From: Stigmatella ashevillena
Lineage (GTDB): Bacteria; Myxococcota; Myxococcia; Myxococcales; Myxococcaceae
Reading direction: 5' to 3'
Assembly (NCBI RefSeq): GCF_028368975.1
Contig: NZ_JAQNDM010000002.1
Location: 3,218,425 to 3,282,424 of the forward strand
DNA: 64,000 nucleotides
Part shown: positions 1 through 64,000 of the stretch, piece after piece
How positions within the stretch are numbered: the first letter of the stretch is position 1
Layout: every line of letters begins with the position of its first letter
Translations under genes and position numbers: made by a program
Notes under the pieces: generated by a model
Seen by the model: only the letters and a program-made list of their open reading frames with translations
Databases searched by the model: none
Told to the model about the DNA's origin: nothing

Positions 1-1
1 C

Positions 2-922
2 TTCAGCACCAGCGGCAGCTTCCCCCCTTTCGCCGTTCCGCCGCTGCCGGGAGAGCTCCACGTGGAGGGTGAAGATGGCCCGACCGGCTCTCAGGGCCGC
101 AATGCCCGAGACATGGCGGTCACCGTGATTGCGGTGGTCGGCGGTGAAGAGGACTTCTACGACGGCTCCGGCACCAACGGGATCGTCAATGGCAAGTGGG
201 ATCCCGGCGAGTGGTTCGTCGACCTGGGAGAGCCGCTGGTGGACCGCAACGACAACGGCAAGTGGGACCCGGGCGAGTTCTTCATCGACACCGAGCGCAT
301 CGACTGTGCCAACCCGAACGCTCCGGCGACCAAGAACGGTGCCTGGGACGGCCCCAACGGCTGCTGGGACAGCAACACCCAGATCTGGCGCCCCATCCAC
401 ATCGTCTACACGGGCCCCCTGTCCTCGGATCTCGCCCACCACCTGTGGCTGCCGGCTGGACAGCCGTACAACGTGCCCGTGGGCGCGACCGTTCCGATCC
501 AGTTCAGCTGGTCCGACTCCTACTTCAACCGGATGTCCTCGGACGGTGCGGGCTTCGTGGTCCGGCGGTCAGGCCAACGGGGCTCCGTCACCGTCGTGTC
601 GGATCCAGGAACTTTCGCCTACGGAGGATTCACGATTGACTACGAGAACCGGGAGGCCACCACCCAGTCGGACGGCAGCCTCGTCCTGGGCGAAATCTGC
701 AGCAGCGGAAAGCCCACCCCGCCGGATTCGTCGACCTCCCCCGTGAAGACCCGCTGCGTGCGTCACACCCAGTTCAAATTCCCGAGCGTTGTCGGCAATT
801 CGGGGACGATCAACCTGGTGGGTGCGAACACCGCGGGTGAGTCCAGCTCCACCATCGACCTGCAGGCGAACCACTCCTTCTCCTCGTCGATCATCACCCA
901 GTTCCCGGCCGTGTTTAAGTAA
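2..922 (+). CDS. Secreted/surface protein of unknown function, 5' truncated
   Basis: The frame is already open at base 2 with no start in view, so the N-terminus and any signal peptide lie left of the window; 306 residues are visible. Two near-identical acidic repeats reading NGKWDPGE lie at 188-211 and 254-277, with a degenerate third copy about 100 bp further on. Asp/Asn-Gly-rich repeats of this kind usually form calcium-binding loops in extracellular proteins, so surface exposure is inferred. The C-terminal half is Ser/Thr/Gly-rich and looks like a beta-sandwich with no recognisable catalytic motif. The gene ends just before a strong intrinsic terminator. No specific function can be assigned. 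Confidence 0.7.
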   Translation, partial: FSTSGSFPPFAVPPLPGELHVEGEDGPTGSQGRNARDMAVTVIAVVGGEEDFYDGSGTNGIVNGKWDPGEWFVDLGEPLVDRNDNGKWDPGEFFIDTERIDCANPNAPATKNGAWDGPNGCWDSNTQIWRPIHIVYTGPLSSDLAHHLWLPAGQPYNVPVGATVPIQFSWSDSYFNRMSSDGAGFVVRRSGQRGSVTVVSDPGTFAYGGFTIDYENREATTQSDGSLVLGEICSSGKPTPPDSSTSPVKTRCVRHTQFKFPSVVGNSGTINLVGANTAGESSSTIDLQANHSFSSSIITQFPAVFK

Positions 923-946
923 CGGGCTTTCTCACGGGACCTGAGA

Positions 947-978
947 GCCACCGCCCTCTTCCGGGCGGTGGCTTTTTT
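947..978 (+). terminator. Rho-independent terminator of the first gene
   Basis: A perfect 10-bp stem, GCCACCGCCC (947-956) pairing with GGGCGGTGGC (963-972) across a 6-nt loop, is followed directly by six T residues. It lies 24 bp after the stop of the plus-strand gene and before the convergent aldolase gene. Confidence 0.92.
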
Positions 979-1008
979 CTTGGGTGCGGTAGACGCCCCC
1001 AGGCCCTA

Positions 1009-1671
1009 CTACGGGGCGGGAGTCACCTTCTTGGGAACCTTCTCCCAGTCCGCCAGGAACTTCTTGATGCCCGCATCCGTGAGCGGGTGCTGGGCCAGCT
1101 GGTTGATGACGTTGAAGGGCAACGTCGCCACGTCGGCTCCCAGGCGCGCGGCCTGGAGCACGTGGATGGGGTGACGCACGCTGGCCACCAGCACCTGCGT
1201 GGTGAAGTCATAGTTCCGGTAGATCTCGATGACGTTGGAGATGAGCTCCATGCCATCCTCGGAGATGTCGTCCAGGCGCCCCACGAACGGGGAGACGTAG
1301 GTGGCGCCCGCCTTGGCGCACAGCAGGGCCTGGTTGGCGGAGAAGATCAGCGTCACGTTGGTGCGGATCCCCTCGGCGGTGAGGGCCTTGACGGCCTTCA
1401 TGCCCTCGGTGCCCATGGGGATCTTCACCACCACGTTGTCGTGGATCTTCGCCAGCGTGCGCCCCTCCTTGATGAGCTCCGGGGCCTCCAAGGAGACACA
1501 CTCGGCGCTGATGGGACCATCCACGATGGTGCAAATCTCCCGGATGGTCTCCTCCAACCCCCGGCCCACCTTGGCCAGCAGCGACGGGTTGGTCGTCACC
1601 CCGTCCACGCACCCCATGTCGTACGCCTTGCGAATCTCGCTGACATCCGCAGTATCGATGAAGAACTTCAT
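1009..1671 (-). CDS. fsa: Fructose-6-phosphate aldolase / transaldolase-like protein
   Basis: The protein has 220 residues, the length of the short FSA/TalC branch of class I transaldolases, against about 315 for classical transaldolase. It opens with MKFFIDTA (Asp6 is the conserved acidic residue), followed by the TTNPS motif at 26-30. The Schiff-base lysine lies in VVVKIPM (Lys83). The family forms or cleaves fructose 6-phosphate, or transfers dihydroxyacetone units, in the cytoplasm; FSA and transaldolase activity cannot be separated by reading alone. It is divergent from the arabinose-5-phosphate isomerase gene, and both act on pentose/hexose phosphates. Confidence 0.92.
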
Positions 1672-1812
1672 CTCTTCCTCCCCATGGGAAACCTGTGTGT
1701 GCAGGGTAAGCGTTTCAGCCCGAAGACCGGGCGTGCGAGCGCGTAACCGATGGTTTGCACTGCGTCAAGGGTGGCGGCCCCTGGCAGGCCAGGGGTAGAA
1801 GGACGGAGATCC

Positions 1813-2874
1813 ATGGCCCGCGCTCCCCGCTCCACCGCCAAGAAACCCCGTCTCCGTGCCCTGCCCTCTCCCCGGAGCATCCCCGCCGAGCCTCCTTTGG
1901 ACAACGCCGGGGCCCTTCTGCGCTATGCCCGGGAGGTGCTGGAGGCCGAGGCCCGCGCCATCCAAGGGCTGACCGGGCGGCTGGGGGACCCCTTCCTGCG
2001 GGCGGTGGCCCTGCTGCGCCAGTGTCAGGGCCAGGCGGTCGTGACGGGCATGGGCAAGGCGGGCCTCATTGGACAGAAGCTCTCGGCCACGCTGGCCTCC
2101 ACCGGCATCCGCTCCTTCTACCTTCACCCCGCCGAAGCGGTGCATGGAGACCTGGGCCGTGTGGGCCGGGGGGATGTCATCCTCGCGCTGTCCAACAGCG
2201 GCGCCACCGAGGAATTGCTGCGGCTGCTGCCCTCGTTCCGGAGGATGGAAACCCCCGTCATCGCCCTGACCGGAGAGGCGGACAGCCCCCTGGCGCGGGG
2301 CGCGGACGTCGTGCTGGACATGGGGCGCATGGAGGAGGCCTGCCCCATGGGGATGGTGCCCACCACGTCCACGGCCGCCCTGCACGCCCTGGGAGACGCC
2401 CTGGTGATGACGCTCATGCGCTCCCGCAGCTTCACCACGGAGCAGTATGCGCAGTTGCACCCCGGGGGAAAGATTGGCCGCTCCGTGCAGCGCGTCGCCG
2501 ACGTCATGCGCACAGGCCCCGCCAACCCGCTGGTGAAGGAGACGGCGAAGCTGTCCGACGCAGTGGGGGTGATGACCCAGACCCCCGGCCGCCCGGGAGC
2601 CACCAGCGTGGTGGACCGCCACGGCAAGCTGGTGGGCATCTTCACGGACGGAGATCTGCGCCGGTTGGTGGAGCAGGGACGCACGGACTTCACGGTGCCC
2701 ATGCGCGACGTCATGGGGCGGCGTCCCCGGTGCGTCAGCCCCGAGACGCTGGTGCTCACCGCCGCCGCGCAGATGCGCGAGTCCCGGGTGGACCAGCTTC
2801 CCGTGGTGGACGTGGAAGGACGCGCCGTGGGCCTGCTGGACGTGCAAGACCTGCTGGCCGCCCGGTTCCTGTGA
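1813..2874 (+). CDS. kdsD: Arabinose-5-phosphate isomerase (KpsF/GutQ family)
   Basis: This enzyme converts ribulose 5-phosphate to arabinose 5-phosphate, the first step towards KDO for lipopolysaccharide. The ATG at 1813 is chosen because GGACGGAG lies just upstream; an earlier in-frame start at 1750 would add 21 residues atypical of the family. The 353-residue product has a SIS domain (about 45-200) with GMGKAG at 79-84, SNSGATEE at 127-134 and HPGGKIG at 216-222. Two CBS domains follow (about 230-290 and 295-350). Domain order and length match KdsD. The N-terminal 25 residues are a basic, Pro-rich extension. The stop is followed by a GC-rich hairpin (2887-2910) without a T tract. Confidence 0.93.
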   Translation: MARAPRSTAKKPRLRALPSPRSIPAEPPLDNAGALLRYAREVLEAEARAIQGLTGRLGDPFLRAVALLRQCQGQAVVTGMGKAGLIGQKLSATLASTGIRSFYLHPAEAVHGDLGRVGRGDVILALSNSGATEELLRLLPSFRRMETPVIALTGEADSPLARGADVVLDMGRMEEACPMGMVPTTSTAALHALGDALVMTLMRSRSFTTEQYAQLHPGGKIGRSVQRVADVMRTGPANPLVKETAKLSDAVGVMTQTPGRPGATSVVDRHGKLVGIFTDGDLRRLVEQGRTDFTVPMRDVMGRRPRCVSPETLVLTAAAQMRESRVDQLPVVDVEGRAVGLLDVQDLLAARFL

Positions 2875-2935
2875 AGCCCGCAGGGCCCGGAGCGCGAGAC
2901 GCGGCTCCGGCCCCTGACGGCAACGCACCGGCGTC

Positions 2936-3631
2936 CTACTCCCGGCCGCTGCCGCCGTAGCCCTGGGCGCGGTCGAGCAGGTTCTCCCACTGGGCGCGCG
3001 CCTGGCGCTCCTGTTTCTGATCCTTCTCGACCTGCTTCTGCACGGAGGCCAACCGGCCCCGGGCGTCCGCGACGGACGAGTTGAAGTCGGCTTCGGAGAG
3101 CCCATCGGCACGGACATCTCCGCTCGCCTTCAGGGCCTTGTACTCGGCCAGGGAGAGCTCCGCGCTGGCCACCTCCGCCTCGCGCTCCCGGAGCTGCTTC
3201 ATCGTCTTCTTCGTCTCCACCACGTGCTCGCGCCAGGCCACCTGCGCCTTCGCGGCGTCCTGCATGCCTTGCGCGGCCTTCAAGGACGCTTGCGCTTCCC
3301 GGATGTGCTCCCGCTGGCCCTGGGCCTCGGCAGCTTTCACCGAAGCTTCCTCGGCCTCCTTGCGCATGCGGGCTGCCCCCTCCTCGCGGCGGACGACCTC
3401 CAGCGCGCGCTCCGCATCACGGATCTCCACGTCCGCCCGGACGATGGCGTCATTGGCCTGCATCCGCTCGGTCTGCGCCTGCCGGACGCCTCCCAGCTGA
3501 TCCTCGGGAACCCGCGCCAGCCACTCTTCCTTTATCCGACTGTTCGAGTGCCCCGCGCTGCATCCGCTCAAAGCCACCAAGGCACCGCCCGCGACCGCCA
3601 GCAGCGCCTTCCTCCAGTTCGTCCGGACCAT
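2936..3631 (-). CDS. Coiled-coil lipoprotein of unknown function
   Basis: This 231-residue protein has a basic N-terminus, a hydrophobic stretch and the lipobox LSGC (Cys24), so it should be a lipoprotein anchored in the envelope. Residues from about 45 to 225 are almost entirely Ala/Glu/Lys/Arg/Gln heptad-like sequence, predicting long coiled coils similar in look to periplasmic spacer lipoproteins. No catalytic motif is visible. It converges on kdsD, and the next minus-strand gene upstream (mutual distance 130 bp) is a TPR protein. Confidence 0.8.
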   Translation of the reverse strand: MVRTNWRKALLAVAGGALVALSGCSAGHSNSRIKEEWLARVPEDQLGGVRQAQTERMQANDAIVRADVEIRDAERALEVVRREEGAARMRKEAEEASVKAAEAQGQREHIREAQASLKAAQGMQDAAKAQVAWREHVVETKKTMKQLREREAEVASAELSLAEYKALKASGDVRADGLSEADFNSSVADARGRLASVQKQVEKDQKQERQARAQWENLLDRAQGYGGSGRE

Positions 3632-3763
3632 GTTCCCCTCGTTCGCCGTTTCTCTGATTTCAGAGTAGGCACGCAGGGGAGGCCAGGCTGGGGTTGGAAT
3701 GTTGCCGTGTAGGACGAGGTCAGGCCGGCCTGCCCAGCAAGCGGACAGACGAGCCGGAAAAGC

Positions 3764-5134
3764 TCAGGGATTGGCCTTCGCCTGCAAGGTCGCCTTGTTG
3801 GGGTAGTCGGGCGCGGAGCTCAGCAGCTTCGTCCACAGCGCCTTGGCGCCGCGCTCGTCGCCCCGGGCCCGCAGCGTGTCGCCCAGCTTTTCCACCGCCG
3901 CGGCATCCGTGCCCACCGCGACGCCCCAGATGCGATCGGCCATGGGCCGACCCAGGCCGACCAGCGCCCACGCCATGCCCGCCTTGGCCCGGCCGTTGTC
4001 CGGCTGGAAGGGCACCACGCGGCGGTACGCGGCCAGCGCATCGTCATAGCGGCCGCGCGCCAGGTGCTCCTCGCCCTCCTCCACCAGCTTCGCCAAGCCT
4101 GCCTCCAGCTCCGGCGTGCGCTCGGTGTTCTGGACCGCGTCCACCATCTCCTGCGTCAGCGCGGGGGGCGCGTCCGGGCCCGGAGCCGCCCGGGGCGGCA
4201 TGGCCTCCATGGGCCGCTGCGCTACCGGCTGGGACAGGCGGACGCGGCGATCCTCCGCACGGGCCTGCTTCCACTTTTGCCGGCCTCCGGCCTTCGCCGT
4301 GTCCTCGGCGAACTGGCCCAGTTGCTTGGCCAGATCGGCCCGAGGCGAGTTGGGGTGCATCGCCAGGAAAGCCTCGAAGCCCTCGTGCGCGGTCTGCAGC
4401 GCCTTCACGTCCTCGCCCTTCGTCTCGTACAGCACCGCCGAGCGCGAGAAGAGCGCATCCTCGTGGGAAGGAGACACCTCCAGCACCCGCCCGTACACCG
4501 TCAGCGCGCCCTGCGAATCCCCCGTCAGGTACAGCGCATTGGCGCGCAGCACTTCCACCTCGAGCACCGGCGCCAGCGCTGCCTTCGCGCAGGCCGCGGC
4601 TCCCGCGGCGTCGCCCTGCTTCGCGCGCGCCTCGGCCACCTTGGCCATTTCCTCCACGGACGTGGTTTCGGAGAAGCCGCACTGGGCCTCCTCCACGCCA
4701 GGCACGGGCTTCTTTCCGAGCTTCTTGCGCTGCTCCAGGAAGAGCGCCCGCGTCTTCACCGCCTTTTCCTCGGCCTGGAGGAAGTACATCACCGAGTCCG
4801 CGTGCCGCCCGTTCGAGTAGTAGAGCTTGCCCAGCGACGAGGCGATCTCGAACGTCTTCTCCCGCGCGCGCAGCCCCTCGGTCGAGTCGAGCTGCTTCAA
4901 CAGCTCCTCGGCGGAAGGCGGGGCCCGCCCCGTGTCCGACATGGGAGGGTGTCCAGCGGGCAGCTCGCCCGGGGCCTTCGGGGCCGCGAAGGGGGGATGG
5001 CCCTCGGGCAGCGCGCCCGTGGGCGCCGCCGGTGAGGCCCCCGTGCCCGGAGGAACCGGCGGGTGGTTGGGCGGCAGGTTGGTGGGCTCCGCGGCGAGCA
5101 GGGCCGCGGTGGCGAAGGCGAGGGCAAGCGTCAT
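3764..5134 (-). CDS. TPR-repeat secreted or periplasmic protein
   Basis: The start at 5134 is chosen because its ATG overlaps the folK stop as ATGA and is followed at once by a signal-peptide-like segment (MTLALAFATAALLAAEP). The mature part begins with a Pro/Gly/His-rich stretch (about 20-75), then helical repeats with TPR spacing across roughly 80-440. The repeats include Ala/Gly/Tyr patterns such as YRRVVPFQPDNGRAKAGMAW near the C-terminus. It is probably a periplasmic scaffold. It is the last gene of the lysA-dapA-dapB-fah-folK run, so co-transcription is likely, though its link to lysine or folate synthesis is unclear. Confidence 0.78.
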   Translation of the reverse strand: MTLALAFATAALLAAEPTNLPPNHPPVPPGTGASPAAPTGALPEGHPPFAAPKAPGELPAGHPPMSDTGRAPPSAEELLKQLDSTEGLRAREKTFEIASSLGKLYYSNGRHADSVMYFLQAEEKAVKTRALFLEQRKKLGKKPVPGVEEAQCGFSETTSVEEMAKVAEARAKQGDAAGAAACAKAALAPVLEVEVLRANALYLTGDSQGALTVYGRVLEVSPSHEDALFSRSAVLYETKGEDVKALQTAHEGFEAFLAMHPNSPRADLAKQLGQFAEDTAKAGGRQKWKQARAEDRRVRLSQPVAQRPMEAMPPRAAPGPDAPPALTQEMVDAVQNTERTPELEAGLAKLVEEGEEHLARGRYDDALAAYRRVVPFQPDNGRAKAGMAWALVGLGRPMADRIWGVAVGTDAAAVEKLGDTLRARGDERGAKALWTKLLSSAPDYPNKATLQAKANP

Positions 5135-5658
5135 GAGTCGTGTTCCAGAAAGCGGGCTTCGGGCCACTGGGTGGCCGAGCACCGGCGGACATCCTGCGGA
5201 GCGAGACGCAGGAGCAGTTCACTCACCGTCACCCCCAGCACGGGGTGCTTCAACTCGGGGGCCAGCTCGACCAGGGGTTCGAGGGCGAAGCGGCGCTTGT
5301 GCAACTCCAGGTGGGGCACCTGAAGGTTCGCGTCCGCCACCACCTCGGCCCCCCAGAGGAGGATGTCGAGATCGATGGGGCGAGGCCCCCACCGGTTCCC
5401 ATCCCGGCGGCGCCCGAGATCATGCTCGATGCGCTGGAGGATGGTCAGCAGCCGCTGGGGAGACAAATCACAGTCCAGCGCGACCACGGCGTTGAGAAAG
5501 GGGGGCTGGGAAGGGCCTACCGGCGCACTCTCGAACAACGAGGAGTGCCGCAGGACGGCGACCGCGTCGATGCGCGAGAGCGCCTCCAGGGCCGCCACGA
5601 GGCGGCCTTCGCGGTCTCCTTCGTTGGACCCCAATCCCACATAAACGTTGGTGCTCAC
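5131..5658 (-). CDS. folK: 2-amino-4-hydroxy-6-hydroxymethyldihydropteridine pyrophosphokinase
   Basis: HPPK transfers pyrophosphate from ATP to hydroxymethyl-dihydropterin in folate synthesis. The 175-residue protein has GLGSNEGD at 8-15, the FLNAVV segment near 54-59, and the HPPK signature RWGPRPIDLDIL at 89-100, with Asp96 and Asp98 in the metal-binding positions. The length is normal. It overlaps the preceding fumarylacetoacetase-family gene and the following TPR gene by 4 bp each, so it is translationally coupled in a mixed lysine/folate operon. Confidence 0.95.
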   Translation of the reverse strand: MSTNVYVGLGSNEGDREGRLVAALEALSRIDAVAVLRHSSLFESAPVGPSQPPFLNAVVALDCDLSPQRLLTILQRIEHDLGRRRDGNRWGPRPIDLDILLWGAEVVADANLQVPHLELHKRRFALEPLVELAPELKHPVLGVTVSELLLRLAPQDVRRCSATQWPEARFLEHDS

Positions 5659-6428
5659 GGCTCCATCTCAACCGGGTTGGCCAGGGTCCCGATTCCCTCC
5701 AGTTCCACCTCCACCATATCCCCGGCCGCCAGCGCGCCCACCCCTGACGGGGTGCCCGTGCTCACCAGGTCTCCAGGCAGGAGCGTCATGATGTGGGAGA
5801 TGAAGGAGACCAGTTGGGCAGGGTTGAACACCATGTCGGAGGTGCGGCTGTCCTGACGCACCTGGCCATTCACCCGGCAGAGGATGCGCAGGTCCGCCGG
5901 GGAGAGCCCCGTCACGGCCCACGGCCCCACACAGGCGAAGGTGTCGTAGCTCTTGGCGCGGGTGTGCTGAACCTCGCGGCGCTGGATGTCGCGCGCCGTG
6001 ACGTCGTTGATACAGGTGAGCCCCCAGATGGCGCGGGCCGCGGTGGCCTCGTCCGCGTTCTTCAACCGCTCCCCGATGACGAGCCCCAGCTCCGCCTCGT
6101 AGTGCACCTCCTGGCTGGCCTTGGGCAGGCGAATGGGCGCGCGCGGCCCATTGAGGGCCGTGGAGGGCTTGATGAACAAGAGCGGCTCGCTGGGAACGGG
6201 CTTGCCCATCTCCTCGGCGTGCTTGCGGTAGTTCTGCCCGATGCACACCACCTTCGAGGCCTCGGAGGGCACCAGCAGCGTGAGCGAGGACAGCGAGCGC
6301 CGCAGCCCCGTCTCCTTGCCTCCGGCCCAGGGCGCGGCGGTGAGGACCACCACCTCCTGGCCCTCGATGCGGCCGGGGTGCGCACGTCCCTCGTGGAGGA
6401 AGCGGCAGTAGCGTGTGGGAGTCATCAT
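5655..6428 (-). CDS. Fumarylacetoacetate hydrolase (FAH) family protein
   Basis: The 257-residue protein has the single-domain FAH fold typical of small bacterial acylpyruvases, oxaloacetate decarboxylases and 2-hydroxyhepta-2,4-diene-1,7-dioate isomerases. Visible landmarks are [14 protein letters not shown] (about 61-74), the metal-ligand segment [27 protein letters not shown] and the C-terminal STGTPSGVG loop. Substrate cannot be read from sequence. It sits between dapB and folK with 4-bp overlaps on both sides, so it is made together with lysine-pathway enzymes. Clean-up of a reactive 2-oxo acid would be a reasonable but untested role. Confidence 0.88.
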
Positions 6429-7237
6429 GTCCTCTGAAGGCCGAGTACGTTGGCCATGTCATAGAGCCCCGGGCGCTGCCGCGCCACCCACTCGGCTGCC
6501 CGCAACGCCCCCTTGCCGAACTGATCCCGGCTGGTGGCCCGGTGGGTCAACTCGATGCGCTCTCCCTCACCAAAGAAGAAGACGGTGTGCTCGCCTACCA
6601 CGTCTCCTCCCCTAAGCGCCTGCACGCCAATCTCCCGTTCCGGGCGCGGTCCAATCCACCCCCGGCGCGCGAACGTCAGGTCCTCGCTGTTGCGCCCCAG
6701 CGACCCCGCCAGCACCTCCGCCAGCCGCAGCGCCGTGCCCGAGGGCGAGTCCTTCTTCATCCGGTGGTGCGTCTCCAGCACCTCCACGTCGAAGCCCTGG
6801 CCGAGCACGCGGGCCAGGTCCGCCGCCATCTGGATGACGACGTTGACGCCGATGGAGGTGTTGGGCGCCAGCACCACGGGAATGGACCGGGCGCATTCGA
6901 CCACCTGGTGGCGCGTGTCGGCGTTGAACCCGGTGGAGCCAATCACCATGGCCACGCCCTTGGCGGCGCACTGCCGGGCGTGCGCCACGCTCGCCTCCGC
7001 GCTGGTGAAGTCGATGACCACCTGGGCCCCTGCCTCCAGCGCCCGGTCCAGGTTGTCCACCACCGCCAGCCCGAGCGGCTCTCCCATGCGCGCCGCCAGC
7101 GCCGCATCCAACCCCACGACCGGACTGCCCTGCCGCGCCGTGGCCCCCACGATGGCGAAGTCCCGCGAACTCCGCGCCAGCCGCATCAGCGTGCTGCCCA
7201 TGCGTCCGGTGACTCCGGTGATGACTGTCCGCAGCAT
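6425..7237 (-). CDS. dapB: 4-hydroxy-tetrahydrodipicolinate reductase
   Basis: DapB reduces 4-hydroxy-tetrahydrodipicolinate with NAD(P)H in the diaminopimelate/lysine pathway. The start at 7237 gives the family-typical MLRTVITG opening and has GGTAGGGAG directly upstream; in-frame starts at 7252 and 7258 are also possible. The nucleotide-binding loop GVTGRMG is at 8-14. The catalytic signature [14 protein letters not shown] follows near 155-168, with His157 and Lys161 in the active positions. Length (270 aa) matches the family. It lies 48 bp after dapA and overlaps the FAH gene by 4 bp. Confidence 0.95.
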
Positions 7238-7285
7238 GCTCCCTACCTTCATGTCCAAGTCCCCACCCAGGCCGGGGGGGGTTCG

Positions 7286-8167
7286 TTACAGCAGATTCAA
7301 CCGTCCCAGCTCTTCGCGCAACTTGGAGGCATGCGGCTCGGACAGCGGCATCAACGGCAGGCGGATTTCCGGGCCGAAGACGCCCATCAGGTGCAGCGCC
7401 CACTTCACCGGAATCGGATTGGACTCGGTGAAGAGCAACTTGTGCAGGGTGTTCATCTTGACCTGGAGCGCCCGCGCCACCGCCAGATCGCCCGCGCGCG
7501 CCGCCGCCACCAGGTCCGCCATCAGCCGGGGAGCCACGTTGGAAGACACCGAGATGACCCCCTTGCCACCACAGGCAATGAAGGGCATCACGGTAAAGTC
7601 ATCTCCCGACAGCAGGGCGAGCCGGTCTCCACACAGCTCCATCAGATCCACCGCGCGGGACATGGTGACCGAGGCTTCCTTGATGGCCACCACCTCGGGA
7701 AGCTCCGCCACCCGCGCCACGGTCTCCGGAAGCATGTCCACGCCCGTGCGACCGGGAACGTTGTAGGCGATGAGCGGGAAGCCAGGGTGCGCGCGGGCGA
7801 TGGCGCGGTAGTGCTCCACCAGCCCCGCTTGCGTCGGCTTGTTGTAGTAGGGCGTGACGATGAGCGCCCCATCCGCGCCCGCCTCACGCACGCGCTTCAC
7901 CGATTCCACCGTCTCCGCGGTGTTGTTGGAGCCCGCTCCGCCCACCACCAACACCCGCCCCTGCGCCGCCTCCACCGCCACCCGCACCGCGCGCCAACGC
8001 TCCTCGGGGGCCATGGTTGCTGCCTCGCCCGTGGTGCCCATGGGAACGATGCCGCTCGTTCCACCCGCGATCTGCCGCTCGATGAGTTCCCGGTAGGCCG
8101 CCTCGTCGAACCTTCCGTTCTGGAAGGGCGTGGCGAGCGCGGTCATAGACCCTTCAATCGTCTTCAT
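7286..8167 (-). CDS. dapA: 4-hydroxy-tetrahydrodipicolinate synthase
   Basis: DapA condenses pyruvate with aspartate semialdehyde. The 293-residue TIM-barrel protein carries GTTGE at 44-48, the catalytic tyrosines in TPYYNKP (Tyr108) and IAYNVPGRTG (Tyr135, Arg140), and the Schiff-base lysine in AIKEAS (Lys163), all at E. coli-like positions. Length is normal. It is 17 bp after lysA and precedes dapB in the same operon, so three lysine-pathway enzymes are co-expressed. Confidence 0.96.
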   Translation of the reverse strand: MKTIEGSMTALATPFQNGRFDEAAYRELIERQIAGGTSGIVPMGTTGEAATMAPEERWRAVRVAVEAAQGRVLVVGGAGSNNTAETVESVKRVREAGADGALIVTPYYNKPTQAGLVEHYRAIARAHPGFPLIAYNVPGRTGVDMLPETVARVAELPEVVAIKEASVTMSRAVDLMELCGDRLALLSGDDFTVMPFIACGGKGVISVSSNVAPRLMADLVAAARAGDLAVARALQVKMNTLHKLLFTESNPIPVKWALHLMGVFGPEIRLPLMPLSEPHASKLREELGRLNLL

Positions 8168-8184
8168 GTCCGCCGCTTATACGT

Positions 8185-9426
8185 TCAGGCCTGTTCACGA
8201 CGCCAGAGATCCTCTTCGCGCTCGCGCTCGCGCACTACCCGCCAGGCAGGGCCATCCACCAGCACCTCGGCCGGACGTAGCCGGGAGTTGTAAGTAGAAG
8301 CCATGCTCATGCCATACGCCCCCGCGCTCATCACCGCGAATAGCGCGCCCTGGGGAGGCAGCACCAGCGGCCGAGCACGGGCCAGCACGTCGGTGGACTC
8401 GCACACGGGGCCCACCACATCCACCTCGACGGCCTTGCCCCGCCGCTTCACCACCGGCAGCAAGGTGTGGTGCGCCTCGTAGAGCGCCGGGCGGATGAGA
8501 TCATTCATGCCCGCATCCACCACCACGAAGGTCTTCGCGGGCGTCTGCTTGCGGTACAGCACGCGCGTGAGCAGCACCCCGGCATTGCCCACCAGCGACC
8601 GGCCCGGCTCCAGGATGAGACGGGCCCCGGTGCCCTTCACCACCTCCAGCACGGTGCGGGCGTACTCCTGGGGTGAGGGCGGCGTCTCGTCCGCGTAGGT
8701 GATGCCCAGCCCTCCGCCGATGTCCAGGTACTCCAGCGGATGCCCCTGGGCCTTCAGCTCCGCGTAGAGCCCCGCGACCTTGGAGAGCGCCGCTTTCACT
8801 GGCGCCGTGCGGGTGAGCTGCGAGCCGATGTGGCAGTCCACGCCCAGGGCGCGCACGCCTTTCATCTTCCGGGCGCGGGCGTAGAGGGCCACCGCCTCCT
8901 CGAAGGGCACGCCGAACTTGGAGGTCTTCAGCCCCGTGGAGATGTAGCGGTGGGTGCGCGCGTCCACGTCCGGGTTGACGCGCAAACCGAAGGGAGCGCG
9001 GCGCCCTGCCTGCCGCCCCACGGCATCGAGCGCCTCCAACTCCTCGGCGCTCTCCACGTTGAACAGGAGGATGCCGGCGGCAAGCGCCCGGGCCATCTCC
9101 TCTTGCGTCTTGCCCACCCCGGCGAACACCGTCTTGCCCATGTCCCCCCGGGCCTGCCGCACCCGGGCCAGCTCACCGCCCGAGACGATGTCGAAGCCAC
9201 TGCCCATCCCAGCGAACAGGCCCAGCACGGCCAGGGTGCTGTTGGCCTTCACCGAGTAACAGATGAGGTGGGGGTGCTCGCCAAAGGCCTCGTCCAGCAC
9301 CTGGAAGTGCCCGGTGAGGGCGGCCTGGGAGTAGACGTAGGAGGGAGTGCCCACCGCCTCGGCGATGGCCCCCAGCGGGACGGACTCCGCGTGGAGCGCG
9401 CCCTTCTTGTACTGGAAGGAACTCAT
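8185..9426 (-). CDS. lysA: Diaminopimelate decarboxylase
   Basis: LysA decarboxylates meso-diaminopimelate to L-lysine using PLP. The start at 9426 overlaps the stop of the upstream LptM-like gene as ATGA and gives MSSFQYKKG, the usual type of LysA N-terminus. The product has 413 residues. PLP lysine is Lys60 in CYSVKANS; the HIGSQ motif, the glycine-rich DIGGGLGI phosphate loop, the EPGRSLVGNAG segment and the C-terminal CESTD substrate-binding motif are all present. It is the first enzyme gene in the lysA-dapA-dapB run. Confidence 0.95.
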   Translation of the reverse strand: MSSFQYKKGALHAESVPLGAIAEAVGTPSYVYSQAALTGHFQVLDEAFGEHPHLICYSVKANSTLAVLGLFAGMGSGFDIVSGGELARVRQARGDMGKTVFAGVGKTQEEMARALAAGILLFNVESAEELEALDAVGRQAGRRAPFGLRVNPDVDARTHRYISTGLKTSKFGVPFEEAVALYARARKMKGVRALGVDCHIGSQLTRTAPVKAALSKVAGLYAELKAQGHPLEYLDIGGGLGITYADETPPSPQEYARTVLEVVKGTGARLILEPGRSLVGNAGVLLTRVLYRKQTPAKTFVVVDAGMNDLIRPALYEAHHTLLPVVKRRGKAVEVDVVGPVCESTDVLARARPLVLPPQGALFAVMSAGAYGMSMASTYNSRLRPAEVLVDGPAWRVVREREREEDLWRREQA

Positions 9427-9551
9427 GGTCCCGCATCCGGCGTGGGTGCGGGGGGCGGCAGCGGCGGACGCGGCGGCCCTTTGATTCCACAAGCCATCAC
9501 GAGCAGGGCCATCCCCGTGAGGATGGCCAGACGGCGCTGAAGCAGGTGCAT
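9423..9551 (-). CDS. lptM: LptM/YifL-like mini-lipoprotein upstream of lysA
   Basis: The product is a 42-residue lipoprotein: a hydrophobic signal, the lipobox VMAC (Cys21), then the CGIKGPP motif and a Pro-rich tail. LptM (formerly YifL/LppL) is defined by a lipidated Cys followed by CGxKGPLYxP, and in gammaproteobacteria its gene lies beside lysA/dapF. Here it precedes lysA with an ATGA overlap. LptM assists oxidative maturation of LptD in the LPS export translocon. The tail here is RPPLPPP rather than LYxP, so equivalence is likely but not certain. The gene is easily missed because of its length. Confidence 0.78.
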   Translation of the reverse strand: MHLLQRRLAILTGMALLVMACGIKGPPRPPLPPPAPTPDAGP

Positions 9552-9559
9552 GGTCAGCC

Positions 9560-11398
9560 CTAGAAACGAATCCCCAGCGTGCCGCGGATCGCCTGCGCGG
9601 TCTCGAAGTCCAGGGGAATGCCCTGATCCTGCAGGCCGCTCATCGGGAAGAGGATGCCCCAGTCGATGCCCGCGATGAAGCCGTCCTCCGTCTCGTAGCG
9701 CGCCCCGATGTCCACCTCTACGCCCAGGCTCTTGCTGGTCCTGGACGGCGTGGACTCCGCGTAGAGGGCCTGCGAGTAGATGACGGAGCCGTACACATCG
9801 AAGCCGTCCGCGATCGAGTACTTCAGCGACGGCTTGAAGTAGACGGCGTCGGTGAGGCCGCCGATCAACTCCCGCCACAGGATGAGGTCCACGCGGTAGG
9901 CGCGGTTGAAGCGGAAGTTGCGGATGGCATCGTCGCTGCACCCGCCCACGGCACAGGTGTACTGCGGCCCGTCGAGCTGCTCGTTGTCCTCGTTGGCGAC
10001 GCGGCGGCGCGGGTAGTTGCCGAAGCCCGCGGCCTTGTCACCCGAGGCGACGCCGAACTCCATCCCCAGCTTCAGCTTCGAGTTGAGCAGCCGGTACTCG
10101 CCCTGGGCCACGCCGCCGAACTGGAGAATGCGCAGGTCCTGGTTCTGCGCCGGATCGACCGAGCCTTCCAGCGTCAGCGCGCGGTTGCCGATGCTGCCGT
10201 AGATGACCGCCAGCTCCACCTCGAGGCGCCACAGGCGCTCCTCGTAGCGCAGCCACAGGTCCGGCACGTACAGCTTGGCGTCCCGGGGCACGAAGCCCGC
10301 GGTGGTGGGGGTGTTGCCCTGGAAGTTGCCCCCCTCGTAGCCCGTGGCCTCCCAGCGCTGCGTGCGGTAGGTGAAGTGCAGGCCGTAGTTGAGCACGCCC
10401 TGGTTGTTGTCCAGCTTGGCCCGCACCTGCTGGTCGGTGTCTCTCCGGGCAATGGCCAGCACGTAGCTGTGGCTGTCATCCGCGTTGGTCAGGTCCACCG
10501 GCTCGCGCTCGGCGTTGCGGACCTCGCTGGAGACGCCCTCGGAGTTGAAGTCGACCATGGGCGTCACGTAGAAGCCGGCGAACGGCTCGGTGACGAACTG
10601 GATGCGGTCCACGTTGTCGCCGAAGTCGCAGTCCACGCAGTTGCCGTCATTGCGCAGCATGCCCAGGCCCCAGTGGCTGCCCATGCGGCCAAAGCGCAGC
10701 ATGCCCACCGGCGTGGAGACCTCGCCGTAGGCGCGCTTGATGGAGATCGAATCCTTGAAGGCGTTGATGGCCGAGGCGGGCGGCGTCTGGCTCTCGGAGA
10801 AAATCGTATAGATGTCCCGGTCACTGCCGGTGAAGGAGCTGTCCGGCGTCGAGCCCAGGAGGATGTTGTCCAGCGCATCCACCTGGAGCTTGATGCGGAC
10901 CTCCTCGGAGACGTTGAAGGTGGGCTCCAGCCGCAGGCGCATGTTGGTGCCCGCCTGCGTGTTCTCCGCGGGGGAGCGCGGCGAGGTGAACGGGAACAGC
11001 CGCCGGCCCGGGGCCTGGCCCAGGTCAAACTTGTAGAAGAGGTTCGGCCGCAGGCGCAGGTAGCCATCCAGCGTGAAGATCTCCAGCTTGCGCCGCTCCT
11101 CGGTGAACTCCGACTGCCAGTTGGACTCGGAGGCGGTGGCCAGCGACTGGGTGGCGATCTGCGCGCGGATCTCCTCGCGCATCTCGGCCTTGGCCGCTTC
11201 CAACCGGCGCGCCAGCTCGGCCTCGGCCTCGGGGGAGAGCGGCGACGCGGCGGAGGGGCTCGCGGCGGCAGGGGTGGACGGAGCAGCGGACGGGGTGGCT
11301 GCGGGCGTCGCGCTCTCGGGCACCGGCGCCGGCGGGGACGTCTGGGCGGTGGCCGTGGCGGAGGCGACGAGCAGCGCCGCCAGCAGGACGTGGGACAT
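9560..11398 (-). CDS. Outer-membrane beta-barrel protein
   Basis: The start at 11398 opens a 612-residue protein with a clear signal peptide (MSHVLLAALLVASATATAQ). A Pro/Ala/Ser-rich linker and a short charged helical segment (about 60-100) follow. The rest is rich in alternating hydrophobic/aromatic strands and ends in GIRF; a C-terminal Phe is typical of Bam-inserted outer-membrane proteins. It resembles lineage-specific myxobacterial outer-membrane proteins, which I cannot name with certainty. Two Cys pairs (CVDCD and CAVGGC) may form disulfides in loops. It ends 8 bp before the lptM start on the same strand, so it may lead that operon. Confidence 0.75.
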   Translation of the reverse strand: MSHVLLAALLVASATATAQTSPPAPVPESATPAATPSAAPSTPAAASPSAASPLSPEAEAELARRLEAAKAEMREEIRAQIATQSLATASESNWQSEFTEERRKLEIFTLDGYLRLRPNLFYKFDLGQAPGRRLFPFTSPRSPAENTQAGTNMRLRLEPTFNVSEEVRIKLQVDALDNILLGSTPDSSFTGSDRDIYTIFSESQTPPASAINAFKDSISIKRAYGEVSTPVGMLRFGRMGSHWGLGMLRNDGNCVDCDFGDNVDRIQFVTEPFAGFYVTPMVDFNSEGVSSEVRNAEREPVDLTNADDSHSYVLAIARRDTDQQVRAKLDNNQGVLNYGLHFTYRTQRWEATGYEGGNFQGNTPTTAGFVPRDAKLYVPDLWLRYEERLWRLEVELAVIYGSIGNRALTLEGSVDPAQNQDLRILQFGGVAQGEYRLLNSKLKLGMEFGVASGDKAAGFGNYPRRRVANEDNEQLDGPQYTCAVGGCSDDAIRNFRFNRAYRVDLILWRELIGGLTDAVYFKPSLKYSIADGFDVYGSVIYSQALYAESTPSRTSKSLGVEVDIGARYETEDGFIAGIDWGILFPMSGLQDQGIPLDFETAQAIRGTLGIRF

Positions 11399-11505
11399 GG
11401 GCACGTATCTCCAAATGCTCTCGGGGCAGTCGATTCGAGAGGGCGGGCGAGTTAAGCCACGGGGGGGAGGGGTGTCAACGCCAACCACACGCCCCTTCCC
11501 AGCCG

Positions 11506-12348
11506 TCAACGCCCCGGCGCCCGCTTCCGGCCCGGGCGTTGCGCCTTCAACGGCTGGCACTTCGGGCAGACGTGCGTGGTGCGGCCCGCCTGGGTGAAGG
11601 ACTCCACCTGGGACTTGCACGCCGGGCAGGGCTGGCCGGCCCGGCCATACACCCGGAACACGTTCTGGGCCCCCTCCTCCAGGTAAACCGGTTCTTCCCC
11701 CTCCTGCTCCTCCAGGCCGAAGGCGATGGTCGCGTGGATAGCCCGCGCCAGCCGCTTCCACTCCTCCGGGGTGAGGGTGCCGGGCTTGCGCGAGGGGTGC
11801 AGGCCCGCCCGAAAGAGCGCCTCGGCGGCGTGGATGTTGCCCAGGCCCGCCAGGCGCCCCTGGTCCATCAGCGCCACCTTCAGGTCCTGCCGGGAGCCCC
11901 CCACCGCCTCGGCGAGCTGCGGCCCCGTCAGTCCGTCCGCCAGCGGGTCCCTTCCCAGCGACTGGATGGCCTCCAGCGCCCGGAGCCCCGAGGCGGGCAC
12001 GGGCTCCATCCGCCCGAAGAGGCGCGGGTCGCAAAAGTGGATGACGGTGCCTTCCTCCAGGTGGAAGCGGGCTCGGCTGTAGGGCTCCCCCTGCCCGGGG
12101 GGCCGCCGGACGAACTTTCCGGTCATCCCCAGGTGGGCCAGCAGGCCACGGCCCGCCTCGAAGGTCCACAGCAGGTACTTCCCCCGGCGATCCAGGGATT
12201 CGAGCCGCCCCTTCAGCTCGGCGAACCGCGCGCGTTCCGCCCCCCGGAAAACCCGGGTGTCGTCCGCCTCGGCCTTGACCACGCGGTGCCCGCCGAGCCA
12301 ACGTGCCAGGTTCTGCCGGGCGGTCTCTACCTCTGGGAGCTCAGGCAT
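11506..12348 (-). CDS. mutM: Formamidopyrimidine-DNA glycosylase
   Basis: Fpg excises 8-oxoguanine and formamidopyrimidines and nicks the abasic site. The start at 12348 yields the obligatory MPELPEVET N-terminus, in which Pro2 is the catalytic nucleophile and Glu3 the second key residue; a longer in-frame start upstream would block this. Lys57 lies in RRGKYLL. The C-terminal zinc finger uses Cys241, Cys244, Cys261 and Cys264. The mature length of 280 residues is usual, with a basic tail after the finger. It is divergent from the superoxide dismutase gene, and both counter oxidative damage. Confidence 0.95.
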   Translation of the reverse strand: MPELPEVETARQNLARWLGGHRVVKAEADDTRVFRGAERARFAELKGRLESLDRRGKYLLWTFEAGRGLLAHLGMTGKFVRRPPGQGEPYSRARFHLEEGTVIHFCDPRLFGRMEPVPASGLRALEAIQSLGRDPLADGLTGPQLAEAVGGSRQDLKVALMDQGRLAGLGNIHAAEALFRAGLHPSRKPGTLTPEEWKRLARAIHATIAFGLEEQEGEEPVYLEEGAQNVFRVYGRAGQPCPACKSQVESFTQAGRTTHVCPKCQPLKAQRPGRKRAPGR

Positions 12349-12497
12349 CGGCTCCGCCCCATAACATCGTGCGATGGGAGCCTGCACCGCTTACTTGTTG
12401 AAGCGCACACACCCGCGTGAAGTTCCACGCGCCAAATGCCCGCGCTTCCTCTATGTGAGGGGGCGCCGTTTCACCTTCAACTCCTTCAGGAGGCAGT

Positions 12498-13097
12498 ATG
12501 GTTGATAAGAAGTACACGCCGCTCAAGTTCCCGGAGCTCAAGAGCCTCAAAGGCATCAGCGATGCGGTCCTCGAGACGCACTTCAAGCTGTACGAGGGCT
12601 ACGTCAACCGCGCCAACAAGCTCACCGAGAGCCTGTCGGGGCTGGCCGCCAAGGGCGAAGCCGCCGGAACCAACCCCGTCTACGCGGAGCTGACGCGTCG
12701 CCTGGGCTTCGAGTACAACGGCATGGTCCTTCACGAGTACTACTTCGGCAACCTGAAGCCGGGCGGCACCCCGCCGGGCGACAGGCTGAAGAAGGCGTTC
12801 GAGGCGAGCTTCGGCTCCTTCGAGAACTGGCTGACGGACTTCAAGGCCGTGGCCACCATGCCGGGCATCGGCTGGGCCGTCACCTTCCAGGATCCGCGCA
12901 ACGGGTGGCTGTCCAACCACTGGATCACCCTGCACGAGACCAACAACATCGCGGGCTTCACCCCCATCATCGTCCTGGACGCGTGGGAGCACGCCTTCGT
13001 GCCGGACTACAAGGCCAACGAGCGCGCCAAGTACGTGGATGCGTACTTCTCCAACATCGACTACGAGGCCGCCGAGTCGCGGCTGAACGTGAAGTAG
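12498..13097 (+). CDS. sodB: Superoxide dismutase, Fe/Mn type
   Basis: A cytoplasmic-type Fe/Mn SOD of 199 residues with no signal peptide. Metal ligands are His28 (ETHF), His79 (LHEYYF), Asp161 and His165 (DAWEHAF). A perfect AGGAGG ribosome site at 12488-12493 lies 4 bp before the ATG, suggesting strong translation. The metal cannot be set firmly from sequence. The 149-bp region shared with divergent mutM probably holds both promoters. A 9-bp inverted repeat without T tract lies after the stop (13122-13152). Confidence 0.94.
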   Translation: MVDKKYTPLKFPELKSLKGISDAVLETHFKLYEGYVNRANKLTESLSGLAAKGEAAGTNPVYAELTRRLGFEYNGMVLHEYYFGNLKPGGTPPGDRLKKAFEASFGSFENWLTDFKAVATMPGIGWAVTFQDPRNGWLSNHWITLHETNNIAGFTPIIVLDAWEHAFVPDYKANERAKYVDAYFSNIDYEAAESRLNVK

Positions 13098-13286
13098 CGC
13101 GCCTTCCTTCCGGGCCGCTGCCCTCTCTCCTTCTTCCGCCAGGGGAGAGAGGTGCTTGGAGTCTGTGTCCACTGGTGGCTACCTGCCGGGCACCTGGCGC
13201 TTGCCGTGCCGCCAACATCTGGCTACGAGTCGCTCCTCCCCGTCGCTCCTCCCCTGGGCGCGGGCCGGAAAGGAAGACGCGTACCT

Positions 13287-14111
13287 ATGCAGCGAATCTT
13301 CTCGGTGGTTCTGGGTCTCACGATCGCGGCAGGCTTCTCCACGGGCTGCGCCGCACAGCGCATCAAGGCGGAAAAGGCCGTGGCCAGCACCTTCATCTCG
13401 GACGAGCAGGAGGCGGAGCTCGGCGCCCAGGTGAAGAAGCAGCTCGAGCAGGAGGAGAAGATCCAGTACGTCCAGGACGCGGCCGTCACGGACTACGTGA
13501 ATACCGTGGCCACCCCCATCCTCCAGGCGGCCAACCGGGACCGCAAAGGGGTGAAGTGGCAGGTCTTCGTCATCAATGATCCGAAGACGGTGAACGCCTT
13601 CGCCACGCCCGGCGGCTACCTCTACGTCTACACCGGGCTCATCCTCGCGGCGGACAACGAGGCAGAGCTGGCCGGGGTGCTGGCGCACGAGGCGGGCCAC
13701 GTGGTGGGCCGGCACTCGGCGCGCGCCATGGTGAATGCCTATGGCCTCCAGGCCCTGAGCGAGCTGGCCCTGGGCAAGAATCCGGGCGTCGCGGCGCAGA
13801 TCGCCGCGCAGCTGGCAGGCACGGGCGCGCAGTTGGCCCACGGCCGCAGCGAGGAAACGGAGGCGGATGAGTATGGCGCGCGCTACTCGGCCGCGGCCCG
13901 CTATGATCCCAAGGGCCTCATCACCTTCTTCGACAAGCTGCGGCAGCAGGAGGGCAACACGCCTGGGGTCCTCAAGTGGCTGAGCACGCACCCCACCAGC
14001 GCTGACCGCATCTCGCACCTTCAGCAGTACATCTCCCAGAACAGGCTGAGCGGCACGAATGTGGGTACCGAGCGGCTCACCCCCATCAAGCAGCGCCTGC
14101 AGGGCCGCTGA
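13287..14111 (+). CDS. M48-family zinc metalloprotease lipoprotein
   Basis: The start at 13287 gives a signal peptide with lipobox STGC (Cys21), so the 274-residue protein should be membrane-anchored in the periplasm. The gluzincin motif HEAGH occupies 134-138, with the third zinc ligand in the ETEADEYG segment near 190-197. This is the BepA/LoiP-type M48 domain without the long TPR tail of BepA, closer to LoiP (YggG). These proteases cut misfolded envelope proteins. The 189-bp upstream gap shows no strong promoter. Confidence 0.9.
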   Translation: MQRIFSVVLGLTIAAGFSTGCAAQRIKAEKAVASTFISDEQEAELGAQVKKQLEQEEKIQYVQDAAVTDYVNTVATPILQAANRDRKGVKWQVFVINDPKTVNAFATPGGYLYVYTGLILAADNEAELAGVLAHEAGHVVGRHSARAMVNAYGLQALSELALGKNPGVAAQIAAQLAGTGAQLAHGRSEETEADEYGARYSAAARYDPKGLITFFDKLRQQEGNTPGVLKWLSTHPTSADRISHLQQYISQNRLSGTNVGTERLTPIKQRLQGR

Positions 14112-14157
14112 GCAGAACCGGCAGGGCGGGCCCCACCTGTCCTCCCGGCGTCCCCGG

Positions 14158-15207
14158 TCAGTGCACGGTGGGGTTCGACGGCTCCTGAGGCTCGGAGGGC
14201 TCGGGGGCCTGTCCCCGGGCCACGCGCCGCTTCCAGCGCCAGAAGGCATACCGCGTCTTGCGCGCGCTGCTGGCGCTCTTGGCCGCGCCGGGCGTCTTGA
14301 GGGGCGGCTCGAGCGGTGAAGGCTCGCCCGGGGCCCGCGCCCCCTTCGCCTTCGAGCGCGCGTCCAGCGAAGCGTGCTCCAGGATGGCGTTCACCTCTCC
14401 GCCGACGATGAAGATGAGGCCGCTGATGTAGAGCCACGTCAGCAGCACCACCACCCCTCCGATGGAGCCGTACGTCACGTTGTAGTTGCCGAACTCATCC
14501 ACGTACTGGGTGAAGGCCCAGGTGCTCACCAGCCACAGCACCGTGCCCAGCATGGAGCCCGGGGTGATGTACTTGAAGCGCTGCTTCACGTCCGGCAGCA
14601 CGTAGTAGCAGAGCGCCAGCATCAGCATCACCAGCCCGGCCGTGAACGGCCACCGCAGCCACGACCAGAACAGGTGGAACGCATCGATGAGCTGGAGCCG
14701 CTCGGCGAACCACTGCCCCACCCGACCGCCCAGCAGGAACACCGTGAAGGACAGGGGCAGCAGCAGCGTGCCCACCAGCGTCATCAGCATGGCCACGCCC
14801 TGCGTCTTCCACACGGGCCGTGACTCCGGCACGTCGTAGGCGAGGTTGAGCGCCTTGCGCAACGCATCCACCCCGCGCGAGGCCGACCAGAGCGCCACCC
14901 CGAGCCCCAGGGTGAGCAGCTTGGGCCGGGGCTGGTTCACCAGCGAGCGCAGGTGCTCGTCGATCAGCGACAGGGCATCCCCCGGCACCAGCGGCGCGAT
15001 GCGCTGCAACATCGCCTCCACCGTCCCCGGCGCGAAGGGCAGGTACGCCGCCAGCGTGACGAGGAAGAACAGCAGCGGAAAGAGCGAGAAGAGGAAGTAG
15101 TACGAGAGCTGCGCGGCGCAGTCGGTGGCGGTGTCCTCCTGGAACTCCTTGATGAAGCGCCGACCGAACTCACGCCACGAGAGGTGTTTGAGTTTCAACA
15201 GTCGCAT
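14158..15207 (-). CDS. YihY/BrkB-family inner-membrane protein
   Basis: The start at 15207 (MRLLKLKHLSWREF) is preferred over a longer in-frame start at 15318 because it matches the family N-terminus. About six membrane segments are visible in residues 40-290, including YYFLFSLFPLLFFLVTLAAY and the conserved WLYISGLIFIVGGEVNA near the end. The last 60 residues are charged and Pro-rich and probably cytoplasmic. The family was once annotated as RNase BN; that is now considered wrong and the function is not established. Confidence 0.9.
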   Translation of the reverse strand: MRLLKLKHLSWREFGRRFIKEFQEDTATDCAAQLSYYFLFSLFPLLFFLVTLAAYLPFAPGTVEAMLQRIAPLVPGDALSLIDEHLRSLVNQPRPKLLTLGLGVALWSASRGVDALRKALNLAYDVPESRPVWKTQGVAMLMTLVGTLLLPLSFTVFLLGGRVGQWFAERLQLIDAFHLFWSWLRWPFTAGLVMLMLALCYYVLPDVKQRFKYITPGSMLGTVLWLVSTWAFTQYVDEFGNYNVTYGSIGGVVVLLTWLYISGLIFIVGGEVNAILEHASLDARSKAKGARAPGEPSPLEPPLKTPGAAKSASSARKTRYAFWRWKRRVARGQAPEPSEPQEPSNPTVH

Positions 15208-15342
15208 CCACCCTCCCTCCCACAGGCCCCAGAAGGTGGGGATGCACAGGCCACCGCGCAGCAGACAGGCAGGCAAGCCCCCGCTTTTCGAGGGCCTTCC
15301 CACAGAGGGGGTCATCAAAGGCTGCTAGATTCCACGGCCGTC

Positions 15343-15996
15343 ATGCGCACCCTTCCCCTCCTGCTGCTCGTCCTGCTCGCGGGACCCGCTGCCGCCCAGA
15401 AGTCGGGCGCAGCCATCCGTTGCCAAGAGGACCACACCGCCTGCAAGGAAGACTGCACCGTCGAGTACGGCAGCAGTTCCCGCACCTACAACAAGCTCGG
15501 CTCCTGCCTGCGGAAGTGCGAAACCACCTTCGGCGACTGCAAGGAACGGCACTTCTCCTTGCAGCAGCACAGCTTCGACCCCGTCACGGGCGCCTCCACC
15601 CCGCCACCGCCCGAAGCGCCCACGGCCCGGGCGGCGCCCCGTTCGTTCTCCGAGGACAGCGACGAGGCCTCGGCCGAGGATCCCTTCCTCGACGCGCCCA
15701 CCGGTTCCAAGCGCCAGGAGTCCCTGAAGGGCCCCACCCCCACGCCCGCCTCCACCCCCTCAAGTGAAGAGGCCCCCACGGTCGAGCGCCGGGGCGTCTA
15801 CCGCGCCACCGAGGCCACCAAGCCCGCGGCGCCACCGGAAGCGCCCGCTGAGGCCCCGGCCCCCGAGGACGAGGAGGCCGTCGCGCCCGCTCCACCCCCT
15901 CCTCCTCCGCCCAAGCCCGCCCCTCCTACGCGCCCCTCCGTCCCCAAGGAGCCCAAGAAGAAGGACATCTCCGACTGGGACCCCAACGAGAAGTAA
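15343..15996 (+). CDS. Secreted Cys- and Pro-rich protein of unknown function
   Basis: The ATG at 15343 opens a 217-residue protein with a classical signal peptide (MRTLPLLLLVLLAGPAAAQ). Residues 27-70 hold six cysteines in a helical CxxxxxxCxxxC-like pattern (CQEDHTACKEDC, then CLRKCETTFGDC), probably a small disulfide-bonded domain. The remaining 150 residues are low-complexity Pro/Ala/Glu ending in KKKDISDWDPNEK. No enzyme motif is seen. It diverges from the YihY gene across 135 bp and converges on queG. Confidence 0.72.
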   Translation: MRTLPLLLLVLLAGPAAAQKSGAAIRCQEDHTACKEDCTVEYGSSSRTYNKLGSCLRKCETTFGDCKERHFSLQQHSFDPVTGASTPPPPEAPTARAAPRSFSEDSDEASAEDPFLDAPTGSKRQESLKGPTPTPASTPSSEEAPTVERRGVYRATEATKPAAPPEAPAEAPAPEDEEAVAPAPPPPPPPKPAPPTRPSVPKEPKKKDISDWDPNEK

Positions 15997-16023
15997 CCCC
16001 GTGGACCCGGCGGAAGGCCCGGC

Positions 16024-17043
16024 TCACGAGGCCAGTTGCAGGAGCGCCCACTGCGCAGCGCTCCGGACCGGCTCGCTCGATTCCCCGGAGAGCTTTTCCA
16101 GCAACGCCCGGGCCTGCTCGTGGCGGGCCGCGCCCAGCGCGTAGATGGCATTGCGCCGGAGCCCGTCATAGCGCGCCCGCGCGAGCGCTGTTCCCGGAAC
16201 GAACTGCGCGTATTGCTCGGGGGTGAGCCCGGCCAGTTCCATCACGCCCAGACCCGCGACGGCCCGAGGGGCGAAACGGGGGCTCTCGGCGAAGACAGGC
16301 TTGCGGTTGAGCGGGCACACGTCCTGGCAGATGTCACAGCCGAAGACGAGGCTGTCCATCGCGACACGGAAGGCCTCGGGCACCTCCTGGTTGCGATTCT
16401 CGATGGTCTGGTACGACAGGCACGCGCGGGCATCCACGCGGCCGTTGCCCACCAGCGCCCCCGTGGGGCAGGACAGGAGACACCTGCGGCAGGGGCCACA
16501 CCGGTCCGCGGCAGGCCCCTCTCCATAGACGTCCACCTCCGCGTCGAGGATGAGCGTGGCCAGCAACACCCAGGAGCCGTAGCGCTCGGTGATGAAGCAG
16601 CCGTTCTTGCCCACGTAGCCCATCCCCGAGCGGGCCGCCCACACCTTCTCCATCATCGGGCCACTGTCCACGCCGCCGTAGGTTCCGATGCCGGGGTACG
16701 TCTCCTGGAGCGCCTTGCGGAAGGCCTTCATCCGGTCCCGCAGCGTCGAGTGGTAATCCCGCCCCCGGGCGTACCGGGCGATGGGCGAGTCGGCGGCCTC
16801 GGGATCATCCCGGTAATAATTGTTGGCGAAGGTCACCACCGTCTTCGCGCCGGGCAGGAGCAGGCGGACATCCAGGCGCTCCGCCGCCCGCTCGCCCATC
16901 CAATCCATGTCCGCCGCGTATCCGGCCTCCACCCAGGAGCAGAGCACTTCCGGAGGAATGGGCTCCGCGCGCGAGAAGCCCACCAGGTCGAAGCCCACGG
17001 CTTCGGCCAGCTGACGCAACGACGCGGTCGGCAAGGAACTCAA
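16024..17043 (-). CDS. queG: Epoxyqueuosine reductase
   Basis: QueG performs the last step of queuosine tRNA modification, reducing the epoxide with cobalamin and two [4Fe-4S] clusters. The 339-residue protein has the N-terminal cobalamin-binding region, the [10 protein letters not shown] segment, [18 protein letters not shown], and two ferredoxin-like Cys sets ([16 protein letters not shown] and [11 protein letters not shown]). The C-terminus is a short HEAT-like repeat, as in longer QueG forms. The cobalamin adenosyltransferase next upstream on the same strand also handles corrinoids, though QueG itself does not need adenosylcobalamin. Confidence 0.94.
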
Positions 17044-17080
17044 GGTGCCCTTCTTCTACCCTTCCACCCGCCGAAGCGGG

Positions 17081-17641
17081 CTATTTCGCGGGCTTCTCCG
17101 GTATCCACTTCACATCCGCGACACCCGCCCGGTGGTTGGCCACCCGGGCCATGACAAAAAGCAGGTCCGAGAGGCGATTGAGGAAAACCACCGTCTCTGC
17201 CGGGACCGTTCCTTCGCGCACCAGGGGAATGACCCGCCGCTCCGCCCGGCGGCACACCGTGCGCGCCAGGTGCAGTGCGCTCGACGCCTGACTGCCCCCG
17301 GGCAGGATGAAGTGGGTCATCTTCGGCAACTCGCCCTCGAACGCATCGATGGCCTGTTCCATGGCCTCGACCCACTCCGCCTTGAGCACCGGAATGTGCG
17401 CGGAGGCCTTGGTGCCCGCAGGCGTCGCCAGCACCGCGCCCACGGTGAAGAGCTGCTCCTGGAGTTGCTGCAACTGCCCCTCCAGCGCCCCCGGGAGCGA
17501 CAGGCTGCGTGCCAGGCCCAGCGTCGCGTTCAGCTCATCGACCTCGCCATAGGCATCCACCCGCGCGTCGTCCTTCGGAACACGCCCACCCCCAAAGAGC
17601 CCCGTCTCTCCCGCATCGCCGCTCTTCGTGTAGATCTTCAT
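17081..17641 (-). CDS. Cob(I)yrinic acid a,c-diamide adenosyltransferase, PduO type
   Basis: This enzyme transfers adenosyl from ATP to cob(I)alamin. The start at 17641 gives the family-typical [18 protein letters not shown], whose TKxGDxGxT motif binds ATP; an upstream in-frame start at 17692 is less likely. The 186-residue product also carries [12 protein letters not shown] and the helical RRAERRV and [13 protein letters not shown] segments of PduO-type ATRs. It is separated from queG by 37 bp on the same strand and diverges from thyA. Confidence 0.94.
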
Positions 17642-17716
17642 GGGGCGCCCTTCTACTCCTCGCAGGGGGGAACGACGGTTTCTTGCATCCACACCTACCT
17701 GCGCCTACAAAGGAGC

Positions 17717-18511
17717 ATGAAGCAATACCTGGACCTCCTGGAACGCGTCCTGAGGGACGGAGCGAAGCGGGGCGACCGCACGGGGACGGGAACCCTCAGT
17801 GTCTTCGGGCCGCAGCTCCGGTTTGATCTCACCCAGGGCTTCCCGCTCGTCACCACCAAGAAGCTCCACCTGAAGTCCATCCTTCACGAGCTGCTGTGGA
17901 TGCTTCGAGGCGACACCAGCGTGCGCTCGCTCCAGGCGCAGGGCGTCACCATCTGGGACGAGTGGGCGGACCCACAAGGCAACCTCGGGCCCGTGTACGG
18001 CCACCAGTGGCGCTCCTGGTCCGGGCCCCAGGGCCAGCCCATCGATCAGATGCGCCAGCTCGTGGAGGGCCTGCGCAAGAACCCCGAGTCGCGGCGCCAC
18101 ATCGTCAGTGCGTGGAACGTGGCGGACCTGCCCGCCATGAAGCTGCCGCCCTGCCACATCCTCTTCCAGTTCTACGTGGCGAACGGGCGCCTGTCCTGCC
18201 AGCTCTACCAGCGCAGCGCCGACCTGTTCCTGGGGCTGCCCTTCAACATCGCCTCCTACGCCTTGTTGACGATGATGGTGGCGCAGGCCACGGGGCTCAC
18301 CGCGCATGAGTTCATCCACACGCTGGGAGACGCCCACCTGTACCTCAACCATGTGGAGCAGGCGCGCACGCAGCTCGCTCGAGAGCCACGCCCCTTGCCC
18401 CGGATGCAGCTCAACCCGGAGGTAAAGGACCTCTTCGCCTTCCGGTACGAGGACTTCACGCTTCAGGACTACGAACCCCACCCCGCCATCAAGGCCCCCG
18501 TGGCCGTATGA
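17717..18511 (+). CDS. thyA: Thymidylate synthase
   Basis: ThyA methylates dUMP to dTMP using methylene-tetrahydrofolate and releases dihydrofolate. The product has 264 residues, identical in length to E. coli ThyA. The nucleophile Cys146 sits in [11 protein letters not shown], preceded by the [10 protein letters not shown] phosphate-binding segment and followed by [15 protein letters not shown]. The ATG at 17717 follows an AGGAG only one base away, an unusually tight spacing. Its stop overlaps the DHFR start as ATGA, coupling the two enzymes of one cycle. Confidence 0.96.
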
Positions 18512-18990
18512 CGCTCTCCGCCATCGTCGCCATGGCCGCCAACCGGGTGATCGGCGCCCACAACCAGCTCCCGTGGCGCCTGCCCTCGGATCTCGCCCGC
18601 TTCAAGCGGCTCACCCTGGGGCACACCCTCATCCTGGGCCGGAAGACATACGAGTCCATCGGCCGCCCCCTGCCGGGCCGCACCTGCGTCGTGGTGACGC
18701 GCCAGCGGGACTACGCGCCCGCGGGCGTCCAGGTGGTCCACTCGGTGGAGGAGGCCCTCGCGCGGGCACAGGGCGACTCCGAGGCCTTCATCGCCGGAGG
18801 CGCGGACCTCTACGCCCAGACCCAAAGCCTGTGGAACCGGCTCTATCTCACCCGCATCGAGCAGGACTTCCCAGGCGACACCTGGTTCCCCGAGGTAGAC
18901 CTCTCCGCCTGGCGGATCATCGAGCAAGAACATCACCCCGCCACGGGCGCGTCAGGGCTCCCCCACGCCTTTCTCACCTACGAGCGGTGA
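18508..18990 (+). CDS. folA: Dihydrofolate reductase
   Basis: DHFR regenerates tetrahydrofolate from the dihydrofolate made by ThyA. The 160-residue protein has the N-terminal [11 protein letters not shown], the [13 protein letters not shown] active-site helix, [18 protein letters not shown] and the C-terminal [13 protein letters not shown] loop. Asp28 takes the catalytic acid position. The start overlaps thyA by 4 bp, so translation is coupled. Confidence 0.95.
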
Positions 18991-19027
18991 GCAGCCCCTG
19001 CACGCGCGGAGCGTGTTTCACCCCTCG

Positions 19028-19052
19028 AATTTTGAGTCTGATTCTCAAAATT
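19028..19052. promoter_or_regulatory. AT-rich palindrome, candidate Fur-type operator
   Basis: Perfect 9-bp arms AATTTTGAG and CTCAAAATT flank a 7-bp centre. The element stands out as AT-rich in a very GC-rich region and ends 34 bp before the chosen start of an iron permease. Its core resembles the 7-1-7 Fur box TGATAATnATTATCA better in the right half (6 of 7) than the left (4 of 7). No T tract follows, so it is unlikely to be the folA terminator. Confidence 0.5.
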
Positions 19053-19086
19053 GAGGGAAATGCCTCTGGCTGGTAGAAGCGAGGGC

Positions 19087-20943
19087 GTGAATCGCGCATG
19101 GATCGCCGTGGGGGTGTCACTGCTCATTGTGTGGCCCTGGGCGGCCCGCGCCGATGAGGGCGCGTCCGAGGGGCGCACGTGGCACCGGCTGGTGGGCATC
19201 CTCCAGTACCTGGAGGCGGACTACCCGGCCGCGGTCGAATCCCAGTCCGAGTTCGAGCTGACGGAGCAGAAGAGCTTCATCGCCGAGGCGATGGGGGCCG
19301 CCCAGGAATTGGGGCCCGCGGGGCTGGGATTTCTTCCCCGTCTCCAGGAAGTCAAAGCGCGGGTGGATCAAGGCACGGATCCGGAAGGCGTGAGCCGGGA
19401 CTGCGGGGCCCTCGTGGAGGATCTGGTGCTCGCCGGAGGCCTGGCCCGCAGTCCCCGCCGGGTGCCGGACTTGGCCCGGGGTGAGAAGCTCTTCCAGGTG
19501 GCCTGTGCCTCCTGCCACGGTGCGGACGGCCGCGCGCAGGTGAGCATCGCCCAGACGATGGAGCCAACGCCTGCCAACTTCCAGGATCCGGAAACCATGG
19601 AGGGCCTCACCCCGTACAAGGCCTTCAACACCACCAGCTTCGGCGTTCCCGGCACGGCGATGCCCGGCTACCCCACCCTCTCCGAGGACGAGCGCTGGTC
19701 ACTGGCCTTCTATGTCTTCACCTTGCGCCAGCCGCCGTGCGAGGGCCTTCCGCCCCGCGCCTCGCTGGAGCGGCTGGCGACCGCCACGGATCCCCAATTG
19801 GTGGCGGAGCACGGCGAGCAGCACCTGGCCTGTCTGCGGCGGAAGCTGCCGGACGCGGACGAAGAACGCTCGCTGCTGACGGCCCGAGGCGAAGTGGAGA
19901 ACGCGCTGCGCCAGGGCGCCGCCGGGGACTTCGTGGGCGCACGCAACGCGCTGCTCGACGCGTACCTCAATGGACTGGAGCCCGTGGAGGTGAAGCTGAG
20001 TGCCCGGGATCCCGAGTTGGTGACGCGCCTGGAGCAGGCCTTCCTCCAGGCACGGCTGGCCGCCGAGCAGCGCAGCCCGCACCTTCAAGACGAAGGGCGT
20101 GAGCTGCTCTCGCTGCTGGACCAGGCGCGGCGGGGCAGTGGCCACACGGCGGACTTCTTCTCCGTCGTCTGGCTGACCCTCTTCATCCTGCTGCGCGAGG
20201 GCTTCGAGGCCACCATCATCGTCACGGCCCTGTTGGCCTCGCTTCGCAAGCTGGAAGCCACCCGCCATGCCCGCGTCGTCCACGCGGGGTGGATCTCCGC
20301 CCTGGGGGTGGGCGCGCTGGCGTTCCTCTTTGGCCAGCACCTGCTGGCGGGGGCCAACCGCGAGCTGCTCGAAGGCGTGGCGGCGCTCCTCGCGGTGGCC
20401 ATGCTCCTGTACGCGGCGCTGTGGCTCAACGCGCGCGCCAACGTGAGCCACTTCATGGGCGAGCTGCGCCAGAAGATGCAGGGCGCGCTGGGCCGGGGCA
20501 GCGCCATGGGCGTGTTCACCATCGCCTTCACGGCGGTGCTGCGCGAGAGCTTCGAGACGGCGCTGTTCCTCCAGGGGCTGGCGCTCGACTCCGTGTCAGG
20601 CGTGGCCTGGGGCACGGCCGCCGGCCTCGGGGCCCTCGTCGGCCTGGTCCTCTTCGTGCGCTTCGTGGGCTACAAGCTGCCCATGAAGACGCTCTTCAAG
20701 GCGTCCACCGTCGTGCTCGTCGCCACCGCCGTCATGCTGCTGGGCAAAGGGCTGCACGCGCTTCAAGAGATTGCCCTCCTGCCGCTGGCGCCCTTCCCCT
20801 TCGTGACCGTGGAGCTGCTGGGCGTCTTCCCGGACCTGGTGTCGTTCGTGCCGCAGTTGGTGCTGGCGCTGGCGCCCCTGGTCCTGCTCGCCATCCGCCG
20901 GAGCCGGACCGCGCGTCTGGCGGGGGCCTCGCCTCAAGGCTGA
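19087..20943 (+). CDS. FTR1-family iron permease with N-terminal cytochrome c domain
   Basis: The product (about 618 residues) begins with a signal peptide, then a periplasmic helical domain with a c-type haem site CASCH (Cys140 to His144) and a downstream Met-rich loop (GTAMPGYPTL). The C-terminal half has about seven membrane helices with two REGFE-type iron-transfer motifs: LLREGFEATIIV and LRESFETALFLQ. It fits an iron permease that couples haem-based oxidation to uptake. The GTG at 19087 is chosen for its signal peptide; ATG 19060 and TTG 19051 are in frame, but those starts would run into the palindrome. Iron regulation is inferred from that palindrome. Confidence 0.88.
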   Translation: MNRAWIAVGVSLLIVWPWAARADEGASEGRTWHRLVGILQYLEADYPAAVESQSEFELTEQKSFIAEAMGAAQELGPAGLGFLPRLQEVKARVDQGTDPEGVSRDCGALVEDLVLAGGLARSPRRVPDLARGEKLFQVACASCHGADGRAQVSIAQTMEPTPANFQDPETMEGLTPYKAFNTTSFGVPGTAMPGYPTLSEDERWSLAFYVFTLRQPPCEGLPPRASLERLATATDPQLVAEHGEQHLACLRRKLPDADEERSLLTARGEVENALRQGAAGDFVGARNALLDAYLNGLEPVEVKLSARDPELVTRLEQAFLQARLAAEQRSPHLQDEGRELLSLLDQARRGSGHTADFFSVVWLTLFILLREGFEATIIVTALLASLRKLEATRHARVVHAGWISALGVGALAFLFGQHLLAGANRELLEGVAALLAVAMLLYAALWLNARANVSHFMGELRQKMQGALGRGSAMGVFTIAFTAVLRESFETALFLQGLALDSVSGVAWGTAAGLGALVGLVLFVRFVGYKLPMKTLFKASTVVLVATAVMLLGKGLHALQEIALLPLAPFPFVTVELLGVFPDLVSFVPQLVLALAPLVLLAIRRSRTARLAGASPQG

Positions 20944-21011
20944 CGGAGCACGGGGCGCCTCCCCCCGGAAGCACCGCCCCTGCCGGGGGAAAAGCCCGCT
21001 AGGCTGACCTC

Positions 21012-21719
21012 ATGTCCCTGCTGCGCATCGCCCTGGGCCTGGCCCTGCTTGCTCCGTGCGTGGGGCTCGCCCAGCCCGCCGACGCCCCCGCCCTCTCCTC
21101 CCCCACGAACCCGGACACCCTTCCACCCCCCCCGCTCGTCTCCGCCCCGAAAGAGGCCGAGGAGCCCCGTCCCTCCGCGGTCCTCTTTCCCCACCGGCTG
21201 GAGCCCGCCCAGCCCCAGGGACCGGGGCTGATTGCCAGCCGACTCATGCTGGAGCTGCTGGCCGGGGCCGCGGGCGGCGTGGGCATTGGGGCCGTCAGTT
21301 TCCTCGTCGGGGCCAGCGTCATCTCCGGCGCCTGCAATGGCGACAGCCTGGACTGCTTCGTCCCCCTCTTCATGATGGGAGGCGCCGGCGCCTTGATCGG
21401 CGTGCCCCTGGGGGTCTACGGCGCCGGCAAGCTGATGAAGGGCCGCGGCCAGTTCTGGCCCACCCTCATTGGCACCGTGGCGGGAGCGGGCCTCGGACTG
21501 GTCAGCGCCCTGGCCAGCCAGGATGGCACGGCGTTCATCCTCGGGTTGTCCGCGGGCCCCGTCCTAGGGGCCCTCGCGGGGTACGAGATCTCCCACTGGG
21601 TCCCCAGGTTCCCGACAAGCCCCTCCAGGGGGCTGCCCGGGAGGGGCGTCTCGATGCTCCCCGCGCTCTTGGCGACCCCGGGAGGGGGCCTGCTCGGAGG
21701 ACTTTCGGGCCGCTTTTGA
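21012..21719 (+). CDS. Signal-peptide membrane protein of unknown function
   Basis: The 235-residue protein starts with MSLLRIALGLALLAPCVGLAQ, a likely signal peptide. A Pro/Ser-rich linker (about 25-80) follows, then four Gly/Ala-rich hydrophobic stretches (about 85-110, 120-145, 155-175, 180-195) that look like glycine-zipper helices. No catalytic residues are apparent. The glycine-rich hydrophobic pattern suggests an envelope protein. Placement after the iron permease (68 bp) may be incidental. Confidence 0.68.
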   Translation: MSLLRIALGLALLAPCVGLAQPADAPALSSPTNPDTLPPPPLVSAPKEAEEPRPSAVLFPHRLEPAQPQGPGLIASRLMLELLAGAAGGVGIGAVSFLVGASVISGACNGDSLDCFVPLFMMGGAGALIGVPLGVYGAGKLMKGRGQFWPTLIGTVAGAGLGLVSALASQDGTAFILGLSAGPVLGALAGYEISHWVPRFPTSPSRGLPGRGVSMLPALLATPGGGLLGGLSGRF

Positions 21720-21850
21720 CCGGATGGACCGCCCCGACCCCCGAAACTCCAGTCTGGGCCCCTGTAAGAAATGCCGGTTTCCGGCCCTAAGCACGGCGGA
21801 TCTCCAACGCAAGTGCTCGGATTCATGGAGAAACGTCGGCCCCCAGGCGT

Positions 21851-21866
21851 TGGCACCCCCCTTGCT
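21851..21866 (+). promoter_or_regulatory. Sigma-54 (-24/-12) promoter for the RpoH-family gene
   Basis: TGGCACCCCCCTTGCT fits the sigma-54 consensus TGGCAC-N5-TTGC exactly. The invariant GG is at 21852-21853, GC at 21864-21865, with the required 10 bp between them. Transcription would begin near 21877, leaving a leader of about 50 nt before the ATG at 21928. Confidence 0.75.
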
Positions 21867-21927
21867 CAATGGCTCCTGCGTGCAGTCGCAGTGATTCTCA
21901 AGCGTCCTCCACCCCCTAGGAGACACC

Positions 21928-22809
21928 ATGCAGGCCTCCCTCACCTCGACCGACTCCCTCTCGACCTACCTCTCGGAAATCAACCAGTACCCGCTGCTGA
22001 CCCAGCAGGAAGAGCAGGCACTGGCGCGGAGCTTCCGTCAGGGAGATCTCCAGGCGGGCCACCGGCTGGTGACGAGCAACCTGCGCTTCGTGGTGAAGGT
22101 TGCCTACGAGTACCGCTCCTACGGCCTGCGCATGAGCGACCTCATCCAGGAGGCGAACATCGGCCTGATGAAGGCGGTGCAGAAGTTCGATCCGGACAAG
22201 GGCATCCGCCTCATCTCCTACGCGGTGTGGTGGATCCGCGCCTACATCCAGGGCTACGTGCTGAAGAACTGGTCGCTGGTGAAGCTGGGCACCACCCAGG
22301 CGCAGCGCCGGCTGTTCTTCGCCCTGGCGCGCACCCGCCGCGAGTTGGAGAAGCTGGGCAACACCGACGGCAACATCGTCAACGCCGAGGAGATCGCCCG
22401 CAAGCTGAACGTGAAGGCCTCTGAGGTGCGCGAGATGGAGCAGCGCATGGGCGGGCGCGACCTGTCCCTGGACGCCCCCATGGGCGAGGACGGGGACGCC
22501 ACCCACATGGACTTCGTGGCCTCCGACTCCGTCTCGCAGGCGGATGAGGTGGCGGACCGCCAGGAGGCGGACCTGGCCCGTACCCGCATCCAGCAGGCGC
22601 TGCAGCGGCTGGACCCGCGCGAGCGCTTCATCATCGAGAAGCGCGTGATGAGCGACTCGGAGATGACCCTGAGCGAGCTGGGCGAGCACTTCGGCTTCTC
22701 GCGTGAGCGCGCCCGCCAGCTGGAGATCCGCGCCAAGGACAAGCTCAAGGCGGAGCTGGCCACGCTCATGGCCGAGGTCGGTGGCGACCAGGCCTCGATG
22801 CTGGGCTAG
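21928..22809 (+). CDS. RpoH-family (sigma-32-like) RNA polymerase sigma factor
   Basis: The 293-residue protein has sigma region 1.2/2 ([22 protein letters not shown], then [16 protein letters not shown] and [20 protein letters not shown]). The region 2.3/2.4 helix contains [12 protein letters not shown], and a region 4 helix-turn-helix ends in [18 protein letters not shown]. The overall length, and the lack of region 1.1 and the large non-conserved insert, match RpoH rather than RpoD. In Myxococcus, paralogues of this type (SigB, SigC) act in development; which one this matches cannot be decided here. AGGAGA precedes the ATG, and a strong sigma-54 promoter lies upstream, so one alternative sigma factor may control another. 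Confidence 0.9.
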
Positions 22810-22839
22810 AGACACCGGAAGGAACAGGTTCTGAACGCC

Positions 22840-23658
22840 ATGACCTTGGACAAGCCGGGCAAGAAGATCCGGCTTGCCAGCTTCTCGGAGAAGCCCCCCA
22901 AGGGGCTGACCGAGAAGAAGTGCCAGCAGGAGTTCGACGCGCTGTGCGCGGAACTCTTCGACCTCCAGGACTTGCTCTGGGGGGCGCGGCAGCATGCCGT
23001 GATGGTCGTCCTGCAAGGCCGGGACAGCGCAGGCAAGGATGGGACGATCAAGCACGTGGTGGGCTGCCTCAATCCGCGGGGCGTCCACGTGACGTCCTTC
23101 AGCGCACCCACTGAAGAGGAGCGCGAGCACGACTTTCTCTGGCGCATCCACCGGCACGCGCCACGGCGGGGCGAGTTCGCCATCTTCAACCGCTCCCACT
23201 ACGAGGACGTGCTCGTCGCGCGCGTGAACAAGCTGGTGCCCAAAGCGCTCTGGAAGCACCGCTACGGACACATCCGCGACTTCGAGGAGTTGCTGTCCGA
23301 GCACGGGACCATTGTCCTCAAGTTCTTCCTCCACATCAGCCTCGACGAGCAGGAGAAGCGGCTGCTCAAGCGCGAGGAGGAGCCGAGAAAGTCCTGGAAG
23401 ATCAGCGCCGGGGACTGGAAGGACCGCGACCACTGGGACGACTACACGGAGGCGTACGAGGACGCCCTGTCCCGGACGGCGACGAAGACGGCGCCGTGGA
23501 CCATCGTCCCTGCGGAATCCAAGTGGTACCGGAACCTCGTGGTCGCTCGAACGATCGCCGAGGCCCTCCGTCCGCACCGCAAAGCCTGGCAGGCCCAGTT
23601 GGATGCGGTCGGCGAGAACAAGAAGGCGGAGCTGGCGCAGTACCGCCAACAGAAGTGA
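22840..23658 (+). CDS. ppk2: Polyphosphate kinase 2 family protein
   Basis: PPK2 enzymes move phosphate between polyphosphate and nucleotides. The 272-residue protein has the Walker A loop GRDSAGKDG (60-68), the lid segment APTEEEREHDFLWRIH and the Walker B-like FNRSHYEDVL (116-125), with the conserved SWKISAGDWKDR later. Length fits a one-domain PPK2; preference for ADP, GDP or AMP is not readable. It lies 30 bp after the RpoH-type gene and is likely transcribed with it, hinting at stress or starvation control of polyphosphate. Confidence 0.9.
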   Translation: MTLDKPGKKIRLASFSEKPPKGLTEKKCQQEFDALCAELFDLQDLLWGARQHAVMVVLQGRDSAGKDGTIKHVVGCLNPRGVHVTSFSAPTEEEREHDFLWRIHRHAPRRGEFAIFNRSHYEDVLVARVNKLVPKALWKHRYGHIRDFEELLSEHGTIVLKFFLHISLDEQEKRLLKREEEPRKSWKISAGDWKDRDHWDDYTEAYEDALSRTATKTAPWTIVPAESKWYRNLVVARTIAEALRPHRKAWQAQLDAVGENKKAELAQYRQQK

Positions 23659-23671
23659 GCGGCCAGGGGCC

Positions 23672-25186
23672 CTACTCCCGGAAGTAGTGGCCCGCCTCCG
23701 TCCGGATCCGTCCTTCCTCCAGGAGCTTCTCCAGCGTGGCCAACGCGCTGCGCTCGGCCACCGGGTGCAGGAAGACCGGCGTGTCCGAATACGCGTCCTT
23801 CACCACCTGGGACAGGGGGGCGCCCGAAGTGGGAATGGCCTCCAGGATGCGCGCCTCGCGCAGGGCCCGGTGGTGGAGGTATTCCTGAAGCTTGCCCGGT
23901 CCGTCGGGGATGGGCCCCCCGTGAGCGGGGTACAACGTGGTGATGGGCCAGTCCCGGAGCCGTGCGAGCTGCGCCAGGTAGTCGCGCATGTTGCCCTCGG
24001 GCGGATCAATCACGATGGTGCTCATCCCCGCCACCATGTCTCCCACCACGGCGGCATGGCTGAGCGCATCCACCAGCGAGAGGTGGCCCCGGGCATGCCC
24101 TGGCGTGTGCAACACGTGCCAGCGCTGGGGCGGACTGCCCGCCAGCTCCAGCACCTCCCCGTCCTCCAAGAGCCGATCCGCGGCGAAATCCAACCGGTCC
24201 GCCGTGCGCGCGTGGCACCACAGGGGAATGCCCAGCCGCTCCTTCACCACCCGGGCGCCGGCGATGTGGTCCCCATGGTGGTGGGTGAGGAAGACGGCCA
24301 CGGGCCGCAGCCCCTCCCCTTCCAGCAGAGAGATCAACTCCAGCAGCTTCTCATACTCGTGCGCATCGCCCGCCCCTGGATCCACGATGAGCAGTTCGCC
24401 ATTGCCCAGCACATACGTGTTGGTGTGCGTGGCGGGAGGCAACGTGAGCGTCTCCAGGGCCACCACCCGCACCCCCTGCTGGAACTCGAGGCGCCGGGTG
24501 ATGAAGTCCACGCAGTGAGGGGGTGACACCAGGCTCGCGAACGCTTCCTGGGAAATGCCCTCCTGATGCAAGACCTTCAGCGCATGGAGGTTGGGCGTAT
24601 GCAGCAAGGCGGTGCCCCGCTCCCAGCGGGCCAGCGCCTCGGCGGGATCCACCCAGGCCGCCTCGCTGAACTCTCCCGGCCACAGCTCCGCCTGGGCCTG
24701 CTGCGGCATCTCCACCGCGAAGAAGTGGGCATCGAAGCGCAGGGGCATGAAGGGCGGGGTGATCCACCGGCCCGCTGGCACGAAATCCTCCGCCCGGAGC
24801 CCCCACCCCTCCCTGGCCAACATCTCGCCCCAAGGGCACTGGCCCGACAACAGCTCCTGGCGCAGTGCCTTCAACCGCTCCGCCGGCACCGCCTCCGCCC
24901 CCGGGACCACCAGCACCCCCGTCTCTTCGAAGAGCTCCCGGGCAGCGGCCACGCACGCGGCGGCCTGCTCCCCGGAAATGCCCCGCACCGGCACCGCCGC
25001 GTCCGCCTTATCCACCTTCCCTCCCGGAAAGGCGTAGAAGCCGCCCGCGAAGCTCAGCGCCTTCTCCCGCTTGACCCAGAACACCTCCACCCGCGAGCCC
25101 ACCCGCCGGTACAGAACCACCACGGCCGCGGGCCGCGGCACGGCCGCCGGGGGAGCAGGTGGCATGCCGGCAATCGCTTCGCTCAT
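23672..25186 (-). CDS. NUDIX hydrolase / metallo-beta-lactamase fusion
   Basis: This 504-residue protein joins two hydrolases. Residues about 20-210 form a NUDT19-like NUDIX domain: the box starts at FPGGKVDKAD and, after an insertion, continues with AAARELFEETGVLV, as in peroxisomal CoA diphosphatases. Residues about 250-440 are a metallo-beta-lactamase domain with THHHGDHIAG, a further His in HTPGHARGH, and VVGDMVAG; a winged-helix-like LACTB2-type tail ends the protein. Whether one domain feeds the other is unknown. It overlaps the upstream HD gene by 4 bp and converges on ppk2. Confidence 0.88.
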   Translation of the reverse strand: MSEAIAGMPPAPPAAVPRPAAVVVLYRRVGSRVEVFWVKREKALSFAGGFYAFPGGKVDKADAAVPVRGISGEQAAACVAAARELFEETGVLVVPGAEAVPAERLKALRQELLSGQCPWGEMLAREGWGLRAEDFVPAGRWITPPFMPLRFDAHFFAVEMPQQAQAELWPGEFSEAAWVDPAEALARWERGTALLHTPNLHALKVLHQEGISQEAFASLVSPPHCVDFITRRLEFQQGVRVVALETLTLPPATHTNTYVLGNGELLIVDPGAGDAHEYEKLLELISLLEGEGLRPVAVFLTHHHGDHIAGARVVKERLGIPLWCHARTADRLDFAADRLLEDGEVLELAGSPPQRWHVLHTPGHARGHLSLVDALSHAAVVGDMVAGMSTIVIDPPEGNMRDYLAQLARLRDWPITTLYPAHGGPIPDGPGKLQEYLHHRALREARILEAIPTSGAPLSQVVKDAYSDTPVFLHPVAERSALATLEKLLEEGRIRTEAGHYFRE

Positions 25187-26475
25187 GACTCCACCGCCTG
25201 TCCCAGCAACCGTCCCATCAAGGTGCGCGCCGCCTCCACCTGGTCGGGCCTCACGTAGATGCGCGTCAACCGCACCGAGCCACTGTAGCGCTGGTACAGC
25301 GGGGTGTACCGGGCCACCTCGGTGAGTCGCCCCGTGGACACATCGACGATGAAGAGGCTCGGCCCCTGGGAGCCCTCCGCGAAATACTTGGAGAGCACCC
25401 CGCGGGACTCGACGATGTAGTGCTCGAACTGCCCGGCCACCAACGCGCTGCGCAGCACGTCCATGTCATAGCCCGCGTCGCGTTCGGTGAATTGGGCCAG
25501 CAGCTTGAAGCCCTTCCGCATGGAGATGCGCTCCGCCCAGCGGTTCTTCGAGCGGCGCAGCGTGTACCAGAGCGCCGCATCGTCGCTGAGCAGGAAGTCC
25601 TCCGGATCGGCGGGAATCTCGAACTCCCCGGGGGCCTCCTCATAGTAGCGCCGCAGCATGTAATCGAAGTTCACCGAGGTGTGGTGGTAATAGACCGAGA
25701 CGAACATGTGGTAGCGGCTGAGCAGGAAATCCTCGAAGGCAAACGCCGCCGCCCGGCTCAGCGCCAGATAGGCCCGCCCGTCCTTCACCGCCGGGTTCAG
25801 GTTGGAGATGATCCAATCGAAGTCGTAGCGGCCGTAATTGACGCCTGTATAGAAAGAGTCGCGCAGCAGGTAGTCCATCCGGTCCGCGTCCAGCTCCCCC
25901 GACACGATGGCCCGCAGGAGCGGCGTCCAGTCCACCCCCCGGTGGGTGAACCCCGGATCCTTGGGGGGCCGAGCACCGGTGATGAGCCCCACGGCGGCAT
26001 CCGCCCGGATGCCCAGCGGCCCGAAGTGCTTCTCGATGATGGGCGTGAGCGAGCTGTCGAGCAGGATCTTCGCGGTGAAGTCCTCATGGGTGGCCTGCTC
26101 ACCCTCCGCGGTGGCGTCCAGCCAGGACGGCAACTTCAAGGCAGCCCGGAGCGGCGCGATGCTCTCGGAGGCGTGAGACAAGGGCATGTGGCCCAAGTCA
26201 TGGCACAGCACCGCCAGCCGGACGGCGGTGTGAAACCGGGAGCGGACGTCCTCGGGCAAGTCCGAGCGGTCCGCCACGGCGCCAAACAGCCGGGACGCCA
26301 CATGCATGGCCCCCAGCGAGTGGGCATGCCGTGTGTGGGTGGCACCGGGGAATGCCAGGTCCCCAAAGCCCAGTTGGCGCACGTGGCGCAGCCGCTGGTA
26401 GTGGCGGCTGTCAATGATGGCCTTCTCCGGGTCGCTCACGGAGAGGGTGCCGTGAATCGGGTCGCGAATCCGCAT
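25183..26475 (-). CDS. HD-domain (dNTPase/SAMHD1-like) phosphohydrolase
   Basis: The start at 26475 gives MRIRDPIHG, the canonical opening of SAMHD1-like HD proteins; the product is 430 residues. The metal-binding set is clear: His in THTRHAHSLG, the HD pair in LCHDLGHMPLSHASE, and the final Asp in ELDADRMDYLLRDS. These proteins hydrolyse dNTPs or other nucleotides in the cytoplasm. It is translationally coupled to the downstream NUDIX/MBL fusion, so together they may form a nucleotide-sanitation pair, which is an inference. Confidence 0.9.
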   Translation of the reverse strand: MRIRDPIHGTLSVSDPEKAIIDSRHYQRLRHVRQLGFGDLAFPGATHTRHAHSLGAMHVASRLFGAVADRSDLPEDVRSRFHTAVRLAVLCHDLGHMPLSHASESIAPLRAALKLPSWLDATAEGEQATHEDFTAKILLDSSLTPIIEKHFGPLGIRADAAVGLITGARPPKDPGFTHRGVDWTPLLRAIVSGELDADRMDYLLRDSFYTGVNYGRYDFDWIISNLNPAVKDGRAYLALSRAAAFAFEDFLLSRYHMFVSVYYHHTSVNFDYMLRRYYEEAPGEFEIPADPEDFLLSDDAALWYTLRRSKNRWAERISMRKGFKLLAQFTERDAGYDMDVLRSALVAGQFEHYIVESRGVLSKYFAEGSQGPSLFIVDVSTGRLTEVARYTPLYQRYSGSVRLTRIYVRPDQVEAARTLMGRLLGQAVES

Positions 26476-26580
26476 GGTTCCCTTTCCATACTCCTGGATA
26501 CCCTGGGCAGGCAGCCAATCGACACGGCCTTGGACTGGGATCGTCCGGGGGGACGTGCTAACCCTCCTGTCCCAATACGA

Positions 26581-27705
26581 ATGCACATCGTCATCCTGCA
26601 CAACCGCGACCACGACCTTCTCGAGGAAGATCCAGGAAGGGAGGCCCGTGAGGATGTGATGCGCGTGGCCACCTCTCTCTGCGAGGCCCTCACCCGGGGC
26701 ACCCTCCACGCCGAGCCCCTGGCCGTCGAAGGTGACGGGCTGGACTTCGTGGACACGCTGCGCCGGATGCAGCCGGACCTGGTCATCAACCTCTGTGAGT
26801 CCCTGGCCGCCGACAGCCGGGGCGAAATCGTCGTCCCGGGCCTGCTCGACATGCTCGGGCTGCCCTACACCGGCTCGTCCGCCCTCTCGCTGGGCCTGGC
26901 ACTGCACAAGCCCAAGGCCAAGGAGCTGCTGCGCGCCCGGGGCATCTCCACCCCGGCCTTCGCGGTGGTGAAGCGGCTGGAGGATGTGAAGGCGGTGGAG
27001 CTGCCCTACCCGCTCATCGTCAAGCCCGCCCACGAGGATGCCAGCATGGGCGTGGACTTCGACTCGGTGGTGGACAGCCCCGCGCAGTTGGCCCGGGCGG
27101 CCGCGGAGGTGCTGAGCACCTTCCACCAGCCCGCGCTCGTGGAGCAGTTCATCCAGGGCCGGGAGATCTACGTGCCCTTGCTGGGCAACGCCCCGCGCCG
27201 CGCGCTGCCGCTGACGGAGATCCACTTTGGCCAGGCCTTCGAGAACCGGCCCAACATCGTCTCCTACAAAGCCAAGTGGGAAACAGAATCCCCCGAGTGC
27301 CGCGACAGCACCTCCGCCGTGTGTCGGCTGGACGACGCTGCCCTCGAAGCACGGCTGGTCCACACCGCGATGGAGGCCTTCTCGGCGCTGGACTGCCAGG
27401 ATTATGGGCGCGTAGACCTGCGCGTCTCGCCGGACGGCGTGCCCTACGTCATCGACATCAACCCCAACTGCGATCTCCACCCGGGGGCGGGATTCGCCAA
27501 GGCGGCCCTGGCGGCCGGCATCGACTACCCCACCCTGGCGGCCCACCTCGTGGAGATCGCCCTCGAAAGAACCCATGGAAATCCGTCCCCTCGAAAAAAA
27601 GGACCGGGAACCGCTCGCCGGACTGATCCGCCGAATCGAAACGTTCTCGCCGGAAGAGGTCCAGTGCGCCATCGAGCTGGTGGACCTCGCGCTCACGCCG
27701 AATAA
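26581..27705 (+). CDS. ATP-grasp ligase, D-alanine-D-alanine ligase-like
   Basis: The N-terminal pre-ATP-grasp region (MHIVILHNRD, then VINLCESLAADSRGE, PYTGSSALSLGLALHK) resembles D-Ala-D-Ala ligases. The ATP-grasp core has PLIVKPAHEDASMGV, LVEQFIQGREIYVPLLG and DINPNCDLHPGAGFAK (metal/nucleotide loop). It is probably a carboxylate-amine ligase of this superfamily; the true substrate is unknown. The conserved domain ends near residue 333 (HLVEIALER), yet the frame continues another 41 residues into the next gene, a 131-bp overlap with low-complexity Arg/Pro sequence. That tail may be non-native. Confidence 0.85.
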   Translation: MHIVILHNRDHDLLEEDPGREAREDVMRVATSLCEALTRGTLHAEPLAVEGDGLDFVDTLRRMQPDLVINLCESLAADSRGEIVVPGLLDMLGLPYTGSSALSLGLALHKPKAKELLRARGISTPAFAVVKRLEDVKAVELPYPLIVKPAHEDASMGVDFDSVVDSPAQLARAAAEVLSTFHQPALVEQFIQGREIYVPLLGNAPRRALPLTEIHFGQAFENRPNIVSYKAKWETESPECRDSTSAVCRLDDAALEARLVHTAMEAFSALDCQDYGRVDLRVSPDGVPYVIDINPNCDLHPGAGFAKAALAAGIDYPTLAAHLVEIALERTHGNPSPRKKGPGTARRTDPPNRNVLAGRGPVRHRAGGPRAHAE

Positions 27706-28042
27706 CAACGACTACACCATCCTCGTGGCGGACCGGGATGGGCGCATCGTGGGCTACGTGTGCTACGGCGCCACGCCGATGACCGAGGGGACGTTCGACC
27801 TGTATTGGATTGCCTCGGACCCCGAAGTCCGGGGCCAGGGCATTGGCGCCTCGCTGATCTCCGGAATGGAAGGAGACATGCGGCGGCGCGGGGCACGGAT
27901 CATCCGGGTGGAGACGAGCGCCACGGAGGCCTACGGCCCCACGCGCGGCTTCTACGCCTCCATGAAGTACACGGAGGAGTCCCGGTTCCGGGACTTCTAC
28001 AAGGTCGGGGACGATCTCATCGTCCTGGCCAAGCGGCTCTAA
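27575..28042 (+). CDS. GNAT-family N-acetyltransferase
   Basis: The 155-residue protein starts MEIRPLEKKDREPL, the usual N-terminus of GNAT acetyltransferases. The acetyl-CoA pyrophosphate loop is VRGQGIGASLI (about 89-99), and the beta-bulge VETSATEAYGPTRGFYASMKY follows in the expected spacing. The acceptor substrate is unknown. It overlaps the ATP-grasp gene by 131 bp in another frame. Its own domain is complete, so this is the main reading frame in the overlap. Confidence 0.88.
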   Translation: MEIRPLEKKDREPLAGLIRRIETFSPEEVQCAIELVDLALTPNNNDYTILVADRDGRIVGYVCYGATPMTEGTFDLYWIASDPEVRGQGIGASLISGMEGDMRRRGARIIRVETSATEAYGPTRGFYASMKYTEESRFRDFYKVGDDLIVLAKRL

Positions 28043-28082
28043 TCCGCGAACAAAACCGAGCCACATCCGTTAAGAGGGAGAG

Positions 28083-29600
28083 ATGACCCGCTCCCGTTCC
28101 CACGCCCTCTGGATGTTGGCCGCCACGCTGCTGTGCGCGGCCCCGGTGCTGGCCCAGGCGCCCGCGTCCGCCGCCCGTCCGGCAGCCTCCTCACCGCTCT
28201 CGGATGTGCTCAAGGTGCCCCGCCCCAAGGGGGGCGAGTGGCTGGGGCTGTACCTGATGGACAAAAAGGTCGGCTACTTCTTCACGAACGTGGCCCTGGT
28301 TCCCGGACGCAAGGACCAGGTGCGTGCCGTCACCGAGTTGGTCTTCAAAGCGACCGTGGGGAGCAAGCTCTCCGAGCGGGTGCACCGCGAGGAGCGCGTT
28401 TACGAGGCGAAGCCGGGTGGGCGGCTGCTGTCGTTCGTGGTGGACCAGCGCGGGGATGGCGGCACCCAACGGTTGGAAGCCACGAACACCTCCAGCGGTC
28501 TGAAGGTGGTGCGCAAGCGGCCCGGACAGCCCGACGAGGTGCTGACCGTGGCGGCCAGCGCCGAGAAGACCGAGGACGCGGACCAGGCGCGCGTGGCCAT
28601 CCTTCGCAAGGCGGTGGTGGAGGGCGTCGTCACCGATGGGACGGACCTGGAGGGCTACAAGATCACCACCACGGCGGAGCCCGCCGAGGAGCGGATGGTG
28701 CGCGGGGTGAAGGTGCGGCTGAGCCGGGCGCAGACGATCTCCGAGAAGGAGAAGGTGCCCGTAACGGCCTACTTCACCGAGGACGGGGAGATGGTAGAAG
28801 TCGATTTCGGCCAGACGATGAAGGCGCGGGCCGAACCCGAGACGGTGGCGAAGCGACTGGACACGGTGGAAGTCTTTGCGCTCACGCGCATCGTGCTGCC
28901 GAAGAAACTGCCCGTCGAAGCGCGGGCCGTACCAGGCCGGGCCGTCATGGTGATGACGGGGCTGCCGGAGAAGTTCCAGCAGGACACCTACCGGCAGAAG
29001 TACGTGAAGCTGCCGGACGGGCGCGTGGAGGTGACGCTGCTGTCGGACTTCCCCAAGGCGTCCAACCTCAAGCCGCTGCCAGTGACGGACCCGGACGGCG
29101 GCGAGAACCTCAAATCGACGATCATCGTCGAGAGCGACAACGCGGACATCCGCAAGCTGTCAAAGACGTTGGTGGGCTCGGAGAAGGACGCATACACGGC
29201 GGCGAAGAAGGTCGTCACCTGGGTGGCCACGAACCTGGCGAAGGACTACGGGGCGAGCGCGGACCGGGCCTCGGACGTGTTGCGGCAGAAGAAGGGCGAC
29301 TGCACGGAGCACTCGCTCCTGGCAGTGGCGCTGCTGCGTGCGGCGGGGATTCCGGCGCGGCGGATCGACGGCGTGGTCTACATCGTGAACGATGACGGGG
29401 TGCCCGCGTTCTACTGGCACGAGTGGATCGAAGCCTACGTGGGCGAGTGGACGCAGATGGACCCGACGTTCCACCAGTTGGTCGCGGACGCAACCCACTT
29501 TGGAGTCGGCAAGGAGGGCAACGCGGAAATCACCCCGCTCATTGGCCAGCTCAAAGTGGTGGAAGTGAAGGACAAGCCTTCCACCGCTGGGAAGCCGTAG
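28083..29600 (+). CDS. Secreted transglutaminase-like protein
   Basis: The 505-residue protein has a signal peptide (about 1-25), a long beta-rich N-terminal part and a C-terminal transglutaminase-like core. The triad is visible: Cys in KKGDCTEHSLL, His in YWHEWIEAYV and Asp in TQMDPTFHQ. Such bacterial domains act as cysteine proteases, amidases or crosslinkers in the envelope. A strong purine-rich ribosome site (GAGGGAGAG) precedes the ATG. Confidence 0.88.
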   Translation: MTRSRSHALWMLAATLLCAAPVLAQAPASAARPAASSPLSDVLKVPRPKGGEWLGLYLMDKKVGYFFTNVALVPGRKDQVRAVTELVFKATVGSKLSERVHREERVYEAKPGGRLLSFVVDQRGDGGTQRLEATNTSSGLKVVRKRPGQPDEVLTVAASAEKTEDADQARVAILRKAVVEGVVTDGTDLEGYKITTTAEPAEERMVRGVKVRLSRAQTISEKEKVPVTAYFTEDGEMVEVDFGQTMKARAEPETVAKRLDTVEVFALTRIVLPKKLPVEARAVPGRAVMVMTGLPEKFQQDTYRQKYVKLPDGRVEVTLLSDFPKASNLKPLPVTDPDGGENLKSTIIVESDNADIRKLSKTLVGSEKDAYTAAKKVVTWVATNLAKDYGASADRASDVLRQKKGDCTEHSLLAVALLRAAGIPARRIDGVVYIVNDDGVPAFYWHEWIEAYVGEWTQMDPTFHQLVADATHFGVGKEGNAEITPLIGQLKVVEVKDKPSTAGKP

Positions 29601-29719
29601 CCTTCGACCACACGCCATTGACTCCGCCGCACGACTCACTCTAGGAGTGAAGCCAATGTGACGAGCAAGAACGCACGTCCCATCTGCGCAACGCTCCTTC
29701 AGAGCGAGGTTTCCCCAAT

Positions 29720-30073
29720 ATGAAAATCAGTCCAGCGGTGGCACTTGCGTCTTGTTTTCTGATGTTCAGTTGCATGGGGGTGAATGAAGACACTCTTGGA
29801 AGCCCTCAGGAGACTGTCGGAGAAGCAGCGCAAGGGCTCTGCACCTCTCATTGCCAGTGCGATCCAGGGTACAAGTGCAGTTCGGGGAGCTGTGTTTGGG
29901 AACTTGACTTTGGACCGCCTCTCGAACACCCCTGTTACGCAGATTGTCAGTGTGACAAACAAAACACACCTGACACGTACTGCATGTTCCTGGATACCGA
30001 TACCAGTGGTGTTCCCATCGGCGATTGCAGGCAGCCAGAGCTTACCATCCGAAACGGCGGCACCTCGCAATGA
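29720..30073 (+). CDS. Cys-rich putative lipoprotein, interrupted
   Basis: The 117-residue product begins with a signal peptide whose lipobox-like FMFSC gives a lipidation site near residue 18. It contains repeated Cys motifs (CTSHCQCDPGYKC, then CYADCQCDK), resembling small disulfide-rich lipoproteins. Base composition is visibly lower in GC than the neighbours. It ends at an in-frame TGA (30071-30073), beyond which the same frame stays open with similar Cys-rich sequence. It may therefore be the N-terminal part of a longer, broken gene. Confidence 0.6.
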   Translation: MKISPAVALASCFLMFSCMGVNEDTLGSPQETVGEAAQGLCTSHCQCDPGYKCSSGSCVWELDFGPPLEHPCYADCQCDKQNTPDTYCMFLDTDTSGVPIGDCRQPELTIRNGGTSQ

Positions 30074-30322
30074 GGAAGCAACGCAGGGGTTTCCCACCCA
30101 AGTCCGGACGCTTTCGTCCGCATATTGATCTCGGGTAAGCCAGGCACCAGTGTCGCCAAGTATAACCGTCACTTCTCATGTGGCTCTGCAGCCAAATGGT
30201 GGCGCGACACCACGAGTTTCACGTCTTTTAACGCGCCATGCGGAGGCAATCTCAGCACTTGTAACACTGCCAGAAATTACTGCCCGCTGACCGGACCGTG
30301 CAATGGTCCCGATTGTCCTTGA
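30074..30322 (+). pseudogene. In-frame continuation after a premature TGA
   Basis: Directly after the TGA at 30071-30073 the same frame is open for 82 codons to the stop at 30320-30322. The segment encodes more Cys-rich sequence (for example CGGNLSTCNTARNYC and CNGPDCP). A TTG start at 30125 could express it alone, but no ribosome site or signal peptide supports that. A single nonsense change in a roughly 200-codon gene is the simplest reading. Confidence 0.5.
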
Positions 30323-30424
30323 GAAACCCTCCCAACCACAGTCGCACCCCCTGTGAATTCCAGGCCATGTGAACCATGGCCTGAGGAAGGTCCGCGGCAG
30401 TGTCCCCACCCCTCTTCCGGAGGA

Positions 30425-32641
30425 CTACAGGGGACACTGCCGGACAGCGTCGGGGCTGATCACACTGGAACCGTTGATGTCGCACGGCTGCACAGCCCTC
30501 AGACGGATGTGCCCTACCGCACCGCCTCCTCCTCCGCCTCCACCGCTTATGCTCGTCCAATCAGTCACTCCTGCTTCTCCTGACTCAGGGGATAGGCCTG
30601 CTTTCGCGCCGCCCGCGCCTCCATCCCCGCCCAAGTCGGCATCCCCAGGCCCACCGTTGGCTGGCTCGCCCGAAGATGTATGGCCGCTGATACCGTGCCT
30701 ACCACTTTGCAAAGAGCCCCCTCCTTCGCCAGCTTCTCCTCCGTTGGCAGTCAGCCGGGCTTCTCCTAAGAGGACCAACCGGAAGGCCTCCAAAGAGACT
30801 TGGCCTCCACTTCCCCCTCCCCCGCCTCCCCCTCCTGAAGCACCCACGTGGGCTGCTCCTCCGCCCCCTCCACCTCCGCTGGTGGAGACCTTCTGGCCCA
30901 CGGTGAGGACCCCTGCAGCAGAAATCTGGAGCGCGCCCCCCCCTGCCCCGCCGAGGCCCCCTCTCGTACCGCCTCCCTTTCCGCCAGGACAGCCTCCCAC
31001 CAAGGGAACAAGTCCACTGCCCCCCTCACTTCCAGCGCCGCCACCGTTTGCTCCATTGGCGTGTCCTCTGCCTCCTGGAGCACCCGCAGTGGCCCCTCCA
31101 CCTCCCCCACCTCCCCCACCTCCCTCTCCCGATGCAGTCCCTCCTGAGCCCTGCCGGGCTCCACAAGACTGATTGCCTCCCGCACCTGGGGCAGAGACTG
31201 AAACACCATTGGCCAGAATATCGTGATTCAGCGTGGCATCTCCGTACACCGCCAGGATGACAGGGCGGGTTCCCACCAGTCTCAGGTCTCCGGCCAAGTC
31301 CACGCTCCGCACCGGGAGCACCACAATATCGGGAGCACCATTGGGTTGAGGCACAACCATGACTTGGGGTGGAGGATTCACCACGCGGTTGGATGGACTC
31401 CAAGGAGCAGCGACACCAGGGGTTGAGTCGAAGGTGATGTCGCCTGTGGTCTTCAGGATACCGATCTGCGCATCAGCAATCGCGTCCGGATCAAAATTGC
31501 TCGGAGCATAGGGAAAGGAACTGCACACTCCGTCGAAGGCGCGGCAAACCCCGCTCAGCCCAGAACCCCTCACACAGGCTGTATTCACTTTGAGCGGATC
31601 CACTTCTTCGGTGCAGTTGTTGAGCGCTTGGCAGCCGCTCTTGATTCGATGGCATTCGTTGCTCGCAGAGCAAGGGGTCGCCATTCCCAGGCACTCTCCA
31701 ACGCCATTGCACTGGTCAGTGACCGTGCAATCGTCCCCGTCATTACAGCCCGTCGTGATGGCTTTGGGGGGATAGACACACTGGCCATCGGCCGCACGGC
31801 ACGCACCCGCCATCTCGTAGCACCCCGTCGATGGCGGAGAACTACACGACTTGCGCTGACCCGCGCACTGGGCCTGCTGCCCACACGTGTCACCCTCGGT
31901 ACAGAGATCCCGGTCATCACAGGACGTCTCGGGAGAAGCCACAATCTTGTCGCACGCTCCTGTCGCTGTATTGCAGACCGCTCCCGTGTAGCAGACGTCG
32001 GATGGCTGCTCGCAGCGCACCGCATCCCCCACGCAGGCCGTGCCGTCGCAATGGTCATTCTTCGTGCAGGCATTGCCATCGTCACACGAACTGTTCAGAC
32101 ACTTTGAATCCAGACAGCCTTTGAACCCGTCACAGTCAAAGTCCACTGTCACACTGCATTTTTCGGGGGCACCCGGGTACACATCCTCACGCGCGTCATC
32201 ACAGTCCGCGTTCGCGAGTCCATCCAGCGCGATGAAGCTGTCCCCATCCTTGTCCTGTGCCTGGAGCACGGCCTCAAAAGAGGTGAACTCCCCCTTGGGA
32301 ACAGAGATGGGTCCGTTCGAGGCACGCTTCTCCACCAGTTCGCCCGCGCATGCCTCGTCCGAGGTGGACTTGTACGAGGACACCTCCAGCGCCAGTTCAC
32401 GCGCCCACTCCGGCTTCCGGAACACCGCGACGCGGACCTCCTTCGCGTCCAGATTCTGGAACTTCTCCCGGGGGATGTCCGTCCTGGCTTCATGGTCTTG
32501 CGCATCGCGCACAAGGACGCGGACACACGCAGGAACGTAAGTGCCGTACTTGACCGAGACCCGGATGGCCCCCTCGACGGGTTCCTTCTCGCGGCAAGCA
32601 ACGAGACTCAGCAGCAGCCCCAACACACAGGCTCGAAACAT
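30425..32641 (-). CDS. Large Cys- and Gly-rich lipoprotein
   Basis: This 738-residue protein starts with a lipoprotein signal (LVAC, Cys16). Residues about 130-165 hold a calcium-loop-like DKDGDSFIALDGLANADCDD. Residues 165-390 are an array of Cys-rich repeats of the MopE/Dickkopf-like type seen in myxobacterial surface proteins (for example SCDDGNACTKNDHCDG, repeated about five times). The C-terminal half (about 490-720) is very Gly-rich, including runs of consecutive glycines. It has no enzymatic motif and is likely a surface-exposed structural protein. It diverges from the secreted nuclease gene with only 63 bp between starts. Confidence 0.82.
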   Translation of the reverse strand: MFRACVLGLLLSLVACREKEPVEGAIRVSVKYGTYVPACVRVLVRDAQDHEARTDIPREKFQNLDAKEVRVAVFRKPEWARELALEVSSYKSTSDEACAGELVEKRASNGPISVPKGEFTSFEAVLQAQDKDGDSFIALDGLANADCDDAREDVYPGAPEKCSVTVDFDCDGFKGCLDSKCLNSSCDDGNACTKNDHCDGTACVGDAVRCEQPSDVCYTGAVCNTATGACDKIVASPETSCDDRDLCTEGDTCGQQAQCAGQRKSCSSPPSTGCYEMAGACRAADGQCVYPPKAITTGCNDGDDCTVTDQCNGVGECLGMATPCSASNECHRIKSGCQALNNCTEEVDPLKVNTACVRGSGLSGVCRAFDGVCSSFPYAPSNFDPDAIADAQIGILKTTGDITFDSTPGVAAPWSPSNRVVNPPPQVMVVPQPNGAPDIVVLPVRSVDLAGDLRLVGTRPVILAVYGDATLNHDILANGVSVSAPGAGGNQSCGARQGSGGTASGEGGGGGGGGGGATAGAPGGRGHANGANGGGAGSEGGSGLVPLVGGCPGGKGGGTRGGLGGAGGGALQISAAGVLTVGQKVSTSGGGGGGGAAHVGASGGGGGGGGSGGQVSLEAFRLVLLGEARLTANGGEAGEGGGSLQSGRHGISGHTSSGEPANGGPGDADLGGDGGAGGAKAGLSPESGEAGVTDWTSISGGGGGGGGAVGHIRLRAVQPCDINGSSVISPDAVRQCPL

Positions 32642-32704
32642 GGGCGAAGTCTATCCCACCTTGAATCCGACCCAGCCTATGGTTCCTCTTCCCGGAGCCC
32701 CACC

Positions 32705-34024
32705 ATGCACTCTCGTCCCCTTCTTCTTCTCCTCGCCCTCGTGACCACCCTCACTCACTGTGCACCGCCCGACACCGCCGAGCCGGTCCCACAGCCTGGC
32801 GAGAGCCTCCAAGGCCTCACCGCCGGAGGCGGCCTGCGGTTCATGACCTACAACATCAAGCACGCCGAGCTCAGCAGCCTGGAGGCCATTGCGAGCGTCA
32901 TCAACGCGCAAGCCCCGGACGTGGTGGCGCTCCAGGAGGTCGACGTCCTCACCGTGCGCTCCAACGGGGTGGATCAAGCAGCCCGGCTGGGTCAGCTCAC
33001 CGGCATGTCGCATGCCTTCATTCCCTCGCTGACCAGCTATGACTCGGGCCAGTACGGGCTGGCGATCCTGTCCCGCTACCCCATCCGCTCTGCCCAGCGC
33101 CTCCCGCTCCGCTCGGCCGCCGAGCAGCGTGTTCTGGCCCTCTTCGAAGTGGAGCTGGCGCCCTCGCGCCTCATCCCCGTGGGAGTCACCCACTTCGGGA
33201 CCACCGGCGCCACGGAGCGCGTGCAACAGGCCGAGGACATCAAAGCGGCCCTCGCCGGAAAACCGTGGGCCCTGCTCGGCGGCGATCTCAACGCCAGCCC
33301 CTCCGAGTCCAGCATCACCAGCCTCCTCCAGCAGTTCACCGACGCCTGGGCCCGGGGCGGCTCGGGCAGCGGCTACACCCACTCGGCCACCCTTCCCATC
33401 AAGCGCATCGACTACGTCCTGCTCGGCTCCGCGTGGACATCCCCGCTCACCGCCAGCGTCGTGAACGCGACCTCCCAGTCCGACCACCGTCCTCTCGCCG
33501 CCACCCTCATCCTGCCGTGGAGTCAGACGCTCTTTGGAGACCGTGCCCCGGGCACCGCCGTCCAGGACGACACGCGCGCGGTGGAAGTGGGCGTCCGGTT
33601 CCGCAGCAACGTCAGCGGCACCCTCGAGGCCCTCCGGTTCTACAGGGGCACGGGCAATGCCAACGGCTACGTCGCCCACCTTTGGAGCAACACGGGCACC
33701 CTCCTGGCCCAGGTTCCCGTGAAGGACGGACGCATCCCCGGCTGGCAGGAGGTTCCGCTTCCCACGCCCATCTCCATCTCCGCAGGGTCGATCTATGTGG
33801 TCTCGTATTACACGTCCAACGGGCAGTTCCCCCGGGACGTCTCGGGGCTGGCGAACGCGGTGGTCAGCGGCAACCTCACGGCCCCCGGCAGCGCCAGCGT
33901 GGGGGGCAACGGCGTCTTTGTCTACGCGACAGGGGGCGGATTCCCTGCGAGTTCTTATAAGGATGCCAATTACTGGGTCGATGTCCGCTTCAAACCCTCT
34001 TCCTCCGCAGCCCTTCTCCCATGA
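32705..34024 (+). CDS. Secreted endonuclease/exonuclease/phosphatase-family lipoprotein with DUF4082-like domain
   Basis: The ATG at 32705 gives a lipoprotein-type signal (LTHC). The EEP domain spans about 40-290: MTYNIKHAEL, DVVALQEVD, ILSRYPI, LLGGDLNASPSE, RIDYVLL and SDHRPLAATLI, with all metal-site residues in place. The C-terminal 150 residues (TLFGDRAPGTAVQDD onwards) resemble DUF4082, a beta-sandwich common on extracellular enzymes. A secreted nuclease or phosphodiesterase is likely; substrate is open. Its stop overlaps the next gene by 4 bp. Confidence 0.87.
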   Translation: MHSRPLLLLLALVTTLTHCAPPDTAEPVPQPGESLQGLTAGGGLRFMTYNIKHAELSSLEAIASVINAQAPDVVALQEVDVLTVRSNGVDQAARLGQLTGMSHAFIPSLTSYDSGQYGLAILSRYPIRSAQRLPLRSAAEQRVLALFEVELAPSRLIPVGVTHFGTTGATERVQQAEDIKAALAGKPWALLGGDLNASPSESSITSLLQQFTDAWARGGSGSGYTHSATLPIKRIDYVLLGSAWTSPLTASVVNATSQSDHRPLAATLILPWSQTLFGDRAPGTAVQDDTRAVEVGVRFRSNVSGTLEALRFYRGTGNANGYVAHLWSNTGTLLAQVPVKDGRIPGWQEVPLPTPISISAGSIYVVSYYTSNGQFPRDVSGLANAVVSGNLTAPGSASVGGNGVFVYATGGGFPASSYKDANYWVDVRFKPSSSAALLP

Positions 34025-34923
34025 ACTCCCACTCCGGGCAGCATCTTCGCCTCCATGACACGGACCTTTGGTATGAGGACAGGGGCTCCCCGGGTGATCC
34101 GCCCATCTTATTGTTGATGGGCAATGGGTGCAGTTCCGCGTTCTGGCCTGAGCCTTTTGTCGGCCTCCTCGTCCGTGGAGGCCGACGTGTCATCCGCTTC
34201 GACTATCGGGACACGGGCCGCTCCTCTCACTTTGACTTCGACCAAGCGCCCTACAGCCTCGATGACATCGAGAGGGATGTGCTGGGGCTCATGGCGCACC
34301 TCGGCCTCCCGAGAGCGCATTGCATTGGACTGTCCATGGGAGGCTTTCTGGCGCAGCGGATGGCCGTCCGGCATCCCTCCTCCGTTGCATCGCTGACCAG
34401 CATGATGTCCACGTCGGACTATGCCGTGCTGCTTCACACTTTTAGCGGAGGCGAAGCCCCCACGTCTGGACTCCCGCCTCCACGCCAGGATTGGCTCGAA
34501 GCGCTCTCGAAACTCCCGGCAGGGCTGTCCCCGTTGGAGCTGTCGGTGGAGAGCTGGCGGCTCGCGAATGGAAGCCGGGCACCGTTCGACGCGGAATACT
34601 GGCGGGACCTCCAGCGGCTCGCGGACACACGGGGCGATGACTCCCGCGCCGGAGACCACCACCGGCGTGCCTGCGAACGGATCACGGACAAGAACCTCCT
34701 GGGCGCGCTGCGGCACGTCACAGCCCCTTGCCTGTTCATCCAGGGCTCGGAGGATCCGATCTTCGTGCCCGCGCACGCCGAGGCAGCGGCCCAGGCGGTA
34801 CCAAGCGGAAAGCTGCGCATCGTGGACGGGATGGGGCACGCCCTCAACCCTGCTTTTTTCGAGCTCCTGGCCGACGCCCTCTTGGAGCACACCCAGGACA
34901 CGGTGGCGCACCGCAGGCCGTGA
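34021..34923 (+). CDS. Alpha/beta-fold hydrolase
   Basis: The 300-residue protein has the alpha/beta-hydrolase core: oxyanion region LLLMGNGCSSAFW, nucleophile elbow GLSMGGFLA (Ser near residue 106), Asp in QGSEDPIFVP and His in DGMGHAL. It resembles the cytoplasmic esterases and lactonases next to LuxR-type regulators, but the substrate is unknown. It overlaps the upstream secreted nuclease by 4 bp and precedes a two-component pair by 12 bp. Confidence 0.87.
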   Translation: MNSHSGQHLRLHDTDLWYEDRGSPGDPPILLLMGNGCSSAFWPEPFVGLLVRGGRRVIRFDYRDTGRSSHFDFDQAPYSLDDIERDVLGLMAHLGLPRAHCIGLSMGGFLAQRMAVRHPSSVASLTSMMSTSDYAVLLHTFSGGEAPTSGLPPPRQDWLEALSKLPAGLSPLELSVESWRLANGSRAPFDAEYWRDLQRLADTRGDDSRAGDHHRRACERITDKNLLGALRHVTAPCLFIQGSEDPIFVPAHAEAAAQAVPSGKLRIVDGMGHALNPAFFELLADALLEHTQDTVAHRRP

Positions 34924-34935
34924 TACGCTGGGCCC

Positions 34936-36126
34936 GTGACTTCCGGCATATGGCCTCCTGCACACACCACTGCTAGTGGAAGGAGCTCCGTCACACCGTC
35001 CTCCCCGCCTGCCCCTCCGCTTCTCTTCCTCGCCGGAATCATGATGTGGGTCTCCGCTGGCTACGCTCCCGTGGGAGAGCTGCTCCTCGAACCCGCGAGC
35101 CGGGCGGCGCCCGCCATGCAGCTCTGGCTCCTGTGCTTCCTCACCTTCGGCGTGGCCTTCTGGCTCAACGTTCGGGGCAAGGGCCATGGAGCGGTCTGGC
35201 TCTTGGGAGTACAGACCGGCGCGGCCCTGGGGGCGCTTGCCACCGGTCACGATGGCTCCGAAGGCGTGCTCCTGTGCGCCATCGCCGCACAGACGCCGTA
35301 TTTCCTCCCCTCGCGGCGAGCCACCCAATGGGTGGTGGGAATGGCCCTCCTGTCCGCGGCCGTGTACTTCGTCACCCTCCCGCTCGAGAACGCAGTGCCG
35401 ATGGCTGTCTTGTTCACGGGCTTCATGGGCTTCACGGCCATGGTGGCCCGCATCCAGCAGCGCGAAGCCCAGGGGCGCCGCGAGCTGGCGCGGCTGCACA
35501 CGGAGCTCAAGGCCGCTCAAGTGCTGCTCGCCGATCGCGAGCGGGAGCAAGAGCGGCTGCGAATCGCCCGCGAGCTGCACGACTCGCTGGGCCATCACCT
35601 CACCGCGCTCTCCCTCAACCTGGAGGCCGCCTCGCACACCGTCACGGGCCCAGGAGAGGAACATGTCCGGCGAGCTCGCACGGTCGCCCGAACCCTCCTG
35701 GGAGAGGTCCGAGAGGTGGTGTCCTCCATGCGAGATGGGCCCTCGCAGTTGGGCCCTTCGCTGCAAGCGCTCGCGCAGGGGGTTCCCGGGCTCGACGTGC
35801 ACCTCCAGGTTCCGGACAAGCTCTCCATCGCCGATCCGGTCGCGGCCCAGTCCGTGTTCCGCTGCGTCCAGGAGGTCATCACCAACACGCTGCGCCATGC
35901 CTCGGCGAAGAACCTCTGGATCGACGTCGTCTCCACCGAAGAGGGCGGCATCCAGGTTCATGCCCGGGACGATGGGAAGGGCGCCGCCACGCTCAAGCCC
36001 GGTGCGGGAATCACGGGCATGCAGGAGCGCTTTGCCCTCCTGGGAGGAAAGGTGGAGCTGCGCCCCTCCGGAGGACAAGGGATGGAACTGGTGGCCTGGC
36101 TGCCCGCACGAGGAGGCGAAGGATGA
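34936..36126 (+). CDS. NarL-type sensor histidine kinase
   Basis: The start is a GTG at 34936. The 396-residue protein has five to six hydrophobic segments in residues 28-172, a short coiled linker, the HisKA_3 dimerisation helix ARELHDSLGHH with phospho-acceptor His215, and a HATPase domain (VQEVITNTLRHA, then HARDDGKGA and GAGITGMQERF). The membrane sensor has no recognised ligand domain. The stop overlaps the response regulator start by 4 bp, so the two are cognate. Confidence 0.92.
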   Translation: MTSGIWPPAHTTASGRSSVTPSSPPAPPLLFLAGIMMWVSAGYAPVGELLLEPASRAAPAMQLWLLCFLTFGVAFWLNVRGKGHGAVWLLGVQTGAALGALATGHDGSEGVLLCAIAAQTPYFLPSRRATQWVVGMALLSAAVYFVTLPLENAVPMAVLFTGFMGFTAMVARIQQREAQGRRELARLHTELKAAQVLLADREREQERLRIARELHDSLGHHLTALSLNLEAASHTVTGPGEEHVRRARTVARTLLGEVREVVSSMRDGPSQLGPSLQALAQGVPGLDVHLQVPDKLSIADPVAAQSVFRCVQEVITNTLRHASAKNLWIDVVSTEEGGIQVHARDDGKGAATLKPGAGITGMQERFALLGGKVELRPSGGQGMELVAWLPARGGEG

Positions 36127-36764
36127 TCAACATCGTCTTGGTCGATGATCACGCCCTCATCCGAGAGGGCATCCGCAGCCTGCTGGAGTTCACTCCGGAC
36201 CTGCGCGTCGTGGGGGAGGCCTCCGATGGAGAGGAAGCCCTGAAGCGCGTGCGGGAGCTGTCCCCGGATGTGGTGTTGATGGACGTGCGGATGCCGCGCA
36301 TGACCGGCCTGGAGGCGCTGCGCGAGATGCGCCGCGAGGCCCCGGAGCGCCGCGTGGTGCTGCTCACCACTTTCGATGAGGACTCGGTGGTCGTCGAGGC
36401 GCTGCGTGCGGGCGTCAAAGGCTTCCTCCTCAAGGACGTGACGCGTGATCAGCTCGCGGACGCCATCCGCCGGGTGGCGAACGGCGAGACACTGCTCCCT
36501 CCCGGAGTCGCCGATCGCGTGCAGCGCGGCTTCTCGGAAGTGCCACAGGAGTTTCCCCATGCCGAGCTTCCGGAGGGGCTCACGCGCCGGGAGCTGGAGG
36601 TCATGCGCCTCATTGCCCGGGGACTGAGCAACCGGGAGATCGCCACGGTGCTGGGCACCGCCGAGGGGACGGTCAAGAATCAGACCTCCAACATCCTCGC
36701 CAAGCTGGGCGTCCGGGACCGAACCCGGGCCGTCCTCCGGGCCATGGAGTTGGGGTGCCTCTAA
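36123..36764 (+). CDS. LuxR/NarL-type response regulator
   Basis: The 213-residue protein has a receiver domain with Asp8/Asp9, phospho-acceptor Asp54 (VLMDVRMPR) and the conserved Lys in GFLLKD. The C-terminal LuxR helix-turn-helix begins LTRRELEVMRLIARGLSNREIA and ends LGVRDRTRAV. It is encoded with the sensor kinase just upstream. Target genes are not evident; the adjacent hydrolase and nuclease genes are candidates. Confidence 0.94.
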   Translation: MINIVLVDDHALIREGIRSLLEFTPDLRVVGEASDGEEALKRVRELSPDVVLMDVRMPRMTGLEALREMRREAPERRVVLLTTFDEDSVVVEALRAGVKGFLLKDVTRDQLADAIRRVANGETLLPPGVADRVQRGFSEVPQEFPHAELPEGLTRRELEVMRLIARGLSNREIATVLGTAEGTVKNQTSNILAKLGVRDRTRAVLRAMELGCL

Positions 36765-36804
36765 GCTCCCGGGCACAGTATCGTCCACCCCCGACGTAGG
36801 ACTG

Positions 36805-36940
36805 TTGTGGGTAGACGAGGCAGTGAGTGAGCGGCTACGAGACATCAGCCGCTCGGCGAATGTGAGTGCTGACGCGCGGGACCGGGTGCAGATGGTACTG
36901 CTTGCCGTCGAAGACTGGTGCGCGCCGCGCATCGCCCCCC
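36805..36940 (+). pseudogene. IS630-family transposase N-terminal remnant
   Basis: The short frame encodes SADARDRVQMVLLAVEDW followed by CAPRIA, the N-terminal helix-turn-helix start typical of IS630-type transposases. It then breaks into a run of cytosines and low-complexity sequence. Nothing of the DDE catalytic part remains. It fills the 231-bp gap between the response regulator and the protease gene and probably marks an edge of the acquired IetAS-like island. Identification rests on a short stretch. Confidence 0.45.
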
Positions 36941-36995
36941 CCCCTCTGCACCCACCCTCCCCCTCAGCAGGGCTCACCTCCCTCTTATGCGTTTG

Positions 36996-39233
36996 CTACG
37001 TCCGCACGGGGACCTGAACGGTGATAGGCGTGAGCGCCTGAAGCTGACCGCGGTAGCGCTGGACGATTAGGTCATAGAGGTTCGGCAGATCGACGCATCG
37101 GATGGTCACGACGAGCGCGTACGGCAAGGAGCCCGCGGTCGTTGTGGCCTGGCCCGCAGCTCGCGCGTTGTAGTGGACATCGAAGACCGGATCGAGGAGG
37201 TCCGCCTGTCGGAAGCGCCGCACGGCGTGGCGGGTCGTATCCCACTTGTGCGACTCGAGGAGCTCCTGCTCGGTTTTGTAGACCTTCGGCTTCTTGAAAA
37301 AGCCGTCGGTCTCCGCCTCCTGGGCATCGGGCCTCTCCGCGCTCCGACCGTCCTTGTTGGGGCGGAAGTGGATGTCGAGGCCGGCCCGCGTGTACGCCAG
37401 CGGGTCCTGCGGGTCGGTGAGCGTCGCGAAGCAGAACGTCGCCGACAGCTCGACCTTGCCCTGCAGCCCCACTGCGGGAATGGGAATCGGGAGGCGCATG
37501 TACCCCCCCGGCTCAAGATGCCCTTGGAAGAGCACTCGCGCCTCGCCAGGACCGGACGTCAGTATCTGCTCCATGTCCGTCTCGAAGCGCCCCCAGCCAA
37601 CCTCGGCCACGTCGCGCCGCCCGAGTTCCGCGCAGTGCACCATGAGCGCCTTGAGCGCCAAGGGCTGGAGAACGTCACCAAGCGTCGCCCGCATCCCCAG
37701 TGCCACCCGGAGTGCGTACGGCGCAGCGAAGCTCGTCCCGGTGATTCCAGAGGCTATCCCCGGATTCATCGAGGAGACGAGGAACGGGTCCTGGTCGGTC
37801 CCCCCGAAGATGACTCCGTCTGGCTTGATGATGCCAGGGGTCCGCCCGGGACCGAACGAGCTGTACGGAGCGCGGGCCCACTTCTTGGCCTTGTCACAGG
37901 CCCCCACCGTGAGTGCATTCACGCAGTCTGCGGGCGGCTGGACGCGAGCGTTCCCCGACTCCACGTCCCCGTTGCCTCCATTGCCAGAAGCCACCGTGGC
38001 CAGCACGGTGCCAGAGGCGAGCAGTTCGTCGATGGTGGCTGTCCACGCATCCACCACCTCATCAATGACGGGCGTCTCCGGCCCCAGGCTCAGGTTGACG
38101 AATCGGTAGTCCGGACCCTGCTGGAGCACGGTGCGAATCCGCTCAAGCACGCCGTAGACGTCCTGATCAGCGAGCGCCTTCTGGTCGAACACGCCGTAGT
38201 GGTCCACCGCGGCGTACGGCAGAGACGCCATTGCGCCCGCCGTGAGCGGCCCAAAAAGCACGGCAGAACTCACCCCGAGCCCGTGCGTCATTAAGTCCGG
38301 ATGCAACGGTCCGCTGACGCCCGGGGCCTTAATGTCCTTGGCCCACGGGGCGAGCGGCGACTTCGCAGGAAGGCCGCCGTCGAAGACGGCGACCTTCAGC
38401 AGTGGGTCCACGGGCCCCCCTGTAGGGAGCTGAAACGGAATCTGGACAGCCTTGGAGGTCTTCCCCTTGGGCCACGCGTGCCGCAGTTGCGGCATCGGTC
38501 GCACCGCGCGCAGGAAGGAATAGCCGGCGATGTTCGTCACGAGCTTGCGCGCGGCGCGCAGGGCCACGTAAGTGAGGCCTCCGACCTGCACCTTGCGGCC
38601 AAGTTCGAACTTCATCTCCAGTGCCTTCAGGTACTTCGCGAAGCCGTCGACCACCCCTGGATTCGTAGCGGAGTTCCCGTGCAACACCACCTCCATGAGG
38701 ATGTCGCCCTGGAGGTCGTTGGTGAAGTGGCGGACCTTGTCGGCCAACCCTGGCAAGCGGATGTTCTCGATACGTTCCAACTCCGCCTGTCCACGCGCGC
38801 CTCCCCACCCGGGCAGCGCCTCCGCCCAACGAAGGAAGACCTCACGCGGAGCCGCCACGTAGAGCTCGGAGGTGACGAGTTCCTTGGACGTCGCGCGCTT
38901 GGGGAGCACCTCCGGCTTCGTCACGGCGGGCTTGCTGCCCACGAGTTGGAGGTTGACCTCACGCAGGAGCCCACCCGGAAAGTACGACTTGGCCAAGAAG
39001 GCGGGGTGCAGCGTGAGCAGGACGACCGCCTGATCGTTGGGGAATGCGTCCTCCGGCATGCTCGCGAGCTCCTGCGCCACGCGCGCCACGAGGGGGCTCA
39101 GGCGTGTCTTCGCCTTCAGGAAGTCGTACGGCTTCCACTTCGGACCACCACCATGCGGCGGGCTCACCTCGACCTGCAGGCGCTCGCCATACCCAAGCAG
39201 GAAGTTTCTCTTCTCAGCCATGCTCACCTCCAA
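36996..39233 (-). CDS. ietS: Subtilisin-like (S8) serine protease, IetS-like effector
   Basis: The 745-residue protein has no signal peptide, so it is cytoplasmic, unlike most subtilases. Residues 1-270 are a non-catalytic N-terminal domain. The S8 triad is complete: Asp285 in VAVFDGG, His317 in DLMTHGLG, Ser501 in GITGTSFAAP, with oxyanion Asn418 in ASGNGG. A beta-rich C-terminal part follows. It starts 3 bp after the AAA ATPase gene. An AAA ATPase plus cytoplasmic S8 protease of these sizes is the IetAS pair, first described as a plasmid toxin-antitoxin-like module and later as antiphage. A downstream in-frame ATG (39221) is an alternative start. Confidence 0.82.
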   Translation of the reverse strand: MEVSMAEKRNFLLGYGERLQVEVSPPHGGGPKWKPYDFLKAKTRLSPLVARVAQELASMPEDAFPNDQAVVLLTLHPAFLAKSYFPGGLLREVNLQLVGSKPAVTKPEVLPKRATSKELVTSELYVAAPREVFLRWAEALPGWGGARGQAELERIENIRLPGLADKVRHFTNDLQGDILMEVVLHGNSATNPGVVDGFAKYLKALEMKFELGRKVQVGGLTYVALRAARKLVTNIAGYSFLRAVRPMPQLRHAWPKGKTSKAVQIPFQLPTGGPVDPLLKVAVFDGGLPAKSPLAPWAKDIKAPGVSGPLHPDLMTHGLGVSSAVLFGPLTAGAMASLPYAAVDHYGVFDQKALADQDVYGVLERIRTVLQQGPDYRFVNLSLGPETPVIDEVVDAWTATIDELLASGTVLATVASGNGGNGDVESGNARVQPPADCVNALTVGACDKAKKWARAPYSSFGPGRTPGIIKPDGVIFGGTDQDPFLVSSMNPGIASGITGTSFAAPYALRVALGMRATLGDVLQPLALKALMVHCAELGRRDVAEVGWGRFETDMEQILTSGPGEARVLFQGHLEPGGYMRLPIPIPAVGLQGKVELSATFCFATLTDPQDPLAYTRAGLDIHFRPNKDGRSAERPDAQEAETDGFFKKPKVYKTEQELLESHKWDTTRHAVRRFRQADLLDPVFDVHYNARAAGQATTTAGSLPYALVVTIRCVDLPNLYDLIVQRYRGQLQALTPITVQVPVRT

Positions 39234-39236
39234 TCG

Positions 39237-40340
39237 TTAGCTCTTCACCGCGCCCTTGCGCTGGACCTTCCGCAAGGTGTCCCGACTCATCCCAGTCCAC
39301 TCGTGGACCTGCCGCTGCGACAGCCCCATCTGCACGAGCGCGAGGCCGACCTTACGGCGCTGCTCGAGCCTCAACTCCCCCACGCGCTCGCGGACCATTC
39401 CCATCAGCGCCTCCTCTACCCTCTGCCCGTTAACCAGCGCAGTCCGGCGCGCGCGCATTAGGTCGCGAGTGATGACCGCATGAGACTGTCCGCGCATCAT
39501 TGCGATCAACACGGCGAGCAAGGCGTCGTCCGTGGCCAGTTCTTCACCGAGCAACCGCCGGAGGAGCTGGGCAACGACAGCATCATCGGGGAGGGGAAAC
39601 TCGACCACCGCGTCGAAACGCCTCCACACCGCCGGGTCGAGTAGATCTGGATGGTTCGTCGCCGCTAGGAGCAAACCCGTCTGCGGCCAGTCGTCAATCT
39701 CCTGCAGCAACACTGTGACCAGCCGCTTGAGCTCGCCGATCTCCCCCATGTCGTCCCGACGCTTGGCTATGGCGTCGAGTTCGTCCAGCAGCAGAACGCT
39801 TTGGACGCCCTTCGCGTAGTCGAGCACGTGGCGAACGTTCGTCCCCGTCTTGCCGAGGTAGCTACTCATCACTGCCGAGAGGTCCAGGGTAAGCAGGGGC
39901 CATCCGAGCTGCTGTGCGAGCCATCGCGCAGCGAGCGTCTTCCCCACCCCAGGCGCCCCGGTGAAGAGCATCGAGCGCGTTGGGGCCACCCCTATCTCGC
40001 GCAACTCGTCCGCACGGCGACGCTCGGCAACAACCTGCTCAAGAGGGGTGCGAATGGCCTCAGACCAAGTGGGAACCGAATCCAGCATCACAGGCCACTC
40101 CTGCCGAAGCAGGTTGAGTCGCGAGTCGGCATCAACCGGCACCGCCGCCACCGATGCGCTCCGTAGAGGCATTGATTGCGAGGGTGACTCCCTCAGGAGT
40201 TCGACGAGCTTGGCCGAGGCAGCCGGGTCCTCCTTGTGGAGGAGGCGCTCAAGCTTGCGGATGTACATGAGAATGTCCTGCCTCCGGCCCGCGAGGGCCA
40301 GCCTCGCAAGCTGGACAACCCACTCCGATTTCATCTCCAC
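39237..40340 (-). CDS. ietA: AAA ATPase, IetA-like partner of the S8 protease
   Basis: The 367-residue protein has a helical N-terminus (1-110) and one AAA module: Walker A GAPGVGKT (128-135), Walker B LLLDELD (183-189), sensor-1 Asn229 in AATNH, and arginine-finger candidates Arg240/Arg241. Its C-terminus (about 334-367) is a helix-turn-helix-like segment (MGLSQRQVHEWTGMSRDTLR), which could bind DNA and autoregulate. It lies immediately before the protease gene. In IetAS systems both proteins are required; the ATPase likely controls the protease, but the trigger is unknown. Confidence 0.82.
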   Translation of the reverse strand: MEMKSEWVVQLARLALAGRRQDILMYIRKLERLLHKEDPAASAKLVELLRESPSQSMPLRSASVAAVPVDADSRLNLLRQEWPVMLDSVPTWSEAIRTPLEQVVAERRRADELREIGVAPTRSMLFTGAPGVGKTLAARWLAQQLGWPLLTLDLSAVMSSYLGKTGTNVRHVLDYAKGVQSVLLLDELDAIAKRRDDMGEIGELKRLVTVLLQEIDDWPQTGLLLAATNHPDLLDPAVWRRFDAVVEFPLPDDAVVAQLLRRLLGEELATDDALLAVLIAMMRGQSHAVITRDLMRARRTALVNGQRVEEALMGMVRERVGELRLEQRRKVGLALVQMGLSQRQVHEWTGMSRDTLRKVQRKGAVKS

Positions 40341-40396
40341 CTAGCCCACCATTTCCCGACATAAACCAGCGTAATCACTGGAGACAGAATCGACGG

Positions 40397-40432
40397 TGGA
40401 CTAGTTCTATTCTCTTCTTCAAATTTAGTCCA
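40397..40432. repeat. Inverted repeat upstream of the AAA ATPase gene
   Basis: Arms TGGACTA (40397-40403) and TAGTCCA (40426-40432) flank 22 bp of AT-rich sequence. The element sits 57 bp upstream of the ATPase start in the only clearly AT-rich gap of this part of the window and could be an operator or promoter element. Confidence 0.4.
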
Positions 40433-40437
40433 TCCCT

Positions 40438-40456
40438 TTCACCCCAAAAGGGTGAA
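40438..40456. repeat. Second inverted repeat upstream of the AAA ATPase gene
   Basis: Arms TTCACCC (40438-40444) and GGGTGAA (40450-40456) surround CAAAA. It lies between the divergent ATPase and pseudouridine-synthase genes. Without a T tract it is more like an operator than a terminator. Confidence 0.4.
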
Positions 40457-40512
40457 CACTTGACCAGTACCCGCTGCGCCCGCCTGACACAGACTCTGAT
40501 AAGAGCGCCCCC

Positions 40513-42192
40513 GTGCAAGCCGTCGTGACGTACTTCGATCCGCAGCCGACTCCGTCCGAGGTTCCTGCGCGGCTCGCGAACCCGTTCGCCGAAGGGCCTC
40601 CCCATCCCCTGGCACGCCGGGCTGCCGAAGCGCTCCAGGAGCGCCTGCGCCACGGCGACCTCTCGGCCGGGCTCCATCTTCAAGACCTCGAGGAGCCAGG
40701 GCGCGGCAAGATGTTCGGGGTGTTGGCCGTCGCGGCGCCCGATGGCCGCATGGGCTACCTCTGCGGATTCTCGGGCATGCTCGATGGCCGCTGGCACATC
40801 CATGGGTTTGCGCCCCCGCTCTTCGATGAAGCCGCGCGCAATGCCTTCTGGCCCGCCGGCGAAGCCGAACTGCGCGCCCTGGACAGCGCCCATGCCGAGC
40901 TGCTCCACGGCGCCGAGCCCGTTGCACTCCGCACGCGCCTCGACGAAATGACCGCGCGCCACGGCGCCCATGCCGCCGGGCTGCAAGAGCGCCACGAAGC
41001 GAACCGCCGCCTCCGTCACGAGGCCCGCCAGCATCTGGCCCAACGGGCGATGGGAGAGGAGGAGCGACGGGCAGCGCTTCATGCGCTTGGACAAGAGAGC
41101 CGCGCCGACGCCGAGGAGCGGCGGCGGATGGATGCCGCGCATCACCAAGAACGGGAGGTACTGACATCGGCCCTCCGAGCGCTCGATGTGCGCCGCGCCG
41201 AACTCGAACACCTGCGCGCCGAGCGCTCCAGGCAGCTCTGGCAGCAGATCGCCTACAACTACGTCATCCCGAATGCCCGGGGCGAGGAGCGACCCTTGGG
41301 TGTGCTGTTCGCTCCCGAGCCGCCCCCTGGAGGCGCGGGAGACTGCGCGGCGCCCAAACTCCTGGCTCAGGCCTACCGCCACCACCTGAAGCCGCTGGCA
41401 CTCGCCGAGTTCTGGTGGGGGGCCCCTCCGCTCACCGGCGAACGGCGCTCGGGCATGTACTACCCGGCCTGCCGCAGCAAGTGTGGCGCCGTCCTACCCT
41501 ACATGCTGGAGGGCTTGCCGGTGGATCCCCTCCCACCTTCCGGGAGGGCACCGGGCACGGGGGATGCGCTGCGGCTCGTCTATGAGGACCCCTGGCTGCT
41601 CGCCGTCGACAAGCCCTGTGGCCTCCTGTCCGTCCCTGGCCGCCACTCTCCGCAGAGAGACTCGGTGCTCACCCGCCTCCGGCGGCGCGCTTCAGAGGGT
41701 CCCGAGCCGCTCATCGTCCACCCCCTCGAGAGCGACACCTCCGGGCTCCTGCTCGCCGCCAAGGATGCAGAGACCCACGTGGCCCTCCAGCGTCAGTTCG
41801 CGCGGAGAGAGGCCGACAAGCATTACACCGCCTGGCTCGAGGGCTCTGTCCCGGGAGACCACGGCCTCATCGAGCTGCCCCTCCGGGCCCACCCGGAGGA
41901 TCGCCCTCGCCAGATCGTCGATCCCGTCCACGGCAAGCGCGCCGTCACGGAGTGGCGCGTCATGCAGAGAAACGGTTCCCAGACCCAGGTGGTGCTCTTG
42001 CCCCGCACGGGCCTCCCCCACCAGCTTCGCGTCCATGCCGCGCACCCGCTCGGCCTCAATGCCCCGATCGCCGGCGACCGTCTCTATGGAAACAGCGGCG
42101 GCACGCGCCTGATGCTCCACGCCGGGACGCTGACGGCCGTCCATCCCCGCACCGGTGAGCGCCTCCACCTCGAATGCCCGGCGCCCTTCTGA
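40513..42192 (+). CDS. RluA-family pseudouridine synthase, long form, with altered catalytic motif
   Basis: The 559-residue protein (GTG start) is a long RluA-type synthase. Residues 1-340 form an extension with a charged coiled-coil stretch (about 140-240) and a conserved YYPACRSKCGAVLPYML segment. The synthase domain follows (about 350-555) with LLAVDKPCGLLSVPG and PRTGLPHQLRVH. The signature HRLDxxTSG reads HPLESDTSG here, so the universally required Asp aligns with Glu406 and the Arg with Pro404. The enzyme may be impaired or altered. It is divergent from the IetAS island. Confidence 0.85.
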   Translation: MQAVVTYFDPQPTPSEVPARLANPFAEGPPHPLARRAAEALQERLRHGDLSAGLHLQDLEEPGRGKMFGVLAVAAPDGRMGYLCGFSGMLDGRWHIHGFAPPLFDEAARNAFWPAGEAELRALDSAHAELLHGAEPVALRTRLDEMTARHGAHAAGLQERHEANRRLRHEARQHLAQRAMGEEERRAALHALGQESRADAEERRRMDAAHHQEREVLTSALRALDVRRAELEHLRAERSRQLWQQIAYNYVIPNARGEERPLGVLFAPEPPPGGAGDCAAPKLLAQAYRHHLKPLALAEFWWGAPPLTGERRSGMYYPACRSKCGAVLPYMLEGLPVDPLPPSGRAPGTGDALRLVYEDPWLLAVDKPCGLLSVPGRHSPQRDSVLTRLRRRASEGPEPLIVHPLESDTSGLLLAAKDAETHVALQRQFARREADKHYTAWLEGSVPGDHGLIELPLRAHPEDRPRQIVDPVHGKRAVTEWRVMQRNGSQTQVVLLPRTGLPHQLRVHAAHPLGLNAPIAGDRLYGNSGGTRLMLHAGTLTAVHPRTGERLHLECPAPF

Positions 42193-42306
42193 GGAACAGC
42201 TCCCTGGATTTCCGTCTCTCCGGGCAGTAGTTTGCCGGGCCTTGGAGTCCGCTGCGGATGCAACCGCGGACACACACCTTCCCCTTTTCCGAGAGAAGAA
42301 AACGCC

Positions 42307-43464
42307 ATGAGCGCGAAGGACGCACAGAGCCTGGAAACCATCTGCGTGCATGCGGGCGTCGTGCCCGACCCCCAACACGGGGCCATCATGACGCCCATCT
42401 TCCAGACGTCCACGTACGTACAGCCCGCCCCGGGCCAGCCCCTCACGTATGACTACTCACGTGGCGGCAATCCCACACGGGCCGCCCTGGAGACGTCCCT
42501 CGCCGCGCTGGAGCGGGCCAAGCATGCCATCTCCTTTGCGTCGGGACTCGCCGCCGAGCAGGCCATCATGCAGTCCTTGGAGCCGGGAGCCCGGATCATC
42601 GTCTCCGAGGATGTGTACGGTGGAACCGGGCGGCTGTTCCGCAAGCTGTTCGCGCGCTATGGCTTCCAGTTCGACTTCCTGGACCTGCGAGACCTGAACG
42701 CGGTCGCCGCCGCCGTGGACAGCAAGACGAAGCTCTTCTGGGTGGAGACGCCCACCAACCCGCTGCTCCGGATCGTCGACATCGCGGGCATCTGCGCCAT
42801 CGCGAAGAAGGCAGGGGCCAAAGTCGTCGTCGACAACACGTTCATCTCCCCCATCTTCCAGCAGCCGCTGACGCTGGGGGCGGACATCGTCGTGCACAGC
42901 ACCACCAAGTACATCGGCGGCCACAGTGACTTGATCGGTGGCGCGCTGATGACCAACGACGACGAGTTGGCGGAGAAGCTGCGCTTCGTGCAGTTCGCCG
43001 GAGGCGCGGTCAACTCGCCCTTCGAGAGCTTCATGCTGCTGCGCAGCATCAAGACGCTCGCGCTGCGCATGGAGCGCCACAACAGCAATGCGCTGGCCTT
43101 CGCCCGGGCCATGGAAGACAGCGGTGACTTCGCGAGCGTCATCTATCCCGGTCTCGAATCGCACCCCCAGCACGCGCTGGCACGCAAACAGATGAGTGGC
43201 TACGCCGGTGTGGTGTCTGTCTACATGAAGCGAGACATGGACGGGGTGTCACGGTTCCTCAAGAACCTGCGCCTCCTGGCCCTCGCCGAGAGCCTTGGGG
43301 GCGTGGAATCCCTGGTCAATCACCCCGAGCAGATGACGCACGCCAGCGTACCGCCCGACCTGCGCCAAAAGCTGGGCATCAACGCCCAGCTCCTGCGCTT
43401 CTCCATCGGCATCGAGAATGTGAATGACTTGATTGCCGATGTGCGTCAGGCCCTGCAACGCTGA
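42307..43464 (+). CDS. Cystathionine gamma-synthase/lyase-type PLP enzyme
   Basis: The 385-residue protein belongs to the Cys/Met metabolism PLP family: YDYSRGGNPTR binds the neighbouring cofactor, SFASGLAAEQA and VVVDNTFISP precede the Schiff-base lysine in VVHSTTKYIGGHSD, and ESLGGVESLVNHPEQMTH is the C-terminal signature. This matches MetB/MetC/Mgl-type enzymes. Synthase, beta-lyase and gamma-lyase cannot be separated by reading. It stands alone, followed by a strong terminator. Confidence 0.9.
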   Translation: MSAKDAQSLETICVHAGVVPDPQHGAIMTPIFQTSTYVQPAPGQPLTYDYSRGGNPTRAALETSLAALERAKHAISFASGLAAEQAIMQSLEPGARIIVSEDVYGGTGRLFRKLFARYGFQFDFLDLRDLNAVAAAVDSKTKLFWVETPTNPLLRIVDIAGICAIAKKAGAKVVVDNTFISPIFQQPLTLGADIVVHSTTKYIGGHSDLIGGALMTNDDELAEKLRFVQFAGGAVNSPFESFMLLRSIKTLALRMERHNSNALAFARAMEDSGDFASVIYPGLESHPQHALARKQMSGYAGVVSVYMKRDMDGVSRFLKNLRLLALAESLGGVESLVNHPEQMTHASVPPDLRQKLGINAQLLRFSIGIENVNDLIADVRQALQR

Positions 43465-43479
43465 CCTGTCTTCCACGTA

Positions 43480-43518
43480 AAAAAGAGGTTACGTCTAAAA
43501 AGAACTTAACCTCTTTTT
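43480..43518. terminator. Bidirectional-type intrinsic terminator
   Basis: A perfect 12-bp stem AAAAAGAGGTTA (43480-43491) and TAACCTCTTTTT (43507-43518) lies 15 bp after the cystathionine-enzyme stop, with its own T tract on the plus strand and the matching A tract at the other end. Confidence 0.88.
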
Positions 43519-43560
43519 CTCATTATTGTTTAGTGGCCTGCCCGAAAGGCAAGGCCACCC

Positions 43561-44628
43561 ATGCTCCCCATCCGTCCGTATTTCCGCGGCGTCATTGCGC
43601 GCACCGTCCTCCCCACTTCGCTGATGCTCCTGGCCGCTTGTGGGCCGGAATCTCTGGAGGATCTCACCGGAGAGCTTCAAGGAGCCCTCGCCAACGGCGT
43701 CGGCTCGACGGCGGCCCGGGCGGCCCTGGCGAAGCGTTGGGCACCCATTCACTACCAGGACGTGGACGTGACGGGCTCGCACTCGCTCTCGGGCCGGTCC
43801 GACTACATCTCCCGCGTGGATTTCGACGGTGACTGGGTCGGGACGAACAACTGGGACAACGCCGCGTCGCGAGCGCTCACCGCCCACGCCTACCACTCGG
43901 TGGTCGAGACGAACTCGCACTGGTACATCGTCTATACCTTCTTCCACCCGCGTGACTGGGCGGACTCGATCTTCGACACGGAGCACGAGAACGACGGTGA
44001 AGGGGTGCTGCTCATCGTGGCGCGCGACGGGAGCGAGTTCGGCAAGCTCGTCGGCTCCGTGACCGTCGCGCACAAGGACTTCTTCTCCTTCGTTCCGGAT
44101 GGCAGCCCGCTCAGCTCGGGCACGGAGTCGACGGACGGCAAGCTGTCGTACGCGAACTTCGAGGGGGTGGATCACCCCATCACGGCACAAGAAGCCAAGG
44201 GGCACGGCCTCAAGGCCTGGCCGGCCTATGACATCGTCGGAGACGGGGTGAAGTACTACCCTTCGCTGACCACCGCCGAGGAGCCGTCGTCCGCCTCCGA
44301 TTCTGACGTGCGCTACAAGCTCATCGACATCTACGGTCCCGAGGGGCTGTGGGTGCGCCGGAACCTCGCCTCGCTGTTTGCCTCCTACGGGACGTTCGCG
44401 GGGGATACGAGCGGCGACTGCGGCTACATCAAGAGCCTCTGCTCCACCAACTCCGCCAACGCGCCGTGGGGCTGGAACGACCAGAACGATGGCCCCATCG
44501 AGGGCGGCGAGATCGCGACCGATCCGGCCAAGCTCTCGGCCTATTACTTCAGCCCGTCCTCGACCTTCGCGACGGCGTACACGTTCAATCCCTTCAAGGG
44601 CGTGGGAGCCGACCCGAACACGCCGTGA
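43561..44628 (+). CDS. Secreted lipoprotein of unknown function
   Basis: The 355-residue protein has an N-terminal signal with lipobox LAAC (Cys27). After a short linker it starts WAPIHYQDVDVTGSHSLSG, and the rest is a mixed alpha/beta domain rich in Trp, Tyr and Asp (for example HWYIVYTFFHPRDW and DTEHENDGEG). A possible disulfide pair lies in GDCGYIKSLC. The acidic His-Glu pattern could bind a metal, but no family is recognised. It lies after a terminator and converges on a histidine kinase with a 4-bp gap. Confidence 0.78.
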   Translation: MLPIRPYFRGVIARTVLPTSLMLLAACGPESLEDLTGELQGALANGVGSTAARAALAKRWAPIHYQDVDVTGSHSLSGRSDYISRVDFDGDWVGTNNWDNAASRALTAHAYHSVVETNSHWYIVYTFFHPRDWADSIFDTEHENDGEGVLLIVARDGSEFGKLVGSVTVAHKDFFSFVPDGSPLSSGTESTDGKLSYANFEGVDHPITAQEAKGHGLKAWPAYDIVGDGVKYYPSLTTAEEPSSASDSDVRYKLIDIYGPEGLWVRRNLASLFASYGTFAGDTSGDCGYIKSLCSTNSANAPWGWNDQNDGPIEGGEIATDPAKLSAYYFSPSSTFATAYTFNPFKGVGADPNTP

Positions 44629-44632
44629 GCCC

Positions 44633-45916
44633 TTAGGGAAAGTCGATCCGCAGGCGCGCCCCTCCCTCCGCCCGGTTCTCCGCGGAGAGAGTCGCACCAA
44701 ACTGGCTCAGCAGTTCCCGGGAGATGACCAGTCCAAGCCCCGTGCCTTTCTCGGGGCCCTTGGTGGTGAAGAAGCTCTCGAACAGGTGGGGCAACACGTC
44801 CGGCGGAAAGCCAGGGCCGTTGTCCTCCACCACCAGCGTCACGCGAGGGCCCTTCAGCTCAGCGCGCACGATGATTTCTCCGTGCTCCCGGCCTGACTCT
44901 TCGATCGCGTCTCCCGCGTTGACGAGCAGGTTGAGCAACACCTGGACCAACCGGCGGGGCGTGGCGAAGACCGGGGGCAGTTCCCCGGAGACCTCCACCC
45001 TCACCTGAGCCACATGCTTGAGCCGCACCCCCGCCAACCGCACCGCGTTCTCCACCACGTCCGTCAACAAGCACGGCCGGGGCTCCTCCACGTCCATGCG
45101 CGAAAAGCCCCTCAGGTCCGCGACGATCTGCTGAATGCGGTCCAGGCCCGTGCGCGTTTCGGAGAGCACCTCCTCGAACTCTCCCCGGACCTCGACGGGC
45201 AGGGGCAAGGCGAGCAGCTCTTTCTGAAGGAAGTGCAGGTTGGAACGGACGAACGCCAGGGGGTTGTTGATCTCGTGCATCACATTGGCGGCCAGCCGGC
45301 CCACGGTGGCGAGCTTCTCGGACTGGGCCTGGTGACGAACCGTTCGAGCAAGCTCCTCTGCGGCCTCACGGCGGGCGCGCTCCACCCGCGCCTCATTCCG
45401 CCCCTCGATCCCCTTGCGGAAGTGGGAGGAGCCATACCCCCCGAAGAAGGTGGACAGGGCCACCAGGGCCACCCAGGCGGCCCCCTGGGAGAACGAAGCC
45501 CCCGACGAATACGTCAGCCACACGGTGCCCACGAGGCAGGCAATGCCACTGGCAATCGTCGAGTACTTCTCCTCTGGATAGGCAAACGCCACGATCAGGG
45601 GAAGTGAAAACACGAGGGAGACGTAGGGGCTCTCCAAGGCTCCCGTCATGAAGACGAGCACCAGGTAGAAGACCGTACCGCAGGCCCCGTGCCCCAGGAT
45701 GAGCCCGGTGCGTCCCCGCCCGGAGGTACGGGGGAGCCACAACGAAAAGCTCGCCAGCTCCATGCCCCACAGCACCCGAAGCACAAACGTCTCGGGGATG
45801 AAGCGCGACAGGGTGAGCACGTCCAGAACGGTCAGCAGCGGCATGAGCGCCGCGAAGACGAGCGACTTCCTCTCCGGACTCAGGTCAGGGCCCGCGGTCG
45901 ATGAGGTGGATGGCAT
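44633..45916 (-). CDS. Membrane sensor histidine kinase
   Basis: The 427-residue protein has about six membrane helices in residues 18-165, a short coiled-coil (170-205), the HisKA helix with phospho-acceptor His214 in NVMHEINNPLA, and a HATPase domain ending in LVVEDNGPGFP and GTGLGLVISRELL. No adjacent response regulator is encoded, so it is an orphan kinase; its partner is unknown. The neighbouring kinase/sigma-54 activator pair is a possible circuit member. Confidence 0.93.
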   Translation of the reverse strand: MPSTSSTAGPDLSPERKSLVFAALMPLLTVLDVLTLSRFIPETFVLRVLWGMELASFSLWLPRTSGRGRTGLILGHGACGTVFYLVLVFMTGALESPYVSLVFSLPLIVAFAYPEEKYSTIASGIACLVGTVWLTYSSGASFSQGAAWVALVALSTFFGGYGSSHFRKGIEGRNEARVERARREAAEELARTVRHQAQSEKLATVGRLAANVMHEINNPLAFVRSNLHFLQKELLALPLPVEVRGEFEEVLSETRTGLDRIQQIVADLRGFSRMDVEEPRPCLLTDVVENAVRLAGVRLKHVAQVRVEVSGELPPVFATPRRLVQVLLNLLVNAGDAIEESGREHGEIIVRAELKGPRVTLVVEDNGPGFPPDVLPHLFESFFTTKGPEKGTGLGLVISRELLSQFGATLSAENRAEGGARLRIDFP

Positions 45917-45974
45917 GGACGGGGGTTACCGTACGCTCAGACGCGCCACGCAGCGTTTGAAAACCCGCCTGCCG

Positions 45975-47345
45975 TCACCACTCCAACAGCAGCTGGGCGT
46001 CCATGCCGGGAACCACCTGGAGCGTTTTCTGCTGCCTGCGCCCATCTGGAAACACTGCCTCCACCGTGTATGCGCCCGGTGATAACACGCGCCGGTACAG
46101 GGGAGCAGATCCCAGCAGGGTTCCATCAATGGACACCGCCGCCCCTCGGGGCCGGGAATCGATGGTCACCCGGCCGGGCGCCTCCTGCGCGCCGGAGGGC
46201 TTCTCCATCGCCAGGAGCGGCTTCGTGAAGAGGGCTCCCCACGGGTTCGCCAGAACGCCCACACCGCCGGCCACCAAGAGCACCGCGGCAGCAAGCGCGA
46301 CGCCCCGCCACCCACTTCCCCCGAGCCGAGGGCCCGGAAGGACGGGGCAGGATGCCGCCGCCGGGAGCACCTCTGTCTGGCGGAAAGGCACCGTCTGCGT
46401 ACCTCCCGGAAAAACCGCGGGCAGCTCCATGGAAGCCGTGGGGACCCTGCCGCGCCGGTGAGCGCTCCAGTGCGCGAGCCGCGCCTGGGTCCAGCGTTCC
46501 TCTTCGGGGAGTCCCGCGCGCAAGGCCTGGGCGAACGCCTCGGCGGAGGAAGGTCTCTGCGCCTTGTCACGCCGCAGGGCCCACATGAGCGCTTCATTGA
46601 GCGCCACGGGGACATCCGCACGGAACTGGCGCACCGGAGGAATGGGGCTCCACAGCAGGGCGCTGAGCACCATGGCCTCATTCGGCTGGGCGAAGACGCG
46701 GCGCCCGGTGAGCAGTTCGTGCAACACGAGCCCCAGCGAGAAGAGATCGCTCCGTGTGTCGAGTGCCTCGCCGCGCGCCTGCTCCGGAGACAGATAGGGC
46801 AAGCTCCCCCGGACCTGCCCGGTGCGGGTCTGCGTCAGCTCCAAGCCCGCGGCCCGGGCAATCCCAAAATCGATGATCTTGACCTTGCCCTCCGCCGTCA
46901 GAAAAAGATTGGAGGGCTTGAGATCCCGATGGATGAGCCCCAACCGGACACCCGCCGGAGAGGGGGCATTCTGGGCATACGCGAGGGCCTCCAGCACCTG
47001 GAGCCCGATCTCCACCACCATGCCGCAGGAGAGCGGCCCCTCGGACGCCGGATCCACCTGGGACAGGGGAATGCCCTCCAGGCATTCCATGACCAGATAG
47101 AGGTCTTCCCCTTCCCGCCCCAGGTCCAACGTGCGGACGATGTGAGGATGATCCAGCAAGGCGCCGATCCGCGCCTCGTCGATGAAACGTCCCTGAGAGC
47201 CGGAACGCCGCTCATCGCAATGCAACACTTTGAGGGCTACCCGGGAGCCAGGCTGGCGCATGAGCTCCGCCTCCCAGACCTCTCCCATGCCGCCCCGGCC
47301 CAGGCGGTGAAGCAATCGATAAGGGCCCAGGGTGCGCTGCCTCAT
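45975..47345 (-). CDS. Ser/Thr protein kinase with transmembrane and PEGA-like tail
   Basis: The start at 47345 gives MRQRTLGPYRLLHRLGRGGM, with the glycine loop near 15-22. The 456-residue protein has the full Hanks-type kinase: Lys39 (VALKV), HRDLKPSN with Asp141, and DFG with Asp159. A single membrane helix lies near 345-365. The periplasmic tail ends in a PEGA-like domain (IDSRPRGAAVSIDGTLLGSAPL, in two parts). It diverges from an FHA-type sigma-54 activator, a pairing in which the kinase could phosphorylate the activator's FHA partner; this is inferred. Confidence 0.93.
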   Translation of the reverse strand: MRQRTLGPYRLLHRLGRGGMGEVWEAELMRQPGSRVALKVLHCDERRSGSQGRFIDEARIGALLDHPHIVRTLDLGREGEDLYLVMECLEGIPLSQVDPASEGPLSCGMVVEIGLQVLEALAYAQNAPSPAGVRLGLIHRDLKPSNLFLTAEGKVKIIDFGIARAAGLELTQTRTGQVRGSLPYLSPEQARGEALDTRSDLFSLGLVLHELLTGRRVFAQPNEAMVLSALLWSPIPPVRQFRADVPVALNEALMWALRRDKAQRPSSAEAFAQALRAGLPEEERWTQARLAHWSAHRRGRVPTASMELPAVFPGGTQTVPFRQTEVLPAAASCPVLPGPRLGGSGWRGVALAAAVLLVAGGVGVLANPWGALFTKPLLAMEKPSGAQEAPGRVTIDSRPRGAAVSIDGTLLGSAPLYRRVLSPGAYTVEAVFPDGRRQQKTLQVVPGMDAQLLLEW

Positions 47346-47513
47346 GGCGCGCTGCCACTTCCTGAGGGAAGCCCTTCTCCCAGCGGGCGCCCCCTGAAGA
47401 GGACGCCAAGGGAAGAGGCCGTCAGCGGGGCCGGGCTGGCGATGATCGGGCGGATCATGCACGCCGCTATATCATTCCATGAGAAGACGGTCCTGCCGTC
47501 CTCGCCCTCTCGC

Positions 47514-48851
47514 ATGCCCTCCTCATCCATCACACTGACTGTGTTCCGGCACGCACAGCAGGACTGGATTCACGTCCCTGCCCTGCGGGTGGTCGTCCGT
47601 CCACCGAGGGGAGAGCCGGTCGATGCCTTGCTTGGACTGGAACCGTTGGTGGTGGGCAGCCGGGGCGCGGATCTGCTCGTCCCAGATCGCACCATCTCCG
47701 GACGGCATTGCCTGCTGCGGCACACGGAAGAAGGGGTCCTGCTGAGAGATCTCGGCAGCAAGAACGGTCTGGTGTTGGCGGGAGTCCGGCTGAAAGAGGC
47801 CCTGCTCATCCCCGGTGCACAGGTGATGATGGGACAGTCCGTGCTGAGCCTGGAACTCGCGGGCCCGCCCCAGCAGCTGCCGCTGTGGCCAGAGCCCCAC
47901 TTTGGCGACGCCCTGGGGGCAAGCGTGCTCATGCGCGCACTCTTCGCCCAGCTTCACCGTGTCGCCGTGGGGATGGAGACCGTGCTGTTGCTCGGAGAGT
48001 CCGGCACGGGCAAGGAACTCCTCGCGCGAGCCATCCACGACATGAGCCCTCGCCGCAATGGCCCCTGGGTGGTGTTCGATTGCAGCGCGGTGGCCCCCAA
48101 CCTCATCGAAGCCGAGCTCTTCGGCGCGGTGAAAGGGGCCTACACGGGGGCCGTTCAATCGCGCGAGGGGCTCGCGGAGCAGGCCCACGGGGGCACGCTC
48201 TTCCTTGACGAGGTAGGCGAGCTGCCCCTGGAGCTGCAATCCAAGCTGCTGCGGATGCTGGAGTCCCGCGAGGTGCGCCCCCTTGGGGGCTCCAGTCTGC
48301 GAACGGTGGACGTGCGGGTGGTGGCCGCCACCCACCGCCACCTGCGCGAGCAGGTCAGCGCGGGCAGCTTCCGTCAGGACCTCTATTACCGGCTGGCCGT
48401 CATCGAAGCGCACGTCCCCCCCCTCCGCGAGCGGCCCGAGGACATTCCCCTCCTGGTCGAGCGCCTGCTTGCCTCTCAGACACCGCCCCGCACGCTGTCG
48501 GACCTCCCCCCGCATGCCCTGGAGATGCTCCAGGCCCACCGATGGCCAGGAAATGTCCGGGAGCTGCGCAACGCGGTGACACGGTTGACGCTCTTTCCGT
48601 CGATGGTGTCGCTCCTCCCGGGGGCCGAGGCGGAAGCGGCCCGTCCCTCGCAAGAGGAGCCACCGCTGACACTTCGCGAAGCCCGCGATGCGGTGATCCA
48701 ATCCTTCGAGCGCGCCTACATCCGGCGGCACCTGGAGGAGAACCAGGGCAACGTCTCCGCGGCAGCCCGCCGGATGGGCATCTCCCGCCAGATGCTCCAC
48801 CGGATGATGGTGGAGCATGGGGTGAGGGCTCCCGGCAGCCGCGAGGACTGA
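47514..48851 (+). CDS. FHA-domain sigma-54-dependent transcriptional activator
   Basis: The 445-residue protein starts at the ATG at 47514. It has an FHA domain (about 25-105; [20 protein letters not shown] and [10 protein letters not shown]) that reads phosphothreonine. Next is a sigma-54 AAA module with Walker A GESGTGKE, the GAYTGA loop that contacts sigma-54, Walker B FLDEVGEL and the [13 protein letters not shown] segment. A Fis-type helix-turn-helix ends the protein ([20 protein letters not shown]). This is a hallmark of myxobacterial regulation. Phosphorylation by the divergent Ser/Thr kinase and control of the promoter just downstream are plausible. Confidence 0.94.
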
Positions 48852-48964
48852 GCGCCGCCGCGCCCAGTGGAGCGCGCGTGTCTGTCCCAGGTGTCAACCC
48901 GCGGTTTCCACCTGCCGGGCCTCAAGTTCCCGAAATGTCAGGAACGACACGTTTTGAAGCGGGT

Positions 48965-48980
48965 GGGCACGGGAGGTGCA
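48965..48980 (+). promoter_or_regulatory. Candidate sigma-54 (-24/-12) promoter
   Basis: GGGCACGGGAGGTGCA differs from TGGCACG-N4-TTGCA at two positions but has GG (48966-48967) and GC (48978-48979) exactly 10 bp apart. It lies 37 bp before the lipoprotein start and 114 bp after an FHA-sigma-54 activator gene. An inverted repeat TGTC-N6-GACA (48936-48949) just upstream could be an activator site. Confidence 0.55.
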
Positions 48981-49016
48981 GTTGAGTTTTGCACACCCCC
49001 GATAGTTGGAGACCTC

Positions 49017-50225
49017 ATGAACAAGAAGTCCCTCTTCCTCACCACCGCCCTGCTTGCCGCCCCTTTCACAGGGTGTGGACCCGGCGCCCCCTCCGAGGAA
49101 GATGCCTCTCTGCCCGTGGACACACAGGCCGAGGGACTCACCCTGCAGAACTGCACGGCCCTGACCCCCACCGCCGTGACCGCCATCGGCGATGATGGCG
49201 ATGGCAGCGTGGCCAGCAATACCCAGGACGACAACCTGGCGACGCGTTGGAGCCACCTCGGGCCCGGAAGCTGGATCCAGTACGATCTCGGCTCCGCCAA
49301 GAACATCTCTGGCGCCGCGGTGGCGTGGCACATGGGTAACACGCGGACCAGCCCCTTCTCCCTCGCTGTCTCCACGGACGGGAGCCAATTCACTTCCGTC
49401 TACAGCGGCACCAGCAGCGGCACCACCACCGCCGCCGAGACGTACCGGTTCACCGAGAAGAGCGCCCGGTATTTGCGCATCCGGGTCGACGGAAACAGCG
49501 CCAGCCAGTGGTCCTCCATCACCGAGGCCCGTGTGTGCGCGACGCCGCAAGCCGCGCCGGCACCGTCCCCCAACGTCGTGTGGCGAGGCGACTTTGAAAC
49601 GGGAAGCATCTCCCAGTGGAGCCACACGCAAGCGGTGAGCGCGGACCGGCTGCAGATCGTCAACTCCCCTGCCCGCCAAGGCTCCTACGCCATCAAGGCC
49701 ACCGTCCAACAGGGGGATGACCCCATCAACTCGAGCGGCAACCGCAACGAGCTCGTCTACATGTCCCATGAGCCGGTGAACTCCGAGTTCTATTACCGGT
49801 GGAGCACCCGGTTCGCGGCGAACTTCCCCAGCGTGAAGACCTGGCAGTTGTTCACGCAATGGCACCACGAAGGCTGCTGCGGCTCGCCGCCCGTGGAGTT
49901 CTACGTCTACGGAGAGGAGATCCGCCTCTCGATTGGCGGCAACAGCCCGGTCATCGTCTGGACGACGCCGCTGGTCCGGGACGCGTGGCACGACTTCATC
50001 TTCCACGTGAAGTGGTCCGCGGATGCGAGCGTGGGCTTCGTGGAGCTGTACCACAACGGCAAGATCGTCCTGCCCAAGCGCAAGATCGCCACGATGTTCT
50101 CTGACTCGCTCAACTACCTGAAGGTGGGCCTCTACCGGAGTGACACGGTCCAGCCGGTGGGGGTCGTGTACCACGACGGATGGGTACAGGCCCGCACCCT
50201 GGAGGCCGTCCTGGCCGAGCCGTAA
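49017..50225 (+). CDS. Discoidin-domain polysaccharide-lyase-like lipoprotein
   Basis: The ATG at 49017 opens a 402-residue lipoprotein (lipobox FTGC). Residues about 45-165 are an F5/8-type (discoidin/CBM32) carbohydrate-binding domain: ATRWSHLGPGSWIQYDLGSA and RYLRIRVDGNS. Residues about 185-395 resemble the heparin-lyase/alginate-lyase-like polysaccharide-lyase fold (WRGDFETGSISQW, then RNELVYMS, FYYRWSTRF and LKVGLYRSD). Probably a surface polysaccharide-degrading enzyme or adhesin; the substrate is unknown. It has its own sigma-54-like promoter and terminator. Confidence 0.8.
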   Translation: MNKKSLFLTTALLAAPFTGCGPGAPSEEDASLPVDTQAEGLTLQNCTALTPTAVTAIGDDGDGSVASNTQDDNLATRWSHLGPGSWIQYDLGSAKNISGAAVAWHMGNTRTSPFSLAVSTDGSQFTSVYSGTSSGTTTAAETYRFTEKSARYLRIRVDGNSASQWSSITEARVCATPQAAPAPSPNVVWRGDFETGSISQWSHTQAVSADRLQIVNSPARQGSYAIKATVQQGDDPINSSGNRNELVYMSHEPVNSEFYYRWSTRFAANFPSVKTWQLFTQWHHEGCCGSPPVEFYVYGEEIRLSIGGNSPVIVWTTPLVRDAWHDFIFHVKWSADASVGFVELYHNGKIVLPKRKIATMFSDSLNYLKVGLYRSDTVQPVGVVYHDGWVQARTLEAVLAEP

Positions 50226-50258
50226 CCCAGGAACCTGACGCCTCCTCGAGCAGCGTGC

Positions 50259-50293
50259 ACGCCACCCCATGACCTGGGGTGGCGTCACATTTT
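50259..50293 (+). terminator. Intrinsic terminator after the polysaccharide-lyase gene
   Basis: A perfect 11-bp stem ACGCCACCCCA (50259-50269) and TGGGGTGGCGT (50275-50285) with a 5-nt loop is followed by CACATTTT. It separates the lipoprotein from the following operon. Confidence 0.8.
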
Positions 50294-50353
50294 GGGGCGA
50301 GCCTCTCCACCCACAGGTGCTGGCGGAAAAGGCAACCCGAGGGGAGGTGCGGA

Positions 50354-51406
50354 ATGCAACCAGGGCTCGCAGCGCCTCCTTCCTATAAGGAGAATGCCGT
50401 CCCCTTCCTGGCAGGCGACGGCCGGAAACTGCACTTGGTCCATGTTCAGGGGGCACAAGCCCCCAGCCGAGGACCGGTGGTGCTCGTCCACGGGGCAGGC
50501 GTGCGCGCCAACATCTTCCGGGCGCCCATCGCGGAAACACTCGTCGATGCGCTGATCGCAGACGGCTACGACGTGTGGCTGGAAAACTGGCGCGCCAGCA
50601 TCGATGTGGAGCCCAGCGAGTGGACGCTCGATCAGGCGGCCGTCCACGACCACCCCCGTGCCATCCAGACGATCGTCCGGGAGACGGGCTGGGATGAAGT
50701 CAAAGCCATCATCCACTGCCAGGGCTCGACGAGCTTCATGCTGTCGGCCGTGGCGGGCCTCATTCCCCAGGTCAAGCTGATCATCAGCAACGCTGTCTCC
50801 CTTCACCCCGTGGTGCCGCCCGCCGCGCGGCGGAAGCTCCGCTATGCGGTCCCGCTGGTGGCCCGGCTGACGCCTTACCTGGATCCGCAATGGGGCTTCC
50901 AGGCGGACAGCCTCACGGCCCAGGCGCTTACCCTGTTCGTGAAGGCCACCCACCACGAGTGCGACAACACCGTGTGCCGACTGGCGAGCTTCACCTATGG
51001 CGTGGGCACCCCGACGCTCTGGCGCCACGAGAACCTCAACCCGGCGACGCATGAGTGGCTGAAGCACGAGTTCGCCAAGGTCCCGCTCACCTTCTTCCAC
51101 CAGATGTCCGAGTGCGTGCGCGCCGGACACTTGGTGCCCGTGGAGGGCTACCGGGAACTTCCCGAGGATGTGGCCGAGCGCTCGCCCCAGACGGAGGCCC
51201 GCTTCGTGCTGCTCGCCGGCGAGCGAAACGACTGCTTCCTGCCGGAGAGCCAGCAGCGGACCTACGACTTCCTCTCGCGCCACCGGCCCTCGTACCACGC
51301 ACTGCACCGGATACCGGGCTATGGCCACCTCGACATCTTCATGGGCCAGCGGGCCGCCCGGGATGTCTTCCCCCTCATTCGAGCCGAGCTGAGCAAGCCG
51401 GTGTGA
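50354..51406 (+). CDS. Alpha/beta-fold hydrolase with Cys nucleophile
   Basis: The start at 50354 has GGGGAGG just upstream and gives a 350-residue protein. The oxyanion loop is HGAG (46-49). The nucleophile elbow reads IIHCQGS, placing Cys122 where most hydrolases have Ser, as in PHA synthases and dienelactone hydrolases. Asp is in LLAGERND and His in IPGYGHLD. It opens an operon with a GMC oxidoreductase and a patatin; relatives are often fused to cholesterol-oxidase-like GMC proteins. Hydrolysis or acyl transfer on a lipid is likely, but the substrate is unknown. Confidence 0.85.
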   Translation: MQPGLAAPPSYKENAVPFLAGDGRKLHLVHVQGAQAPSRGPVVLVHGAGVRANIFRAPIAETLVDALIADGYDVWLENWRASIDVEPSEWTLDQAAVHDHPRAIQTIVRETGWDEVKAIIHCQGSTSFMLSAVAGLIPQVKLIISNAVSLHPVVPPAARRKLRYAVPLVARLTPYLDPQWGFQADSLTAQALTLFVKATHHECDNTVCRLASFTYGVGTPTLWRHENLNPATHEWLKHEFAKVPLTFFHQMSECVRAGHLVPVEGYRELPEDVAERSPQTEARFVLLAGERNDCFLPESQQRTYDFLSRHRPSYHALHRIPGYGHLDIFMGQRAARDVFPLIRAELSKPV

Positions 51407-51418
51407 TGGAGCACTGCC

Positions 51419-52324
51419 ATGTTCAAGATACCGAGGCGAATCAAGCAGCAGACGGGGCGCTACGCGAAGGTGGATGGCATTCCCTACGCACTGCCCATCA
51501 ACTCCCGGGCGTCGCCTGCCTTGATGGCGGCCTTCACCCTCGATGCACGCAAGGCCGCGGCGTTGATGCCCGGCAACGAGGTGCACCCGCTGAGGCTGTG
51601 GGGCAACAAGGGCGTTCTGTTCATCACGGTCATCGACTACCGAGACACCGACATCGGTCCCTACATCGAGTTCAGCGTCGCCATCGCTTGCACCCATGGG
51701 AGGAGGCCGGCGCCTCCACTCCTTCCCCTGCTGTTCCAACGCCACCATGGGCTGGGGCAGTACGTGGTGGATCTGCCCGTCAGCACGGAGATCTCCGTGA
51801 AGGGCGGCAAGGGCATCTGGGGCATGCCCAAGCACCAGGCGAACCTGGATTTCCACATCGGTGGCCGCACGGTCAGCAGCCAGTATGACAAGGACGGGCA
51901 ACTGGCGGTGCGCATCGAAATCGATCGGCCCCAGCGGGCCTGGCTCCCCATGCGGGCCAGCGCCGCCAACTACTGTCAGTTCCGCGGGATGCTGATGAAG
52001 TCTTCCATCTATTTCCGAGGAAAGTTTGGCTTCGGCTTCGGCTCCAAGGCCTCGGCCCGGCTCACCCTGGGCTCTCACCCCCGCGTCCAGGCCCTCAAGC
52101 ACCTTGGCATCGCGCCCAAGCCCTTCTTCACGGGCTTCCTTCCTGCTTCGAGCGGTGTGCTGGACGACCACTTCGAGTCCTGGTTCCTCAGCTACCCACA
52201 GCTCCCCGCCGGGCAACCCGAGGGACTGGAGAGCGTCACCCGCCTCGGCCTGAGCCAGCAATGGCTGCCAGGTCCTCACCAGAGGAGGGATGGAACAGAG
52301 ACAGGAACGGGAGCACACCCATGA
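51419..52324 (+). CDS. Acetoacetate decarboxylase-like protein
   Basis: The 301-residue protein belongs to the acetoacetate decarboxylase (ADC) superfamily. The Schiff-base segment is GIWGMPKH, with Lys138 aligned to the ADC catalytic lysine, whereas the second lysine that lowers its pKa is His139. This is common in ADC-like enzymes of other function. It lies 12 bp after the Cys-nucleophile hydrolase and overlaps the next gene by 4 bp. It may decarboxylate or otherwise process a keto acid derived from the lipid handled by this operon. Confidence 0.8.
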   Translation: MFKIPRRIKQQTGRYAKVDGIPYALPINSRASPALMAAFTLDARKAAALMPGNEVHPLRLWGNKGVLFITVIDYRDTDIGPYIEFSVAIACTHGRRPAPPLLPLLFQRHHGLGQYVVDLPVSTEISVKGGKGIWGMPKHQANLDFHIGGRTVSSQYDKDGQLAVRIEIDRPQRAWLPMRASAANYCQFRGMLMKSSIYFRGKFGFGFGSKASARLTLGSHPRVQALKHLGIAPKPFFTGFLPASSGVLDDHFESWFLSYPQLPAGQPEGLESVTRLGLSQQWLPGPHQRRDGTETGTGAHP

Positions 52325-52848
52325 AGGCCCCTGTCCTCTCCACCCTCAACGCCTGCCTCCTGTTCCTGTGTACCTCGATGTATCTGGGGACCGGCTGGTC
52401 GCTCGTGTTGTTCTCATTCCCCATTGCCCCGCAGCTCACGGTGGACAACTACTTTCTCCAGTTCGTCCCCCAGGTGAGCGCGGCCACCCGCTTTTTCACC
52501 TGGATGACCCTGGTGATGGGGGTCTCTTCGGTCGCCTTGTTCATCTCCGAGCGCCGGAGCCGGCTGCGCACCTATCCCGCGCTGGTCTTCCTCGCCCTGG
52601 TGGCCGCCACCTTGCTCACCCGGTTCTTCATCTTCCCCTACAACGCGGAGATGGCTTCGGGCATCCGGGATCCGCAGCGCCTCGGAGAAGTACTCGCCGC
52701 ATGGATGGCCACCAACCGCGTTCGCGTGGGGCTGTGGACCGTGCAGTGGCTGTCGATGATGGGCTACTTCGCCCACAAACTGCTGCGTGGGGAGTCCCCC
52801 CTCCCCAAGAAAGCGGCCTTCCGCCCCTGGATGGAGGCACGGTCATGA
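52321..52848 (+). CDS. Small polytopic membrane protein
   Basis: The 175-residue protein has four hydrophobic helices (about 8-30, 48-72, 82-102, 135-152) and charged loops, resembling DUF1772-type or anthrone-oxygenase-like membrane proteins in layout. No catalytic residues are certain. Both ends overlap neighbours by 4 bp (ATGA), so it is tightly coupled to the ADC-like and patatin-fusion genes. Membrane anchoring of the pathway is the likely contribution. Confidence 0.78.
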   Translation: MKAPVLSTLNACLLFLCTSMYLGTGWSLVLFSFPIAPQLTVDNYFLQFVPQVSAATRFFTWMTLVMGVSSVALFISERRSRLRTYPALVFLALVAATLLTRFFIFPYNAEMASGIRDPQRLGEVLAAWMATNRVRVGLWTVQWLSMMGYFAHKLLRGESPLPKKAAFRPWMEARS

Positions 52849-54881
52849 GGCGGCTCTCCGAGCGCGGGCTTCACTGGGCCTTGAAGGCGATCGGCGCCAT
52901 CACGCTGATCAGCGGTGCCGTGCAGATCATCGCCCCCAGCTTCGAACTCAGACTCCTCGGGACCCAGCCGTCCCCCGCCAGCGTTCACTTCTTCGGAACC
53001 ATTGGCATGTTCATGGTTCTCTTCGGCGGACTGCTGCTCCATGTGCTGAGACAGCCCCAGGAGAACCGGGATGCCTTCGTGTGGGTGGCCCTTCAAAAGC
53101 TCGGGGCGGCCTATGCCGTGGCCTGGGGCGTCACCCGGGACATCTTCTCGCCCATCACCCTGGGAGTCGCCGGGTTCGATCTGCTCTCCGCGCTTTTGAT
53201 CCTGGGCTACCTCCAGACGCTTCGCGCGCCCCAACGCCCGGTGGCCTCTGCCCTTCTCAAGACTGCCCCCAGGACACCGTCCCCTCCTCCAGAGCCCTCC
53301 CCCGCGCGTCCACCCGCTTCCCCTCCACCGGACGAGACCCGGAGGCGGTCTCTCATCCTTGCGGGCGGTGGCATGCGGGTGGCCTGGCAAGCGGGTGCAC
53401 TGCGCGCGTTTCACGAAGCGGGCATTCACTTTGCCCACGGAGATGGAACCTCGGGCGGAATCATGAATCTGGCGATGATGCTGTCGGGCCAGCTCCCCGA
53501 GGAGATGTGTGGCCGCTGGCGGACCCTGCGCATCCAGGACTTCGTCTCCTTCCGCTCTCCCGAGAAGTATCTGAAGGCCTGGGACATGGAAGCCCTGGGA
53601 GATGCCGATGGAATCGTCCACCACGTCTTCCCGCACCTGGGCATCGACGTGGACGCCATCCGCGCCAACACCACGATGGAAGGCAGCTTCAACATCTGCG
53701 ACTTCACGCGCAAGACGAACGAGGCCATTCCGCATGATCAGGTGGATCTGGACATCCTCGTCGCGGGCATCTCGCTGCCCATCTTCATGCCACCCGTCCG
53801 GAAGGCTGGCACGCTCTACCTGGACTCCGTCTGGATCCAGGATGCCAACCTGCTCGAAGCCGTGCGGCGGGGCGCGGATGAGCTCTGGGTGCTGTGGTGC
53901 ATTGGCAACACGTCCACCTACCGCACGGGCGTCTTTCCTCAGTACGTCCACATGATCGAGCTGAGCGCCAACGGGGCCCTCCTCGCCCAGCTCGAGCGCA
54001 TCCAGGAAATCAATGACCGCATCCGTGCGGGCGAAACGGTCCACGGCCACCAGCGGCCCATCGTCGTTCACCTCATCAAGCCCGAGCGGCCCTTGCCGCT
54101 CGATCCGGATCTCTACGCCGGACACATCACCGCGGACACCCTCATTGACCAGGGGTACGCGGACGCCTGGCGCTACCTCTCCACCCGCACCGGGCAAGGC
54201 CTTCCCCTCACGCCGGAGATCACCCAAATGAAAGCATTCCCTCCCAGCCTCACCTTCCGTGAGACGATGTCCGGAGCCCTGGCGCTCGGAGAGACCGAGC
54301 CCCTGGCCGGTGCCGGCAAAGGCCGGTCCACCCCCTTCACCTTCCACGCGACGATCAGCGTGGATGACATGGAGGCCTTCGTGCGGGATCCGGAGCACTC
54401 GGCCCTGCTCGTGGCCCACATCTCCTATCCTCCGTTTGGGAACGACATCCCCGTGAAGCAGGGAAGCTTCAACCTCTTCAAGGCCGGTGATGACCCCAAG
54501 ACGCGGCTGATGACCTACGGAATGGCCTTCGAGCATCAAGGCCGCGAGTACTACCTGGCCGGCACCAAGACCATCCGCGACGACCGGGGCGCGGACCTGT
54601 GGCGCGACACCACCCGGCTCTATTGCCGCCTGCACGAAGGGAGCGACGAGCGCGGCGCGGTGGTGGGCGCGGGCGTCCTCAAGCTGACGCTCGGCCAGCT
54701 CCTCAAGCTCGTCTCCAGCATGCGCTCCTCTCTCGAAGGGAACGAGGGGCGCGAGGCGGTGCTGCGCTTCGGCCAGTTCTTCTTGGGCACCCTCTGGGAT
54801 GTGTATGCGCCCATGGCACAGAAGACAGAAACCCTGGCGGGCGAAGCCCGTGCGCCTCATGACGCCGGAGCCGCTCCATGA
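52845..54881 (+). CDS. Membrane-anchored patatin-like phospholipase fusion
   Basis: The 678-residue protein has three parts. Residues 1-130 are four membrane helices; a Pro-rich linker follows. Residues about 168-430 are a patatin domain with oxyanion GGGMR (174-178), GTSGG nucleophile Ser203 and the dyad Asp327 in YLDSVW (usually DGG/DGA). Residues about 540-660 form a separate domain (FTFHATISVDDMEAF, and KTIRDDRGADLWRDTT) like that found in cholesterol-oxidase-like GMC proteins. The last feature ties it to the GMC gene it overlaps. It probably cleaves membrane lipids. Confidence 0.85.
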   Translation: MRRLSERGLHWALKAIGAITLISGAVQIIAPSFELRLLGTQPSPASVHFFGTIGMFMVLFGGLLLHVLRQPQENRDAFVWVALQKLGAAYAVAWGVTRDIFSPITLGVAGFDLLSALLILGYLQTLRAPQRPVASALLKTAPRTPSPPPEPSPARPPASPPPDETRRRSLILAGGGMRVAWQAGALRAFHEAGIHFAHGDGTSGGIMNLAMMLSGQLPEEMCGRWRTLRIQDFVSFRSPEKYLKAWDMEALGDADGIVHHVFPHLGIDVDAIRANTTMEGSFNICDFTRKTNEAIPHDQVDLDILVAGISLPIFMPPVRKAGTLYLDSVWIQDANLLEAVRRGADELWVLWCIGNTSTYRTGVFPQYVHMIELSANGALLAQLERIQEINDRIRAGETVHGHQRPIVVHLIKPERPLPLDPDLYAGHITADTLIDQGYADAWRYLSTRTGQGLPLTPEITQMKAFPPSLTFRETMSGALALGETEPLAGAGKGRSTPFTFHATISVDDMEAFVRDPEHSALLVAHISYPPFGNDIPVKQGSFNLFKAGDDPKTRLMTYGMAFEHQGREYYLAGTKTIRDDRGADLWRDTTRLYCRLHEGSDERGAVVGAGVLKLTLGQLLKLVSSMRSSLEGNEGREAVLRFGQFFLGTLWDVYAPMAQKTETLAGEARAPHDAGAAP

Positions 54882-56638
54882 AGCAGGGACGGGAGCATTT
54901 CGACGCCATCATCGTTGGCTCCGGATTCGGAGGCTCGGTGATGGCCTGGCGGCTTGCCGAGGCAGGGCTCCGCGTCTGCGTCCTGGAGCGTGGCAAGGCC
55001 TATCCCCCAGGCTCATTCCCTCGCAGTCCCTACGGCATGCGCCGCAATTTCTGGGATCCGAGTGAGGGGCTTCAGGGGCTCTTCAACTTGTGGTCCTTCC
55101 GGGGGCTCGGTGGGGTGGTGGCCAGCGGACTCGGGGGCGGCTCGCTCATCTACGCCAACGTGCTGCTGCGCAAGGACGAGAAGACCTTTGTCCACGAGAA
55201 CCTTCGGGATGGCGGCTACGAGGACTGGCCCGTCAGCCGTGCGGATCTGGAGCCCCACTACGACGCCGTGGAGAAGATGCTCGGGGCTCAGCGCTACCCC
55301 TTCCAGGACGAGCCCTACCGTCACACCGCGAAGACGATCGCGATGAAGCTGGCCGCCGAGCGCATGGGCCTTCAGGACGATTGGCAGCTCCCGCCGTTGG
55401 CGGTCACCTTCGCCAACCCCGGCCAGAAGCCCGTTCCCGGTGAGCCCATCCAGGAGCGGCACCCCAACCTGCACGGGCGCACCCGCCTGACGTGCCGACT
55501 GTGTGGGGAGTGCGACATCGGCTGCAACTACGGAAGCAAGAACACGCTCGACTACACCTATCTGTCGGCCGCGAAGCGGCTTGGGGCGGAGCTGCGCGTC
55601 CGCTGCGAGGTGAAGTCCTTCTGGCGCGAAGGCTCGGAGTACGTCGTCGAGTACCTGGACCACTCCGAGGCACGGGAAGGCGAGCGCCCCGAGGTGCCCA
55701 CCTCGATGCTGCCGCGAACGGTCATCTCGGCGGACAAGCTCGTCCTGGCCGCGGGGACGTTCGGGACGACGTACCTGCTCCTCAAGAACCAGCAGGCATT
55801 CCCGGGGCTCAGCCCTCGGCTGGGAACCCGGTTCTGCGGCAACGGCGACCTGCTGGGCTTCCTCTCCAAGTGCACGGACCAGAGCCAAGGCCGGCGGGAG
55901 CCCCGGGTCCTCGATGGGGGCCATGGCCCCGTCATCACCAGTGCCCTTCACATCCGCGATGCGGCGGAGGGCGGCACCGGCCGCGGGTACTATGTGGAGG
56001 ACGCGGGCTATCCGGAGTTCGTCAACTGGCTCTACGAGGGGAGTGACCAGTTCGCCCTGCTCAAGCGTTTCGCGCGGCTGGGCCAACGCATCGTGAAAGG
56101 CTGGCTGGGTTTGAGCCGGGACACGGATGTGAGCGCGGAGATCGCCGAAGTGCTCGGGGACTGCGTGGGCTCCGCCAGCTCCCTGCCGCTGCTGGCCATG
56201 GGGAGGGATCTGCCCAGTGGCCGGATGTCGCTCAACCGGGATGGGTTGCTCGAAGTCGATTGGCGCATGCGCGACTCGGCCCCGTATTTCCGGCGTGTCC
56301 GCCAGACCATGGCGCAGATCGCGGACGTGCTGGAGGGATCGCTGATCCAGAACCCCCTCAGCTATCTGAGCCGCGTCATCACCGTGCACCCGCTGGGGGG
56401 ATGCCCCATGGGCCGCACCCGCATGGAAGGAGTGGTGGATTCTCATGGAGAGGTCTTCAACCACCCCGGGCTCTATGTGGCCGATGGCGCGGTGATGCCC
56501 GGTCCCACCGGCCCCAATCCCAGCCTGACCATCGCCGCCTTCGCCGATCGCTTCGCGGACCACCTGATCGAGCACTTCCACCGCCCTCCCCTCTCTTCTC
56601 CCACGCAGGAGGCGCCATGGGCTCATCCACCGATGTGA
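54878..56638 (+). CDS. Cholesterol-oxidase-like GMC flavoprotein
   Basis: The 586-residue FAD enzyme has the dinucleotide fold IIVGSGFGGSVMAWRLAEAG, the Gly-rich GGVVASGLGGGSLIYAN, and the C-terminal HPLGGCPMGR and PGPTGPNPSLTIAA signature of cholesterol-oxidase-like GMC oxidoreductases. It has no signal peptide. Cys206, Cys209, Cys212 and Cys216 form a CX2CX2CX3C set in CRLCGECDIGC, a pattern that could bind an Fe-S cluster. It likely oxidises a sterol or other lipid alcohol. It overlaps both flanking genes. Confidence 0.9.
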   Translation: MKQGREHFDAIIVGSGFGGSVMAWRLAEAGLRVCVLERGKAYPPGSFPRSPYGMRRNFWDPSEGLQGLFNLWSFRGLGGVVASGLGGGSLIYANVLLRKDEKTFVHENLRDGGYEDWPVSRADLEPHYDAVEKMLGAQRYPFQDEPYRHTAKTIAMKLAAERMGLQDDWQLPPLAVTFANPGQKPVPGEPIQERHPNLHGRTRLTCRLCGECDIGCNYGSKNTLDYTYLSAAKRLGAELRVRCEVKSFWREGSEYVVEYLDHSEAREGERPEVPTSMLPRTVISADKLVLAAGTFGTTYLLLKNQQAFPGLSPRLGTRFCGNGDLLGFLSKCTDQSQGRREPRVLDGGHGPVITSALHIRDAAEGGTGRGYYVEDAGYPEFVNWLYEGSDQFALLKRFARLGQRIVKGWLGLSRDTDVSAEIAEVLGDCVGSASSLPLLAMGRDLPSGRMSLNRDGLLEVDWRMRDSAPYFRRVRQTMAQIADVLEGSLIQNPLSYLSRVITVHPLGGCPMGRTRMEGVVDSHGEVFNHPGLYVADGAVMPGPTGPNPSLTIAAFADRFADHLIEHFHRPPLSSPTQEAPWAHPPM

Positions 56639-58332
56639 TGGACCCCCCCGCCGCTGCGCCGACGCGCCCTCCCAAGCGCCCTCCGGGCCATCGGATGGTG
56701 TCCTGGCTCGATCCCCTCATCCTCGCGAAGACGGGCATGCGGGCCGTCATCTCTTCCACCATTGGAAAGCAGGCGGATCGGCGGCTGCTCGACGCGCTGT
56801 CCGCGCCCAAGATCGAACCCCATGATTTTTCCGTCGATGCGGCGGGCCACCCCCGGCGTGAACTCTGGCTCGACTACGTGTCGGACTTGGGCGATGGCTG
56901 GGACTCGACCTATGCCGTCGCCCTCGCGGTGTCTCAGCCCAAGCTGACGTTGCGAGACGAGACCGGAGCGTCTCACGAGACACAGGGCGGCGAGATGCTC
57001 GTGTTCGGCGGTGACGAGGTGTACCCGGCGGCGAGCGTGAAGGCTTACGAGGAGAAGACCGTCCAGCCCTGGAGCTCGGCGATGCGCGGGCAGCGCCCGC
57101 CTCCGCACCTGTTCGCGGTCCCGGGAAACCATGATTGGTACGACGGACTTGTCTCCTTCATGCGGCTGTTCTGCCAGGGCCGCAGTCCGGCGGGCTGGCA
57201 GACCCACCAGCGGCGCAGCTACTTCGCCGTGAAGCTGCCCCAGGGATGGTGGTTGCTCGGCACGGACATGCAGCTCGAGTCCGACATCGACCAGCCCCAG
57301 GTCTGCTACTTCCAGGAGATCGCCAAGCACATCGGGGACCAGGACCGCATCATCCTCTGTCTGGCGGAGCCCGCGTGGTTGACAGCCCAGGTCCGCCCAC
57401 ACACGGAAAGGTCCTATCTGGAGAACAACCTCGATTTTCTCGAGGAGAAGGTGCTGGGAAAGAAAGTCAGCGTCTTTCTCGCGGGAGATCTCCACCACTA
57501 CCGGCGCCATGCCGACGCCGAAGGGCGGCAGAAGATCACCGCAGGAGGAGGAGGCGCTTTTCTACACCCGACCCACCTGCCCGGGCGGCATCCCACGTCC
57601 CTGGAAGGCTTTACCCCCCGAAAGAGCTTCCCCACCGCCGAGGAATCCCGGCGGCTGTGCTGGCGCAACCTCGGTCTCGTGAAGAGCAACCCGCGATTTG
57701 GAATCCTCTCGGGCCTGCTCTACATGTTGCTGGCCTGGGCGCTGGCGGTGAACATCGGCACGGCGAGCCTCTCTGCCGCCCTGGGACACGTGGCAGGCGC
57801 GGCGCTCTCCACCCCGAGCAGTGCGCTGGCCTGTCTCTTCACCGTGGTTGGATTGATCGCCTTCGCGGACCGCAAATTCGGACGCTGGCGATGGCTCGCG
57901 GGGCTCATGCACAGCCTCGCACACCTGGGCGCGGCGTTCCTCATTGCCTGGGGCGCGTCGCACCTCCTGGGCACGGCCCTGAACCTCCCCTTCCGGAGTC
58001 CGCAGCGGGACCTCTTGAGCGCCCTGCTCATCTTCGCGGGGGGCTTCCTCGCGGGACCGTCGATCATGGGGCTCTACCTGCTCCTGTCCCTCAATGTCTT
58101 CGGCGCCCATGCGAACGAAGCCTTCTCCTCGCTGGCCATTCCAGACTGGAAGAACTTCCTCCGACTGCGCATCGCTCCGGACGGGCGGCTGTGGATCTAC
58201 CCCGTCGGCATCCGGCGGGTTCCCCGCGCCTGGAAACCCGGAGAGACGGTCCGCGAGCCTGAGTGGGTGGCGGACCCCAAGGACCGGAGGGCCACCCCCC
58301 CTGTGCTGATCGAACCGCCGCTCGTCCTCTGA
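56617..58332 (+). CDS. Membrane-anchored metallophosphoesterase
   Basis: The start at 56617 has GGAGG just upstream. The 571-residue protein has a calcineurin-like domain (about 85-340): SDLGDGWDS, GGDEVYP, PGNHDWYDGL and AGDLHHYRRH give the metal ligands. Four to five membrane helices follow (about 365-510) and a short soluble tail. Substrate is unknown; phospholipid or nucleotide phosphodiesters are candidates. It overlaps the GMC gene by 22 bp and closes the six-gene operon. Confidence 0.88.
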   Translation: MGSSTDVMDPPAAAPTRPPKRPPGHRMVSWLDPLILAKTGMRAVISSTIGKQADRRLLDALSAPKIEPHDFSVDAAGHPRRELWLDYVSDLGDGWDSTYAVALAVSQPKLTLRDETGASHETQGGEMLVFGGDEVYPAASVKAYEEKTVQPWSSAMRGQRPPPHLFAVPGNHDWYDGLVSFMRLFCQGRSPAGWQTHQRRSYFAVKLPQGWWLLGTDMQLESDIDQPQVCYFQEIAKHIGDQDRIILCLAEPAWLTAQVRPHTERSYLENNLDFLEEKVLGKKVSVFLAGDLHHYRRHADAEGRQKITAGGGGAFLHPTHLPGRHPTSLEGFTPRKSFPTAEESRRLCWRNLGLVKSNPRFGILSGLLYMLLAWALAVNIGTASLSAALGHVAGAALSTPSSALACLFTVVGLIAFADRKFGRWRWLAGLMHSLAHLGAAFLIAWGASHLLGTALNLPFRSPQRDLLSALLIFAGGFLAGPSIMGLYLLLSLNVFGAHANEAFSSLAIPDWKNFLRLRIAPDGRLWIYPVGIRRVPRAWKPGETVREPEWVADPKDRRATPPVLIEPPLVL

Positions 58333-58404
58333 AGCCCTCGATTGCCCTGCTCCCCGGTTCTGCCGTTAACTCCGCCAAGGTCGGACGCGAGAGGGAGACG
58401 GCAC

Positions 58405-59730
58405 GTGAAGCAGGGGAACATCTTGGCGCTGGGGGTGATGCTCCTCCTGGCCCCCATGGCACGGGCGCAGGAGGAAGCAGGGGACCCCGCGCCATCCGAA
58501 GCGGCCTCCGCCCAGGCGCTCGCGGTGTACGAGCAAGGCAAGCGCCTCTACGACGCGAAAGACTACCTGGGGGCCTTGGAGCGGTTCGACCAGGCCGCGG
58601 CGCTGGAGCCCGACAAGGCACGCTGGCAATACAACCGGGGCCTGACCCTGCGGAAGCTCAACCGCTTCGAGGAAGCCCGGACGGCCTTGCTTCACTCCCG
58701 TGCGCTCGACCCGGCCTACAAGCAGGCGGAGATCGACGACAAGCTGCAGGAGATGGGCTTCTCGGACACACCTGCCCCGGAGATCAAACGCGTAGCGTCT
58801 CCCACTCCCACGGGCTTCCAGGGCCTGGGGTCCCTCCTGTGTGGCGTCGGTCCTTTCGTCGGCGCCTTGGCCATCCTGTACTGGATGTTCAGGCGAAGCG
58901 CCTCCCGGAGGCAGCGCGAACACGGGGGGCCGTTGCCTTCTTCCGCGCAGCTCCCCGCTGTCCCTGTCTCTCAGCGGGAGGAATTCGCGCCGCAGGACCC
59001 GCGGCTGGACCCTGTCTCCAACTCACTCGCCCAGGTGGAGCACGCCCTGCGGCTGGACGAGGACGCCGACCTGCGGGCCCTGCTCAATCAAGCCACCATG
59101 GCCGAGCAGCGGGCCCGAGAGGCCCTGGAGCGCGCTCGGAAGAAACAGCTCCCACAGAAAGCCGCCGAGGAGCAACTCCGGGCCGCGCAGGAGAGCACGG
59201 AGGCCGCGGTGAAGCGGGCCCGGAGCCTGTTCGGAGAACGGGCTTTCCAGCCTGAAGGCGAGCGCGTGGGCTGCTATTTCTGCGCGCGCCCGCTGGCCAA
59301 TCCCGCCTTCCGGGCGCAGGTGCCCCTCAAGCGGGGCGAGGACATCACGAAGGTCCTCTCCTGCCCACCGTGCGCGAACATGGCCTCCGCGGGACAGCCG
59401 CCTCCCGTCAAGGTCCATCAGATGCGCAACGGGCAGACCGAGCACTGGAGTGAGCTGGACGGGTATGATCCCTACACCCATCGCCACAAGCCCTATCCGC
59501 ACATGAACCTGGTGCCCGCCTGGCAGTACACCCCGGAGCGTTCCCTGGGCGAGGTGGCGGCCCTGGCCGCGGGCGGGGCCCTGGCGACGGGGCTGGCGGC
59601 CTATGGCGTGAGCAAGCTGTTGGACCTCGACACCGCGAGCGAGGCGGCAGCCGCCCAGGCCGCGACCCAGGCCTCGGCGGTGCAGGCCGGTCAGCGCCGC
59701 GAAGAGCGCGACTGGAGGGACCACTCCTGA
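58405..59730 (+). CDS. TPR membrane protein with zinc-ribbon-like motif
   Basis: The GTG at 58405 has a GAGGGAG site upstream. The 441-residue protein has a signal peptide, two to three TPR repeats (about 35-130), one membrane helix (about 150-170), a charged coiled-coil (about 200-280), and paired cysteines CYFCARP and CPPCAN about 30 residues apart, probably a zinc ribbon. The C-terminus is Ala-rich. It precedes the glycosyltransferase/radical SAM genes and overlaps the first by 1 bp (TGATG). It may be an assembly or anchoring factor. Confidence 0.75.
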   Translation: MKQGNILALGVMLLLAPMARAQEEAGDPAPSEAASAQALAVYEQGKRLYDAKDYLGALERFDQAAALEPDKARWQYNRGLTLRKLNRFEEARTALLHSRALDPAYKQAEIDDKLQEMGFSDTPAPEIKRVASPTPTGFQGLGSLLCGVGPFVGALAILYWMFRRSASRRQREHGGPLPSSAQLPAVPVSQREEFAPQDPRLDPVSNSLAQVEHALRLDEDADLRALLNQATMAEQRAREALERARKKQLPQKAAEEQLRAAQESTEAAVKRARSLFGERAFQPEGERVGCYFCARPLANPAFRAQVPLKRGEDITKVLSCPPCANMASAGQPPPVKVHQMRNGQTEHWSELDGYDPYTHRHKPYPHMNLVPAWQYTPERSLGEVAALAAGGALATGLAAYGVSKLLDLDTASEAAAAQAATQASAVQAGQRREERDWRDHS

Positions 59731-60818
59731 TGGGCACGCCTCGCTTCGTCTTCTATGCCGTCAACGGCCTGGGGCTGGGCCACGTCACGCGCCTGGTGTC
59801 CATCGCCCGGGCGCTGCGCCGACTCTCTCCTGGGTGCGAGGTGCTCTTCCTCACCTCCTCCGAGGCGGACCATGTCATCTACCGCGAGGGCTTCGCTGCG
59901 GTGAAGCTTCCCTCGAAGACGATCCGCGAGCACTGCGGCCTGCGCAAGGGGAGCTACCTCAAGCTGGCCCAAACGGTGACGTGGAACACGATCTCCGCCT
60001 TCGATCCGGACGTGCTGGTGGTGGACACCTACCCCACCGGCTCCTTCGAGGAACTCCTCCCCGTCCTGCGCTGGCGCCAGAAGAACGTCTTCATCTTCCG
60101 CGAGCAACGGGCCGAGGCGGCGGGCTCGCAACTGCTCCAGGCCTCCCTGCGGCTGTATGACCGGATTCTCATTCCACATGAGAGTGTGTCCCAAGCGGGG
60201 CCGGTGCCCGAGCCCGCCAAGGCCCTGGCCGTGGGGCCCATCCTCATCCGCGAGCGCTACGAGCTGCCCACCCGGACGCAGGCGCGCAAGGCGCTCGGGC
60301 TCTCGGCGGAGGAGACGCTGCTCTACGCCTCCTTCGGTGGTGGAGGAGACCCCGAGGCGGCCCGCGCCTTGACGCTCACGGCCCAGGTGGCCCGAGAGCT
60401 GTCCGGCGTGCGGCTGGTGGTGGGCGCGGGCCCGCTGTGGCGCGAGCAGCCCCCCGCCTTGGAGGGGGCAGTGGTGCTCCAGGGCCGCTACCCTGCCCTG
60501 GACTTCCTGCCCGCCTTCGATGCGGCGGTGACGGCGGCCGGGTACAACGCCGTCCATGAGCTGCTCTACGCGGGCATCCCCTCCATCTTCGTTCCCTTCG
60601 AGCGGATGGTGGACGACCAGGAGAAACGCGCGCGGGAGGTGGCCGCAGCGGGAGCGGGACTCGCATGCACGCCGCTGACGCGAGAGGGGCTCACGCGGGC
60701 GGTACGGGAAGTCCTGAACCCGGACGTGCGCCAGCGCCTGAGCGCGGCTGCCCAGAAAAAGGTGGAGCGCAATGGCGCGGAGGCCGCGGCCCGGGCGCTG
60801 ATGGAGCTGCTCGCATGA
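59730..60818 (+). CDS. MurG/GT28-like glycosyltransferase
   Basis: The 362-residue protein has the GT-B fold: N-terminal GLGLGHVTRLVSIARAL, a linker, and a C-terminal domain with YASFGGGGDPEAA, the nucleotide-sugar region AGYNAVHELLYAGIPSIFVPFE and DDQEKRA. This is close to the MurG/UGT (GT28/GT1) clan. The donor and acceptor are unknown. It overlaps the TPR gene by 1 bp and the first radical SAM gene by 4 bp, so it is part of the same unit. Confidence 0.88.
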   Translation: MGTPRFVFYAVNGLGLGHVTRLVSIARALRRLSPGCEVLFLTSSEADHVIYREGFAAVKLPSKTIREHCGLRKGSYLKLAQTVTWNTISAFDPDVLVVDTYPTGSFEELLPVLRWRQKNVFIFREQRAEAAGSQLLQASLRLYDRILIPHESVSQAGPVPEPAKALAVGPILIRERYELPTRTQARKALGLSAEETLLYASFGGGGDPEAARALTLTAQVARELSGVRLVVGAGPLWREQPPALEGAVVLQGRYPALDFLPAFDAAVTAAGYNAVHELLYAGIPSIFVPFERMVDDQEKRAREVAAAGAGLACTPLTREGLTRAVREVLNPDVRQRLSAAAQKKVERNGAEAAARALMELLA

Positions 60819-61855
60819 AGAATCCGGACGCGATGAAGGAGCGCCTGAAGGGCTACCTGGAGCGCCGACCTCGCACCGGGCCCGAGACCGTGCACCTGGA
60901 TGTCACCAACGCGTGCAACCTCGATTGCATCACCTGCTGGAACTACGCACCGGACCTGGCCCAGCCCAAGCCGGTGTCCTGGAAGCGGCAACGGATGGAT
61001 GCGGCCACCTTCCACCGCATGGTGGATGAGTGCGCCGAAGCAGGAGCCGAGCGGATCGTCATCAGCGGTGGCGGAGAGCCCTTCACCCACCCAGACATCT
61101 ATTCCTTCATCGGCAAGGTGAAGGCGCGCGGCCTGCGGCTCACCGTCATCTCCAACGGAACGCTGTGTGACTGGGAGCGGGTCCGGGACCTGGCGGTGGA
61201 CCAGCTCCTGCTCAACATGGCCTCTGCCTCACCGGAGACCTACGTTGCCTACCATCCCAATCAGCCACCGGAGACCTTCCACCGGCTGCTGGAGGGCGTC
61301 CAGAAGGTGCGGGAAGTCACGGCCGTGAACCTGGTGCAGGTCATCAACCAGGTGAACTACCTGGAACTGCCAACGATGGTGCAGCTCGCGCACCGCGTGG
61401 GGGCACGGGCCTCCTTCAAGGTGGGAGACGTCCCCCGGGGCACCGAGCACCACGCGCTCACCGGCGCGCAGCGACAGCAGGTCCTCGAAACGCTCATCCC
61501 CGAGGCGCGCAAGCAGGCCAAGGCCCTGAAGGTGAAGCACAACCTGGACGCGTACGAGGCGCAGCTCTCGGGAAAGGGGCCCTCGGGGCAGGAGACGGGT
61601 TGCTTCGCGGGCTACCTCTACAGCCGCGTCTATGTGGATGGGCGCGTCTTCTTCTGCTGTGAGCACATCGAGGCAGGGCACGTGAAAGACGGGTCCTTCC
61701 AGGAGGTGTGGCGCGCCCCCGCGTACGAAGCGGTGCGCCAGCGGCTCCACCGAGGCGAGTACTATCCAGGCTGCGCGCGCTGCGGAAAGCACGACATGAA
61801 CTTCGCGGCGGCGCGGGACTTGCGCGAGATGCTCGAAGCGGGAGACCTGCCATGA
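60815..61855 (+). CDS. Radical SAM protein, SPASM type
   Basis: The 346-residue protein carries the radical SAM CX3CX2C motif (Cys34, Cys38, Cys41 in NACNLDCITCW), a GGGEPFTHPD loop, and C-terminal cysteines in CFAGYLY, VFFCCEH and GCARCGKH. This is the arrangement of SPASM/twitch auxiliary-cluster enzymes. These modify peptides, sugars or lipids. No precursor peptide is evident nearby, so the substrate may be the glycan or lipid made by the flanking transferases. It overlaps its neighbours by 4 bp each. Confidence 0.87.
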   Translation: MKNPDAMKERLKGYLERRPRTGPETVHLDVTNACNLDCITCWNYAPDLAQPKPVSWKRQRMDAATFHRMVDECAEAGAERIVISGGGEPFTHPDIYSFIGKVKARGLRLTVISNGTLCDWERVRDLAVDQLLLNMASASPETYVAYHPNQPPETFHRLLEGVQKVREVTAVNLVQVINQVNYLELPTMVQLAHRVGARASFKVGDVPRGTEHHALTGAQRQQVLETLIPEARKQAKALKVKHNLDAYEAQLSGKGPSGQETGCFAGYLYSRVYVDGRVFFCCEHIEAGHVKDGSFQEVWRAPAYEAVRQRLHRGEYYPGCARCGKHDMNFAAARDLREMLEAGDLP

Positions 61856-62724
61856 GCGGGCCACGTCCCACGGTGAGCTGGAACATCGTCGGCGGGTGTA
61901 ATTACCGCTGCACCTACTGCGTGCAGAAGCACATGCCGGGCATCGGCGGCCCCACGGACGAACAGCTCGAGGCGGCGCTCACCACGCTGACCGCCCTGCC
62001 TGGAAGCTGGGAGTTCAAGATCTCCGGCGGAGAGCCCTTTCTGCTCAAGCGGCTGCCGGAGGTGGCGAAGCGGCTGGCCACGGCGGGGCACAAGGTCTCG
62101 CTGCTCACCAACCTCTCGGCCCCCCTGCGCGTCCTCTCCACCTTCATCGAGGCAGCGGGGGAACAGCTGCGCACCTTCTCCTGCTCGCTGCACCGCGAGG
62201 AGGTGGAGGAGGCGGTGTTCCTCGAGAAGGCCCAGGCCGTCCAGGAGATGCTGGCGCGGTGGCCTCGCGCCACGTTTGTCGTCAACAGCGTGGTGGTGCC
62301 CGGCCAGGTGTCCGCGGTCTCCACCAGCCGCGAGCGCTTCGAGGAAGCCGGCATCAAGTTCTACCCACAGCTCATGCGGGTGGATGGAAAACCGGCCGAA
62401 TACGGGTGGATGGACCGCTGGCGCATCGACAGGGCGTTCGGGGACATGGTGTCCCCCTCGCAGATGAACCGCGGCTACCCGCTCAAGGGCTACCTGTGCC
62501 ACGCGGGCAGCAAGTACTTCATCATCCACCCCAAGGGGGATGCCTTCTCGTGCTATCCCGGCAAGCGTTTCGGGGAGGGACACCTGGGCAACGTCTTCGA
62601 CGGAACGTTGAAGCTGTGGGATGCGCCCGCCCCCTGCCGCTATGAGGTGTGCCCCTGCACGGTGCCCCAAAACCGGGGCATCATCGAAGGGTTCGGCCAG
62701 GGGGCCGAGGAAGACGCGCAATAG
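61852..62724 (+). CDS. Second radical SAM protein
   Basis: The 290-residue protein has the CX3CX2C motif (Cys16, Cys20, Cys23 in GCNYRCTYC), the ISGGEPF loop and a C-terminal cysteine set (LCHAG, SCYPGK, PCRYEVCPC) suited to an auxiliary Fe-S cluster. It is unlike the first radical SAM protein in spacing and C-terminus, so the two are not recent duplicates. Two radical SAM steps in one operon imply a chemically unusual product. It starts inside the stop of the preceding gene and ends 10 bp before the next. Confidence 0.86.
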   Translation: MSGPRPTVSWNIVGGCNYRCTYCVQKHMPGIGGPTDEQLEAALTTLTALPGSWEFKISGGEPFLLKRLPEVAKRLATAGHKVSLLTNLSAPLRVLSTFIEAAGEQLRTFSCSLHREEVEEAVFLEKAQAVQEMLARWPRATFVVNSVVVPGQVSAVSTSRERFEEAGIKFYPQLMRVDGKPAEYGWMDRWRIDRAFGDMVSPSQMNRGYPLKGYLCHAGSKYFIIHPKGDAFSCYPGKRFGEGHLGNVFDGTLKLWDAPAPCRYEVCPCTVPQNRGIIEGFGQGAEEDAQ

Positions 62725-62734
62725 ATTGGCAGCG

Positions 62735-63556
62735 ATGACGCGCAAGCAGCCCCAGCTGTCCATCATCATCCCCTGGAGCAGGCGTCCCGAGCTCGACGTT
62801 ACCTTGAGGCGCAACCGCCGCTTCTTCACCGCGCGCCCGTTCGAGGTGCTGGTGGTGAACTGTGGAGGAGACATCCGGATGTTCCGGAAGCTGCTGAGAG
62901 CCCATCGCTTCCCGGGCCTGCGGGGCCTGGAAATGCGGGGCACCTCCTTCAACAAGTCCCTGGCGCTGAACGTTGGCGCCTCCGCGGCCCGCGCCGACTG
63001 CCTCCTCTTCCTCGACGCGGACGTGGTGCTGCGGAGCAATTTCCTGGAAGAGTCCCTGGCCCGGCTGGGCACGAAGCACTTCGTCACCGTGGACCGGCTC
63101 TTCGAGTCGCATCCGTCCTCCCTGCGCCCCTCCCGCTTGCGAGAGCTGGCCTACCTCATGCGCTTCGTGGACCGGAAGGGCCGCATCGCCCAGGTGGAGA
63201 CGAGGCGCGTGAACCTGAGCGATGGCAGCCACAGCGGGCCGGGCGTCGTGATGCTGCGGCGCAAGCACTTCGAGGAAGTGAGCGGGATGAACTCGAACCT
63301 GAGGGGCTGGGGCTGGGAAGACATGGATCTGCTGGTCCGCTTGCAGCTCGCGCTGGGGCTCTCGCCGAAGCGCCACGGCGAGGGGGTGCACCTCACCCAC
63401 GGCGATGACCAGCGAGACCTCGCGGGCATGCACAAGAAGGCCAGCGAACTGCTCAACCTCTCCCGCTGCTTGGAGAACTACCGCGAAGGGTATTACTGGG
63501 GCACCTGCGAGGATGACTTCGAGAAGTGGCAAGGGCGCTTCACGTGGTTCGAGTAG
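62735..63556 (+). CDS. GT2 / galactosyltransferase-like glycosyltransferase
   Basis: The start at 62735 is supported by a 273-residue GT-A domain: LSIIIPWSRRPEL, ARADCLLFLDADVVL (DxD metal site), and a C-terminal NSNLRGWGWEDMDLLVRL like the beta-1,4-galactosyltransferase terminal motif. It is probably cytoplasmic. It is the last gene of the TPR-GT-radicalSAM-radicalSAM-GT unit. The donor is unknown. Confidence 0.88.
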   Translation: MTRKQPQLSIIIPWSRRPELDVTLRRNRRFFTARPFEVLVVNCGGDIRMFRKLLRAHRFPGLRGLEMRGTSFNKSLALNVGASAARADCLLFLDADVVLRSNFLEESLARLGTKHFVTVDRLFESHPSSLRPSRLRELAYLMRFVDRKGRIAQVETRRVNLSDGSHSGPGVVMLRRKHFEEVSGMNSNLRGWGWEDMDLLVRLQLALGLSPKRHGEGVHLTHGDDQRDLAGMHKKASELLNLSRCLENYREGYYWGTCEDDFEKWQGRFTWFE

Positions 63557-63652
63557 TCCCGCGCGGAGAGCAGGCACGCAGGCAAGCCCCTGCCATGCCA
63601 TGGCCCCGCGAATGTCCATCTTCAGCCCGCCACTCACCTGAGGAAGGACACG

Positions 63653-64000
63653 ATGGCGACACTGCGAATGGGCCATGGACCGGGCTTGGAGCGTCTGGAA
63701 CAAGCGGGACACACGGTGGGAGGCTGGGTGGCGCGCTACGCCCGGTTCGGCTACGCGGCCCGAGGGGTGGTGTACGCCACCATCGGGGTGCTCGCGGTGA
63801 AGCTGGCGCTCGGCTACGGCGGGAAGACCACGGACACCCAAGGCGCGCTCGTCACCCTGGCCCAGCAGCCCTTCAGCATCGTGCTGCTGTCACTCCTGGC
63901 GGCGGGACTGGTCGCTTTCGCCGCGTGGCGCTTCGTTCAGGCGATCCTCGACCCCGAGCAGAAAGGCCGTGACGGCAAGGGGATCCTGACCCGTGTCAGC
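63653..64000 (+). CDS. DUF1206-family membrane protein, 3' truncated
   Basis: The ATG at 63653 follows an AGGAAGG site and the frame remains open to the window edge (116 codons). Visible sequence has two membrane segments (about 35-55 and 75-95) with YARFGYAARGVVYATIGVL, characteristic of DUF1206 membrane proteins, whose function is unknown. The rest lies outside the window. Confidence 0.8.
   Translation, partial: MATLRMGHGPGLERLEQAGHTVGGWVARYARFGYAARGVVYATIGVLAVKLALGYGGKTTDTQGALVTLAQQPFSIVLLSLLAAGLVAFAAWRFVQAILDPEQKGRDGKGILTRVS

Follow-up and report, generated by a model that had tools for sequence, protein, structure and literature searches.

The window, a stretch of 64,000 nucleotides from the soil myxobacterium Stigmatella ashevillena, contains six + strand genes that together span 50354–58332 exactly, each opening with ATG and closing with TGA. 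Moving along the operon, the first junction is a gap of 12 bp and those that follow are overlaps of 4, 4, 4 and 22 bp; the ORF coordinates thus bear out an earlier note on this DNA, which had described six tightly packed genes with mostly small overlaps. The start of the sixth gene is served by an AGGAGG element with a spacer of 4 bases. A scan for sigma-70 promoters and terminators returned none on the + strand; a 10-bp perfect hairpin at 50260–50284, upstream of the operon, was spotted by eye only. No export signal is seen in any of the six proteins.

The first gene (ABH, 50354–51406) encodes an acid-lipase-like alpha/beta-hydrolase of 350 amino acids (Pfam Abhydrolase_1, 33.6 bits against a cut-off of 25.8), in which a serine nucleophile motif is replaced by HCQGS. 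Where a Ser nucleophile and an Asp acid would be expected, the alignment has Cys in 70/70 rows and Asn in 70/70, such that C122, H325 and, at the acid position, N292 are retained throughout (70/70). At the profile level the protein matches gastric / lysosomal acid lipases, but differs from them in carrying Cys in place of the lipase Ser and an invariant Asn at the acid position; it also weakly matches polyhydroxyalkanoate (PHA) synthase, though missing the cut-offs for that family. PHA synthases also use a Cys nucleophile.

The second gene (ADC, 51419–52324; 301 amino acids) encodes a member of the acetoacetate-decarboxylase superfamily (PF06314, 58.5 bits against a cut-off of 29.8, E 9.2e-16), with a predicted fold resembling those of solved ADCs (3bgt, Foldseek E 1.8e-11). 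Both K138 and E84 are kept in 40/40 aligned rows. We take K138, within the ‘PK’ motif, to be the catalytic Schiff-base lysine, an assignment for which our literature search found no support; the classical motif is PKK, its second lysine being a histidine here (PKH). Whilst Pfam family, predicted fold and PK-motif lysine are all common to the superfamily (ADC, MppR, Swit_4259), the operon protein belongs to a separate subfamily, one that is confined to this cluster in the sampled Myxococcota (present in 22/146 genomes; inside the cluster in 22/22). It is followed by a small membrane protein (MEM, 52321–52848; 175 amino acids) with three hydrophobic stretches, distantly anthrone-oxygenase/DUF1772-like: PF08592 matches 6/9 members of the family (best 2.8e-6), the window's own copy having no match.

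The fourth gene (PAT, 52845–54881; 678 amino acids) had been called a ‘patatin fusion’. The patatin domain is indeed present (53352–53843, amino acids 170–333; PF01734, 63.7 bits against a cut-off of 27.7, E 3.5e-17), with its Ser/Asp dyad of S203 (GTSGG) and D327 kept in 46/46 rows, but the protein in fact has three parts: a membrane-type N-terminus, the patatin domain and a C-terminal domain, or CTD (54201–54857, amino acids ~453–671). Patatins of M. xanthus are reported to act on suberin (PMC5158114), though any link to the operon would be conjectural.

The CTD is probably barrel-shaped and has no Pfam name, with no convincing family found across 51 members. Its AlphaFold model (pLDDT 89.9) has no match in the PDB at an E-value of 0.001 or better; with lipocalin-like and Diels-Alderase-like barrels in question, the best VIA match was an erythrocruorin chain (Z 9.9, rmsd 3.2, 115 residues). 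We also considered, and rejected, the idea that the CTD is itself an ADC-like domain: chains of the ADC superfamily were ranked first by Foldseek (E 6e-3), yet the profile-comparison probability was just 0.2. In other loci the CTD either has a gene to itself or is part of a fusion with GMC, PAT or ABH.

The fifth gene (GMC, 54878–56638; 586 amino acids) encodes an FAD-dependent GMC oxidoreductase with the expected GMC_oxred_N and GMC_oxred_C regions (the latter at 68.7 bits against a cut-off of 24.6, E 1e-18), a GxGxxG motif, and a H504/N547 pair kept in 102/102 homologues. Its best PDB match is cholesterol oxidase (1coy, 1.5e-34), the first match outside that family being FAD glucose dehydrogenase (6a2u, 4.9e-17). 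Cholesterol oxidases (1coy, 1b4v) are the nearest solved GMC proteins by sequence, sharing both HPLGG and the Asn of NPxxTI; against the cholesterol-oxidase equivalog (NCBIfam NF058674), however, GMC scores 203.6 bits, missing the curated cut-off of 850. It also carries a CX5CX3C motif (55493–55525; C206, C212 and C216, plus a fourth cysteine, C209), a proposed [3Fe-4S]/[4Fe-4S] site that is present in 102/102 homologues examined, these being the nearest relatives found rather than a random sample (locus L085 was left out, its GMC being split over two ORFs). The motif precedes the LDxTYL segment, where a cholesterol oxidase would have no Cys-rich motif; the solved cholesterol oxidases lack Cys at the columns of C209, C212 and C216, with C206 falling outside the alignment. 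The sterol/cholesterol-oxidase label, given both by the nearest database matches and by the earlier note, is therefore not sustained, the invariant motif instead predicting an iron-sulfur dehydrogenase.

The same cysteine spacing is found in the Burkholderia cepacia FAD glucose dehydrogenase BcGDH, where Cys212/Cys218/Cys222 bind a [3Fe-4S] cluster (PMC6719666). In alignment, the columns of the motif also fall on the Cys-rich loop of a GMC encoded next to gluconate-dehydrogenase subunit 3 (PF13618), whose spacing is CX2CX2CX4C. This was the one aligned among ten control GMC loci, the exact motif being found in 0/10. BcGDH and fructose dehydrogenase share with our protein the GMC family and a His/Asn pair spaced by 43 residues; BcGDH shares CX5CX3C too. 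Unlike such FAD-dependent dehydrogenase complexes, the operon has no ‘hitchhiker’ subunit beside it (PF13618 has a single match in this genome, at 8.27 Mb, whilst the cluster is located at 3.27 Mb), no CxxCH (cytochrome c) motif in its six proteins and no visible export signal; its GMC is joined instead to the CTD, Cys hydrolase, patatin and ADC. No electron-acceptor gene is found among those of the operon. Taking the 102/102 conservation of the motif together with the missed cut-off, we consider that GMC is probably a dehydrogenase of lipid alcohols that exports its electrons, and not a sterol oxidase that makes H2O2.

The last gene (MPE, 56617–58332; 571 amino acids) encodes a calcineurin-like metallophosphoesterase with C-terminal membrane segments and three hydrophobic stretches. 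The residues of its metal-type motifs (GGD, GNH, GDxH) are invariant in 40/40 rows, but it scores 17.7 bits against Metallophos (PF00149), below the cut-off of 21.5; phosphate removal, as put forward in the earlier note, thus remains a guess.

The possibility that these genes are conserved together nowhere else, which the earlier note had raised, can be set aside. Our surveys are samples, of up to 146 genomes each, together with the best 80 loci. ABH, CTD and GMC occur together in 20/20 of the orthologous Myxococcota loci examined, from 28 found in 117 genomes; the other eight lie outside this count, and one of them (G080) may match a Corallococcus sicarius locus (L058) from which ABH is missing, only CTD, GMC and MPE being found despite the presence of 10 kb of upstream DNA. 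The set recurs in other phyla: GMC plus CTD under ten phylum labels and GMC plus CTD plus ABH under eight, with all three forming a single GMC-CTD-ABH ORF in the alphaproteobacteria Azospirillum and Rhizobium, and in Leptospira and Bernardetia. The grouping of ABH, CTD and GMC exceeds chance. Amongst 48 loci with 9 kb of DNA on each side, CTD is present in 44, ABH in 30, PAT in 23, MPE in 19 and ADC in 16; three (L097, L108 and L133) lack CTD, ABH and PAT alike. ADC was found without ABH in 0/41 ADC-bearing loci, and MEM is never found without ADC in the best 80 loci. Judged from these sequence comparisons, the operon represents one version of a modular system that is widely distributed, and is no oddity of a single lineage.

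Outside Myxococcaceae, evolutionary distances co-vary among the parts (r 0.32–0.96, with 0/999 permutations as high), a mirror-tree correlation that shared ancestry alone can produce. Rampant recent transfer is disfavoured: on a quick tree of 81 GMC rows the phylum label has to change 13 times, the minimum being 10, and descent therefore appears to be mostly within phyla. All-against-all clustering of 820 neighbouring ORFs from 75 loci returned one family of protein kinases, seen in 15 loci, besides small sets seen in 5 and in 4; since ORFs can be picked only crudely in DNA of high GC content, some partners may have been overlooked.

Taken together, we put at roughly even odds (a probability of about 0.5) the reading that the operon encodes a multi-enzyme module, located in the cytoplasm and attached to the membrane, which oxidises a hydrophobic molecule bearing a hydroxyl group (probably a lipid alcohol or a hydroxyacyl lipid) by the following steps. 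The CTD, going by its predicted fold and fusions, would bind the greasy substrate and pass it among the enzymes, although lipid binding is guesswork given the lack of a PDB match for the model. Patatin and/or ABH may cleave or transfer an acyl group, via a serine ester or cysteine thioester respectively, as their residues suggest; the His/Asn pair of GMC would then convert a secondary alcohol to a ketone, electrons passing from FAD to a surface iron-sulfur cluster and on to a separate acceptor other than O2, as the motif implies. Where present, ADC might bind the beta-keto acid so produced as a Schiff base, decarboxylating it to a ketone, or catalyse a related aldol reaction. The membrane proteins and phosphoesterase could be optional anchors, or prepare substrates with phospho-head-groups (a guess). 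The earlier note's lipid-enzyme reading fits here: no catalytic residue of the hydrolase, patatin, GMC or ADC varies in our alignments and ADC always accompanies the hydrolase, whilst its order of release, oxidation and decarboxylation is still an inference. More tentatively, and somewhat against the odds, GMC, the CTD (with an invariant Glu and Lys, for lipid shuttling / activation) and the Cys-His-Asn hydrolase might constitute one old, undescribed complex for cytoplasmic lipid oxidation, linked to the respiratory chain and elaborated in different lineages by modules that decarboxylate, cleave phospholipids or dephosphorylate.

The alternative that survives best, though we think it unlikely, is a narrower one: a 3-hydroxy-fatty-acyl lipid from which ABH/PAT would free the acid, GMC would make the 3-keto acid and ADC a methyl ketone, serving as a volatile or signal. 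The chemistry is simple, employs hydrolase, secondary-alcohol dehydrogenase and beta-keto-acid decarboxylase alike, and accords with ADC being found only with ABH; ketone volatiles are known from myxobacteria. ADC is, however, missing from 32/48 full loci, and decarboxylation is therefore not the core purpose. Less likely again is a pathway built on an O2-using, cholesterol-type oxidase acting on the cell's own or prey sterols / sterol esters. The PDB and NCBIfam neighbours of GMC, its His/Asn pair, the resemblance of ABH to lysosomal acid lipase/cholesteryl ester hydrolase and a triterpene-cyclase match in the same genome all point this way; the 203.6 of 850 bits and the invariant cysteines point the other. 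So does the lack of a visible export signal, since Streptomyces lavendulae ChoD carries a TAT signal (PMC6694107). That organism's putative cho operon likewise sets a cholesterol oxidase among lipid-type enzymes, but with different partners: regulators, a thioesterase, an acyl-CoA dehydrogenase and a methyltransferase (same source). Moreover, squalene-hopene/oxidosqualene cyclases (PF13243, E 1e-20) go unmatched in 7/28 cluster genomes, which counts only against a self-made substrate; an obligatory self-made sterol or triterpenoid is weakened accordingly.

Slightly less probable still is a role in repairing membrane lipids damaged by oxidation, or in disposing of them, where GMC would take away a reactive alcohol: the phospholipase and membrane parts would suit this, as would a broad host range that includes cyanobacteria, but no recurrent stress regulator or peroxide enzyme adjoins the cluster in our crude neighbour clustering, where one could be missed. 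Turnover of the storage polyester PHA, in which ABH would act like a PHA synthase, GMC would dehydrogenate hydroxybutyrate and ADC would yield acetone, is very improbable: the weak PHA-synthase matches of ABH and the PHA genes ~6 kb from the Rhizobium fusion are outweighed by the distribution of PhaC_N (6/28 cluster-bearing genomes; 0/5 of the genus).

The earlier note had recognised no pathway matching this combination of genes, and our literature search, most subscription papers lying outside its reach, likewise found no description of it; patatin, GMC, cholesterol, acetoacetate and sterol all go unmentioned in the main text of an M. xanthus transcriptome paper (PMC9548883). As the fusions show which proteins work together, the order of the proposed lipid-oxidation pathway is open to genetic testing. 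With GMC plus CTD under ten phylum labels and no convincing Pfam model, solving the structure of a single CTD member would aid re-annotation of many genes. In a plasmid collection the domain appears in nine records, in seven of them inside or adjoining a gene whose annotation reads GMC or alpha/beta hydrolase; the other two carry no annotation, and one of these is a full Arthrobacter cluster.

Read from its 5' end, the operon (window 50354-58332; + strand throughout) opens with a Cys-nucleophile alpha/beta-hydrolase (ABH; 50354-51406), followed by an acetoacetate-decarboxylase-superfamily protein (ADC; 51419-52324), a small membrane protein (MEM; 52321-52848), a fusion in which a membrane-type N-terminus (P4N) precedes a patatin (PAT) and an unnamed C-terminal domain (CTD; 52845-54881), an FAD oxidoreductase (GMC; 54878-56638) and a phosphoesterase (MPE; 56617-58332). 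The six genes are indeed packed as the earlier note had claimed, with overlaps at four of the five junctions (4, 4, 4 and 22 bp) and a 12-bp gap at the first; an AGGAGG element (56607-56612) sits ahead of MPE, the sixth gene. Directly 5' lies a polysaccharide-lyase gene (48951-50225, +; PF14099, E 2.5e-49) that also encodes an F5/8 type C domain. This gene and a downstream TPR gene adjoin the operon only in L035, the nearest of 20 fetched relatives, thus marking the operon's limits; downstream (59730-62724, +) follow a glycosyltransferase-like gene and a pair of apparent radical-SAM genes, recognised by eye from CxxxCxxC, the first two of these three genes likewise neighbouring the operon in L035 alone. 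Between lyase gene and operon we see a perfect 10-bp inverted repeat with a 5-base loop (50260-50284), then TCACATTTT; a possible terminator spotted by eye, and not flagged by a terminator scan.

Of 117 genomes of the order, 28 encode a GMC orthologue at 70% identity or more. The neighbourhood check across Myxococcota proposed in the earlier note bears out the unit: in the 20 of these 28 loci fetched for module counts, ABH, CTD and GMC are always together (20/20), with ADC in 16, PAT and MPE in 12 each and MEM in 10; all eight modules co-occur in seven. Where PAT is missing, the CTD is a separate gene between ADC or ABH and GMC (e.g. loci L036, L040 and L049). The Corallococcus sicarius locus (L058), which may be one of the other eight, has CTD, GMC and MPE only, despite 10 kb of upstream sequence being present. 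The operon-type ADC subfamily (E < 1e-140) occurs in 22 of 146 sampled genomes of the phylum, in every case within ~5 kb of a GMC orthologue (22/22; coordinates compared by hand); ADCs of other kinds account for four further matches in this sample, at E 1e-22 to 1e-28.

Scanning genome contigs with the GMC alignment gave 534 relatives, of which we retained the best 80; flanks of 9 kb or more on each side are present at 48 of these loci, and 32 have less on one or both. In the 48 full loci, the modules near GMC are CTD (44), ABH (30), PAT (23), MPE (19), ADC (16) and MEM (9), with CTD, ABH and PAT all missing in three. Eleven phylum labels, taken as submitted, are represented among the best 80, with many loci coming from MAGs and several labels resting on one locus; GMC and CTD are paired under 10 of these labels, the exception being the sole Thermodesulfobacteriota locus (L108), and ABH joins them under eight (not Thermomicrobiota, Gemmatimonadota or L108). 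An Arthrobacter plasmid (L034) has all eight modules in a different order. A quick GMC tree mostly follows phyla, with 13 label changes against a minimum of 10.

ADC is found only with ABH: it never occurs without it in the 25 ADC-bearing named loci among the best 80 of 534, nor in the 16 ADC-bearing loci of the Myxococcota set, which overlaps the named set in species; an association that fits ADC acting on an ABH-released product. Likewise, MEM never occurs without ADC (0/17 MEM-bearing named loci among the same 80). Outside Myxococcaceae, protein distances correlate for GMC-MPE (r 0.96), GMC-ADC (0.82), GMC-CTD (0.58) and CTD-ABH (0.32), with 0/999 permutations as high; this is expected for a co-inherited unit, but shared ancestry would also give it.

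Fusions to GMC, PAT and ABH, together with its nearness to GMC, make the CTD a partner common to the three enzymes. GMC-CTD-ABH forms one stop-to-stop ORF on plasmids of Azospirillum (1164 codons; annotated gene, 3432 bases) and Rhizobium (1166 codons; annotated gene, 3363 bases), with MPE immediately 5' in Azospirillum, and also occurs on Leptospira and Bernardetia plasmids. In Leptospira, a second GMC-like ORF lies directly 3' of the fusion (L151:8700-10280). Myxococcaceae add GMC-CTD (ORFs of 799-815 codons), PAT-CTD and CTD-ABH; S. ashevillena itself has a GMC-CTD paralogue elsewhere (L147; C2 1545160-1547466; 815 codons) bearing the CX5CX3C motif described below. In all, the CTD occurs at 116 places in 51/117 genomes (summed by hand), at least 100 of them within ~3 kb of a GMC match (hand count); of the remaining 16, eight were inspected: PAT-CTD accounts for four, GMC-CTD for two and CTD-ABH for one, and the last is a 931-codon ORF (L144:7071-9863) in which the CTD adjoins an unrelated half that looks DUF362-like. 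At three loci (L139, L140 and L142), PAT-CTD adjoins MPE with no GMC match in the fetched stretch; Myxococcaceae so have a second form of the module, one free of GMC.

Across 51 members the CTD has no convincing Pfam family (weak matches in single members only, best E 0.003), and no PDB relative by sequence. Its AlphaFold model, predicted with confidence (pLDDT 89.9), shows eight strands, plus a long helix at the C-terminus. Foldseek returned nothing from the PDB at E 0.001 or better; its weaker matches are a mixture of chains from the ADC superfamily, Diels-Alderases and retinol-binding proteins, and the similarity scored by VIA-align (Z up to 9.9) may reflect no more than a common arrangement. 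The domain is probably a barrel, a description taken from the barrel proteins matched rather than from coordinates. E473 and K575 are invariant (93/93 rows), which leaves room for catalysis.

GMC matches the GMC Pfam models above cut-off, scores 203.6 bits against the cholesterol-oxidase equivalog (cut-off 850, not reached) and, as a profile, finds cholesterol oxidases first in the PDB (best 1.5e-34), then the FAD glucose dehydrogenase 6a2u (4.9e-17). Its iron-sulfur-type motif, C206-X5-C212-X3-C216, is kept in 102/102 homologues (the nearest relatives found, leaving out the split ORF of L085) and in 7/7 further proteins (four fusions, three paralogues); a fourth cysteine, C209, is present in 77/102. 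The Burkholderia cepacia FAD glucose dehydrogenase (BcGDH) is reported to carry a [3Fe-4S] cluster on Cys212, Cys218 and Cys222, with His476/Asn519 the likely catalytic pair (PMC6719666); relative to those residues, the cysteine spacing of our GMC is identical and its H504/N547 pair has the same separation of 43. Solved cholesterol oxidases, by contrast, have no cysteine at the C209, C212 and C216 columns, C206 lying outside that alignment. Ten control loci from the same taxonomic order, in which a GMC gene adjoins gluconate-dehydrogenase subunit 3 (PF13618; the 'hitchhiker' subunit), all have a GMC-like ORF and none the exact CX5CX3C; in the sole one aligned (L155, CX2CX2CX4C), a Cys-rich loop occupies the same columns, its final cysteine being preceded by a one-residue insertion. 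When the profile was restricted to the Cys region, 1coy was the only solved GMC matched, and 6a2u was not recovered. From these sequence comparisons we put the probability of an iron-sulfur site in GMC at roughly three in four. Since neither a hitchhiker subunit, a CxxCH protein nor an export signal is seen in the operon, its GMC falls outside the BcGDH complex family as defined, resembling that complex in its proposed electron exit.

The module would act on a lipid-like substrate, GMC oxidising a secondary alcohol to a ketone and passing electrons to a carrier, ADC decarboxylating a beta-keto acid, the CTD serving as carrier and MPE as phosphoesterase. Turnover of PHA, and an obligatory self-made triterpenoid as substrate, are both disfavoured by genome distribution. 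Every enzyme belongs to a known superfamily, the CTD alone being without a named family; as far as our searches show, neither the assembly nor the iron-sulfur reading has an earlier description in the literature.

Active-site residues are invariant in the other enzymes. The operon ADC has the ADC fold (match of a predicted structure model) and keeps E84 and K138 (PKH motif; 40/40 rows), the latter being, by homology, the presumed Schiff-base lysine. Patatin keeps S203 and D327 (46/46), and MPE, whose Pfam score is below cut-off, its metal-type motifs (40/40); MEM is weakly DUF1772/anthrone-oxygenase-like. The ABH profile finds gastric/lysosomal acid lipases closest and PHA synthase next, with Cys nucleophile, His and Asn at the acid position each in 70/70 rows (best copy per locus); a set that points to thioester chemistry, whether transfer or hydrolysis. 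A second ABH copy at L077 (5455-6498), not among these rows, carries Gly at the position of the nucleophilic Cys (AHGIGA) and is probably a non-catalytic paralogue.
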